The position numbers were made by a program, and so were the translations under genes. Below are positions 1 through 40,094 of a stretch of 40,094 nucleotides of DNA, piece by piece; within the stretch, counting starts at the first letter, position 1; every line of letters begins with the position of its first letter. The notes beneath the pieces are model-generated. The model made no database searches and was not told where the DNA came from. It saw only the letters and a list, made by a program, of their open reading frames with translations. The stretch comes from Brooklawnia sp. (GTDB taxonomy: Bacteria; Actinomycetota; Actinomycetes; Propionibacteriales; Propionibacteriaceae), in assembly GCA_012517115.1 (NCBI GenBank), contig JAAYVP010000204.1, positions 1 through 40,094 of the forward strand. Direction: 5' to 3'.

Positions 1-395
1 AGGTTCTGCAGCATCCAGACGACCACGCAGATACCGATCAGCGCGCTGGTCACGACGATCTGGGTGCTCGGTGGCGCCAGCGGCGATTGTCGCCAACCGG
101 TGGCCGGGGCAGGTTGGTTGAACCAGCGTTCGCTGCTGCCCGTGCTGCGTGACTGCCAGGCGCCGGGCGAGGCCCAAGCGTGTGGACTCTCGCCGCGGAA
201 TGGTGCGGATGGTCCCGTCGCGGCCGACGGGCGGGTCGACCCTGCCGGGCCGGTTGCGGGTGGCAGGATCGGCCCTGTCAGCGGTGGTTCTCGGTCAGCG
301 TCGGAGCCCTTGGGTGTCGACGGGATCGCCGGTTCGAAGTCGGGCGGAATGAAGTCAGGCCACTGGTCCTCGGGTCGGGCGTCGGGTTCGTCCAC
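1..395 (-). CDS. Partial membrane protein, possibly rhomboid-family intramembrane protease (N-terminal part)
   Basis: This reading frame is open on the minus strand from a GTG at 393-395 (a TTG lies just before it at 396-398) to the left edge, where it continues out of the window. An in-frame TAG lies upstream at about 405, so the start is well bounded. About 131 residues are visible: a long, soluble segment rich in Pro, Asp and Ser, then a motif SERWFNQPAPATGW, then a hydrophobic helix (IVVTSALIGICVVVWMLQ). Proline-rich tails leading into a helix of this type occur at the start of actinobacterial rhomboid proteases, whose first helix often reads like VTxxLIxxNVVVxLLQ. The catalytic Ser and His would lie outside the window, so the family is a guess. 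That it is a membrane protein is well supported. Confidence 0.45.
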   Translation of the reverse strand, partial: MDEPDARPEDQWPDFIPPDFEPAIPSTPKGSDADREPPLTGPILPPATGPAGSTRPSAATGPSAPFRGESPHAWASPGAWQSRSTGSSERWFNQPAPATGWRQSPLAPPSTQIVVTSALIGICVVVWMLQN

Positions 396-427
396 CAAGC
401 AAGTCTATCCATACCGCACTTGGCCCC

Positions 428-445
428 TCGGATCGGACGATCCGA
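428..445. terminator. Inverted repeat between the Hsp70 gene and the left-edge membrane protein gene
   Basis: TCGGATC (428-434) and GATCCGA (439-445) are perfect 7-base arms around a GGAC loop. The repeat lies 56 bases past the Hsp70 stop and about 33 bases before the start of the left-edge gene. No T-run follows on the minus strand. It could be a weak terminator for the Hsp70 transcript or an operator for the next gene; sequence alone does not decide. Confidence 0.35.
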
Positions 446-500
446 CCGCCCGGCACCCGCAGTCAAGAGTGCAACTGCTTGAGGAGCCTCGTCGCCGCTG

Positions 501-2036
501 CTACTCCGCTAGGACTAGCTGATCCTGGTTGACACCGAGTTGGTGGGTCTGGTGGTAGCCCGAATCGAGATCGGTGATGGTGAACGACACGATGCCGTGC
601 TGATCAATCACATAGGACTCCTGAATCCAGTGGGCTTCGCCTGTTCGGACCACTGCCACATCGCTCAAGTCGACGCCGCCGGCCTGCAACTCGCTAGTGA
701 ACGGGACGATGACGTCCTCGTAGGGAACGATGTCGCCGGCGGGCTGACCATCCAGCAGGTCTGCGTACTCGGCGAACCGGTACCAGCCGATGTTGTGCGC
801 CGCCCGATAGCGACGTTCGACATGTACCTCAGTGTCGCGTTCCAGTGTCTGGTCGCGGCTGAAGATGGAATCGAAGTGCAGGTGGCGGCCCTCGTCAGTC
901 TCCCGGAAGACGCCGAATCCACGAGAAAGACGGTCGGACAACGTGTACCCAGAGTCGGGGTCTGCTGCGATCGCCAGACCTATCGCTGTGGACGCAGCAG
1001 GGTACGGCGATCGGTAGACACGCCGCCCGAAGCGTTCTCGCAGCATCCGCGGCACCAAGGGTAGGACGCTGGCGCCACCCACCAGGTAGAACCCGGCGAT
1101 TTCGCTGAGGTCGGGTTCGCCATCGTCCAATCCATCAACCAGCGGTCCCATGGCAGCGATGGACTGCTCGACCAGCGGGGCCACCTTGTCGTAGAAGGCG
1201 GGTACCGGCACCGTGACGGAACGGTCTGCGATGTCCAGCACCATCCGACGGGACTGGGGTGACAGCTGCTCCTTGACCGACTGCGCCTCGTCCAGCAACT
1301 CGAAGTAGCCGTCCAGGCCCAGCACATCGGAGCCCACCTTGGCGATCTCGCACGCCAAGTCGGCCAGCGCCATGTCGAAGTCGTCGCCACCCAACCGGTT
1401 GATGCCCACCGACCCAAGCACCGCGTGACTGCGATCGTGGATGGAGACCAGGGACGCGTCAAAGGTGCCGCCCCCCAGGTCGTAGACAACCAGTCGGCTT
1501 CGCCGCGCATTCGGGGCGCTGGATAGCCGGTGGGTGTACTCGAAGCCAGCCGCCGAGGGTTCGTTCATCATGGCCGTGACCGGGAACCCGGCGCGTCGGA
1601 ATGCCTCCAAGGTAAGGAAACGCTGCGCACTGTTGGCATGCGCAGGCACCGCCACCACGACGCTGCCGATCGGCTCGTCGCGCAGCGCTTCGGAGATCGT
1701 GGATGTGTTCTCCAGGCTAGTTCGCACATGAGTGAGGTAGGTGGTCAGCACGTCGAGCAGCGGGACCCGGACGTCGCCGATGCTGACTGTGGTTGCGGTG
1801 TTGACCGCCGGAGACGTCAGCGCCCGCTTGACCGACCGCAGCACCGGGTAACCCGCCTCGCGAGCGGCGCGTGCTGCGAAACCGCAGACCAGCCCCTGCT
1901 CGGTGAGTGCCACCTGGGCGGGCAGGAATTCGTGCGCATCTCCGGCCGCGTCGGTGAACGCCACGACGGGGAAATTGCCTCGGTCTGCGAAAGCGACGAC
2001 CGTACGAGTGGTTCCGAAATCAATGCCGAGGTGCAT
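501..2036 (-). CDS. Hsp70-family (DnaK-like) ATPase/chaperone
   Basis: The 511-residue protein begins with the phosphate-1 loop of the Hsp70/actin ATPase fold (GIDFGTTRTVV, residues 4-14). It has NEPSAAGFEY near 158-167, the phosphate-2 loop DLGGGTFD at 186-193 and an adenosine-site motif VGGAS near 320. It is shorter than DnaK (about 610-640 residues), and the last 130 or so residues do not look like the DnaK substrate-binding domain and lid. It is therefore a divergent cytosolic Hsp70 (YegD-like in broad sense), not dnaK itself. No GrpE, DnaJ or HspR gene lies nearby. It is separated from the upstream decarboxylase operon by a hairpin and appears to be its own transcription unit. The client is unknown. 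Confidence 0.85.
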   Translation of the reverse strand: MHLGIDFGTTRTVVAFADRGNFPVVAFTDAAGDAHEFLPAQVALTEQGLVCGFAARAAREAGYPVLRSVKRALTSPAVNTATTVSIGDVRVPLLDVLTTYLTHVRTSLENTSTISEALRDEPIGSVVVAVPAHANSAQRFLTLEAFRRAGFPVTAMMNEPSAAGFEYTHRLSSAPNARRSRLVVYDLGGGTFDASLVSIHDRSHAVLGSVGINRLGGDDFDMALADLACEIAKVGSDVLGLDGYFELLDEAQSVKEQLSPQSRRMVLDIADRSVTVPVPAFYDKVAPLVEQSIAAMGPLVDGLDDGEPDLSEIAGFYLVGGASVLPLVPRMLRERFGRRVYRSPYPAASTAIGLAIAADPDSGYTLSDRLSRGFGVFRETDEGRHLHFDSIFSRDQTLERDTEVHVERRYRAAHNIGWYRFAEYADLLDGQPAGDIVPYEDVIVPFTSELQAGGVDLSDVAVVRTGEAHWIQESYVIDQHGIVSFTITDLDSGYHQTHQLGVNQDQLVLAE

Positions 2037-2073
2037 GTGCAGAGCCTATCGTCCGGGGCAGACGGGACAGAAA

Positions 2074-2098
2074 GGCCGGGCCCCCGTGGGACCCGGCC
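2074..2098 (-). terminator. Candidate intrinsic terminator after the decarboxylase operon
   Basis: GGCCGGGCCCC at 2074-2084 can pair with GGGACCCGGCC at 2088-2098 through an 11-base, almost fully complementary stem with a 3-base loop. On the minus strand the hairpin is followed by CCTTTCTG, a short T-run. It lies 25 bases beyond the beta-subunit stop codon and ahead of the Hsp70 start at 2036, as expected for an operon end. Confidence 0.6.
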
Positions 2099-2122
2099 CC
2101 TGAACGGACCTCTCGTGTGCTA

Positions 2123-3253
2123 CTAGGCGCTGGCCATCAGGGCCAGCAGTACGCCGCCGGCCATGGCCGAGGCGACCTGTCCGGCCGCGTTTGCGCCCAT
2201 GGCATGCATGAGGACGAAGTTACCGTTGTCTTCTCGGGACACTTCCTTCTGTACGACGCGGGCAGCCATCGGGAAGGCCGAGATGCCTGCCGCACCGATC
2301 AGCGGGTTGAACTTGCCGCCACTGAACAGGTTCATCAACTTGCCGAAGAGCACGCCAGCGGCGGTGTCGAGGACGAACGCGCCGAGTCCAAGCACCAAGA
2401 TGAACAACGTCTGGGCCTTGATGAAGTTCTCGCCGACCATCGTCGAACCGATCGCCAGTCCAAGGAAGAGGGTGACGACGTTGTTCAGTTCGTTCTGGGC
2501 AGCACCAGTGAGTCGCTCGACGACCTTCGACTCGCGCAGCAGGTTACCCAGCATCAGGGTTCCGATCAGTGGTAGTGCGAACGGCACCAGAATGCCGACG
2601 ATGATCGTGACCAGGATTGGGAAGATGATGCGGGTACGTTGGCTGATCTCGCGCGAGGAGTACGGCATCCGGATGGAGCGTTCCTTCTTCGTGGTCAGCA
2701 GCCGCATGATCGGCGGCATGATGATCGGCACCAACGACATGTAGCTGTAGGCGGCCACCGTGATCGGTCCCAGCAGGTGGGGCGCCAGTTGCGCGGAAAC
2801 GTAGATGGACGTCGGGCCGTCGATGGCACCGATAATGCCGATGGACGCGGCCTCGGGCCGGGTGAAGCCGAGCACCAGTGCCAAGATCAGCGTCAGGAAG
2901 ATGCCGAACTGGCCAGCAGCACCCAACAGCACCATCTTCGGGTTCTCGAGCAGCGGACCGAAGTCGGTCATCGCGCCGATGCCGATGAAGATCAGCAGTG
3001 GGAACAGTTCGTTGCCTACCCCTATGTCGTAGAACAACTGCAACATGCCGGGTTCCTCGGACGTCCCGACCAGCATCGAAATCGGTAGGTTGGCCAGGAT
3101 GCAGCCCGACCCGATTGGCAGCAGCAGCAGCGGCTCGTATTCCTTGGCGATCGCCAGGTAGATCAGCAGGATACCTACCGCAATCATCACGCCGCCCTGC
3201 CATGACAGGCCGTAGAACCCGCTCAGCAGACTCTCGATTGTGGATGCATCCAT
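2123..3253 (-). CDS. mmdB: Na+-translocating decarboxylase, beta subunit (OadB/MmdB/GcdB family)
   Basis: This 376-residue, highly hydrophobic protein is the membrane ion channel and carboxybiotin-decarboxylase subunit of Na+-pumping decarboxylases. It accepts the carboxylated biotin carrier, decarboxylates it and couples that step to Na+ export. It contains the family hallmark GAIDGPTSIYVS, whose Asp145 corresponds to the essential membrane Asp of Klebsiella OadB. It also has the conserved C-terminal segments GAAGISAFPMAARVVQ and GANAAGQVASA. Its length is typical of the Gcd/Mmd type rather than the longer oxaloacetate forms. It is the last gene of a four-gene operon, and its ATG follows the biotin-carrier stop after a single base, indicating tight translational coupling. 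The symbol follows the most likely substrate, methylmalonyl-CoA, which is inferred from the carboxyltransferase. Confidence 0.92.
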   Translation of the reverse strand: MDASTIESLLSGFYGLSWQGGVMIAVGILLIYLAIAKEYEPLLLLPIGSGCILANLPISMLVGTSEEPGMLQLFYDIGVGNELFPLLIFIGIGAMTDFGPLLENPKMVLLGAAGQFGIFLTLILALVLGFTRPEAASIGIIGAIDGPTSIYVSAQLAPHLLGPITVAAYSYMSLVPIIMPPIMRLLTTKKERSIRMPYSSREISQRTRIIFPILVTIIVGILVPFALPLIGTLMLGNLLRESKVVERLTGAAQNELNNVVTLFLGLAIGSTMVGENFIKAQTLFILVLGLGAFVLDTAAGVLFGKLMNLFSGGKFNPLIGAAGISAFPMAARVVQKEVSREDNGNFVLMHAMGANAAGQVASAMAGGVLLALMASA

Positions 3254-3254
3254 G

Positions 3255-3779
3255 TCAATCCTTCACGAACCGCAGCAGCACCTGACCGTACTTGACCTGC
3301 TCGCCGCTCTTGACGTCGATCGACTCCACAGTGCCGGTGCGGTCAGCATGCAGGTCGTTCTTCATCTTCATGGCCTCCAGCACCATGACGACATCGCCCT
3401 TGTTGACCTGGTCGCCCGGGGCGACGTTGATCTCTAGGATGACGCCCGGCATCGGCGCGCTCATCGAGTAGGCGAGGTCTTGCCCCCCGGCGACTGCCGG
3501 GGACGGCGTGCGTGGCGTCTCGGACCGCATGGCTGCCGGCACCTTGGGCGCACGTGTCACCGGTTGAGCCGCGGCTATTGAGGGGTCAGCGACCGCTCTG
3601 CTGGGCGCCGTCTCGATCTGCGGTGTGATTATCGCATCGGCGGCGTCGGCCTGTGAGGTGAGGGTGACGTCGACAGCTTGCCCGTCGATCTGGACCTGAA
3701 ACTCGGTGGCCGAGATCTCCTCGATGTCGATCTCGTATTCGTTGTTGTTGACGGTGAGTTGGTAGCGACGCACGGTCAT
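3255..3779 (-). CDS. mmdC: Biotin carrier protein of the Na+-pumping decarboxylase
   Basis: The 174-residue protein ends in a biotinyl/lipoyl domain (about residues 105-172) with the biotinylation motif EAMKM, Lys138 being the modified residue. An Ala/Pro/Thr-rich linker (about 52-100) connects it to an N-terminal domain beginning MTVRRYQLTVNN. This linker is typical of swinging-arm carriers that shuttle CO2 between carboxyltransferase and beta subunit. I chose the ATG at 3777-3779 because it overlaps the gamma-subunit stop as ATGA and because the longer frame upstream merely shadows that gene. Translation is thus coupled at both ends. The closest well-known relatives are the 1.3S subunit of propionibacterial transcarboxylase and MmdC. 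Membership in a pump rather than a soluble transcarboxylase follows from the neighbouring beta and gamma genes. Confidence 0.92.
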   Translation of the reverse strand: MTVRRYQLTVNNNEYEIDIEEISATEFQVQIDGQAVDVTLTSQADAADAIITPQIETAPSRAVADPSIAAAQPVTRAPKVPAAMRSETPRTPSPAVAGGQDLAYSMSAPMPGVILEINVAPGDQVNKGDVVMVLEAMKMKNDLHADRTGTVESIDVKSGEQVKYGQVLLRFVKD

Positions 3780-4186
3780 CTCCTCTGGGTGTTGTGCATC
3801 TGGGAACTGCGCCCCATCGCGACCCAGCGGCTCGCCCAAAGGCGCGATCCGGGGGCGTGGACGCGGTGAGCGGGGGCAGCCTGCTTGCGACGGACGTCCG
3901 CGTGCAAAGCAACGGCGACCGAGACAGCTGCGATCTGCTCGGGAGTGAGACCACTGGCATCGGCGATGGTCATCCAGGCGTTCGGGTCGGCTTCGACTTC
4001 GGCGGCCTCGACAGCATCCCCTGCGGTCAGTGTCGCCTCGCCGGGGGCTGCCTCGACGGCGGTAGCCGTCGGCGCCTTGCTGGTCCTGCCGAGCAGCATC
4101 AATACGATCATGAGGGCGATGAGCATAAGGAAGACAGCTCCCATGCCCAGTAGCATCATCTGCAGGCCCCATCCAAGGTCAGCCAT
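3776..4186 (-). CDS. mmdD: Na+-pumping decarboxylase gamma/delta-type small subunit (OadG family)
   Basis: The 136-residue protein starts with one membrane helix (GWGLQMMLLGMGAVFLMLIA and onward, about residues 5-33). A charged, Ala/Glu-rich cytoplasmic tail follows, with a segment (PEQIAAVSVAVALHADVRRK) seen in many OadG-family proteins. The subunit anchors and assembles the complex and in oxaloacetate decarboxylase binds Zn2+ through a C-terminal His/Asp region. Here the tail contains two His residues near AHRVHAPGSR. The position between the carboxyltransferase and the biotin carrier, the 6-base gap to the former and the ATGA overlap with the latter make the assignment firm despite low conservation of this family. 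Confidence 0.85.
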   Translation of the reverse strand: MADLGWGLQMMLLGMGAVFLMLIALMIVLMLLGRTSKAPTATAVEAAPGEATLTAGDAVEAAEVEADPNAWMTIADASGLTPEQIAAVSVAVALHADVRRKQAAPAHRVHAPGSRLWASRWVAMGRSSQMHNTQRR

Positions 4187-4192
4187 GGGTCA

Positions 4193-5767
4193 TCACACCG
4201 GGAAGAGCCCGTGCTTCTTGGGCACGGAGGTAGCGATCTTGGTCTGCAGCACCTCAAGCGCACGCACCAAGCGTGGCCGGGTCTCGCGGGGTTCGATGAC
4301 CTCATCGATCTGACCCAAGTCAGCGGCGCGGTACGGGTTGAAGAACTTCTCCCGGTACTCGGCCACGAAGTCGGCCTCGGCCTTGGCGGGATCTTCAGCG
4401 GTCTTGATGGCCCGGCCATGAAGCAGACGAGCGGCACCGTCGGGGCCCATCACCGCGATCTGTGCGCTCGGCCACGCGTAGGCGACGTCGGAACCCATCT
4501 GCTTGGAACTGAGCGCCACGTAGGAACCGCCGATCGCTTTACGGGTGACCACCGAGATCTTCGGGACGGTCGCCTGGCAGTAGGCGTAGATGATCTTCGC
4601 GCCGTGCCGGATGACCCCGTTGTACTCCTGTTCGACGCCGGGCAGGTAACCGGGGCAATCGACGAACGTGATCACTGGGATCGAGTAGACGTCGCAGATG
4701 CGGATGAAGCGGCTGATCTTGTCTGAGGAGTCGATGTCGAGGACGCCCGACATCACCAGTGGCTGGTTCGCGACGATGCCGACGGGACGCCCGTCTAGGC
4801 GGGCAAAGGCGACGATGGCGTTGGGCGCGAATGCCTCGTGAACCTCGAGGATTGAGTCGGTGTCGAAGATCTCGTCCAATACCTTGCGCATGTCGTAGGC
4901 CTGCCGATCGTCCTGGGGGACGATGGTGTTCAACGACTCGGCCATCCGGTCGGGCGAATCATCGCTGACCAGGATCGGGGCATCTTCCGAGGTGTTCGAT
5001 GGCAGGTAGCTGAGCAGCAGCTTGGTCAATTCCAGCGCCTGGATCTCCGATCTTGCCTCGAACTGTGCGACGCCGCTGCGTCCGGCATGGACGGCGGCAC
5101 CTCCCAACTCTTCGGCGGTCACTTGCTCGCCGGTCACGGATGCGACAATCTCGGGGCCGGTCAGGAACATGTTCGAAGTCTGATCGACCATGACGGTGAA
5201 GTCGGTCAAGGCGGGGGAGTAGACCGCGCCACCGGCACAAGGGCCCATGATCAAGCTGATCTGGGGAATCACGCCGGAGGCCGCCACGTTGCGCTGGAAG
5301 ACCTCGCCGTAGGCGGCGAGGCTGCGCACGCCCTCCTGGACACGGGCACCGCCGGAGTCATTGAGACCGACAATCGGGATGCCGCTTTCGAGTGCCAGGT
5401 CTTGGATCTTGTTGATCTTCTGAGCTTGCACTTGGCTGAACGAGCCACCCAAAACGGTGAAGTCTTGCGCGTATACAGCCACGCGTCGGCCGTTGATCCT
5501 CCCGAAACCGGTGATCACACCGTCGCCCGGGAACCGTTTATCAGCCATGCCGAAGTCGGTCACGTTATGGGTAGCCAAGGCTCCGAGCTCTTGGAACGAA
5601 CCTTCGTCCATCAGGATCGAGAGTCGTTCCCGGGCCGTCATCTTGCCCTTGGCATGTTGAGCTTCAATGCGTGCGGCTCCGCCTCCTTGGACCGCCTTTT
5701 CACGCATGTGGCGCAGCGTCGTCAAGTGGTCTGCTGACGACTGCTCTGGCGTCACGGTGTCATTCAT
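4193..5767 (-). CDS. mmdA: Methylmalonyl-CoA decarboxylase alpha / acyl-CoA carboxyltransferase subunit
   Basis: This 524-residue carboxyltransferase has the two crotonase-like halves of the PCC-beta/12S/MmdA family. The N half contains GKMTARERL, QDFTVLGGS, the oxyanion-hole segment NDSGGARVQEG and GPCAGGAVYSPALTDF. The C half contains PGYLPGVEQEYNGVIRHGAK, IGGSYVALSSKQ and AWPSAQIAVMGP. It ends in KKHGLFPV, much like propionibacterial 12S (KKHGNFPC). It should transfer CO2 from (S)-methylmalonyl-CoA to biotin. I chose the ATG at 5765-5767, preceded by GAGGTG four bases away, over the longer open frame. No biotin carboxylase gene is adjacent, which fits decarboxylation rather than ATP-driven carboxylation. 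Other acyl-CoA substrates (malonyl- or glutaconyl-CoA) cannot be excluded. Confidence 0.9.
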   Translation of the reverse strand: MNDTVTPEQSSADHLTTLRHMREKAVQGGGAARIEAQHAKGKMTARERLSILMDEGSFQELGALATHNVTDFGMADKRFPGDGVITGFGRINGRRVAVYAQDFTVLGGSFSQVQAQKINKIQDLALESGIPIVGLNDSGGARVQEGVRSLAAYGEVFQRNVAASGVIPQISLIMGPCAGGAVYSPALTDFTVMVDQTSNMFLTGPEIVASVTGEQVTAEELGGAAVHAGRSGVAQFEARSEIQALELTKLLLSYLPSNTSEDAPILVSDDSPDRMAESLNTIVPQDDRQAYDMRKVLDEIFDTDSILEVHEAFAPNAIVAFARLDGRPVGIVANQPLVMSGVLDIDSSDKISRFIRICDVYSIPVITFVDCPGYLPGVEQEYNGVIRHGAKIIYAYCQATVPKISVVTRKAIGGSYVALSSKQMGSDVAYAWPSAQIAVMGPDGAARLLHGRAIKTAEDPAKAEADFVAEYREKFFNPYRAADLGQIDEVIEPRETRPRLVRALEVLQTKIATSVPKKHGLFPV

Positions 5768-5884
5768 TGTCACCTCGCTGTAGCAGTGATTTCGCACCAC
5801 GGAAGGGCGCTCCGCTCAAGTTACCACGTGGGCACCGCGCCCAGACCGCGTGATTGCCAAGCGCGGCGGCCGATTGCAACAGGC

Positions 5885-7012
5885 CTAGCCTCGACTGTGC
5901 CGCTCGATGGCCAGATCGTAGAAGCCCAGCAGAGACTCTGTGGCTGCCCGCCACCCGTGGCGCTCAGCCTCCGCCCGCGCAGCCGCACCCATCCGGGCAC
6001 GCAAGGCCGGATCGTCGGTCAGCCGCCGGATCAGGTCGACGATTTGGTCGGTGTTGTGCGGCTCGAACAGGAAACCTTCGGTCCCATGGGTGAACAGGTC
6101 CGGGATCCCGCCGGCGTCCGCTCCGACCACCGGCACTCCCGACGCCATGGCTTCCAGACCCGCGAAACCCAAGGTTTCGGTGGTCGATGGGAAGCAGAAG
6201 ACATCGGCACTGGCATACGCTTCGGCCAGTTCGTGACCGGTCAAGTAACCGGTGAAGACCGTTTGGGTGCCCGAGAATGCGCTCTTCAGCCGATCGCTTG
6301 CTGGGCCTGACCCGACGAAAGCGAAACGGACGTTCGGTAGCCGGTGTACTGGTGCCAGCAGATCGTCCAGGTTCTTCTCGTTGGACAGTCTGCCTACGTA
6401 CAAAGCCAACGGCATCTCCGGATGGTTGTCGGTGAGCCGTCGACGCATTCGTTTGGTGCGGGCTCCCGGATGGTAAGTCGTCGTGTCGACGGCCTTGGGC
6501 CACAGGTCGACTCGCCTCACCCCGTGCGTGATGGCCGACTCGACCATCTGGGGCGAGGTACACAGGTTGACCTCGGCCTGGTTGTGCAGATTCGTCGTCC
6601 ACCAGTCGGCCGGGCGGGTCAGCCAGTTCAGGTGCAGTTCCTCGGTATAGCTAGAAAGCTGGGTGTGGTAAGAAGCCAGCAGGGGAATGTTGCGGCGCTT
6701 GGCCGACAGCACCCCGTACGCGGCGAGCCAAGCCGGGTTGATAGCATGCACCACATCGGGCTGGAAGTCGATCATTTGCTCGGCGATGCGTGGGGTGGGT
6801 AGGCCCACCTTGATCTCTGGATACCATGGCCGGAAGCTGACCGAGCGAACTCGAACCACCTGGAATCCGGCGAAGATCGGTGGCGGGTCGCCAGGGGCGA
6901 AGACGATCGCCTGATGGCCGAGCGCGGCAAGTTCCTCAAGGGTCCGCAGCACCCTGGTCACCACACCGTCGATTTTCGGCAAGAAGACCTCGGTGAACAT
7001 CGCGATCCGCAT
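5885..7012 (-). CDS. sqdX: SqdX-like family-4 glycosyltransferase (predicted sulfoquinovosyl-diacylglycerol synthase)
   Basis: The 375-residue GT4 (GT-B fold) enzyme opens with MRIAMFTEVFLPKIDGVVTR and contains the motifs NLCTSPQMVESAITHG, RRVDLWPKAVDT, LYVGRLSNEKN, GTQTVFTGYLTGHELAEAY and FPSTTETLGFAGLEAMASG. The pattern matches cyanobacterial SqdX (FTETFLPKVDGIVTR, ERVDLWxxGVDT, GTQTHFVGYLAGEEL) more closely than the usual actinobacterial mannosyltransferases PimB' or MgtA. The E-x7-E type donor-site motif is TETLGFAGLE. It lies 15 bases downstream of sqdB on the same strand, so it should transfer sulfoquinovose from UDP-SQ to diacylglycerol at the inner membrane. No strong Shine-Dalgarno is visible; an AGGGA lies 13 bases upstream. 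Without the neighbour I would have called it a mannosyltransferase-like GT4. Confidence 0.8.
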   Translation of the reverse strand: MRIAMFTEVFLPKIDGVVTRVLRTLEELAALGHQAIVFAPGDPPPIFAGFQVVRVRSVSFRPWYPEIKVGLPTPRIAEQMIDFQPDVVHAINPAWLAAYGVLSAKRRNIPLLASYHTQLSSYTEELHLNWLTRPADWWTTNLHNQAEVNLCTSPQMVESAITHGVRRVDLWPKAVDTTTYHPGARTKRMRRRLTDNHPEMPLALYVGRLSNEKNLDDLLAPVHRLPNVRFAFVGSGPASDRLKSAFSGTQTVFTGYLTGHELAEAYASADVFCFPSTTETLGFAGLEAMASGVPVVGADAGGIPDLFTHGTEGFLFEPHNTDQIVDLIRRLTDDPALRARMGAAARAEAERHGWRAATESLLGFYDLAIERHSRG

Positions 7013-7027
7013 CGCGGCGTCCGGTCC

Positions 7028-8230
7028 CTAGCTCTCGCCGGCCACCGAGCTGGGAATACCCGCCTGCTGGTTCTTCGTCCACAGCGAGGTGGCTGGAATC
7101 CGGGAGTGGTCGGCGCGGGCGGCGTAGCGTCCGGCCGTTTCGTTGATCTCGCCCAGCAGGCCTTCGCTCAGGGTGATCGGATTCAACCCGAGCTCCAGGA
7201 ACTGGTCGTTGCGCACCACCAAGTCGTTCTCCAGCGCCTCCTTGCGGGGGTCTGGGACCATTTCGACGGTGGCTCCGGTGAGCCGCGCGACCAGGTTGGC
7301 CAGGTCGCGGACGCGGTGGGTCTCGGTCATCTGGTTGAAGATCTTGACCCGTTCGCCAGCCGTGGGCGGGTTGTCGAGTGCGATCTCGACGCAGCGCACC
7401 ATGTCTTGCAGATGGATGAAAGCGCGGGTCTGCCCGCCGGTGCCGTGCACGGTCAGCGGGTAGCCGACCGCCGCCTGCATCAGGAAACGGTTGAGCACCG
7501 TGCCGTAGTCACCGTCGTAGTCGAAGCGGTTGATCAGACGGTCGTCGAGGTTGGTCTCGCGGGTATTGGTGCCCCAGATGATGCCCTGGTGCAGATCGGT
7601 GATGCGCAGTTCGTCGTTCTTGGCGTAGTAGGCGAAGAGCGTCTGGTCGAGCACCTTGGTCATGTGGTAGATCGACCCCGGGTTGGTGGGGTAGAGGATC
7701 TCGGTCTCGATGACGTCGTCCCCGTGTGGGACCTGGATGTCGAGGTAGCCCTCGGGGATGGCCATCCCCGCCGTCCCGTAGCCGTAGACGCCCATCGTGC
7801 CCAGGTGCACCAGGTGGATGTCCTGGGCCGATTCGACAATCGCGCACAGCACGTTGTGGGTCGCGTTGACGTTGTTGTCGATGGTGTAACGCTTGTGCTT
7901 GGCGGACTTCATCGAGTAGGGGGCCGCCCGCTGCTCGGCGTAGTGGATGATCGCGTCCGGGCGTTCGGTCTCCAGAAGCTCCAGCAAGCCGTGGTAGTCC
8001 TGCGCTATGTCAAGCTCGACGACGTCGATGTCTCGTCCCGAGAGCTCGCGCCAGGCCGCACGCCGCTCCACCATGGAGCGGATCGGGGTCAGCGATTGGA
8101 CACCCAGTTCCTCGTCGATCCGACGCCGGGAGAAGTTGTCGACGATTACGATGTCGTCGCCGCGGGCCGAAAGGTGAAGGGATGCAGGCCAGCCGCAGAA
8201 TCCGTCGCCACCCAGAACCAGAACCTTCAT
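7028..8230 (-). CDS. sqdB: UDP-sulfoquinovose synthase
   Basis: This 400-residue short-chain dehydrogenase/epimerase-like enzyme makes UDP-sulfoquinovose from UDP-glucose and sulfite. The N-terminal NAD-binding loop GGDGFCGW (residues 7-14) is followed by DNFSRRRIDEELGVQSLTPI, a signature of the SqdB/SQD1 family. The catalytic elements are visible: Thr145 in LGTMGVYG and the Tyr188-x3-Lys192 pair in SIYHMTKVLDQ. TDLHQGIIWG corresponds to the SQD1 segment TDLNQGVVYG. I chose the ATG at 8228-8230 because GGAAG sits six bases upstream; the open frame extends 36 codons further without family similarity. It is the first gene of a two-gene operon with the SqdX-like transferase. No separate sulfite-supplying gene is adjacent. 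Confidence 0.92.
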   Translation of the reverse strand: MKVLVLGGDGFCGWPASLHLSARGDDIVIVDNFSRRRIDEELGVQSLTPIRSMVERRAAWRELSGRDIDVVELDIAQDYHGLLELLETERPDAIIHYAEQRAAPYSMKSAKHKRYTIDNNVNATHNVLCAIVESAQDIHLVHLGTMGVYGYGTAGMAIPEGYLDIQVPHGDDVIETEILYPTNPGSIYHMTKVLDQTLFAYYAKNDELRITDLHQGIIWGTNTRETNLDDRLINRFDYDGDYGTVLNRFLMQAAVGYPLTVHGTGGQTRAFIHLQDMVRCVEIALDNPPTAGERVKIFNQMTETHRVRDLANLVARLTGATVEMVPDPRKEALENDLVVRNDQFLELGLNPITLSEGLLGEINETAGRYAARADHSRIPATSLWTKNQQAGIPSSVAGES

Positions 8231-8354
8231 CGTCTTCCTTCTTACTTGCCGGTTCGCCACCCAAGGGGTGGCCGCTGGACCCCACAGTAGCCCCACCGTG
8301 CCGACTACGGCCCACACGGACGAAGGATGGCCAGGCACCGCCTACGCTGGTGGC

Positions 8355-9104
8355 GTGCAGCTCACCACGCTGACAGTCGACTGTGGCGGCTCGGGCATCA
8401 AGGCCTCTGTCTTGGACGCCAGCGGCACTATGCGCGCGCCGGTGGAACGCGTTCCCACGCCGTACCCGTTGGCTCCCGACACGCTAGTCGAAGTGGTCAG
8501 CCAATTGTCGGCCAGGCTGCCGCGCGCTGACCGGTTGACCCTCGGCATGCCGGGCATGCTGCGGCATGGCGTAGTGATAAACACACCGCACTACGTCACC
8601 GAACACGGCCCGCGTTCCCGGGTTTCGCCCGACTTGCTGGCACAGTGGCAGGGCCTAGATATCCAGGCCAAGCTATCGGAGGCGCTGGGCATGCCGACGC
8701 TGGTCTTGAACGACGCCGAGGTACACGGTGCCGGATTGGTCACCGGTGCAGGTCTGGAGTTGGTGCTGACCTTTGGCACCGGGCTGGGATCAGCGCACTT
8801 CGAGGGCGGACAGTTGGCACCCCACCTGGAGTTGTCGCGCGCTCCGATACGGACGACCATCTTCGACGAGTATGTCGGCGAGCCGGAGAGACGTCGGTTG
8901 GGCAACGCGCTGTGGTCGCGGCGGGTGCGGCGGGTGCTGGAGTCGCTGCGTCCGGTATTCGTCTGGGACCGCGTCTACCTGGGCGGCGGGAACGCGCGCT
9001 GCATCAGCCCGAACGTGCTGGCGCAGATGGGCGACGACGTGGTCGTCGTCCCGAACTCGGCTGGCATCAGTGGCGGAGTGCGCGCCTGGCAGCTACTTCG
9101 CTGA
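8355..9104 (+). CDS. ROK-family sugar kinase, polyphosphate-glucokinase-like but divergent
   Basis: A 249-residue ROK/ASKHA kinase. The phosphate loop is DCGGSGIK (near residue 9), and GMPGMLRHGVVINTPHYV and LNDAEVHGAGL resemble polyphosphate glucokinase (PpgK). The adenosine-side motif is LTFGTGLGSAHFEGG. The general-base Asp of ROK kinases is present in LNDAE. The usual ExGH motif after the LTFGTG loop is replaced by ELSR, so the His is missing. The C-terminus has LGNALWSRRVRRVLESLRPV and LGGGNAR, seen in a PpgK-related actinobacterial subgroup. The GTG at 8355 matches the start of the conserved fold. The gene is transcribed divergently from sqdB and ends three bases from the convergent PAC2 gene. 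The phosphate donor (ATP or polyphosphate) cannot be read from sequence. Confidence 0.75.
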   Translation: MQLTTLTVDCGGSGIKASVLDASGTMRAPVERVPTPYPLAPDTLVEVVSQLSARLPRADRLTLGMPGMLRHGVVINTPHYVTEHGPRSRVSPDLLAQWQGLDIQAKLSEALGMPTLVLNDAEVHGAGLVTGAGLELVLTFGTGLGSAHFEGGQLAPHLELSRAPIRTTIFDEYVGEPERRRLGNALWSRRVRRVLESLRPVFVWDRVYLGGGNARCISPNVLAQMGDDVVVVPNSAGISGGVRAWQLLR

Positions 9105-9107
9105 CGC

Positions 9108-10028
9108 CTACTGTTCGTCGGGGTTGTCGAGACCCTTCAGGAACTCCTCGACCTCCGCGCCGATCTCGTCGGCGCTGGGGACTTCAGGCCGTGGAGTCAG
9201 GGCACGCTGGTCGGCCCACTGCTCGTATTGCTCCTCAAGTCGCGCCACGACTTCCTGCGCCTCCGACGACTGCGCGATCTGTGAATCGATCTGACGTCTG
9301 GTGACCTGGGCGGATTGCGCCAACCGGCCATCGGTGGGCAGCACCAAGCCGGCAGCCGTACTTGCCTGACCGAGCAGGGCAAGGGCGGCGTCCGGGTAGG
9401 TGGTCTCGGACAGATAATGCGGAACGTGCGCCACCAGGCCTAGGACATCCTTGCCGTGCTCGCCAAGTCGTAGCGTCAGCAGGCTGACGAACGATGCCCC
9501 CATTTGGAACATCCCCGGGATGCCCTCGCGATCACCCAACAGGCTCGGATCGGAGGCGAACCCCGTCACGTGTACCGGACGCGTGTGCGGCGCGGGGGCG
9601 GGTATCGACTGCAGGACGATCACACGCTCGACGCGGTAGCGTTCGATCACGCGTTCCACCGAGGCGGCCAACCGCTCCCACTGCAGTGCGGGCTCCGGAC
9701 CGCTGAGCAGCAGGAAAGAATTGCCCTGCGAGTCGCTCAACGCATGTAGCGCTATCTCGGGAGCCTGGTAGTCACGGAAATGATCGCGGTCGAAGACGAT
9801 TGGCGGCCGGTGACCGGTGTAGTCGAACAATTGGTCAACGTCGAAGGTGCCCACCTTGTGATTAGCCAGTCGTTCGAACAAATGCTCGTCTATCAAGGCT
9901 TGAGTCTGGCCAGCGTCGCCATAACTACCCAGGGTGACCAGCAGAGGGGGCCGGTCGGCGGCTTGCTGCTCGGACTCTGGCGGCTCAACGTGCGGCGCCA
10001 AGCTGAAGAGGTCAGCTGGATCGAGCAT
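9108..10028 (-). CDS. PAC2-family protein
   Basis: The 306-residue protein has the actinobacterial PAC2 (proteasome-assembling-chaperone-2-like) pattern. A segment LLVTLGSYGDAGQTQ near residue 28 is followed by DYTGHRPPIVFD, LLLSGPEPALQWERL, VIVLQSIPAPAPHTRPVHVTG and HVPHYL. The C-terminal 60 residues are Glu/Gln-rich and probably coiled. In mycobacteria PAC2 proteins are linked loosely to proteasome biology or ATP-grasp enzymes, but their biochemical role is unsettled; none of those partners is adjacent here. I placed the start at the ATG 10026-10028 because GGAGGTG lies eight bases before it, in preference to a GTG-type start five codons upstream. Confidence 0.8.
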   Translation of the reverse strand: MLDPADLFSLAPHVEPPESEQQAADRPPLLVTLGSYGDAGQTQALIDEHLFERLANHKVGTFDVDQLFDYTGHRPPIVFDRDHFRDYQAPEIALHALSDSQGNSFLLLSGPEPALQWERLAASVERVIERYRVERVIVLQSIPAPAPHTRPVHVTGFASDPSLLGDREGIPGMFQMGASFVSLLTLRLGEHGKDVLGLVAHVPHYLSETTYPDAALALLGQASTAAGLVLPTDGRLAQSAQVTRRQIDSQIAQSSEAQEVVARLEEQYEQWADQRALTPRPEVPSADEIGAEVEEFLKGLDNPDEQ

Positions 10029-10062
10029 TGTCGTCACCTCCAATGGATAGTTAGGTGGTTCT

Positions 10063-10290
10063 TTGTCCAGTCAGTACAACGCCCGACAACCGATCTGGTA
10101 TTCCGCGACGGGCGGTAACCACTATGAGGACCTGACCGTGACCTTCCGGCTGCGATTCCCCGAGGGCACGGGCGGGGACGCTGCGCACGGCCGTATTCCG
10201 GCTGCGCTCCAGGTGTCCCGTGACCGCGATTGCACCGTGAGCCGCACCGTCGAGGCGGGCACACCGGTCGAGTTCGTGGTGGACGGGTAG
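10063..10290 (+). CDS. Short OsmC-like protein or remnant (C-terminal half only)
   Basis: A 75-codon frame begins at TTG 10063 with AGGTGG four bases upstream; an in-frame TAG at 10048 rules out a longer product. The product resembles only the second half of OsmC-type thiol peroxidases: HYEDLTVTFRLRFPEG is followed by RIPAALQVSRDRDCTVSRTV, where the Cys in the helix after xxSxxR matches the second redox Cys of OsmC proteins. The N-terminal half with the first Cys is absent, because the space upstream is taken by the divergent PAC2 gene. It is either a decayed gene or a genuine half-size protein. The good ribosome site and intact frame argue mildly for expression. It ends 26 bases before the M20 peptidase start. 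The family call is from memory of the motif. Confidence 0.4.
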   Translation: MSSQYNARQPIWYSATGGNHYEDLTVTFRLRFPEGTGGDAAHGRIPAALQVSRDRDCTVSRTVEAGTPVEFVVDG

Positions 10291-10316
10291 GGCTGAGGTT
10301 GTGCCAAGCTGGTCGG

Positions 10317-11639
10317 GTGAGCGACTGGACCGATCTCGAAGCCGACGCCCTGCGCATCACCGGTGACCTGATCCGTATCGACACCTCCAACTACGGCGAC
10401 GGGTCGGGGCCAACCGAGCGTCCGGCTGCCGAGTACGTGGTCGAGGAACTGCATGCGGTTGGGTTGGCGGCGACTCTCATCGAATCCGCGCCCGGCCGGG
10501 CGAGTGTGGTCGTCCGGATACCGGGTCGTGATCGGACCAGAGGCGGTCTGGTGGTGCATGGCCATCTCGACGTGGTACCTGCGAACCCAACCGATTGGTC
10601 TGTGGACCCCTTCGGCGCGGTCGAGCGGGACGGCATGATCTGGGGTCGGGGAGCCGTTGACATGAAGTCGATGGACGCCATGATGCTGGCAAACCTGCGG
10701 CGCCTTGCTCGTCAGAGTCTCGTTCCACCGCGTGACCTGGTCTTTGCGTTCTTCGCCGACGAGGAGCAGGGCGGAGTGCTGGGCGCCGACTGGCTAGTTA
10801 ACCATCATCCGGAAGTGTTCGCAGGCTGCACAGAGGCGATCAGCGAGGTTGGTGGCTACTCGATCACTCTGCCGGTGGCTGGCAGCGACCAGACCCGCCG
10901 GGCCTACCTGCTGCAAACCGCCGAGAAAGGGCTCATGTGGGTGCACCTGCGGGCCACCGGACGCGCCGGTCATGGCTCGTTGCCCAACGACAGCAACGCG
11001 ATCGTCCGGTTGGCCGAGGCGATCACCAGAATTAGCGCGCATCACTGGCCGGTCGAGTATGTGGCCAGCGTGCAAGAGTTGTTCGACGGGGTGACGGAGA
11101 TTACCGGGATCACGCCGGCCGACGACCTGGAGCGGTTCCTCGACCTGCTCGGCGGGGCGAGGGGTTTCGTGGCGGCCACTTTGCGTGATTCTGCTAACTT
11201 CACCCGGTTGGATGCCGGCTACAAGAACAACGTGATTCCCGGCGAGGCCACCGCCCACCTCGACTGCCGTTTCCTGCCTGGCCATCAGGACCTGCTGCTG
11301 GCCACCATCCGCGAACTGGCGGGGGAACACGTCGAGGTGGTCATCGACCACGTGGGCACCTCGCTGGATGCCCCCCGACACGCTGGGTTGATCGACAAGA
11401 TGCAGGCCGCTATCGAAGCCGAGGATCCCGGCAGCGCGCTGCTGCCGTACTGCTTGTCGGCCGGCACCGACAACAAGTGGTTGGATCGCCTCGGCATCGC
11501 CGGCTATGGCTTCGCCCCGCTGCGACTGCCACCGGATCTCGACTTCTCCGCCCTCTTCCACGGCGTCGATGAGCGTGTCCCGATCGATGCAGTGCGCTTC
11601 GGGACGCGGGTGCTGTGCCGGTTGCTTGAGGACTGTTGA
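10317..11639 (+). CDS. M20-family metallopeptidase (ArgE/DapE/carboxypeptidase type)
   Basis: This 440-residue zinc hydrolase contains the M20 metal and catalytic motifs in order: HGHLDVVP (metal His83, catalytic Asp85), GRGAVDMKS (bridging Asp115), FADEEQGG (Glu149 general base, Glu150 metal) and AISEVGGYS. A small dimerisation domain with GRAGHGSLPNDSNAIVRLAEA comes next, then PGEATAHLDCRFLPG and the final metal-site region SAGTDNKW. It is the branch often annotated as acetylornithine deacetylase/succinyl-diaminopimelate desuccinylase-like or dipeptidase; substrate cannot be assigned. GTG 10317 fits the family N-terminus (DLIRIDTSNYGDGSGP follows). Upstream it overlaps no gene and lies just after the OsmC-like frame. 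No arginine or lysine pathway gene is nearby, so a general peptidase role is most likely. Confidence 0.88.
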   Translation: MSDWTDLEADALRITGDLIRIDTSNYGDGSGPTERPAAEYVVEELHAVGLAATLIESAPGRASVVVRIPGRDRTRGGLVVHGHLDVVPANPTDWSVDPFGAVERDGMIWGRGAVDMKSMDAMMLANLRRLARQSLVPPRDLVFAFFADEEQGGVLGADWLVNHHPEVFAGCTEAISEVGGYSITLPVAGSDQTRRAYLLQTAEKGLMWVHLRATGRAGHGSLPNDSNAIVRLAEAITRISAHHWPVEYVASVQELFDGVTEITGITPADDLERFLDLLGGARGFVAATLRDSANFTRLDAGYKNNVIPGEATAHLDCRFLPGHQDLLLATIRELAGEHVEVVIDHVGTSLDAPRHAGLIDKMQAAIEAEDPGSALLPYCLSAGTDNKWLDRLGIAGYGFAPLRLPPDLDFSALFHGVDERVPIDAVRFGTRVLCRLLEDC

Positions 11640-11779
11640 GGAATCCTGGGAGCGCGGCGTCTAGTAACGGTTGGTCAGCACATCCCAGAGCACTGGGAGT
11701 TCCAAGTTGATTGCCGGTCAAATAGACTCCACTACTTAGACCCACCTGGGTGGCCAGCATTCGACAAAAGGAGTGCCAA

Positions 11780-12964
11780 ATGACCGAGCACACCCCCGAT
11801 GACCTGGATCCCACCGGCCGCGACTTGCGTGAATACACCGATGAATTGCGTCCTGCGTACCCGGTCGTCCGTAACTCGCAGGGGCAGTACGTCTTGCTGC
11901 GGCATGCGGACGTAGTCGCTGCTGCCGTGGACGCGGACACTTTCTCCAGTGCGGTCTCCGCCCACCTGCAGGTGCCGAACGGCCTGGATGGGGCCGAGCA
12001 TCGCGCGGCCCGCAAGACCCTGGACCGGTATTTCGAACCCGAGGTGCTGGCCCCGTTCGAGCCGGTTTTCCGGGACATCGCCCGGGACTTGTTGGGCAGG
12101 GTCCCCAACGGTGTGGTGGTGGACGCGGTCCGCGAGATCGGCGCGCAGTTCGCAGTCCGTGCACAGAGTGCCTGGTTGGGTTGGCCGTCGAAGTTGGAGC
12201 CGCAACTTCTGCAGTGGATGGCCGCCAATCATGCGGCCACCCGGTCCGGCGATCGCAGCCGCACGGCCGCGGTGGCTGAGGAGTTCGACGAGATCATCCG
12301 GTCGGTGCTCAAGCCGCGGCGTTCGATGGGCGACCGGGCACCCAACGACCTCACCACCCGATTGATGCATGACAAGGTCGATGGTCGTCCCCTCACCGAC
12401 ACCGAACTGGTTTCGGTGCTGCGCAACTGGACCGGCGGCGACCTCGGGTCCATCGCGCTGTGCGTGGGTGTCTTGTTCGCTTATCTCGCCGAGCATCCCG
12501 ACATCCAGCAACGGCTGGGATCTGATGCCAGTGACGCCGAACTGGACGCGGCCATCGACGAGATTCTGCGGATCGATGATCCGTTCGTGTCGAACCGGCG
12601 GCGCACCACCCGCCCGGTGCGGGTCGGCCACACAGATATCCCACAAGGCGCGGTAGTGAAGTTGCACTGGACGTCGGCGAACCGGGATGCCGATGTCTTC
12701 GGTGATCCGGATCGTTTCGATCCCCAGGGCAATGCCGCCGACAACCTCGTCTACGGTATCGGGCCGCACGTCTGCCCGGGGCGTCCGCTCGCCACCATGG
12801 AACTGCGCATCGCACTGCAGGAGACACTTGCAACTCGCTTGATCACCCCTGCCGTCGATGAGCCGGCGAAGCGAGCGGTGGCCCCGATCGGCGGATTCCA
12901 CCGGGTACCGGTGGTGCTACGCGACCGCAGCAGCGGTGAGCGGACCCGGGGCCGCTTGGATTAG
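11780..12964 (+). CDS. Cytochrome P450
   Basis: A 394-residue soluble bacterial P450. The heme-binding loop is YGIGPHVCPG with the thiolate ligand Cys332. The K-helix ExxR is EILR (Glu261-Arg264). The I-helix is NWTGGDLGSIA, where GGDLGS stands at the position of the usual AGxET oxygen-activation motif. NRDADVFGDPDRFD is the typical meander region. The start ATG 11780 has AAGGAG seven bases upstream. No ferredoxin or ferredoxin reductase gene is adjacent, so electrons must come from elsewhere. A longer ATG 30 bases upstream lacks a ribosome site. The substrate is unknown; the neighbouring glutamine amidotransferase is convergent and shares no operon with it. Confidence 0.92.
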   Translation: MTEHTPDDLDPTGRDLREYTDELRPAYPVVRNSQGQYVLLRHADVVAAAVDADTFSSAVSAHLQVPNGLDGAEHRAARKTLDRYFEPEVLAPFEPVFRDIARDLLGRVPNGVVVDAVREIGAQFAVRAQSAWLGWPSKLEPQLLQWMAANHAATRSGDRSRTAAVAEEFDEIIRSVLKPRRSMGDRAPNDLTTRLMHDKVDGRPLTDTELVSVLRNWTGGDLGSIALCVGVLFAYLAEHPDIQQRLGSDASDAELDAAIDEILRIDDPFVSNRRRTTRPVRVGHTDIPQGAVVKLHWTSANRDADVFGDPDRFDPQGNAADNLVYGIGPHVCPGRPLATMELRIALQETLATRLITPAVDEPAKRAVAPIGGFHRVPVVLRDRSSGERTRGRLD

Positions 12965-12982
12965 CGCGGAACCTGCCCCCGG

Positions 12983-13690
12983 CTACGCCTCTTCGCGGAC
13001 GAACTTGGCGAACCCCGAAGCGACAAGCTGAGCTGCCGGGCGGACGCGATCGTCCGCAGCGGTGAGCTCGGCCACCAGGCGGAGGTGCTCTGCTTCGGAA
13101 TCGGTCTCCCAACGTGCAGTCGACTCGGGCGCCTTCTCGGGGTGGTATTGCACGCCCCAGGCGTTGCCGAGCCGCAAGACCTGGTTGCCGTAGCGTGCCG
13201 TCTGGGCTAGTTCGGCCGCACCAGCTGGCAGCTCAGTGACTACGTCGTGGTGCGACATCGAAACCAGAGTGGTCCCCTGAGCCGCGATGGGCCCGAAGAT
13301 CGGATCTTCGGCAGCCGCAGACAACCAAGTAAGTTCGACCGCACCGTGTTCGCCGCCATCGCAGTGGTTGACCACCACACGGCCGCCAAGAGCCTCGGCC
13401 AGCACCTGGTGCCCCAGGCAGATGCCTAGGATCGGCAACTCGATGCTGTGGGCGTCGGCCAACAGGTCGCCCAGCGGGTCGAGCCAACTGTAGGTGCGCC
13501 GGTCGTGCGCTGACATATGGCCGCCAAGCAGTAACAGACCCTCGCCTACCGCAGACAACTGCGGCACGTCCTTCTCCCACAAGCCCACCACCGACAGTCG
13601 CACGCCGGCGTCCCGAAGCCATTTCTCGAACCTGACCAGCGGCACTTGCGGATCGGGCTGCAGCACGGTGATACGGGGTTGTTTGACCAT
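12983..13690 (-). CDS. Class-I glutamine amidotransferase-like protein
   Basis: This 235-residue stand-alone class-I GATase domain has the nucleophile Cys in GICLGHQVLAEALGG and the His-x-Glu pair in VQYHPEKAP. LLLLGGHMSAHD precedes them as the oxyanion region. It belongs to the GuaA-like group of stand-alone amidotransferases often annotated as GMP synthase-like; members include gamma-glutamyl hydrolases acting on small amides. No synthetase partner domain is fused or adjacent, so it is not GMP or CTP synthase. A role in hydrolysing a gamma-glutamyl compound is possible but unproven. The gene is convergent with the P450, separated by 18 bases. Confidence 0.82.
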   Translation of the reverse strand: MVKQPRITVLQPDPQVPLVRFEKWLRDAGVRLSVVGLWEKDVPQLSAVGEGLLLLGGHMSAHDRRTYSWLDPLGDLLADAHSIELPILGICLGHQVLAEALGGRVVVNHCDGGEHGAVELTWLSAAAEDPIFGPIAAQGTTLVSMSHHDVVTELPAGAAELAQTARYGNQVLRLGNAWGVQYHPEKAPESTARWETDSEAEHLRLVAELTAADDRVRPAAQLVASGFAKFVREEA

Positions 13691-13817
13691 GCACGAAGAC
13701 TACCGAGCACTTGCTGCCCCTCCCACCGCTCGGTGACTAGATTGACCACGTCAGATCGGACCCTCGGCACATCGGGGGTCCTCTGGCTGGCTCGGTTCGG
13801 CGGCCACCGATGGTGAC

Positions 13818-14636
13818 TCAGCTGGGGGATTGCTGGATCGCGGCTTCCTCGAACGGCCAGCCATTCACGATGGGGCCTGGGCGGCCTTCCTCCCGGTAGT
13901 ACTCGCGCCCCATCCATGCGCGGAACGCCTCCGGCGGCACCGAAAGCATCCATTGCGTATCAGATTGGCTGCCGTGCGCGGCCAGGGCAGCCCGTTTGCG
14001 GTCGAGGACGCTGCTGACGTCCACCCGCCAACCTATCTCTGACTCCGGCAGGCCAATCGGCAGTCCGTCGTCGCCTACCATCTCGCCGAACGAAGAATCG
14101 ATGCCCAGGGCGGCCGCGCGGGCGGCCATTCGTCGCATGTCGTCGCGGTTCGTGGTCTGCTCCAGCACTCGGGCTGGGTGGCTGGCCAACTGTGCGGCCC
14201 GGTAGGCCACCTGGTGCACCTTCACATGATCGGGGTGCCCGTAGTTGCCGTGCCAGTCGTAGGTGACTAGGACGTCCGCGTGCTCCTGGTCGAGGATGTC
14301 AGCCAGGCGGCGACCGGCCTGGTCTAGATTCGCCTGCACGAAGCTCAGCGGATCGCTGTTCTGCGACCAACCCGTCATCCCGGAATCGTGGTAACCCAAC
14401 CAGGCCACCCGTGCGATGCCCAGTATCCGGGCGGACGCGTCAGCTTCGGCACGCCGACGTTGCGCAACCGTCTCACCCGGGGCCAGGTCTTCCGGGACAG
14501 TACCGTGCTCGCCGCCGGTGGCGAAAACCACCACTACGCGGTGGCCTCGTTCGGCGGCGAGCATCATCGTCCCGGCGGTTTGGCTTGCCTCGTCGTCGGG
14601 ATGGGCGTGGAAGAAGACCAGTGTGGACACCAGCAC
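13818..14636 (-). CDS. PIG-L family deacetylase (MshB/Mca-like)
   Basis: The 272-residue protein has the zinc-binding AHPDDEAS motif at residues 11-18 and the second metal motif YGHPDHVKVHQ. TGGEHGTVPEDL and RRAEADASARILGIARVAWLGY follow the pattern of MshB/Mca enzymes of mycothiol metabolism. MshB deacetylates GlcNAc-inositol; Mca cleaves mycothiol conjugates. The long loop and the C-terminal VPPEAFRAWMGREYY (compare Mca/MshB tails) favour one of these over a general GlcNAc deacetylase, but I cannot tell which. It starts 30 bases after the end of the aldehyde dehydrogenase gene on the same strand and may be co-transcribed with it. No clear Shine-Dalgarno is visible. Confidence 0.78.
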   Translation of the reverse strand: MLVSTLVFFHAHPDDEASQTAGTMMLAAERGHRVVVVFATGGEHGTVPEDLAPGETVAQRRRAEADASARILGIARVAWLGYHDSGMTGWSQNSDPLSFVQANLDQAGRRLADILDQEHADVLVTYDWHGNYGHPDHVKVHQVAYRAAQLASHPARVLEQTTNRDDMRRMAARAAALGIDSSFGEMVGDDGLPIGLPESEIGWRVDVSSVLDRKRAALAAHGSQSDTQWMLSVPPEAFRAWMGREYYREEGRPGPIVNGWPFEEAAIQQSPS

Positions 14637-14666
14637 ATTCTTCCAGCCTTCAACAACTCCGCAGGA

Positions 14667-16097
14667 TCAGGACTCGATGTACACCATCTGGGTGCGCGTG
14701 AACTCTTCGACACCGTGGCGGCCGTCGGCGCCGCCGACGCCCGACTTGCGGGTACCGGCGTGGAAGCCCTGCATCGCTTCGAAGTTCTCCCGGTTGATGT
14801 AGGTTTCGCCGAAGTCGATCTCACGCATGCCGCGCATCGCGTTGGCCAGCGAAGTCGTGTAGAGCGAGGAGGTCAGGCCGTACTCTGAGTCGTTGGCCTG
14901 TTCGATCGCCTCGTCGAAGTCGTCCACCACCATGATCGGCAGCACCGGCCCGAAAATCTCATCGCGGACCACCGACATCTCGGGAGTGACGTCTGCCAGC
15001 ACCGTCGGCTCGTAGAAGCTGCCGCGGTCACGATCGGCCACCCGGCCGCCGGTGGTCGCGGTGGCGCCTGCCGAAACCGCGGCGTCGACCATCCCGGCGA
15101 TCCGTTCCACGGCCGACCTGTCGATCAAGGCGCCCATTTCCAGGTCGGTCTCGATCGAGGGATCACCGTACCTGGTGGCGGCCATGGCCTCGGTCATCTT
15201 CGAGATGAACTCGTCGGCAATGCCGCGGGTCACGTAGACCCGCTCGGCGCAGTTGCAGACCTGGCCGGAGTTGATCACACGGGACGCCTTGATGGCGCCA
15301 ACGGCCAGGTCGAGGTCGGCGTCGTCCAGCACGATGGCGGGTGCCTTGCCGCCCAACTCGAGGCTGACCTTGGTGATGTTGCGGGACGCCGCGCTCATGA
15401 TCTTCTGGCCAACTTCGACTGAACCTGTGAATGAGACGATGTCGATGTCCGAATGCCCCGCCAGATAGCCGCCGATGTTCCCCGGTCCGGATAACAGGCT
15501 GAACACGCCATCGGGGAGCCCGACCTGCGAAGCGATCCGGGCGAACTCCATTGCGTTGATCGGCGTCGCCGAGGCTGGCTTGACGACACAGGTGTTGCCG
15601 GTCACCAGCGCCGGGGCCATCTTGCGGGCGATGAGGAAGAACGGGAAGTTCCAAGGCAGGATGCCGGCCGCGACGCCCAGCGGCTTGCGCAAGAGGAAGA
15701 TCTGCTCCTTGGGACGGGCACTGTTGAGGACCTCACCTTCCAGGTGGAGCGCGAACGACGCCATGTAGTCGAGGTAATCGGCGGTGAAGTTCACCTCGAC
15801 GCTTGCCAGGGCCCGCACCTTCGACTGCTCCCGGACGATTATGTCGGTGAGCAACGCCTCATTCTCGCGAATGCCGGTCGCGATCTTGGTCAGGTAGCTG
15901 GCTCGCTCTGGGGCAGGGGTGAGCGCCCACTGCTTCTTGGCCGCCTTGGCAGCGGCGACAGCGTCGTCGATGTCCTGCTCGGTGGCACGCGGTACCTCCG
16001 CGACGACTTCGTCGGTGGCTGGATTGCGCACCTCGATCGCATCGGTGGTGCCGCGGAACTCGCCCGCGATGTAGTTCTGGTAGTGAGTCTGTGACAT
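14667..16097 (-). CDS. aldA: NAD-dependent aldehyde dehydrogenase, AldA-like (lactaldehyde/glycolaldehyde dehydrogenase)
   Basis: A 476-residue ALDH. The NAD-site ILPWNFPFFLIARKMAPALVTGNT, general-base Glu in SLELGGKAP and catalytic Cys in NSGQVCNCAERVYV are all present. The C-terminal run INRENFEAMQGFHAG followed by KSGVGGADG and TQMVYIES is almost the same as E. coli AldA. That enzyme oxidises L-lactaldehyde to lactate and glycolaldehyde to glycolate, so one of these aldehydes is the likely substrate. GGAG lies seven bases upstream of the ATG. No fuc, rha or propanediol gene is adjacent; fructose or methylglyoxal metabolism could supply lactaldehyde. Long shared motifs with an enterobacterial enzyme could reflect transfer or just strong conservation. 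Confidence 0.88.
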   Translation of the reverse strand: MSQTHYQNYIAGEFRGTTDAIEVRNPATDEVVAEVPRATEQDIDDAVAAAKAAKKQWALTPAPERASYLTKIATGIRENEALLTDIIVREQSKVRALASVEVNFTADYLDYMASFALHLEGEVLNSARPKEQIFLLRKPLGVAAGILPWNFPFFLIARKMAPALVTGNTCVVKPASATPINAMEFARIASQVGLPDGVFSLLSGPGNIGGYLAGHSDIDIVSFTGSVEVGQKIMSAASRNITKVSLELGGKAPAIVLDDADLDLAVGAIKASRVINSGQVCNCAERVYVTRGIADEFISKMTEAMAATRYGDPSIETDLEMGALIDRSAVERIAGMVDAAVSAGATATTGGRVADRDRGSFYEPTVLADVTPEMSVVRDEIFGPVLPIMVVDDFDEAIEQANDSEYGLTSSLYTTSLANAMRGMREIDFGETYINRENFEAMQGFHAGTRKSGVGGADGRHGVEEFTRTQMVYIES

Positions 16098-16245
16098 TGC
16101 TGATCTCCATGGTCGAGCGTCGCGGAAGGCTGATCATTGTCCCCCGTCCAAACTACGCCTGCCTCATCGACATCGGCGAGGGAGTCCCCCTCATAATGCC
16201 CTGGCCGGGCCATCCGGATGCCGCTCACGACGTAGCGTAAGGAGC

Positions 16246-16869
16246 ATGGAAACCTGGGACAACATCGCCCATCAGATCGCGCTTCTGGCGATCAAGCCTG
16301 AGGGCGGCCGGGTCCGGCGCCGTGCCGACCTGGCGCTGGCTACTGCGGGCGGAGCGCTGGCTGAACTCGCCTTGCAGGAACGGGTGAGTCTGATCGACAA
16401 GAAGGTCCACGTTCACGATTCTCGACCTACCGAGGACCCACTTCTCGACACCATGCTTCGGGTGCTGGCCGAGAAGGGGACCCGGCGCCCCTACAGAATC
16501 CTCGACTCCGCCAGGAAGGCCTACCTGAACCAGGCACTGAGCGAACTGGTCACCCACGGCTGGGTTGTGATGACGCCCGGCACCGGTCTGCGTCGCGATC
16601 ACTACGAGGTCGTGGACACCGAACGACTGGCCAGGATACGCGCGACGGCTGAATCCGCTCTGCGGGACCCCACGGGAGTACCTGCCCGGGCCGCCTGCCT
16701 CGGCGGGTTGGCCGCGGAGATGGGGTTGGCGGCCGAACTGGTCCCGGATCTCAGTTGGCGGCAGCGGATGTCGGCAAAGCGGACGCTGGAGCGGCGAGAC
16801 TGGGTGGTCAAGGCGATGCATGACGTGATCGCGGCCCGGCAGGCGGCTGCGGCGTCGGCGGCGTCCTGA
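16246..16869 (+). CDS. GPP34/GOLPH3-domain protein
   Basis: A 207-residue helical protein matching the bacterial GPP34 (Golgi phosphoprotein 3-like) family: an N-terminal LALATAGGALAELALQERV stretch, VHDSRPTEDPLLDTML in the middle, and the paired Arg-rich region GTGLRRDHYEVVD. The C-terminal half has the family's AACLGGLAAEMGL and a final basic helix. Eukaryotic GOLPH3 binds PI4P and sorts glycosyltransferases; bacterial members are common in actinobacteria and of unknown function. The start ATG directly follows AAGGAG with only one or two bases of spacing, which is unusually tight. It converges with trmO, five bases apart, and is divergent from aldA. Confidence 0.8.
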   Translation: METWDNIAHQIALLAIKPEGGRVRRRADLALATAGGALAELALQERVSLIDKKVHVHDSRPTEDPLLDTMLRVLAEKGTRRPYRILDSARKAYLNQALSELVTHGWVVMTPGTGLRRDHYEVVDTERLARIRATAESALRDPTGVPARAACLGGLAAEMGLAAELVPDLSWRQRMSAKRTLERRDWVVKAMHDVIAARQAAAASAAS

Positions 16870-16874
16870 ACCTC

Positions 16875-17552
16875 TCAACGCGGTTCGATGGAGTGAACGT
16901 CAAGTACCCCATCGGCGACGGTGAACTTGATGTTGAATCCGGCGAACAAAAGCCCATAGCGCCGGGTGGGATCGTCCTGATAGGCCGGACGTGGGTCTTC
17001 GGCGAGCAGGCCGCGTAGGGCAGCCCGCTTGTCGGGTGGGACGAGTGCCAGCAACTCGTCGGGGATCTCGACCCGGACGCGATAGTCCGCGTGACAGTCG
17101 GCGAAGCCGAATCGGGCGTCGGTGTGGATGTCGGCTGCTACGTAGGGTTTGATGTCGTAGATCGGTGTGCCGTCCATCAGATCAGTGCCGCCGACGTGCA
17201 CCACCGGGCCGAGTTGTGGGTCAGGCTCGATACCGAGCAGCCGCGCCGATGACAGTCCAATAGGATTCGGGCGAAACGGTGACCTGGTGGCAAAGACCCC
17301 CATCCTGGTTTCGCCGCCAAGCCGGGGTGGCCGCACGGTGGGCGACCACGACTCGTTCTGCGATCGCATCGAGGCTGAGAACTCCCAGAGCAACCAAAGG
17401 TGACTGAAACCGTCGAGGCCGCGCACCGCATCGGGGTTCCGGAAACCCGGCTCGAAGACGACTGTGGCGCGCAGTTCGGGGACCAGACCTGACTGCCTGG
17501 GAATCCCGAACTTGGCGGGGAAGTCACTTCTGATGCGCGCGATGGTGATCAC
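16875..17552 (-). CDS. trmO: tRNA m6t6A37 methyltransferase TrmO (YaeB/UPF0066 family)
   Basis: The 225-residue protein carries the TrmO hallmarks: an N-terminal IARIRSDFPAKFGIPRQSG, then GFSHLWLLWEF, GVFATRSPFRPNPIGLSS and DGTPIYDIKPYV. These form the SAM-binding beta-barrel fold that N6-methylates t6A37 in threonyl tRNAs. A C-terminal extension (about residues 150-225) resembles the E. coli protein's second domain and includes DPTRRYGLLFAGFNIKFTV. GTG at 17550-17552 is the most plausible start since IARIRS begins the fold; no strong ribosome site is visible. It converges with the GPP34 gene. Confidence 0.9.
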   Translation of the reverse strand: MITIARIRSDFPAKFGIPRQSGLVPELRATVVFEPGFRNPDAVRGLDGFSHLWLLWEFSASMRSQNESWSPTVRPPRLGGETRMGVFATRSPFRPNPIGLSSARLLGIEPDPQLGPVVHVGGTDLMDGTPIYDIKPYVAADIHTDARFGFADCHADYRVRVEIPDELLALVPPDKRAALRGLLAEDPRPAYQDDPTRRYGLLFAGFNIKFTVADGVLDVHSIEPR

Positions 17553-17646
17553 GAGCAAATGAAAGCATGGCCAGCAGCCAGCCTTGGACGACGGGCAGGC
17601 CACATCGGATGGGAGCAGAATCCGAAGGCGTCTTGCATACAGTCAC

Positions 17647-18372
17647 TCAAAGCCTGATGACCTCGAAGCTGACCGCCAACTCCACCCCGACCGACGACCC
17701 GGTGCTCCGCGCGATCCGTTCCAGGAAGTCGCGGGGTTTACTCATCGGATGATCGCCGAGCCCGTCAAGGTAGCCCCGGTGTGCTGCCAGCGAGGCGACA
17801 CCGGCGTCGAAGCAGTCAGTTACATCAACGTAGCCGTTGGCTTGTGGGCTAGCACTGATCAACAGTTGGCCCGCAGACCACGGCATCAGGTTCTCCTCGC
17901 GCACGAGTTCGGGAAAGACCCACCGATTGGCGGCGTCCCGCACCCCATCAAGGACGGCTCGGCCGACCGCCACATGGTCGGCCTGGTTCGGCATCGCCGG
18001 CCCCCAGTAGTCGTGGTGGTTGCCGGTGATGACGACATCTGGGCGCGCCACTCGCACCGCGCGGGCGATGTCCTTGCGCAAGTCGAGGCTGTAGGTGACC
18101 ATGCCGTCCGGGTAGTCCAGGAAGTCGACTTGGTCAACTCCGACCAGGCGGGCGCCCGCGATCTGTTCGCGAACCCGCAACGGCCCGGCCTCAGCCGGCG
18201 GCAGGGCGTCGATTCCGGCCTCACCACGGGTGACGAGCAGGTAGCTGACCTGCTTACCCTGGTTGGTCCAGCGCGCCACGGCCGAGGCCGCGCCATATTC
18301 GAGATCATCTGGGTGGGCCACGATGGCCAGTGCGGTCTGCCAGTTTTCGTCGATGGGCTGTAGGCCTGCCAT
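17647..18372 (-). CDS. PIG-L family deacetylase (second copy)
   Basis: This 241-residue zinc deacetylase has AHPDDLEYG near residue 19 and a second metal-site region GNHHDYWGPAMPNQADHVAVG. It is shorter than the MshB/Mca-like protein at 13818-14636 and differs from it in both motifs (DDLE versus DDEA), so the two are not recent duplicates. It resembles the broad LmbE/N-acetylglucosaminyl deacetylase group. The ATG at 18370-18372 follows GAGGTC closely and starts just before the fold; the longer open frame is unsupported. It is divergent from the DUF1846 gene. The substrate is unknown. Confidence 0.8.
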   Translation of the reverse strand: MAGLQPIDENWQTALAIVAHPDDLEYGAASAVARWTNQGKQVSYLLVTRGEAGIDALPPAEAGPLRVREQIAGARLVGVDQVDFLDYPDGMVTYSLDLRKDIARAVRVARPDVVITGNHHDYWGPAMPNQADHVAVGRAVLDGVRDAANRWVFPELVREENLMPWSAGQLLISASPQANGYVDVTDCFDAGVASLAAHRGYLDGLGDHPMSKPRDFLERIARSTGSSVGVELAVSFEVIRL

Positions 18373-18541
18373 GACCTCAACCTTAGGTTCTTGGGCGTGC
18401 ACGCCGAAACGAAATAGCCCATGACGGGTTGGCGCGTTGGCTGACTGCAAGCGTGCATCTTGGCCTCATCGGGATCGCGGGAGCGCGTGGCCTGGGGCGG
18501 GCCGGGCTATGATCCTGGCGAGTGCCGGCGCAGGGAGGAAG

Positions 18542-20032
18542 ATGCAGCAGATCGGGTTCGACCGCGACAAGTACATCAACCTCCAGACTGAACAGATCCT
18601 TGCCCGGCGTCGGCAGTTCGGCGGCAAGCTCTACCTCGAGTTCGGGGGCAAGCTGTTCGACGACATGCACGCCTCGCGAGTGCTGCCGGGCTTCACCCCA
18701 GACAACAAGATCGTGATGCTGGAGAAGGTCGCCGACGAGGTCGAGATCGTGGTGGTCATCAGTGCGCTCGACCTAGCGAACAACAAGGTGCGAGCCGACC
18801 TCGGCATCCCCTACGAGGCCGACGTGCTGCGATTGATCGATGAGTTCCGTTCCCGCGGCTTGTTCGTGGGTAGCGTCGTAATCAGCCATGTCACAGAGGA
18901 GAACCGGCAGGCGCGCAACTTCAAGCGCAAGTTGGAGCGGCTAGGTCTCAAGGTCTACCGGCACTTCCCGATCAAGGGCTACCCCAACAACGTCTCGCTC
19001 ATTGTCAGTGACGACGGCTACGGACGCAACGAGTACATCGAGACCAGCCGTGACCTCGTGGTGGTGACCGCGCCCGGACCCGGCAGCGGCAAGATGGCCA
19101 CTTGTCTGTCGCAGCTGTATCACGACTATCGGCGAGGCATCTCGTCGGGCTACGCGAAGTTCGAGACGTTCCCGATCTGGAACCTGCCGCTGGCTCATCC
19201 GGTGAATGTCGCCTACGAGGCGGCTACCGCAGACCTTGATGACGTGAACTTGATCGACCCTTTCCATCTGGCCGCCTATGGTGAGCAGGTCGTCAACTAC
19301 AACCGCGACGTCGAGGTGTTCCCGGTGCTGAATCGGCTCTTCGAGCAGATTCTCGGCCGCTCGCCGTACAAGTCGCCGACCGACATGGGTGTCAACATGG
19401 CTGGCTACTGCATCAGCGACGACGGGGTCTGCCGTGCCGCAGCCGAGCAGGAGGTGATCCGGCGCTACTACAAGGCCCTGGTTGCCGAGCGCCGGGAAGA
19501 CCTCGAGCCGACCCAATCCGATCGAATCGCGCTGCTGATGAGCAGGCTCGGCTTGGTCAAGGAGGACCGGCCGGTCGTCCAGCCGGCCCTCGCCGTGGAG
19601 CGACGAACCAAGGCGCCAGCCGCGGCGATCCAACTCCCTGACGGACGCATCGTGACGGGCAAAACATCGCCGCTACTCGGTGCCTGTTCGGCGATGCTGC
19701 TGGACGCGCTTAAGGCGCTGGCAGGCATCGACGAAGGGGTGAAGCTGCTTGCCGTAGAGACCATCGAGCCGATTCAAACCCTCAAGACCAAGCACCTGGG
19801 CAGCCTCAACCCGCGGTTGCACACCGATGAGGTCTTGATTGCGCTGTCGGTGAGCGCCAACCGGGACGACAACGCTCGCCGGGCACTCGCCGAACTGCAC
19901 AGGCTGCGTGGTTGTGACGTGCACACCACCGTGATCCTCGGTTCGGTCGATGAGGCCATCTTCCGCAACCTCGGCGTCCAGGTGACCAGCGAGCCGATCT
20001 ATCAGTCGAAGAAGCTCTATCGCAAGCGCTGA
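18542..20032 (+). CDS. DUF1846 family protein
   Basis: The 496-residue protein begins [19 protein letters not shown] and has [57 protein letters not shown] and [16 protein letters not shown], all recognisable DUF1846 blocks. The full-length match (about 500 residues, cytosolic) is typical for a family known mainly from structural genomics of Firmicutes. GPGSGK looks like a P-loop, suggesting nucleotide binding, but no activity is established. GGGAGG three to four bases before ATG 18542 supports this start. The gene is upstream of an MFS permease on the same strand with a 93-base gap and may have its own promoter. Confidence 0.88.
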
Positions 20033-20125
20033 ACAAGGGTGGCTCGGCCGGACGTGATAGGCCCCGGACGGTACCGCAGCCGAGAGTGGACTAGTATCGC
20101 GGTGGCGAACGGACAGGATGGTGCG

Positions 20126-21382
20126 ATGCGTGGGACCCAGTCCCAAGTTGGCGGGATACGTCCCTGGATTGTCTGGGTGGCCGCCACCCTGACCTTCGTG
20201 GTGGCCATGTTCTCCCGCACCTCATTCGGAGTGGCGAGCCTGTTCGCAGCCGATCGCTTTGCTCGCCCGGTGGCCTTGATGAGCACCTTCGTGGTGGTGC
20301 AGATGATTGTCTACGCCGGCATGCAGATTCCGGCTGGCTTGCTGCTCGACCGGATGGGCAGCCGCAAGACGATTGCCATCGGGTTGGCTGTGATGACCGT
20401 CGGCCAACTGGGGCTGGCGCTGGCCACCTCGTTCCCGGTCGGGTTGGGTGTGCGCGTCCTAATCGGCGGGGGAGACGCGCTGATCTTCATCTCCGCGATT
20501 CGGCTGATCCCGGTCTGGTTCGCGGCCCGTCAGGTTCCGTTGTTGACTCAGATCTCCTCGGTTGCCGGCCAGCTTGGGCAGTGGGCATCTGCTGTTCCGT
20601 TGGTGCGCATTCTGACCGACTTCGGGTGGACGCCGGCTTTTGTCACGGTGGCCGCGGCGTGTGCCGGCGGCTGGTTGTTGAACCTGCTCTTCGTCCGTGA
20701 CCACCCGCCGGGAGCCCAGATCCCCAGACCCCAAGCGCGCCGCGGAGGTTTCGCCGGCGCCGGGGAGGTCATCGCGATGCCGGCCGGGCAGTTGGGATTC
20801 TTCATCCATATGTCGACCGCCTACTTCCCGTTGATCTTCACCTTCATGTGGGGGTTTCCGTTCCTGATCCAAGGTCAGGGTTTGACTGAGGCCCAGGCCG
20901 GCAACCTGTTCACCGTCATGGTTATCGCTGGCATCGCCGCCGGCCCACCGATGGGCGTACTAACCCGTATCTTCGAGCACCAACGCGTCGCCCTGGCCTT
21001 GATCGTTGCTGCCTTCACCGTGCTGGCCTGGACGGCGGTCCTGTTGTGGCCAGGCCCTGCCCCCATGCCGTTACTGGGTGTCCTGATGGTCGGTCTGGCG
21101 GCCTGTTTCCCGGCCTCCAACATCGCTTTCGACATCAACCGCAGCTTCGTGCCGCCGCACCGAATGGGCATCGGGTCGGGCCTGGTGATCGTCGGTGGCT
21201 TTCTCGCTGCGCTGTTGAGCATCGGGGTGATCAGTGTGGTCCTGGCCTGGGTGGGTGGTGCGAATCCCGGGCCGGACGCGTTCCGGATCGCGATGGCCAC
21301 CCAACTGCCGGTCTGGCTGTTCGCGGTGACAATGGTTTTGCGGTCGCGCCGCAAGCTGCTGGCGGCCGGCCACCTCGTCTGA
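20126..21382 (+). CDS. MFS transporter
   Basis: A 418-residue, 12-helix major facilitator. After the first helix (WIVWVAATLTFVVAMFSRTS) come the MFS loop-2/3 motif LLLDRMGSRKTIAIGLAV and the pair of six-helix bundles split by a cytoplasmic loop RDHPPGAQIPRPQARRGG. SRTSFGVAS and ADRFA near helix 1 are reminiscent of the nitrate/nitrite and oxalate/formate-type MFS groups, but the substrate cannot be read. ATG 20126 is preceded by AGGA at nine bases; an in-frame GTG at 20102 lies just downstream of a TAGTAT that could act as a -10 box, so a leaderless start there is possible. It is convergent with the PCMT-family gene. Confidence 0.82.
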   Translation: MRGTQSQVGGIRPWIVWVAATLTFVVAMFSRTSFGVASLFAADRFARPVALMSTFVVVQMIVYAGMQIPAGLLLDRMGSRKTIAIGLAVMTVGQLGLALATSFPVGLGVRVLIGGGDALIFISAIRLIPVWFAARQVPLLTQISSVAGQLGQWASAVPLVRILTDFGWTPAFVTVAAACAGGWLLNLLFVRDHPPGAQIPRPQARRGGFAGAGEVIAMPAGQLGFFIHMSTAYFPLIFTFMWGFPFLIQGQGLTEAQAGNLFTVMVIAGIAAGPPMGVLTRIFEHQRVALALIVAAFTVLAWTAVLLWPGPAPMPLLGVLMVGLAACFPASNIAFDINRSFVPPHRMGIGSGLVIVGGFLAALLSIGVISVVLAWVGGANPGPDAFRIAMATQLPVWLFAVTMVLRSRRKLLAAGHLV

Positions 21383-21400
21383 CCAACTGCCTGCCGGCCG
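21363..21400. terminator. Inverted repeat between convergent MFS and PCMT-family genes
   Basis: CGGCCGGC (21363-21370) and GCCGGCCG (21393-21400) are perfect complementary 8-base arms around a 22-base loop that holds the MFS stop codon. Placement between two convergent genes suits a shared terminator, but there is no T-run and the arms are self-palindromic GC, so chance is possible. Confidence 0.3.
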
Positions 21401-21414
21401 ACGATCTGGGCGGA

Positions 21415-21975
21415 CTACTTGATCAGCGGCACAAAGCTGTACCAGCCATGCGTGGTCACTACGTCCTCGCCATCTTGGTGGCGTACCACCCGCACCATCT
21501 CGCCTGCCACCGGGATGACCAGCACACCAGAGTCGCTGAGTTGGCCAACAAGTTCGGCAGGCAATTCATCGGCCATTGCCGAGACTAGGATCCGATCGAA
21601 TCCAGCTTGATCGGGAATGCCCAAGACCCCTGGCTCAGCCAACCGGACGCTGGCCCATGGCCAGTCGGCCAGTGCCTCGCGAGCACTTTCCACAAGTTGC
21701 CAGATTCGCTCGACGCCCACGACCCGCCCGGTCGGGCCCACCAACTCGGCCAGCAGTGCAGTCGTCCATCCCGAGCCGGACCCTACGTCAAGGATCCGTT
21801 GGCCATCACGGACATCCAGCAATTCAAGCATGGCGGCAACCGTGGAGGGCTGCGAATTCGTTACGCCGAAACCGATCGAGATCGGCGCATCCACGTCGGC
21901 CAAGTGACGCTGATCAGGCGGCAGAAAGCGTTCCCGGGACGCCGCCCGGAACGCCTCTCTTACCCGCCGATCCAT
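21415..21975 (-). CDS. Protein-L-isoaspartate O-methyltransferase family protein
   Basis: The 186-residue SAM methyltransferase has the PCMT N-terminal pattern VREAFRAASRERFLP, then GFGVTNSQPSTVAAMLELL (counterpart of the usual GxTISQPxxVAxM) and the SAM motif I ILDVGSGSGWTTALLAELVG. RILVSAMADELPAEL and VLVIPVAGEMVRVVR follow as expected. PCMT repairs isoaspartyl residues in aged proteins. It is shorter than typical Pcm (about 208-220), and the substrate-loop differs (VTNSQPST), so activity toward another carboxylate is possible. No Shine-Dalgarno precedes the ATG; a TAGGCT about 10 bases upstream could be a -10 box for a leaderless transcript. Confidence 0.78.
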   Translation of the reverse strand: MDRRVREAFRAASRERFLPPDQRHLADVDAPISIGFGVTNSQPSTVAAMLELLDVRDGQRILDVGSGSGWTTALLAELVGPTGRVVGVERIWQLVESAREALADWPWASVRLAEPGVLGIPDQAGFDRILVSAMADELPAELVGQLSDSGVLVIPVAGEMVRVVRHQDGEDVVTTHGWYSFVPLIK

Positions 21976-22029
21976 GGTCTGGTAAGCCTATCAGCGCGCC
22001 CGGAGGTGCTGAATAGTACCAAGGAGATA

Positions 22030-22047
22030 CCCCCGGCGGACCGGGGG
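22030..22047 (-). terminator. Candidate terminator of the fruR-fruK-fruA-ptsH operon
   Basis: CCCCCGG (22030-22036) and CCGGGGG (22041-22047) form a perfect 7-base GC stem with a CGGA tetraloop. On the minus strand it lies 24 bases past the ptsH stop codon and ahead of the PCMT-family gene start at 21975. No long T-run follows (TATCTCCTT), so it is a moderate candidate. Confidence 0.55.
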
Positions 22048-22071
22048 CACCTTCTGCACTGCGACGCTGAG

Positions 22072-22338
22072 CTACTCGGCGTCCAGATCGCGTTCGATGA
22101 GTGCCGCGATCTGCTCGACTGCTTCGGCGTTTTCGGATTCAACGGTGACCGTCGCGCCCTTGGCGGCGCCGAGCGTCATGATCATAAGGCTGGACGCGGC
22201 GTCGACGGGGTCGTCGTCGCTACCTTCGAGCGAGAGGAGGATCTCGTCGTCGTACTCTCCGGCGGCTTGCGCAATGAGCGCTGCGGGACGGGCGTGCAGC
22301 CCGACAGCCGAGCCGACGATGACGGTTTTGCTTGCCAT
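22072..22338 (-). CDS. ptsH: Phosphocarrier protein HPr
   Basis: An 88-residue HPr with the phosphorylatable His15 in GSAVGLHARPAA. ASSLMIMTLGA is the regulatory-site region: the Ser at the position of Ser46 is present, as is common in Gram-positive HPr, although an HPr kinase is generally absent from actinobacteria. It relays phosphate from enzyme I (26314-27990) to the EIIA domain of FruA. The ATG at 22336-22338 has AAAGGAG nine bases upstream; the longer frame is the end of fruA in another phase. It is the last gene of the operon, 37 bases after fruA. Confidence 0.95.
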   Translation of the reverse strand: MASKTVIVGSAVGLHARPAALIAQAAGEYDDEILLSLEGSDDDPVDAASSLMIMTLGAAKGATVTVESENAEAVEQIAALIERDLDAE

Positions 22339-22375
22339 GATGGTTACTCCTTTGTGGGTTGTCTTGGCAGGATAT

Positions 22376-24427
22376 CTAGGATGCGAGTGCCGTGTCAGGC
22401 TTCTTGGCGCCAAACTGCTTGGCTGCGATGACAGCGGCGGCAGCCACCAGCACCCCAGCAACCAGCGCGATGAGGAATCCGATCTGGTTCTGCACCGCGA
22501 ACAGCACGAAGATGCCGCCGTGGGGTGCCCGGAGTCCAACTCCCAGCGCCATCGACAAAGCGCCGGTGACCGCACCGCCGAGCATCATCGAGGGGATCAC
22601 GCGCAGCGGGTCGGCCGCGGCGAACGGGATTGCGCCTTCGGAGATGAACGAAGCACCAAGCAGCCAGGCTGCGCGGCCGTTCTCGATTTCCGGTTCGGTG
22701 AACAGCTTCTTGCGCACCGTCGTCGCCAGCGCCAGCGCCAGCGGCGGAACCATGCCTGCGGCCATGACAGCGGCCATGATCTGGAAGGAGGCATCCGTCT
22801 GGGCAGACAGGCCCGCAGTGGCGAACAGGTAGGCGGCCTTGTTGACCGGACCGCCGAGGTCGAAGCACATCATCAGGCCGAGCACGACACCCAAGGCGAT
22901 GGCCGATCCTCCTGACATGCCCTCCAAGGCCGCGTAGAGGGTGGTAGTGATCCAGGCGAGTGGCCGTCCAAGCAGCATATACATCAGGCCACCGGTGATC
23001 ATCGTCACCACGAGTGGAATGATGACGACCGGCATCAGCCCGGCGAGCCAGCGGGGGACCTTGAAGGAGCTGATCCACATCGCCAACAAACCCGCGATGA
23101 GGCCGGTGATCAAACCACCGATGAAACCTGCGCCGAGGGTCACCGAGATGGCGCCGCCCACGAAACCGGGGGCGATACCGGGACGGCCGGCGAGCGCGTA
23201 GGCGATGTAGCCGGAAAGGGCTGGCACCAGGAAACCGAAAGCGGCCCCACCGATGGTGAACAAGACCGCGCCCAGGTAGAAGATCCCGGCGCTCCAACCC
23301 TGGGCAATGGCCAGGTCTGCCAGGGAGCCGTACGAGGCGCAAGTCGCAGCGTCCACGCCTGCCGCCCAAGACGGCAGCGCGGCACAGTCGGGGGCCAATG
23401 CGATGTCGTAGCCGCCGAGCAGGAAGCCGAGCGCGATGAGCAAACCGCCGGCCGCCACGAACGGAATCATGTAGGACACGCCGGTCATTAGCGCCTGCTG
23501 GATGCGCTTGCCCCAGCCGAGCTTGGCCCCTTCGCCGCTGGCCTCGGACGAGGCAGCAGCAACTCCCGAGACGCGGCGGGCGTTCGGATTCTTTGCGGCA
23601 TCAAGGGCCTCGGTCAGCATCTTCGCCGGTTCGTTGATGGCGCGTTTCACGCCGGACTCGACCACAGGCAGGCCAGCAAACCGCTCCCGCTCTTTGACGC
23701 CGACATCGGTGGCGAAGATGACGGCCGCTGCCCGGCGAATGGTCTCGGCAGGCAGCGGAGTTACGGCCCCTGAGCCTTGGGTTTCGATCTGGACTTCCAC
23801 CCCGGCCTCCTGGCCAGCTGCGACGAGGGAGTCAGCGGCCATGAAGGTGTGCGCGATACCGGTGGGGCAGGCGGTGACGCCGACGATGAGCGGCTTGTCG
23901 TCGCTTGCCGCCGCGCTCGCGGCAGGTGCTGTAGACGCGGCGGCAGCGACTGCGGTCGCGGGAGTCGGTTGAGCGACTGCTGCTGGCTGCACGACGGCGG
24001 TCACGAGATCGACGATCTCATCGGATGAGGCCGCCGCCCTTAATGAGGCCAAGAAGTCCTTCTTGATCAGTGCCCGAGCCAATTTGGTCAGCAGCTTCAA
24101 GTGGTCGGCATCGCCGTCGGCGGCCGCCGCGATCAGGAAGACGAGGTCTGAGGGACCGTCCTTGGCGCCGAAGTCGACTGGTTGAGACAGCCGCGCGAAG
24201 GCCAGGGAGGCCTCAGAGACCGCGGCCGAACGGCAGTGCGGGATGGCGAAGCCGCCGGGAAGGCCGGTGGCGGCCTTGCCTTCGCGCTCCATAGCGTCGG
24301 CCGTCAGACCGGCCGCGTCGGCGCGGCCCGCGTCTGCTACCAGTTGGGCGAGTGACGCGATGACGGCATCCTTGGTGGCGCCGAGGTCAGCGTCCAGTGC
24401 CACCAGGTCACGGGTGATTAGTTGCAT
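22376..24427 (-). CDS. fruA: Fructose PTS permease, EIIABC fusion
   Basis: A 683-residue single-chain fructose permease with domains in order A-B-C. EIIA (1-145) has the phosphorylated His64 in GFAIPHCRS. A Pro/Ala linker (about 146-175) leads to EIIB with Cys187 in GVTACPTGIAHTFMAADSL. EIIC, from about residue 305, starts GKRIQQALMTGVSYMIPFVAAGG and has the usual eight to ten helices, including FDLGGPVNKAAYLFA. It imports fructose and releases fructose-1-phosphate for FruK. I chose the ATG at 24425-24427, where EIIA similarity begins (MQLITRDLVALDADLG); its ribosome site is weak, and the 35-base gap from fruK suggests an operonic arrangement. Confidence 0.95.
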   Translation of the reverse strand: MQLITRDLVALDADLGATKDAVIASLAQLVADAGRADAAGLTADAMEREGKAATGLPGGFAIPHCRSAAVSEASLAFARLSQPVDFGAKDGPSDLVFLIAAAADGDADHLKLLTKLARALIKKDFLASLRAAASSDEIVDLVTAVVQPAAVAQPTPATAVAAAASTAPAASAAASDDKPLIVGVTACPTGIAHTFMAADSLVAAGQEAGVEVQIETQGSGAVTPLPAETIRRAAAVIFATDVGVKERERFAGLPVVESGVKRAINEPAKMLTEALDAAKNPNARRVSGVAAASSEASGEGAKLGWGKRIQQALMTGVSYMIPFVAAGGLLIALGFLLGGYDIALAPDCAALPSWAAGVDAATCASYGSLADLAIAQGWSAGIFYLGAVLFTIGGAAFGFLVPALSGYIAYALAGRPGIAPGFVGGAISVTLGAGFIGGLITGLIAGLLAMWISSFKVPRWLAGLMPVVIIPLVVTMITGGLMYMLLGRPLAWITTTLYAALEGMSGGSAIALGVVLGLMMCFDLGGPVNKAAYLFATAGLSAQTDASFQIMAAVMAAGMVPPLALALATTVRKKLFTEPEIENGRAAWLLGASFISEGAIPFAAADPLRVIPSMMLGGAVTGALSMALGVGLRAPHGGIFVLFAVQNQIGFLIALVAGVLVAAAAVIAAKQFGAKKPDTALAS

Positions 24428-24462
24428 CGGGGGACTTTCTGTGAGGAAGCAGCGGTTGGTGG

Positions 24463-25425
24463 TCAGGCAATGCGGGTGACGGGCACCTGATCGGGGTGCA
24501 CGACTTCGGGATGGGGCAAGGAGGTGCCGGGCAGACCCGCCGCAGCGGACCCGTAGGCGGTTGCGTTCGCCAGGCAACGGTCGGGTGAGTACCCGGCCGC
24601 CTCGGCGAGTACGAATCCGGCGACTGCGGAGTCGCCGGCGCCAACCGTGCTGAGCACGGTGACCTTCGGGGTGCTGGAATACCAAGCGCCCTCAGCGTTC
24701 ACCAGGACTGCCCCGGCCGCGCCCAGAGTGACCAGCACGTTCGCGATGCCACGGGCGTGCAACGCGCGTCCGGCCTCGACGATCGCGGACACGTCGCCAG
24801 ACTCGGCAGACGCCTCGAAGGCCGCAGCGTCACCACCGGTGAGCTGCGCCAACTCGTCGGAGTTCGGCTTGACCAGGTCGAACGCGGCGCCAGGCAGAGC
24901 TGAGATGACTGTGTCCAGGGCCGCGCCCGAAGTGTCGATGGCAACCTTGCATCCGAGTCGGGTGAGCGCGGGGGTCAAGGTTGCGTACCAATCGTCAGGT
25001 GCGCCGGGCGGGAGCGAGCCGGACAGCACCACCCAGTCGGCGCCGCGGGCTTCTTCGAGTAGGAGCGCCGTGGCCGCGGCCACTTGGGCGGCGCTGAGCG
25101 TCGGGCCAGGCTCGTTGATCTTAGTGGTCGTGCCGTCGGGCTCGGTGATGGCGGTGTTCGTGCGGACTCGGTAGGGACCGTCCACGGTATGTGAGTGCGC
25201 TTGGACGCCGGCGGCCTCGACGAGCGGCAGGAAGGCCCCGTCGGCGAACGACAGCACGGGCTTGACCGGTACGCCGGCGTAGGAGATGCAGCGGGCGACA
25301 TTGATGCCCTTGCCGCCAGCCTCTTCGCTGACGCTGATCGCCCGGTGGACCTCGCCTGGGGCGAGCGGCTCGTCCAGTCCGATGGTCTTGTCCAGGCTTG
25401 GGTTGGCTGTGAATGTGACGATCAT
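24463..25425 (-). CDS. fruK: 1-phosphofructokinase
   Basis: A 320-residue PfkB-family kinase that phosphorylates fructose-1-phosphate to fructose-1,6-bisphosphate. It begins MIVTFTANPSLDKTIGLDEP and has GGKGINVARCISYAG (substrate site), NEPGPTLS, VVLSGSLPPGAP and the anion hole/catalytic Asp in STVGAGDSAVAGFVLAEA. These match FruK rather than ribokinase or tagatose kinases. Its ATG overlaps the fruR stop as ATGA (25422-25425), so its translation is coupled to the regulator. Confidence 0.94.
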   Translation of the reverse strand: MIVTFTANPSLDKTIGLDEPLAPGEVHRAISVSEEAGGKGINVARCISYAGVPVKPVLSFADGAFLPLVEAAGVQAHSHTVDGPYRVRTNTAITEPDGTTTKINEPGPTLSAAQVAAATALLLEEARGADWVVLSGSLPPGAPDDWYATLTPALTRLGCKVAIDTSGAALDTVISALPGAAFDLVKPNSDELAQLTGGDAAAFEASAESGDVSAIVEAGRALHARGIANVLVTLGAAGAVLVNAEGAWYSSTPKVTVLSTVGAGDSAVAGFVLAEAAGYSPDRCLANATAYGSAAAGLPGTSLPHPEVVHPDQVPVTRIA

Positions 25426-26195
25426 GCGACCACTACCTCCACTCCTTGTTCGATGAATTCGGCACGCACCCGGTCGGTGATGCCGTCGTCGGTGATGAGC
25501 ACGTCCACGTCCGACAGTTTCGCGAAACAATGGAGCGATTCGGTGCCGATCTTGGAACTGTCGACCAAGGCCACCACGCGCCGCGCGATGCTGACCATGG
25601 CCTGCTTAACTGAAGCTTCGTCGAGATCTGGCGTCGAGAAGCCATGTTGGGTGGACATTCCGTTGGCGCCCACGAAGGCAACATCGACGCGCATGCGGCT
25701 GAGCGCTTCTGCAGCTCTCGCACCGACCACGGACTGGGTGAGGCCGCGCACCCGCCCACCCAGCATCAGGACAGCTGCCGCGTCCCGCCCCGAGAGCAGA
25801 GCCGCGATGGCGACGGAGTTGGTGATGACGGTGGGCAGGGGACCGTTGTCGGAGAGAAGGGCGGCGAGCTGGCCTGTTGTGGTTCCTGCGTCGAGGATCA
25901 TGCTGCCGTTGGCAGCGGGCAAGTATTCCAGAGCGCGACGAGCTATCGCGGTCTTCTGGGGGATGTTGTGTCCCTCGCGCTCCACTAAGCCGAGTTCGGG
26001 TGCGAAGATGCCCGTTGCGCGGGGTAGTGCGCCGCCGTGGATGCGCTGGAGAATTCCGCGTTCGTCCAGCAGTTCGAGATCGCGTCGGATCGTCTCGGTT
26101 GTGACGCCGAACCGGTCGGCAAGTTCGGCCACGCTCACCCGATCGTGCTCGTGCGCCAGAGCAACGATCATTCGTTGGCGTTCAGCTGCGTACAT
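25422..26195 (-). CDS. fruR: DeoR-family transcriptional regulator, probable FruR
   Basis: A 257-residue DeoR/GlpR repressor. The N-terminal helix-turn-helix (about 1-57) has VSVAELADRFGVTTETIRRDLELLDERGILQRIHGGA, a near-consensus DeoR signature; here it is cited in pieces: VAELADRFGVT, TETIRRDLELL. The C-terminal effector domain has SMILDAGTTTGQLA and DSSKIG, which bind sugar phosphates. Fructose-1-phosphate is the likely effector from context. The ATG has AGGAGGTG just upstream, a strong ribosome site. Position ahead of fruK-fruA-ptsH and opposite ptsI matches the corynebacterial arrangement, where FruR represses both units. Confidence 0.92.
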   Translation of the reverse strand: MYAAERQRMIVALAHEHDRVSVAELADRFGVTTETIRRDLELLDERGILQRIHGGALPRATGIFAPELGLVEREGHNIPQKTAIARRALEYLPAANGSMILDAGTTTGQLAALLSDNGPLPTVITNSVAIAALLSGRDAAAVLMLGGRVRGLTQSVVGARAAEALSRMRVDVAFVGANGMSTQHGFSTPDLDEASVKQAMVSIARRVVALVDSSKIGTESLHCFAKLSDVDVLITDDGITDRVRAEFIEQGVEVVVA

Positions 26196-26313
26196 CTCAC
26201 CTCCTCGTGTTGCTTAGTATTGTTTTACATGACTTTATGTTGAAAAGCAAGCTTGCATGGCCAAGATCGATGTGACATTATATGGGTAATACTTGACTGG
26301 AAGGGTGGGCCTC
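26196..26313. promoter_or_regulatory. Divergent fruR/ptsI promoter region with a palindrome over both -35 boxes
   Basis: This 118-base AT-rich interval separates the two divergent PTS units. A perfect palindrome GCAAGCTTGC sits at 26247-26256. On the plus strand TTGCAT (26253-26258) and CATTAT (26276-26281) are 17 bases apart, a fair -35/-10 pair for ptsI. On the minus strand TTGCTT (complement of 26246-26251) precedes TAAAAC by 17 bases, a possible fruR promoter. The palindrome therefore covers both -35 elements and is a natural operator candidate. The boxes are read by eye. Confidence 0.5.
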
Positions 26314-27990
26314 ATGACCTCAGCAGATCTCTTGACCGGAACCGGTGTCGTTCCCGGCATCGCCTATGCGCCCGCGGGATGGGCACGTAAGCCGCCCCAG
26401 GTCCCCGTCGACACCCGCATCATTCGTGAGGAGGATCGACCAGCCGAGACTGAGCGTTTCCGTGCGGCCGCAGATACTGTGGCGGCACGATTCGCCGCCC
26501 GGGCCTCCGCCGCCACGGGGGCGGCCAGCGAAGTCTTAGCCGCCACCGCCACGCTCGCGGCGGATCGCGGTTGGATTCGCACGGCCACCCGCCAGATTGC
26601 TGCGGGGAAGCCCGCCACCACCGCTACTGCGGAGGCCATTGCCAAGTTCGTCGCGCAGTTCGAGAAGCTCGGTGGCTTGATGGCCGAACGCACTACCGAC
26701 TTGAACGACATCCGCGACCGCGTCATCGCTGAGATCCTCGGGCTACCTGAGCCGGGCGTCCCGCAGCCCGACCAGCCGATCATCCTGCTGGCCTTAGACC
26801 TTGCGCCATCCGACACCGCGGGGCTCGACCCGAGCAAGATCCTCGGGCTGGTGACCCAATTCGGCGGGCCCACCAGCCATACGGCGATCATCGCCCGACA
26901 GTTGGGTATCCCCTGCGTCGTCGCGACTCCAGACCTGGGCCTGGTTGAGGACGGAACTGCCGTTTTGGTTGACGGCACCACCGGGACCATCCGCTGGGGC
27001 GTCCCCGAGGCTGAGGCTCGCGAGCTGGTGGCCGCCGATGCGAACAGGCGCGCGGCAGTCCGCGCCTGGACAGGCCCTGGCCGGCTGGCGTCCGGAGAAC
27101 CCGTGCAACTCTTGGCCAATGTTCAAGACGGCGCCGGTGCGCGCACGGCGGCCGAGTCCCCCGCCGAGGGAATTGGGCTGTTCCGCACCGAACTGTGCTT
27201 CCTGACTGCCCAGACCGAACCCAGCGTGTCGGAGCAGGCCGCGATCTACCGTGAGGTGCTTGACGCCTTCCCGGGCAAGAAAGTGGTCGTCCGAACGCTG
27301 GACGCCGGCTCTGACAAGCCTGTACCCTTCGCTGACCACTCACACGAAGAGAACCCGGCGCTCGGTGTGCGTGGGGTGCGTCTGTCGTTCGCCCGGGAGG
27401 GGCTGCTGGAGCATCAGTTGGACGGCATCGCCGAGGCGGCCGTCGACCAACAGGGCGAGAAGTCTTCGGTCTGGGTCATGGCGCCGATGATTTCGACCAT
27501 CGACGAGGCTCGTCGGTTCGCAGCCGAGGTGCGCAAGCGAGGATTGCTCGCCGGAGTCATGGTCGAGGTGCCCTCGGTCGCGCTGTTGGCCGAGGCATTC
27601 CTCAATGAAGTCGACTTCCTGTCGATCGGCACCAATGACCTCACCCAATATGCGATGGCCGCTGACCGCATGGCGCCCGACCTGGCATACCTCACCGACC
27701 CGTGGCAGCCCGCGGTGCTACGACTGATTACCTCGACCGCCGCGGCTGGGGTGAAGTTGAGCAAGCCGGTGGGCGTTTGCGGTGAGGCGGCCGCTGACCC
27801 GGTCCTCGCCTGCGTCCTGGTCGGACTCGGTGTGACCTCACTCTCGATGGCGTCTGCGGCGATCCCCGCAGTTGGGGTCGCTTTGGCCAACGCGACGCTC
27901 GAGCAGTGCCGCCGGGCCGCCGAAGCCGCCCTGCAGGCGACCACAGCGGCCGATGCCAAGGCGGCCGCCTTGGAGGTCTTGGACAACTGA
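26314..27990 (+). CDS. ptsI: Phosphoenolpyruvate-protein phosphotransferase (enzyme I)
   Basis: A 558-residue enzyme I that takes phosphate from PEP and passes it to HPr. The phosphorylated His189 lies in FGGPTSHTAIIARQLGIPC. The PEP-binding barrel has VVRTLDAGSDKP, ENPALGVRGVRL, IGTNDLTQYAMAADR and the C-terminal Cys in KPVGVCGEAAADP. HPr-binding helices are at about 35-140. The ATG 26314 follows AAGGGTGGG about six bases upstream. It is transcribed alone, divergent from fruR, and followed by a large hairpin. A single ptsI-ptsH pair here may serve every PTS permease of the cell. Confidence 0.95.
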   Translation: MTSADLLTGTGVVPGIAYAPAGWARKPPQVPVDTRIIREEDRPAETERFRAAADTVAARFAARASAATGAASEVLAATATLAADRGWIRTATRQIAAGKPATTATAEAIAKFVAQFEKLGGLMAERTTDLNDIRDRVIAEILGLPEPGVPQPDQPIILLALDLAPSDTAGLDPSKILGLVTQFGGPTSHTAIIARQLGIPCVVATPDLGLVEDGTAVLVDGTTGTIRWGVPEAEARELVAADANRRAAVRAWTGPGRLASGEPVQLLANVQDGAGARTAAESPAEGIGLFRTELCFLTAQTEPSVSEQAAIYREVLDAFPGKKVVVRTLDAGSDKPVPFADHSHEENPALGVRGVRLSFAREGLLEHQLDGIAEAAVDQQGEKSSVWVMAPMISTIDEARRFAAEVRKRGLLAGVMVEVPSVALLAEAFLNEVDFLSIGTNDLTQYAMAADRMAPDLAYLTDPWQPAVLRLITSTAAAGVKLSKPVGVCGEAAADPVLACVLVGLGVTSLSMASAAIPAVGVALANATLEQCRRAAEAALQATTAADAKAAALEVLDN

Positions 27991-28050
27991 TCACGGCGGG
28001 CGGGATTTTGCCTGCACGCGCCGCGGGATGCTCAGTTCGCTGGAACAGGC

Positions 28051-28099
28051 ATCGCCTCCTGACGAAGCGGCCGGTTGGCCAGCCCCGTCAGGAGGCGAT
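28051..28099. terminator. Bidirectional terminator hairpin between ptsI and the GH81 gene
   Basis: ATCGCCTCCTGACG (28051-28064) and CGTCAGGAGGCGAT (28086-28099) form a perfect 14-base stem. The 21-base loop contains a small GGCC-GGTT-GGCC hairpin of its own. It lies 60 bases after the ptsI stop and 12 bases before the end of the convergent GH81 gene, so it can serve both strands. There is no T-run on either side. Confidence 0.65.
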
Positions 28100-28110
28100 T
28101 GCGAGTGCGA

Positions 28111-30141
28111 TCAGGGCTTCAGGCTGTGCAGCCAAGCCAGCAGGTAGCTGCGGGTGTTGCCGTCGTCGATCAGGTCTGCCGGCAACTTGCGGGCCTCCTC
28201 AAGTGCGGCCAACCGTTCCGGTTCACCCTGTAAGGCGGAGTACATCAGCAGGTAGTCGCCGTACTGTTGGGCGAATCCGCGGTTGGCGGTGGCCTCTGCG
28301 ACGTTGGCGCCGATCCGCTCGGGGTCACCCGCCAGGTGCCCGGACGAGGGACTGGCCGGGATGACCAAGATCGCCATCGCCGCGGCCGGCTCTGCCGAGA
28401 ACCAGGTTGCGTAGTCACGCTTGCCACCGAAGACGAGCGGGCTGATCTGGTGCTGGTAGCCGTCGTAGACCGGATCGGTCTTGTCGAAATCGGTCCAATA
28501 TGCCCGGGCAGCCTGCGCCTCAAGGGCGTGCATCCAGGTGGCCTGCGTCTCAAGCTCCGAATTGCCGGAAACCTGGGCCCAAAGCGTCAGCCCGGCGTAC
28601 GCGTGCACCGCCTCCGATGAGGATTCCTGATTGTTGCCGTCGGCGAATGGGGCGGTGCCGGACGCCCACGAGTGCGATTGGTAGACGTCGAAGTTGCGGC
28701 GTACCGGGAAGTCCTGCGTGGCAACCGAGGTGGCGATGTCGGCGGCCAGCAGGTTCATCACCGGCGCGATGCGTGCCACCAGTTCGGGATCGTCCTGGCC
28801 GAGCACACCGGCCGCGTAGAGGAAGTACCCGTAGTGGAAGTGGTGGTCGTTGAACTCGTCGGACCCGAACGACGGGGTCTGGCCGACGATACCGCGGTTC
28901 GTGCTGTCGTAGAAGAAACAGAATGCGGATTCACTTGTGCAGCCAGCCGGGTCCGTCCAGCGCAGCAAGGTCTCAGTCACCCGCGTCCGCAACTCGTCGG
29001 CGGCCGTCCGATCACCCAGCTGGGACGCGATGGCGTAGAGCTGCGCGTCCCGGTATAGCGCCTTGCCGCCGAAGTAGGTATCGGCAGGGTAGGCCTCGGC
29101 GTCGGCGACATCGGCTGTCAAGGCGGCCGCCAGCTCTGCCCGCTCATCACCGTTCAGATCGGCTAGATCGAGGCTGGCTCTCGCCTGCTGAATCGGGGAC
29201 GACCAGGTCAGCTCATTGCCGGCGTAGAGCCGCATCGCGCCGAAGATCGTTTCGTAACTGCCCAACGCCGACGACTCCTTGGGCAGGCCGTCCTGCTGGT
29301 GAGGGAGTACCCCGTAGGCGGTTTGTCCGCCGTCGGCAGTCTGGTAGTTCAAGGTGGTCGAGACCTCGTCGGCGCCGACCTCGTAGGAGACCGAGGTTGA
29401 CTGCACGGGATCGGCCAACGCGGCGAGGGCTTTGGCGTCCCCGTCGCTCGGCACCACGAACCATGTCACCCGGCCACCCGGCTCGACTTCGACTGAGGTC
29501 TCGGAGATGGTGGCCTTCTCGGCGACCGCGCCGTACGTGTGGGTTCCGTCGGTCGCCGTCCACAACTCGTCGGTCTGGCTGAAGACGATGTTCGTCCCGA
29601 CAGTGATGGCCTCGTCCGTAGTGAAGGTGACGAACGGCGAGCCCTCCGCGATCCGGACCTGGCCGCTGGCGCCTTGAGCGGACAGCGTGACCGATGCCTC
29701 GTCGTAGGCGCTCACCTGCCACGAATCCACTCCAGGAACCGAGACCTTCACCGATGGCCGGTAGCCGCCCATGATGGTCTTCCCAGTAGTCGTGACATCG
29801 GGGACGCCGAAACCGAGCCCCTCAGAGTCCGCACCGAACGACAAGGGCAGCGGGAAGACAGGTTGGGTCTGCTCGCCGAAGACCAGTCCCGAGAACCACT
29901 TGTTGGTGGGCGGAAGTAGACCCGGAGCCAGCCGTTCGGGTTTCAGGTCTTTGCCGGGCTTGCTGCCCAGTTCCTCGATGGAGGCTCGCAACTCGTTGGC
30001 GTCCAAGACGGGTGTCCCGCTGGACGACTGGTTGGTCGTGGACTCAGTGGGGGCGTCACTATCGTCGGACGCGGCAGTGCAGCTTGCGAGCAGCACGGTG
30101 GCAGCAAGCAGAGCGGCGAATCTGGTGTGGAACTTACCCAT
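28111..30141 (-). CDS. GH81 endo-beta-1,3-glucanase lipoprotein
   Basis: The 676-residue protein has a lipoprotein signal peptide with lipobox LLASC (Cys21), followed by an Asp/Ser/Thr-rich linker (22-45), so it is predicted to be anchored outside the membrane. The catalytic region matches glycoside hydrolase family 81: NDHHFHYGYF (431-440) contains the Asp acid, SHSWASG lies at 489-495, and NNQESSSEA (503-511) carries the Glu general base. PTNKWFSGLVFG near 78-89 is the typical GH81 N-terminal block. GH81 enzymes cut beta-1,3-glucans. Its ATG overlaps the HlyD-like gene's TAA by one base (TAATG), coupling it to the synthase operon. That placement suggests trimming, release or proof-reading of a polymer made by the neighbouring synthase rather than scavenging. 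Confidence 0.88.
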   Translation of the reverse strand: MGKFHTRFAALLAATVLLASCTAASDDSDAPTESTTNQSSSGTPVLDANELRASIEELGSKPGKDLKPERLAPGLLPPTNKWFSGLVFGEQTQPVFPLPLSFGADSEGLGFGVPDVTTTGKTIMGGYRPSVKVSVPGVDSWQVSAYDEASVTLSAQGASGQVRIAEGSPFVTFTTDEAITVGTNIVFSQTDELWTATDGTHTYGAVAEKATISETSVEVEPGGRVTWFVVPSDGDAKALAALADPVQSTSVSYEVGADEVSTTLNYQTADGGQTAYGVLPHQQDGLPKESSALGSYETIFGAMRLYAGNELTWSSPIQQARASLDLADLNGDERAELAAALTADVADAEAYPADTYFGGKALYRDAQLYAIASQLGDRTAADELRTRVTETLLRWTDPAGCTSESAFCFFYDSTNRGIVGQTPSFGSDEFNDHHFHYGYFLYAAGVLGQDDPELVARIAPVMNLLAADIATSVATQDFPVRRNFDVYQSHSWASGTAPFADGNNQESSSEAVHAYAGLTLWAQVSGNSELETQATWMHALEAQAARAYWTDFDKTDPVYDGYQHQISPLVFGGKRDYATWFSAEPAAAMAILVIPASPSSGHLAGDPERIGANVAEATANRGFAQQYGDYLLMYSALQGEPERLAALEEARKLPADLIDDGNTRSYLLAWLHSLKP

Positions 30142-30878
30142 TAGCGCAGTCCAATCTTGGTCAGGAAAGTGAGTACGGCATCAGTCGGGCCCGCGAGGAA
30201 GCCGTCGTCACGAAGCGACATGCTGACCGACACCGGGGTACCGCGCTGCCCGAGGGTGCCGAGCTCGGCTGCGTTCAGCTCATCGCTGACGACGCGCACT
30301 TCGGACACGGTCTCGCCGTTGGACGAGGTGATCTGCACCCCAGCCACTTCACCGCTCAGCCGGTCGTTGTTCGGCATCAGAATCTCGGCGCGGGCACCGA
30401 GCTCCACCCGCCCGTAGTCCAGCGGCGACAGGGTGTAGCTGGCAAGCACTGAGCGTTCCTGATCGGAGACGATGGCGGCCAGGGATTCTCCGTCGTTCAC
30501 GAAGGAACCCAACACTCCTTTCACGTTGGTGACGTAGCCGTCGGCCACTGCCTTGTAGGTGACCAACCCCCGGGCGGGGTCCAGGTCGAAGGCAACGTTC
30601 GATGCCGGCTGGGCGCCCTGGGCGAAGGCTTGCTGGAGGGACGCCGAGGTGACCACGAACATCGGTTCGCCGACGGTGACCTCGTCGCCTTCGGCGACGA
30701 AAACCTGGGTCACGACGCCACCGTAGCTGGAGGCGACGTTCGAGACCGGGGCGTCAACAATCGCGTGATCGCTGGGGACCTGTTGCTGGCGCTGGTTGAA
30801 CAGCAGGGTGAGTGCAGTCATGAGGATCAGGACCGCTGCGATCCCGCCCCAAAGCTTGATGTGGTTACGGAGGTTCAT
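30141..30878 (-). CDS. HlyD/membrane-fusion-type protein of the glucan cassette
   Basis: The 245-residue protein has one N-terminal membrane helix (about 9-28, LWGGIAAVLILMTALTLL) and an extracytoplasmic region resembling periplasmic adaptor proteins. A split biotinyl/lipoyl-like half motif lies at about 50-80 (SYGGVVTQVFVAEGDEVTVG) and returns at about 110-140 (ADGYVTNVKGVLGSFVNDGE), followed by a beta-barrel-like part. The coiled-coil hairpin between the half motifs is very short, which suits a monoderm with no outer membrane. It lies 29 bases after the glycosyltransferase gene. A GT2 synthase paired with an MFP-like protein recalls the bgsB-bgsA pair that makes mixed-linkage beta-glucan in Sinorhizobium. 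Export or scaffold function is inferred. Confidence 0.75.
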   Translation of the reverse strand: MNLRNHIKLWGGIAAVLILMTALTLLFNQRQQQVPSDHAIVDAPVSNVASSYGGVVTQVFVAEGDEVTVGEPMFVVTSASLQQAFAQGAQPASNVAFDLDPARGLVTYKAVADGYVTNVKGVLGSFVNDGESLAAIVSDQERSVLASYTLSPLDYGRVELGARAEILMPNNDRLSGEVAGVQITSSNGETVSEVRVVSDELNAAELGTLGQRGTPVSVSMSLRDDGFLAGPTDAVLTFLTKIGLR

Positions 30879-30907
30879 TTGAGACCAACTCGCTTTCTGG
30901 GTGCCGT

Positions 30908-32818
30908 TCAGGCGTTGACCGGTGTATGGGCGGCCGCCCGGGACGGCGTGTACGGCCTGGTCGGGGCAGATGCGTCAGAGGATTCGGTGGCCGGGACCGG
31001 CTCGGGGGAGGAGTGGGTTACCGAGCGCAGCAATTCGTCGCGTGCCTGGCGTGCGTCCAGGATCCCGGCACGGTCGAGCACCAGGTGCTGGGCAGGGGTC
31101 TGAGTCTTCTCGTCGGACGAGCCGCGCCGCGGCTTCGGGCCCGCGCCGAGACGCTCCCGGCGGGTTTCCCGGTCTTCGGCGAAGGCCGCCAGCACGAACC
31201 CGCCCACAATGCAGGCGTTGGTGAAGGCCCAGAAGGTGGCCAGGTTGACCGACTGCATGTTCCAGTCACGCCATAGCGAGACCACGGTGGTGCAGACCAG
31301 GAAGACAAACGTGTAGACCTGCGGACCGATGAAGTTGAACGCCGAGGCCTTGCCGCCGGTGGCCCCGGTGACCGACCACTTGGTGTCGATGCCGAGGAAG
31401 GCGTTGCGCAGCGCTTTGAAGTAGATCGGGAAGGAGTTCGCCGCCAGCAGCAGCACCTCCCAGCGGAAGGTGCCGGCGACCAAGGCGGCCAGCACGATCT
31501 GCAGGACGTAGAAGCCGGCGTAGAAGAGCACCCACTGCATGGGCCCCACGGTCAGGTTCACCGGCCGCAGGTCGAAGAAAACCTCCATCGCAGGCAACAG
31601 CAACAGCAACCCGGGTGCGATGCCGGTCAGGTAGTGCGTGGCGGTCACGAAGTACATCAACCGTTGGTCCATGGTGAGCTTGCGTTTGCGGCCCAGCGGG
31701 TTGTGGGTGAACAGGATCTCGAAGCCACCGGTCGCCCAACGCAGCTGTTGCTTGCTGTAGGCCTCGACGGTGTCTGGGGTGTCGCCAGTTGCCAGCTTCT
31801 TCGCCACGAAGACCGATCGCCAGCCGCGCTCATGGAGCATCAGCGAGGTCCAGACGTCTTCGGACTTCGAGCCGGTGAACATGCCGCCAATGTCAAGTAC
31901 GGCGTTGCGGCGGAAGAGCACGTTGGTGCCGACGCAGAACGCCGCGTTGAAGGCGTTGCGGCCCGGCTGGACGAAGCGGTAGAACATGGACTGCATGAAA
32001 CCGGCGCCGCGTGAGATGAAATTGTGCAGGTTGCCGTAGGTCTGCGGGGTCTGCACGAACGCGACATTCGAGTCGGCCATATAGGGCAGGGTCTCCTCGA
32101 TGAACTCCGGCTCGGCGACGAAGTCGGCGTCCAGAATGATGAAGAAGTCCTCTTTCGCGACGCTGAGCGCGTTGTTGATGTTGCCTGCCTTCGCGCCGGC
32201 GTTGCTGAGGCGTCGGATGTAGCCGCATTTCAGTTGGGCAGCCAGGTCACGAACGTCGTCGGAGTTGCCGTCATCGAGGATGTAGGTGGAGTGCAGACCG
32301 TGCATCGCCATCGCGGCAGTGACGGTGCGGCGGATGGTGTCGATCGGCTCACCGTAGACCGTGATGAAGGCGGCCACGCTCACCTGCTCGCCATTCAAGT
32401 ACAGCGGCCAACGGGTGGGATCGTCAGTCAGCCCCAGGTGTTCGTTGAGCTGGTGGTCGTAGAGCTTGCCCTGGGCCTCGAAGAAGGCGAACGGTGGCTG
32501 CTTGCCGTAGCCAACGAGGATCGTCCACATGCTCATCAGTGCGTGGAAGACCAGCACGATTTCGGCGAAGATCACAATCAGCCAGGGGATCAGGTCACCG
32601 CGGTTGGCCGGGTTGAGCAGGAACCCCCCGTAGGCGAGGACGCCCAGGGTGGCCAGGAGGGTGACGACCAGCACCAGCGGCGAGTATGGATTGCGGGTGG
32701 CCGTCCGCCGCTCGTCGGGGTCGAGTTCGTCCACGTGGCGAAGCTCGTTGGCCAAGTTGAGATCGGACAGGTCCGTCGGAGCGACGGCGGCGGAGTGCCG
32801 CCTCGTCAGAGAGATCAT
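30908..32818 (-). CDS. Processive family-2 glycosyltransferase (cellulose/curdlan-synthase-like), predicted beta-glucan synthase
   Basis: A 636-residue membrane GT2. Two helices (about 46-66 and 76-103) precede a cytosolic catalytic domain with LDDGNSDD (DDG 182-184), DAD 230-232, the acceptor-site SED 319-321 in place of TED, and QQLRW 357-361, the Q(Q/R)xRW motif of processive synthases. About five more helices form the pore (389-547). The last 90 residues are a charged, Pro/Thr-rich cytosolic tail with no PilZ-like motif. I chose the ATG at 32816-32818, with AAGGAG seven bases upstream, over a GTG six bases earlier. It likely uses UDP-glucose. The product linkage cannot be told from motifs, but the GH81 partner points to beta-1,3 bonds. 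Cellulose or hyaluronan-type products are the alternatives. Confidence 0.85.
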   Translation of the reverse strand: MISLTRRHSAAVAPTDLSDLNLANELRHVDELDPDERRTATRNPYSPLVLVVTLLATLGVLAYGGFLLNPANRGDLIPWLIVIFAEIVLVFHALMSMWTILVGYGKQPPFAFFEAQGKLYDHQLNEHLGLTDDPTRWPLYLNGEQVSVAAFITVYGEPIDTIRRTVTAAMAMHGLHSTYILDDGNSDDVRDLAAQLKCGYIRRLSNAGAKAGNINNALSVAKEDFFIILDADFVAEPEFIEETLPYMADSNVAFVQTPQTYGNLHNFISRGAGFMQSMFYRFVQPGRNAFNAAFCVGTNVLFRRNAVLDIGGMFTGSKSEDVWTSLMLHERGWRSVFVAKKLATGDTPDTVEAYSKQQLRWATGGFEILFTHNPLGRKRKLTMDQRLMYFVTATHYLTGIAPGLLLLLPAMEVFFDLRPVNLTVGPMQWVLFYAGFYVLQIVLAALVAGTFRWEVLLLAANSFPIYFKALRNAFLGIDTKWSVTGATGGKASAFNFIGPQVYTFVFLVCTTVVSLWRDWNMQSVNLATFWAFTNACIVGGFVLAAFAEDRETRRERLGAGPKPRRGSSDEKTQTPAQHLVLDRAGILDARQARDELLRSVTHSSPEPVPATESSDASAPTRPYTPSRAAAHTPVNA

Positions 32819-33118
32819 TGGCACGCTCCTTCACCAGTATCGGAGGGGTGGCCTGGAAGCCGACGTGGTGGGGATGGCATTCGCATGCTGGAAGTCATGG
32901 CTTTCGCACTCGCCCACTTGATGTGTCGGTCAATGTGTGTCTCTTGGGGTCTGGCTCGGGGCGAGCTCCTTTCCGCGAACTAATTGAAACAGAGACCGTT
33001 CAACTAGCAGCATCAAGCGGCAACTATTTGCCACGTTCGGTTGCCAGTGTTGCCACTTTCTCTCGGAGATGGCGACGCCCGTTCTGACCGGGCAGCGCGG
33101 CGTCCAGCCCCCGGCGAT
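32819..33118 (-). promoter_or_regulatory. 300-base non-coding leader of the glucan cassette with TTGCC/GGCAA repeats
   Basis: No convincing gene is present. Seen on the plus strand, GGCAA-CTAT-TTGCC (33019-33032) is an inverted repeat, followed by TTGCCAG at 33041-33047 and TTGCCAC at 33050-33056; TTGCCAC also occurs at 33028-33034. The cluster lies about 200 bases before the synthase ATG, near an AT-richer stretch (32980-33030) that could hold a promoter. It looks like a multi-site operator. No riboswitch fold was recognised in the long leader. Confidence 0.4.
33074..33104 (-). terminator. Possible terminator after ogt
   Basis: GACGCC (33074-33079) and GGCGTC (33099-33104) are complementary 6-base arms, with a further CCCG/CGGG pairing inside the loop. 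The element lies 15 bases past the ogt stop on the minus strand. There is no T-run, so the call is weak. Confidence 0.3.
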
Positions 33119-33760
33119 CTACGCACCGCCAGCTGGTGTGGCTCTCACGGCATGCTCCAGGGTCAAGAGCGTGGACTTGGCGTCGAGGCCGCCGACGTAG
33201 CCGCCCAGCGTGCCGTCGCTGCGAAGCACTCGATGGCAGGGGACCACGATGGGCAGGGGATTGGTGGCACAAGCGGTGCCCACCGCCCTGACCGCAGTGG
33301 GGTTGCCGACTGCTTCGGCGACCTGCTTGTAGCTACGGGTGAACCCGTAGTCGATCCTGGGGAGGTATTGCTGCACCTGGTGGCGGAACCCTGCCGAGAG
33401 CCGTTGGTCCAATTGGAGCTCGAATCGGTGGCGGTGGCCGGCGAAGTACTCCTCGAGCTGAGAAGCGACGTCGTCGAGGTGGCTGGGGGAGTGCAAGATG
33501 CGGGGGCTGACCCGTGCAGACAGCTTTTCCAGCACCGTGTCGAAGCCCTCGCGTTCGTAGGCGACTCGCAGCAGCCCGCGATCGGTCTTGGCGAGCAGCA
33601 GCTTGCCGATCGGTGAGTCGACGGTTCGGTAAACGATGTCGAGGGTGCCGCTGTCGGCAGCGGACGCAACTAGCCGGGCGTGGAGAAGTTCGAGGACTCC
33701 CGGTTCGATGGGGAACTGAATGTCAACGGCCGCAGGCCGAGGGCTGGTCTGGTTACTCAT
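33119..33760 (-). CDS. ogt: Methylated-DNA-[protein]-cysteine S-methyltransferase
   Basis: The 213-residue protein ends in the AGT DNA-repair domain with the acceptor Cys in PIVVPCHRVLRSDGTLGGY and the recognition helix region YKQVAEAVGNPTAVRAVGTACATNP. It removes alkyl groups from O6-guanine by suicide transfer to that Cys. The N-terminal half has the AGT pseudo-RNase H fold (TVDSPIGKLLLAKTDRGLLRVAYE), preceded by about 45 extra residues (IEPGVLELLHARLVASAADSG) common to actinobacterial Ogt proteins encoded beside a sigma factor. Its ATG overlaps the sigma-factor gene end by eight bases, so the two are translationally coupled. Confidence 0.93.
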   Translation of the reverse strand: MSNQTSPRPAAVDIQFPIEPGVLELLHARLVASAADSGTLDIVYRTVDSPIGKLLLAKTDRGLLRVAYEREGFDTVLEKLSARVSPRILHSPSHLDDVASQLEEYFAGHRHRFELQLDQRLSAGFRHQVQQYLPRIDYGFTRSYKQVAEAVGNPTAVRAVGTACATNPLPIVVPCHRVLRSDGTLGGYVGGLDAKSTLLTLEHAVRATPAGGA

Positions 33761-34259
33761 CTGGCTGCTCCCAACTCGTAGACCGCTTCATTCGGCGGCG
33801 TAGCGTCTTGATACCGTCTGCGGATGCCCGGCGCACCGCTTCTGGGGTGGAGCCGATGACGGCTGCGGTCTCGGTGTGCGGTAGGCCGCCCAGATAGTGG
33901 TAGGCGACCGCGAGGCGTTGCCGTTCGGGCAACTGGGCAACCAACTGCCAGACAGTCAGATCGGGCAGCCCCGCGTCGTCCAGGCCTGCTGACAGTTCCG
34001 GCAACCGATCAGTTGGGATCGCCCGCCTCCCCCGAGTGCGGATTATGTCAAAAGTCTTGTTCTTGGCGATGCGCACCAGCCACGCCTCGACGTTGGTGTC
34101 CTCCGGCATGGTGGGCCACGACCTCAGCGCGGAGAGGAAGGTCTCAGACCAGGCGTCCTCAGCGTCGGCGTTGGGCCCCAACGCTGCGCGGCAGACCCGC
34201 AGCACGGTGGCTCCGTACTGCTGCACACAATGCTCGAAGGGACCCAAGGTGTTCATCAT
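33753..34259 (-). CDS. ECF-type RNA polymerase sigma factor
   Basis: The 168-residue protein has sigma region 2 (FEHCVQQYGATVLRVCRAALG, then AEDAWSETFLSALRSWP and WLVRIAKNKTFDIIR; the first is given here only as a location near residues 7-27) and region 4 (PERQRLAVAYHYLGGLPHTETAAVIG near 110-135, with TPEAVRRASADGIKTLRRR). There is no region 3, as in ECF factors. ATG 34259 is the first in-frame ATG clear of the upstream HAD gene; no ribosome site is evident. No separate anti-sigma gene is adjacent. The stop overlaps the ogt start by eight bases, which suggests that it regulates, or is functionally tied to, alkylation repair. Confidence 0.85.
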   Translation of the reverse strand: MMNTLGPFEHCVQQYGATVLRVCRAALGPNADAEDAWSETFLSALRSWPTMPEDTNVEAWLVRIAKNKTFDIIRTRGRRAIPTDRLPELSAGLDDAGLPDLTVWQLVAQLPERQRLAVAYHYLGGLPHTETAAVIGSTPEAVRRASADGIKTLRRRMKRSTSWEQPDE

Positions 34260-34338
34260 CCAGAAGACGTCAGCGCCGGGAGGAATGTGAGGTGGTATCT
34301 CGATGCTCCAGACCCACGATCCCGGCCGGAAGAGTCGG

Positions 34339-35118
34339 CTACAGCAGCGGCACCAGGTCTGCGACCGACTCCAGCACCACTGAAGGACGGTACGGGTAGC
34401 TCGCAATGTCTTCGCGACTGGTCGATCCCGTCAGGACGAGCACGGTGGTCAGGCCCGCCTCCATGCCCGCAACGATGTCGGTGCTCATGGTGTCGCCGAT
34501 CATCCCGGTCGACTCGGAATGCGCCTGGATCCGGTTGAGTGCGGTGCGGAACATGATGGGGTTGGGCTTTCCTATGACATAGGGCTTCTTGCCGGTTGCG
34601 GCGGTGATCATGGCGGCGAACGCGCCGGTCGCCGGGACGATGCCGGTCGTATCGGGTCCGTGTGTGTCGGGATTGGTGATGATGAACCGGGACCCGGCGT
34701 TGATGAGCCGGATCGCCCGAGTTACTTGGTCGAAGGTCAACGCTCTCGTCTCGCCGAGAACGACGTACTCCGGGTCGATATCGGTCAGGACGAACCCCGC
34801 CTCATGCATAGCTGTGGTCAGTCCGGCTTCGCCCATCACGAACGCCGTCTTCTCGCCGCTCTGGTTGGTCAAGAAGGTGGCGGTTGCCATCGCCGAAGTC
34901 CATAGATTCTCTTCAGGGACGTCCAGACCCGACCGGGTGAGCCGGGCGGCAAGGTCGCGGGGAGTGAAGACCGAGTTGTTGGTCAGCACGAGGTACCGGC
35001 GACCGGTCTCATGCCACTTGGCCAGCAGTTCGGCGGCGCCGGCCAGGGGTCGGTCTCCATGTACCAGGACGCCATCCATGTCGGTCAGCCAGCACGTCAG
35101 ATCGCGCAGTTCAGTCAT
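34339..35118 (-). CDS. HAD-IIA (NagD-like) sugar phosphatase
   Basis: A 259-residue HAD hydrolase with the nucleophile motif LTDMDGVLVHGDRPL (catalytic Asp residues in DMDGV), motif II LVLTNNS, the Lys in IGKPNPIMF and motif IV MIGDTMSTDI. The large C2-type cap between residues 80 and 180 places it with NagD/p-nitrophenyl phosphatases, which dephosphorylate nucleoside or sugar phosphates. It is 79 bases upstream of the sigma-factor ATG on the same strand and may be co-transcribed with it. Substrate unknown. Confidence 0.9.
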   Translation of the reverse strand: MTELRDLTCWLTDMDGVLVHGDRPLAGAAELLAKWHETGRRYLVLTNNSVFTPRDLAARLTRSGLDVPEENLWTSAMATATFLTNQSGEKTAFVMGEAGLTTAMHEAGFVLTDIDPEYVVLGETRALTFDQVTRAIRLINAGSRFIITNPDTHGPDTTGIVPATGAFAAMITAATGKKPYVIGKPNPIMFRTALNRIQAHSESTGMIGDTMSTDIVAGMEAGLTTVLVLTGSTSREDIASYPYRPSVVLESVADLVPLL

Positions 35119-35210
35119 GCCTCAACTGTCTCACGCTTGCACCAGTGTGCTCGCCATCGTTCGCGCCGCGTGGCCTTGGACGCGGGGAAGCGCCCACTCA
35201 TCGCGCATAA

Positions 35211-35223
35211 TGACATAATGTCA
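35211..35223. promoter_or_regulatory. Perfect palindrome upstream of the HAD-sigma-ogt genes
   Basis: TGACAT-A-ATGTCA is a perfect 13-base palindrome inside an AT-rich 22-base imperfect one (35207-35228). It lies in the 125-base gap between the HAD gene start (35118) and the end of the CDF exporter (35244). On the minus strand, TTGGTG followed 17 bases later by TAAGTG could be a promoter overlapping it. An operator for the downstream genes is the simplest reading; the regulator is unknown. Confidence 0.4.
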
Positions 35224-35243
35224 CTTATCGGACTTATGCGGTT

Positions 35244-36152
35244 TCACCAATCCAGTTGACACTGCGGGGTGGGTCCGCTCTCGGTCTGCAACGTGGCATG
35301 TTCGATTCCGTGCTGCTGTGCCAGGACTTCCTGTGCCTGCGTGAGAACCTCTTGGGTGGGGCTGTTGGCGTCCACCACCAAGTGCGCGGTCGCGACGTGC
35401 ATTCCTGAGGTGAGCGTCCACAGGTGCAGATCATGCACGTCGGTCACCCCGGGCACCGCCTCGAGGTCACCGGCCACTTCGTCGACGCTGACATCGGGCG
35501 GCGCCTCCTGCCCGAGGATGGCCAGCACCTGGCGGCCCAACACCACCGCTCGGACGGCCACGAATGCTCCGATGGCCAGCGCCACCACGGTGTCCCAGAG
35601 GTGCCAGCCGGTGATTGCGATCAACAGGCCGGCCACCAGGACCCCGACGCTGCCGGCGGCGTCGGAGATGACCTCGAAGTAGGCGCCCTTGACGTTGATC
35701 GAGCTCTTTGCCCCGTCGCGCAGCAGCAGCAGCGAGATCACGTTGACCACTAGGCCGAGTGCGCCCACGACAAGCATCGGTGTGGTGGCGACATCATTCC
35801 CGTGGCCGAGTCGGCTGAAGGCCTCGACCAGCACGTAGACAGCCACTCCGGCCATGATCAGGACCGTCAACCCGGACGCGAATACCTCGGCCCGGTATGC
35901 ACCGTAGGTCATCTTGCCAGTGGCTGCCGAGCGGGCCGCCCATGTGGTGGCCAGTAGCGCAGCCCCCAGCGCCACGACGTCGGCGAGCATATGTCCGGCG
36001 TCCGAGATCAGCGCCAGCGACCCCGCGAGAATCCCGAAAACCAGTTCGACGACCATGAATAGCGTCACCATCACGAAGGTGGCGAGCATTCGTCCCCGGT
36101 AGCGCGCGCCGACATGACCGCTGACCGGCGCGTGGCTATGCGAGTGGTTCAT
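35244..36152 (-). CDS. Cation diffusion facilitator (CzcD-like) metal exporter
   Basis: A 302-residue, six-helix CDF antiporter that exports divalent metals using the proton gradient. It starts with a His-rich tail (MNHSHSH). Helix 2 has the metal motif HMLAD (His54, Asp58), while helix 5 has EVISD (Glu160, Asp164) instead of the HxxxD typical of zinc CDFs. The cytosolic C-terminal domain is at about 215-300 (VPGVTDVHDLHLWTLTSG). Its start overlaps the ArsR-type regulator's end by 17 bases, so exporter and sensor form one operon. Zn, Cd, Co or Pb are candidate substrates; the regulator points to Cd/Pb. Confidence 0.92.
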   Translation of the reverse strand: MNHSHSHAPVSGHVGARYRGRMLATFVMVTLFMVVELVFGILAGSLALISDAGHMLADVVALGAALLATTWAARSAATGKMTYGAYRAEVFASGLTVLIMAGVAVYVLVEAFSRLGHGNDVATTPMLVVGALGLVVNVISLLLLRDGAKSSINVKGAYFEVISDAAGSVGVLVAGLLIAITGWHLWDTVVALAIGAFVAVRAVVLGRQVLAILGQEAPPDVSVDEVAGDLEAVPGVTDVHDLHLWTLTSGMHVATAHLVVDANSPTQEVLTQAQEVLAQQHGIEHATLQTESGPTPQCQLDW

Positions 36153-36486
36153 CGGTCGTCACCTCATGGGCTTCGTCCAACAGGTTGGGGTCGATTTGCT
36201 GAACCACCTCGTACAGGTCGCCAAGCGCATGCGCTAGGCGCACATCGGCTAGCCGGTAGCGACTGCGGCGACCCTCTGGCACCGCGACGACCATTCCGCA
36301 TCCGCGCAAGCAGGCCAGGTGGTTCGACATGGACTGCCTGGTCACTCCGAGTGCGTCCGCCAGGTGCGCCGGGTAGGAATCGTGCAGGCGTAGATGCATG
36401 AGGATGCCCACCCTTGTCGGATCGGACAGGGCGTGCCCGAAGCGAGCCAGCGCCGCCAACGAGTCCACGGCGGATGTCGTCGTCAT
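36136..36486 (-). CDS. ArsR/SmtB-family metal sensor, CmtR-like
   Basis: The 116-residue winged-helix repressor has the recognition helix region VTRQSMSNHLACLRGCGMV and RYRLADVRLAHALGDLYEVV. It resembles mycobacterial CmtR (SNHLSCLRGCGLVVATYEGR), which senses Cd(II) and Pb(II) with two Cys in the alpha-4 helix and one Cys near the C-terminus. Cys59 and Cys63 match the first two. The third Cys of CmtR (in DTDEPC) is absent; the tail here reads HEVTTDEPLA and contains no Cys. It should repress its own operon with the CDF exporter until metal binds. CmtR in mycobacteria controls a P-type ATPase or exporter in the same way. Confidence 0.88.
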   Translation of the reverse strand: MTTTSAVDSLAALARFGHALSDPTRVGILMHLRLHDSYPAHLADALGVTRQSMSNHLACLRGCGMVVAVPEGRRSRYRLADVRLAHALGDLYEVVQQIDPNLLDEAHEVTTDEPLA

Positions 36487-36547
36487 GGTTTAACAATACA
36501 CGCAATTATGAATTCAAGAAACAATGAACTGACTTAGATCACCCGTC
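36487..36547 (-). promoter_or_regulatory. Promoter/operator region of the metal-sensor operon
   Basis: An AT-rich 61-base gap unlike the GC-rich surroundings. The perfect palindrome TGAATTCA at 36509-36516 lies about 25 bases before the regulator's ATG. On the minus strand TTGTTT is followed 17 bases later by GTGTAT, a weak -35/-10 pair that straddles the palindrome. This fits an ArsR-family operator over the promoter. Confidence 0.4.
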
Positions 36548-38917
36548 TCACGTCTGTGCCACATAACGCGCCAGGTGCTGACCGGTCAAGGTTGCCTGCT
36601 CGGCGACCATTCGGGACGGTGTGCCCTCGAAGACGATCCGGCCACCCTGGTGACCAGCGCCGGGTCCGAGATCGATGATCCAGTCTGCGTGCGCCATCAC
36701 CGCTTGATGATGCTCAATGGTGAGGACGGTGCGTCCCGAGTCGACTAGGCGGTCCAGCAGTGCCAGCAGTTGAGCCACGTCAGCGAGGTGGAGTCCGCTG
36801 GTGGGTTCATCCAGCACGTAGACGTCGCCGCTCAGCCCCATTTGGGTGGCAAGCTTCAGCCGCTGGCGTTCCCCTCCTGACAACGTCGTCAGCGGCTGCC
36901 CCAAGGTGACATAACCAAGGCCGACGTCGGTGAGCCGCTGCAGGATCCGGTGCGCCGCCGGCGTCTTCGCCTCACCGGAGGCGAAGAAGTCCGTTGCAGT
37001 CGCTACCGGCATGGCGAGGACCTCGCTGATGTCGTGGCCCTCGAGTTTGTAGCTGAGCACTGAAGCCTGAAAGCGCTTGCCGCCGCATTCCTCGCAGGTA
37101 CTGGCCACCGTCTCCAGGAAGCCCAACTCGGTGTAGATGACGCCGTTGCCGTTGCAGACCGGACAGGCTCCTTCGGAGTTGGCGCTGAACAGTGCCGGCT
37201 TGACCCCGTTGGCCTTGGCGAATGCCTTGCGAATCGGGTCTAGCAGGCCGGTGTAGGTGGCGGGGTTGCTGCGCCGGGAACCTCTGATGGCGCTCTGGTC
37301 GATGACCACCACATCGTCCCGCTTGCCCAACGAACCGTGGATCAGCGAGGTCTTCCCCGAGCCTGCCACGCCGGTCACGACCACGAGCAGGCCCAAGGGG
37401 ATGTCGACATCCACGTTGCGCAGGTTGTTGGTGGTAGCACCCCTGATCTCCAGCGTGCCCTTCGGTTTGCGCACCGTGGTCTTTAGGGACGCCCGGTCGC
37501 CCAGGTGGTGTCCGGTCACCGTATCGGCCGTCCGCAGTCCCTCAACGCTGCCGGTGAAGACCACCTCTCCCCCGCCGCTGCCGGCCCCCGGGCCCAGGTC
37601 GACGATCTGGTCGGCGATCTCGATCACTTCGGGTTTGTGCTCGACCACCAGCACCGTGTTGCCCTTGTCCCGCAGCCGGACGAGCAGTTCGTTCATCCGC
37701 TGGACATCGTGCGGGTGCAGCCCGATGGTCGGCTCGTCGAAGACGTAGGTGACGTCGGTCAGCGAGGATCCAAGGTGCTTGATCATCTTGATCCGCTGGG
37801 CCTCTCCCCCACTCAGCGTCCCCGAAGGACGCGCAAGGCTCAGGTAGCCCAGTCCGATCTCGGCGAACGCGTCGAGCAACTGCTGCAGGTTCGCGATCAG
37901 CGGGGCGGCCGCTGGCTCGTCCAACTCGCGCAGCCACCCGGCGAGGTCGCTGACCTGCATCGCACAGGCGTCCGCGATGTTGATGCCCTTGATCCGGGAC
38001 GACCGGGCCGCCTCAGCCAGCCGGGTCCCGTCGCAGTCCGGGCAGGTCTGAAACGTGACAGCGCGCTCAACGAACGCCCGCACGTGGGGCTGCATGGCAT
38101 CGGCGTCCTTCGACAGCATCGACTTGCTGATCTTGGGTATCAGGCCTTCGTAAGTCAGGTTGATGCCCTCGACCTGGATCTTGGTGGGCTCCTTGTGCAA
38201 CAGATCATGCAGTTCGCGCTTTGAATAGTCGCGAATGGGCTTGTCGGGGTCGAAGAACCCGGATCCGATGAAGATCCGGCCGTACCAGCCGTCCATCGAG
38301 TAGCCGGGCACCTTGAACGGGCCGGCCCTCAGTGACTTCGAATCGTCATAGAGCTCCGCCAGGTCGACATCCTTGACCTGCCCGGTGCCCTCACAGCGGG
38401 GGCACATGCCGCCGACCACGGTGTAGGTCTTCTTCACCGCAACCGCGTCACCGGCACCCTTGGCGACTTTGATCGCCCCCGCACCACTCACCGATGGCAC
38501 ATTGAAAGAGAAGGCCTGCGCTGAACCGATGTGCGGGGTACCCAGTCGGCTGAACAGGATGCGCAGCAGCGCATTGGCGTCGGTCACAGTGCCGACCGTC
38601 GAACGCAGATTGGGCGCGAGGCGCTCCTGCCCGACGACGATCGCCGGTGTCAGCCCGTCGAGGGCGTCCACTTCGGGCCGGTCGATCGTCGGCATGAAGC
38701 CCTGGACGAACGCGGAGTAGGTCTGGTTGATCATCCGTTGCGACTCGGCGGCTATGGTGTCGAAGACCAGTGAACTCTTGCCTGACCCGGACACCCCGGT
38801 GAAGACGGTTAGTCTACGTTTCGGGATTTCGATCGAGACGTCCTTCAGATTGTTGACCCGGGCGCCCTGCACCCGGATCGTGTCGTGGCGGTCGGCTGGG
38901 TGACTGGCGGTGGTCAT
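36548..38917 (-). CDS. UvrA2-type excinuclease ABC ATPase
   Basis: A 789-residue protein with two ABC ATPase halves: Walker A GVSGSGKS and GVAGSGKT, signatures LSGGEAQR and LSGGERQR, and zinc-finger CxxC pairs (CPRCEGTG, CPDCDG, CPVCNGNG, CEECGG). It is about 150 residues shorter than canonical UvrA (about 950), because the UvrB-binding domain region is reduced. This is the class-II UvrA (UvrA2) pattern, found as a second copy and linked in some species to resistance to DNA-binding drugs or DNA damage. The ATG at 38915-38917 with GGAGG four to five bases upstream is preferred over a longer frame. It is divergent from yaaA. Confidence 0.9.
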   Translation of the reverse strand: MTTASHPADRHDTIRVQGARVNNLKDVSIEIPKRRLTVFTGVSGSGKSSLVFDTIAAESQRMINQTYSAFVQGFMPTIDRPEVDALDGLTPAIVVGQERLAPNLRSTVGTVTDANALLRILFSRLGTPHIGSAQAFSFNVPSVSGAGAIKVAKGAGDAVAVKKTYTVVGGMCPRCEGTGQVKDVDLAELYDDSKSLRAGPFKVPGYSMDGWYGRIFIGSGFFDPDKPIRDYSKRELHDLLHKEPTKIQVEGINLTYEGLIPKISKSMLSKDADAMQPHVRAFVERAVTFQTCPDCDGTRLAEAARSSRIKGINIADACAMQVSDLAGWLRELDEPAAAPLIANLQQLLDAFAEIGLGYLSLARPSGTLSGGEAQRIKMIKHLGSSLTDVTYVFDEPTIGLHPHDVQRMNELLVRLRDKGNTVLVVEHKPEVIEIADQIVDLGPGAGSGGGEVVFTGSVEGLRTADTVTGHHLGDRASLKTTVRKPKGTLEIRGATTNNLRNVDVDIPLGLLVVVTGVAGSGKTSLIHGSLGKRDDVVVIDQSAIRGSRRSNPATYTGLLDPIRKAFAKANGVKPALFSANSEGACPVCNGNGVIYTELGFLETVASTCEECGGKRFQASVLSYKLEGHDISEVLAMPVATATDFFASGEAKTPAAHRILQRLTDVGLGYVTLGQPLTTLSGGERQRLKLATQMGLSGDVYVLDEPTSGLHLADVAQLLALLDRLVDSGRTVLTIEHHQAVMAHADWIIDLGPGAGHQGGRIVFEGTPSRMVAEQATLTGQHLARYVAQT

Positions 38918-39030
38918 GATGCCTCCTGTAGGTCGGCGGCGAACCCACGAAACGATAGACCCAAGAGCCAACCGCAGCGACCCCCCGGCGTCCACCATCT
39001 GCCGTGGCACTGGTGGGTAACGTGGGGCGC

Positions 39031-39816
39031 ATGCTGGTCTTGCTGTCCCCCGCCAAGTCGCTCGACTTCGAGTCCAGACTCGTCACGCGCAAGCATTCAC
39101 AACCCCGGTTACTGGAACGCTCCACCGAACTGATCGAGGTCATGCGCACCAAGTCGCCAGACCAGGTCGCGTCGCTGATGAAGATCTCCGACGAGTTGGC
39201 GGCGCTCAACGCCGCTCGCTACCGCGACTTCGAGACCCCGTTCACGCCAAGAAACGCCCGGCCGGCCGTGTTGGCGTTCGCAGGCGACGTCTACCAGGGC
39301 CTGGCCGCCTCTTCTCGCTTCGATGAGCGCGACTTCACCGAGGCGCAGAAGACACTGCGGATCCTGTCCGGGCTTTACGGGGTGCTGCGCCCACTTGATC
39401 TGATCCAGCCGTATCGTCTGGAGATGGGTACTCAACTCCATACCGACAAGGGACGCAATCTCTACGACTTCTGGGGCGACCAGGTCACCTGGCTGCTGGC
39501 CCAAGACTTGGCCGAATCCCCCAACCCCAACGTGGTGCTCAACTTGGCCTCGCAGGAATACTTCGGCGTGGTCAACCCGAAGCGATTGTCGGCCGAGATC
39601 ATCTCGCCGCGGTTCGAGGAGATCACGACCGCCGGAAAGCGTCGGATGGTGTCGTTCTTTGCCAAGCGGGCTCGCGGTGAGATGGCTGGCTGGGTGGTCA
39701 CCAACCGGGTCCGTTCACTGCGTAAACTGCGTGACTTCGACGAGTCGGGTTACCGCTATGACGAGGAGCGCTCCACGAATCGCACACCGGTCTACGTACG
39801 CTCGGCCACCGTATGA
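39031..39816 (+). CDS. yaaA: YaaA-family peroxide stress protein
   Basis: A 261-residue DUF328/YaaA protein that begins MLVLLSPAKSLDFES and has AFAGDVYQGLAA, ILSGLYGVLRPLDLIQPYRLEMG and LNLASQEYFGVV as family blocks. E. coli YaaA lowers free iron and protects DNA during H2O2 stress; crystal-structure relatives bind DNA. The ATG 39031 is where similarity begins. It overlaps the next gene as ATGA (39813-39816), so the two are coupled. The upstream gap to the divergent uvrA2 gene is 113 bases and should contain both promoters. Confidence 0.92.
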   Translation: MLVLLSPAKSLDFESRLVTRKHSQPRLLERSTELIEVMRTKSPDQVASLMKISDELAALNAARYRDFETPFTPRNARPAVLAFAGDVYQGLAASSRFDERDFTEAQKTLRILSGLYGVLRPLDLIQPYRLEMGTQLHTDKGRNLYDFWGDQVTWLLAQDLAESPNPNVVLNLASQEYFGVVNPKRLSAEIISPRFEEITTAGKRRMVSFFAKRARGEMAGWVVTNRVRSLRKLRDFDESGYRYDEERSTNRTPVYVRSATV

Positions 39817-40094
39817 CTCGAACCCGCGCCAACCGGTACGTCGCGCTGGTGACGGGCGCTCGTCCCAGCGTCGAGGTCGAGATCAAGCGCTCCCGGTTCA
39901 TCGGTTACGCCGCCCGTATCGAGACCGAGGCGGATGCGCGGGAGATTCTCGCCGAGCTACGAGCCGAACACCGGGAGGCCCGACACATCTGCCACGCCTT
40001 CGTGCTCGGCGCTGACCGCGACACCCAGCGCTCCAGCGACGATGGGGAACCGGGTGGCACCGCTGGTGCACCGATTCTCAAGGCCATCATCGGA
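39813..40094 (+). CDS. YigZ/IMPACT-family protein (N-terminal part, cut by window edge)
   Basis: The frame starts at ATG 39813, which overlaps the yaaA stop as ATGA, and is open to the right edge (94 codons). The translation contains VEIKRSRFIGYAARIETEA, ARHICHAFVLG and SSDDGEPGGTAGAPIL, the signature of the UPF0029/Impact N-terminal domain found in YigZ. The family includes eukaryotic IMPACT, a translation-control factor; bacterial members have no settled function. Full-length YigZ is about 200 residues, so roughly half is missing. Coupling to yaaA is the only functional clue. Confidence 0.85.
   Translation, partial: MTRTRANRYVALVTGARPSVEVEIKRSRFIGYAARIETEADAREILAELRAEHREARHICHAFVLGADRDTQRSSDDGEPGGTAGAPILKAIIG

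Follow-up and report, generated by a model that had tools for sequence, protein, structure and literature searches.

The bcs operon for cellulose combines a GT2 synthase with accessory proteins and a cognate hydrolase, BcsZ, a member of family GH8, and its hallmarks include a PilZ domain, BcsB and c-di-GMP. The clostridial cellulose operon ccsZABHI encodes a GT2 synthase, a membrane accessory protein and a membrane-anchored cognate glucanase of family GH5, together with PilZ, the CBM-like CcsB and O-acetylation genes (available portion of PMC7710045). BgsBA of Sinorhizobium and Rhizobium places a GT2 synthase and an HlyD-type partner in one operon and is activated by c-di-GMP, according to the available text of PMC9495663 and PMC5567048. 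The curdlan operon crdASC of Agrobacterium has three genes, of which crdA (1458 bp) comes first; the available portion of PMC10819609 gives the functions of crdA and crdC as unknown and mentions no GH81. Alphaproteobacterial operons (Pacificitalea and Sulfitobacter plasmids) join GH8, HlyD and GT2 genes. Finally, a curdlan-type glucan has been reported from Cellulomonas, with GT2 genes 35–39% identical to CrdS, and how C. flavigena reuses its own curdlan is called unclear (PMC3544764, available portion).

The Brooklawnia sp. locus described here belongs to this type of GT2, accessory and hydrolase operon, but its hydrolase is a GH81, a new partner in that no GT2–GH81 operon, nor any actinobacterial curdlan operon, was found in the open-licence PMC papers searched. 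It shares with bcs the GT2 fold (Z 33.6) and the logic of accessory protein and cognate hydrolase, and with ccsZABHI a Gram-positive host and an equivalent set of parts, while the additional components named above distinguish both. Like crdASC, it comprises three genes with a GT2 β-glucan synthase and the same proposed product. The likeness to Sinorhizobium BgsBA drawn in the original prediction holds, as an HlyD-type gene lies between GT2 and GH81 in each of the 39 loci inspected closely. Nevertheless, BgsBA differs in its GT2 clade, in the length of its HlyD partner (410 aa versus 245), in its reversed gene order, in the absence of a hydrolase gene from the stretch shown and in its c-di-GMP activation, which is not proposed for the cassette in most hosts. 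The Pacificitalea and Sulfitobacter operons likewise have a GT2 of another clade, and GH8 replaces GH81.

A strictly conserved three-gene cassette

The window, a stretch of 40,094 nucleotides (contig JAAYVP010000204.1), contains the following features.

32826..32830, minus strand: AGGAG, seen in the sequence and probably the site where ribosomes bind for GT2 translation
30908..32818, minus strand: putative processive GT2 β-glucan synthase, 636 aa from ATG or 638 aa from GTG at 32824
30141..30878, minus strand: HlyD/MFP-type single-span protein, 245 aa, with lipoyl and barrel domains and no α-hairpin in the model
28111..30141, minus strand: GH81 lipoprotein, 676 aa, lipobox Cys21, with D432, E506 and E510 kept
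30079..30090, minus strand: lipobox LASC of GH81, residues 18–21, seen in the sequence
28051..28099, no strand assigned: 14-nt perfect inverted repeat with a 21-nt spacer between convergent ptsI and GH81, a possible shared terminator

All three open reading frames are intact. The GT2 frame spans 30908–32824 if it starts at the GTG, but the ATG at 32818, preceded by AGGAG, is the better start and the one originally chosen. The HlyD-type frame begins 29 bp past the GT2 stop, and its own stop overlaps the GH81 start as TAATG; the arrangement first read from the sequence is upheld by the intact frames, by Pfam matches and by its recurrence in 39/39 loci. The terminator scan did not call the inverted repeat, and sigma-70 promoter and terminator scans of 27950–33200 returned nothing exceeding shuffled sequence. 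A tRNA-borne element was considered and rejected, the window being devoid of tRNA genes.

GT2, HlyD-type and GH81 genes form a strictly conserved cassette. The family sample of 147 genomes includes 38 with a GT2 orthologue and the class sample of 394 includes 8; together they yield 44 distinct cassette genomes, and GH81 adjoins in every case (38/38 and 8/8). The proposal that GH81 is the dedicated partner of this synthase, which turned on its conservation in relatives, is borne out by its presence beside every GT2 orthologue. Gene order and strand are kept in all 39 loci examined, which excludes a chance arrangement. Four-nucleotide overlaps are found at 29 of 37 GT2–MFP junctions and 22 of 39 MFP–GH81 junctions, and at one locus (L113) GT2 and HlyD_3 are fused into a single 866-aa frame. 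Beyond the three genes, a crude gene caller applied to five genes on each side of the 39 loci found no conserved neighbours, the commonest cluster appearing in 6. The cassette is absent from seven congeners; in the one examined at the site, other genes fill the slot. The cassette was not traced beyond the class in 396 genomes of the phylum, a sample that also includes members of the organism's own class: apart from the own genome, only three genomes matched at E ≤ 1e-60, all of them outside the class and at 34–39% identity. A plasmid search with the GH81 query gave nine records, all below 40% identity. None of four genomes of family f37 carries GH94, an outcome that lends no backing to equating this family with Cellulomonadaceae.

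The synthase and its HlyD-type partner

The synthase matches Pfam GT2 families and Cellulose_synt, with motifs DDG 184, KAG 212, DAD 232, QTPQ 258, SED 321 and QQLRW 359 in the 638-aa numbering. This D,D,D,QxxRW core (here QQLRW) is accompanied by a BcsA-type channel fold. The structure modelled was that of the L113 fusion rather than that of the window protein, and its GT2 domain matches BcsA 9b8v_E with Z 33.6 and rmsd 3.3 over 466 aligned residues. Hyaluronan, chitin and mixed-linkage (CslF6, Z 22.8) synthases are also among the fold matches listed, so the fold does not decide linkage. The gating loop of the window protein reads WSVTG; in the four cassette sequences displayed, W replaces the F of the FxVTxK motif and the K is missing.

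One reading of these matches is that the GT2 makes cellulose (β-1,4) or another β-glycan, its GH81 having drifted to a new substrate. Cellulose synthases are the best sequence matches of the GT2: its PDB matches are BcsA proteins, and CelA is the best NCBIfam match, yet its 214.4 bits fall far under the cut-off of 699.1. The cassette carries no BcsB gene, Pfam detects no PilZ domain in the GT2 of the window, of L113 or of six other cassettes, and none of 39 cassette sequences has both PilZ-type motifs in the GT2 tail. Phylogeny also places the GT2 apart. In a FastTree tree of 51 sequences, five BcsA-type sequences (including one unannotated and one cyanobacterial, beside BcsB) form a separate group with support 0.999, with the cassette clade outside it, and BgsA lies in an alphaproteobacterial clade (support 0.998) without cassette members. 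Clustering with cellulose synthases, which would have told against the original prediction, is therefore not seen in this tree, whose reference synthase types are BcsA and BgsA.

Residues lining the acceptor region offer a further comparison. CrdS channel-entry residues are given as Q237, Q259, F262, K270, H374, W422 and H442, and CrdS reads Q/Q/F/K at the four acceptor-region positions named in the available text of PMC6821405. There the cassette GT2s have Q/Q/Y/R in 38/38, and the five BcsA-type sequences have H, then N or G, then Y, then N, T or L, so that three of the four positions appear to lean away from BcsA. RsBcsA H276 and N298 are both replaced by Q in all 38, which speaks against cellulose; the Tyr302 position retains Y, as in BcsA, which speaks for it; and the cassette GT2s share R with BgsA where CrdS has K. 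The equivalents of CrdS H374, W422 and H442 are V in 34/38, variable, and A or S, respectively. RsBcsA positions 412, 465 and 480 show no resemblance of the cassette GT2s to either CrdS or BcsA, and position 477 falls in a gap. The Q, Q, K/R signature is not diagnostic because it is common in 22 other, uncharacterised actinobacterial GT2s (21, 17 and 21 of 22, respectively).

Control by c-di-GMP appears unlikely in most hosts since GGDEF and PilZ domains are missing: no GGDEF match was found in 18 of the 24 cassette genomes searched (of 44), the own genome included, while 6 of the 24 do have GGDEF domains.

The 245-aa partner matches HlyD_3 at 33.2 bits (cut-off 22.2), and its model resembles ZneB (Z 13.3, 184 residues), MacA (13.0, 185) and BesA (11.4, 160), although the lipoyl part alone matches biotin carrier domains at similar Z. 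The model lacks a long α-hairpin and has a single short helix, residues 79–86, between the lipoyl halves, an economy to be expected in a one-membrane cell with no outer membrane to reach. The natural fusion at L113 supports physical pairing of this protein with the synthase.

The GH81 lipoprotein and the probable product

GH81 is a family of endo-β-1,3-glucanases. In Pfam, the cassette enzyme scores 191.6 bits against Glyco_hydro81C and 32.4 bits against the GH81 N-domain, each with a cut-off of 25.6, and its best PDB sequence match is 6fop, a GH81 (E 3e-56). D354 and D432 are present in 39/39 cassette GH81s and E506 and E510 in 38/39, the exception, L140, running off its contig; equivalents of D432, E506 and E510 occur in 22/22 free-standing GH81s and 7/7 second GH81s of cassette genomes. 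The D of NDHHFHYG and the E residues of NNQESSSE in this region are presumably catalytic. In G034, G064 and G077, the GH81 gene is apparently split in two frames.

The retention of these acidic residues weighs against drift to a new substrate. Drift was first considered when an initial tree gave the cassette GH81s a long stem (1.75); adding the seven second GH81s reduced it to 0.13, and the idea was dropped. The sisters of the cassette clade are three of these, L184–L186, which lack a lipobox (support 0.715), and the short stem that joins them gives no sign of fast drift. Taken with the synthase data, the cellulose reading is improbable.

Could the GH81 instead serve in scavenging or against fungi, tied to the surface polysaccharide synthase by nothing more than a common promoter? 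GH81s without a cassette are common in the class (43/394 genomes), and seven cassette genomes encode a second GH81 elsewhere, at 30–40% identity. However, cassette GH81s are monophyletic (39/39, support 0.943) relative to the 22 free-standing and seven second enzymes, and their N-termini show a lipobox pattern in 30 cases, compared with none among the free-standing and two among the second GH81s. Free-standing frames are also longer (760–1356 aa). Across the 147 and 394 genomes, cassette-type GH81 occurs away from GT2 only as two fragments. One, of 253 aa, lies in G100, whose genome is 69% complete and has no GT2; the other is an additional 157-aa piece in G030. This explanation is very improbable.

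A mixed-linkage (1,3;1,4)-β-glucan, whose β-1,3 runs the GH81 would cut, is about as doubtful as cellulose. The pairing of GT2 with an HlyD-type protein recalls bgsBA of S. meliloti and R. etli (available text of PMC9495663), and the R shared with BgsA fits. On the other hand, the GT2 lies outside the BgsA/alphaproteobacterial clade, and both alphaproteobacterial GT2–HlyD operons seen with a hydrolase carry GH8. Moreover, the rhizobial polymer alternates strictly, according to the same portion of PMC9495663, and so offers no β-1,3 run to a GH81. Of the two products originally envisaged, β-1,3-glucan is suggested solely by the GH81 and a few channel residues, and mixed linkage gained no strong positive evidence.

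Because GH81 is an endo-β-1,3-glucanase family, the polymer made at the cell surface by this fixed gene set in some actinobacteria is probably β-1,3-linked. Judged from sequence, we assign a probability of roughly 0.6 to a synthase-dependent secretion operon, working for the most part independently of c-di-GMP, whose products both build and trim a β-1,3-linked, curdlan-like glucan at the cell surface. The GT2 would polymerise UDP-glucose on the cytoplasmic side and export the chain via the membrane channel that it forms itself, with the short HlyD-type protein acting as its outer-face partner in place of BcsB or BgsB. The GH81, predicted to be anchored by lipid on the outside of this membrane, may cut the emerging chain to set its length, release it or clear stalled chains, as proposed for cellulose-operon hydrolases. 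The product would most likely be a linear β-1,3-glucan, either a surface polysaccharide or an exopolysaccharide. More tentatively, and at somewhat less than even odds, this may be an actinobacterial curdlan-type operon in which β-1,3 specificity arose within the GT2 family separately from CrdS. It would operate without c-di-GMP in most hosts and combine an MFP lacking the hairpin with a built-in chain cutter, the lipid-tethered GH81.

If true, such an operon would be a candidate for the β-1,3-glucan genes of Actinobacteria. The cassette suggests that the linkage of a product can be read from the hydrolase family of its operon (GH8, GH5 or, here, GH81). The compact synthase of just two proteins, which occur as a natural fusion in one species, lends itself to structural work, and the conserved synthase–MFP–GH81 unit provides a concrete, testable gene set for β-1,3-glucan in another actinobacterial group.

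Layout and conservation of the cassette

The three cassette genes lie on one strand in the order synthase, HlyD-type (MFP) protein and hydrolase, and a hairpin follows them.

30908-32818, minus strand: GT2 synthase gene, first of three
30141-30878, minus strand: HlyD-type gene, second of three
28111-30141, minus strand: GH81 gene, third of three
28051-28099: 14-nt perfect hairpin between the GH81 gene and convergent ptsI

The better GT2 start is the ATG at 32818, preceded by AGGAG. The GT2 and HlyD-type genes are separated by 29 bp, and the HlyD-type stop and GH81 start share the motif TAATG. The synthase has one match (E ≤ 0.001) in its own genome, an assembly of 2.88 Mb in 446 contigs that is 91.8% complete.

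A peptide-pattern search found four named relatives at 61-66% identity, all Propionibacteriaceae, including Propioniciclava soli. GT2 orthologues (at least 56% identity) occur in 38 of 147 genomes of the family, counting G078, where the gene is divided between two contigs. All 147 genomes were also searched for GH81, which lies directly downstream on the same strand in each of the 38, truncated by the contig end in G048; the GT2-less G100 (69% complete) holds only a GH81 fragment on a short contig. In the class (394 genomes), a GT2 orthologue is present in eight, each with GH81 adjoining it. The remaining 39 GT2-positive genomes (E ≤ 1e-40) reach only about 29-39% identity, and the remaining 43 GH81-positive genomes (E ≤ 1e-20) 29-35%. 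Because G000 and G018 were present in both searches, the pair is found in 44 distinct genomes, which span five families. A phylum sample of 396 genomes contained no GT2 orthologue outside the own genome.

Detailed loci were taken from 38 of the 43 other genomes (G064, G073, G078, G087 and G090 were left out) and, with the window, all 39 carry GT2, HlyD-type and GH81 genes in this order on one strand. Four-nucleotide overlaps occur at the GT2-MFP junction in 29 of 37 loci, a count without L113 (fused) and L133 (GT2 start unresolved), and at the MFP-GH81 junction in 22 of 39, using automatically chosen starts. The fusion in L113 (5956-8556) is natural, a single 866-aa ORF with GT2 and HlyD_3 domains. 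Across 34 loci (omitting L113, L118, L133, L137 and L140), the pairwise distances of each protein track those of the other two (r 0.76, 0.65 and 0.75), as is also expected from shared descent alone. These results establish both the structure of the cassette and its conservation.

A variable slot beside ptsI

Both GT2 and GH81 are missing from seven other genomes of the window's genus. In G106, the nearest congener by ptsI (identity 93%, and mostly 85-89% in the flanking DNA), the interval from ptsI to the O6-methylguanine methyltransferase gene (5214-6603 of its locus, L169) holds a small gene and a trypsin-like serine protease, named by eye from sequence rather than by family search, in place of the cassette. 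Window and G106 DNA no longer match past the ptsI stop codon (27990), and similarity returns at 33136. This interval has the look of a variable slot for cargo genes, and in the window's lineage the cassette was acquired or lost in one piece.

A second difference lies near the slot: an ECF-type sigma factor gene (33753-34335), which overlaps the methylguanine methyltransferase gene, is absent at the corresponding L169 site, where the alignment skips from 7260 to 7282. Elsewhere in the window, a Na+-transporting decarboxylase beta subunit (OAD_beta) and a carboxyl transferase gene (2123-5800) probably constitute a membrane decarboxylase cluster.

The synthase and its HlyD-type partner

Family matches of the synthase are to generic GT2 and cellulose synthase, and it scores 214 bits with the CelA profile against a cut-off of 699. 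In an AlphaFold2 model of the L113 fusion (mean pLDDT 82.7, pTM 0.64, 67-row alignment), the GT2 domain resembles BcsA in fold (Z 33.6, rmsd 3.3, 466 residues), with further matches to CslF6 (Z 22.8), plant CesA and hyaluronan synthase. A FastTree phylogeny (51 sequences, 471 columns, PgaC root), built without CrdS, chitin or hyaluronan synthases, places 16 cassette GT2s together, outside both the BcsA group (0.999) and the BgsA/alphaproteobacterial HlyD-linked clade (0.998). They adjoin other actinobacterial GT2s, and the clade's own printed support in this rooting is only 0.487, with a stem of 0.65. Three such related GT2s (L174, L175 and L176) adjoin a large gene that by eye resembles an acyltransferase-3 protein.

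RsBcsA positions 276, 298, 302, 309, 412, 465 and 480 are tied to linkage specificity in PMC6821405, which gives Q/Q/F/K for the curdlan synthase CrdS at the first four. There, cassette GT2s have Q/Q/Y/R (n=38, without L133), two BgsA sequences Q/Q/F/R, and five BcsA-type sequences H, N or G, Y, and N, T or L; at 412, 465 and 480 cassette GT2s resemble neither CrdS nor BcsA. These acceptor-region residues tilt the enzyme away from cellulose. They are no proof of beta-1,3 linkage, because a further 22 actinobacterial GT2s, none of them characterised, mostly share Q, Q and K/R (in 21, 17 and 21, respectively).

The HlyD-type protein measures 239-248 aa in all 39 loci (in L113, the fused portion), whereas BgsB, its HlyD-like counterpart in mixed-linkage glucan synthesis, has 410 aa and the Bradyrhizobium partner 456 aa. 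The window's protein is modelled (pLDDT 86.7) as a single N-terminal helix, a lipoyl domain and a barrel, with no coiled-coil hairpin. Its closest folds include ZneB (Z 13.3), MacA (13.0) and BesA (11.4); with biotin carrier domains the similarity (Z 10.6-12.3) is confined to the lipoyl part. BgsB is described as a likely export-channel component (PMC9495663); the hairpin-less form predicted here would suit a cell that lacks an outer membrane.

A scan of eight cassette GT2s yielded no PilZ domain, and none of the 39 GT2 tails has both PilZ-type motifs together. Of the 44 cassette genomes, 24 were searched for GGDEF domains: 18, the own genome included, lack them and six have them; therefore, c-di-GMP control of the cassette cannot be general.

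The GH81 hydrolase and the predicted product

GH81 enzymes are endo-beta-1,3-glucanases. The closest solved structure to the cassette protein, 6fop, is itself a GH81, and the names of its PDB matches agree with this activity. D354 and D432 are conserved in 39/39 cassette GH81s, and E506 and E510 in 38/39, the exception (L140) being truncated by a contig end. A lipobox pattern lies within the first 60 residues in 30/39 cassette GH81s, 0/22 free-standing ones and 2/7 second copies, counts that may shift slightly because automatic starts are misplaced in L118 and L137 and L131 and L139 are partly read out of frame. Cysteine occupies the Cys21 alignment position in 38/39, all except L133. The cassette GH81 is thus predicted, as a rule, to be lipid-anchored and apparently intact.

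Two-frame GH81 genes occur in G034 (L131; C11:575983-577946), G077 (L139; C7:163177-165103) and G064 (C22:7217-8531), and are possibly broken genes or sequencing errors. G030 has an additional 157-aa GH81 piece (53% identity) on a separate contig.

With 22 free-standing GH81s, drawn from 22 of the 43 remaining GH81-positive class genomes, all 39 cassette GH81s form one clade (support 0.946). Seven cassette genomes carry a second GH81 elsewhere (30-40% identity), and adding these keeps the clade at 39/39 (0.943), with a short stem. The clade's sisters (0.715) are three of these second copies, L184-L186, which are longer and have no clear lipobox. Such second copies are a possible source of the tethered cassette form.

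Pacificitalea and Sulfitobacter plasmids carry the same three gene kinds as GH8-HlyD-GT2 operons (L142 1608-5977, L150 1682-5929), with GH8 in place of GH81, apparently an analogous hydrolase-adaptor-synthase unit. Clostridial cellulose operons encode a membrane-anchored GH5, CcsZ, from whose specificity its authors inferred the polymer (PMC7710045). The same logic, applied to the cassette GH81, points to beta-1,3-glucan as the probable product. With fair confidence, we infer that the cassette proteins form a complex, that the GH81 is tethered and that it has a cutting role. We place the cassette among synthase-dependent beta-glucan operons, as a variant form.
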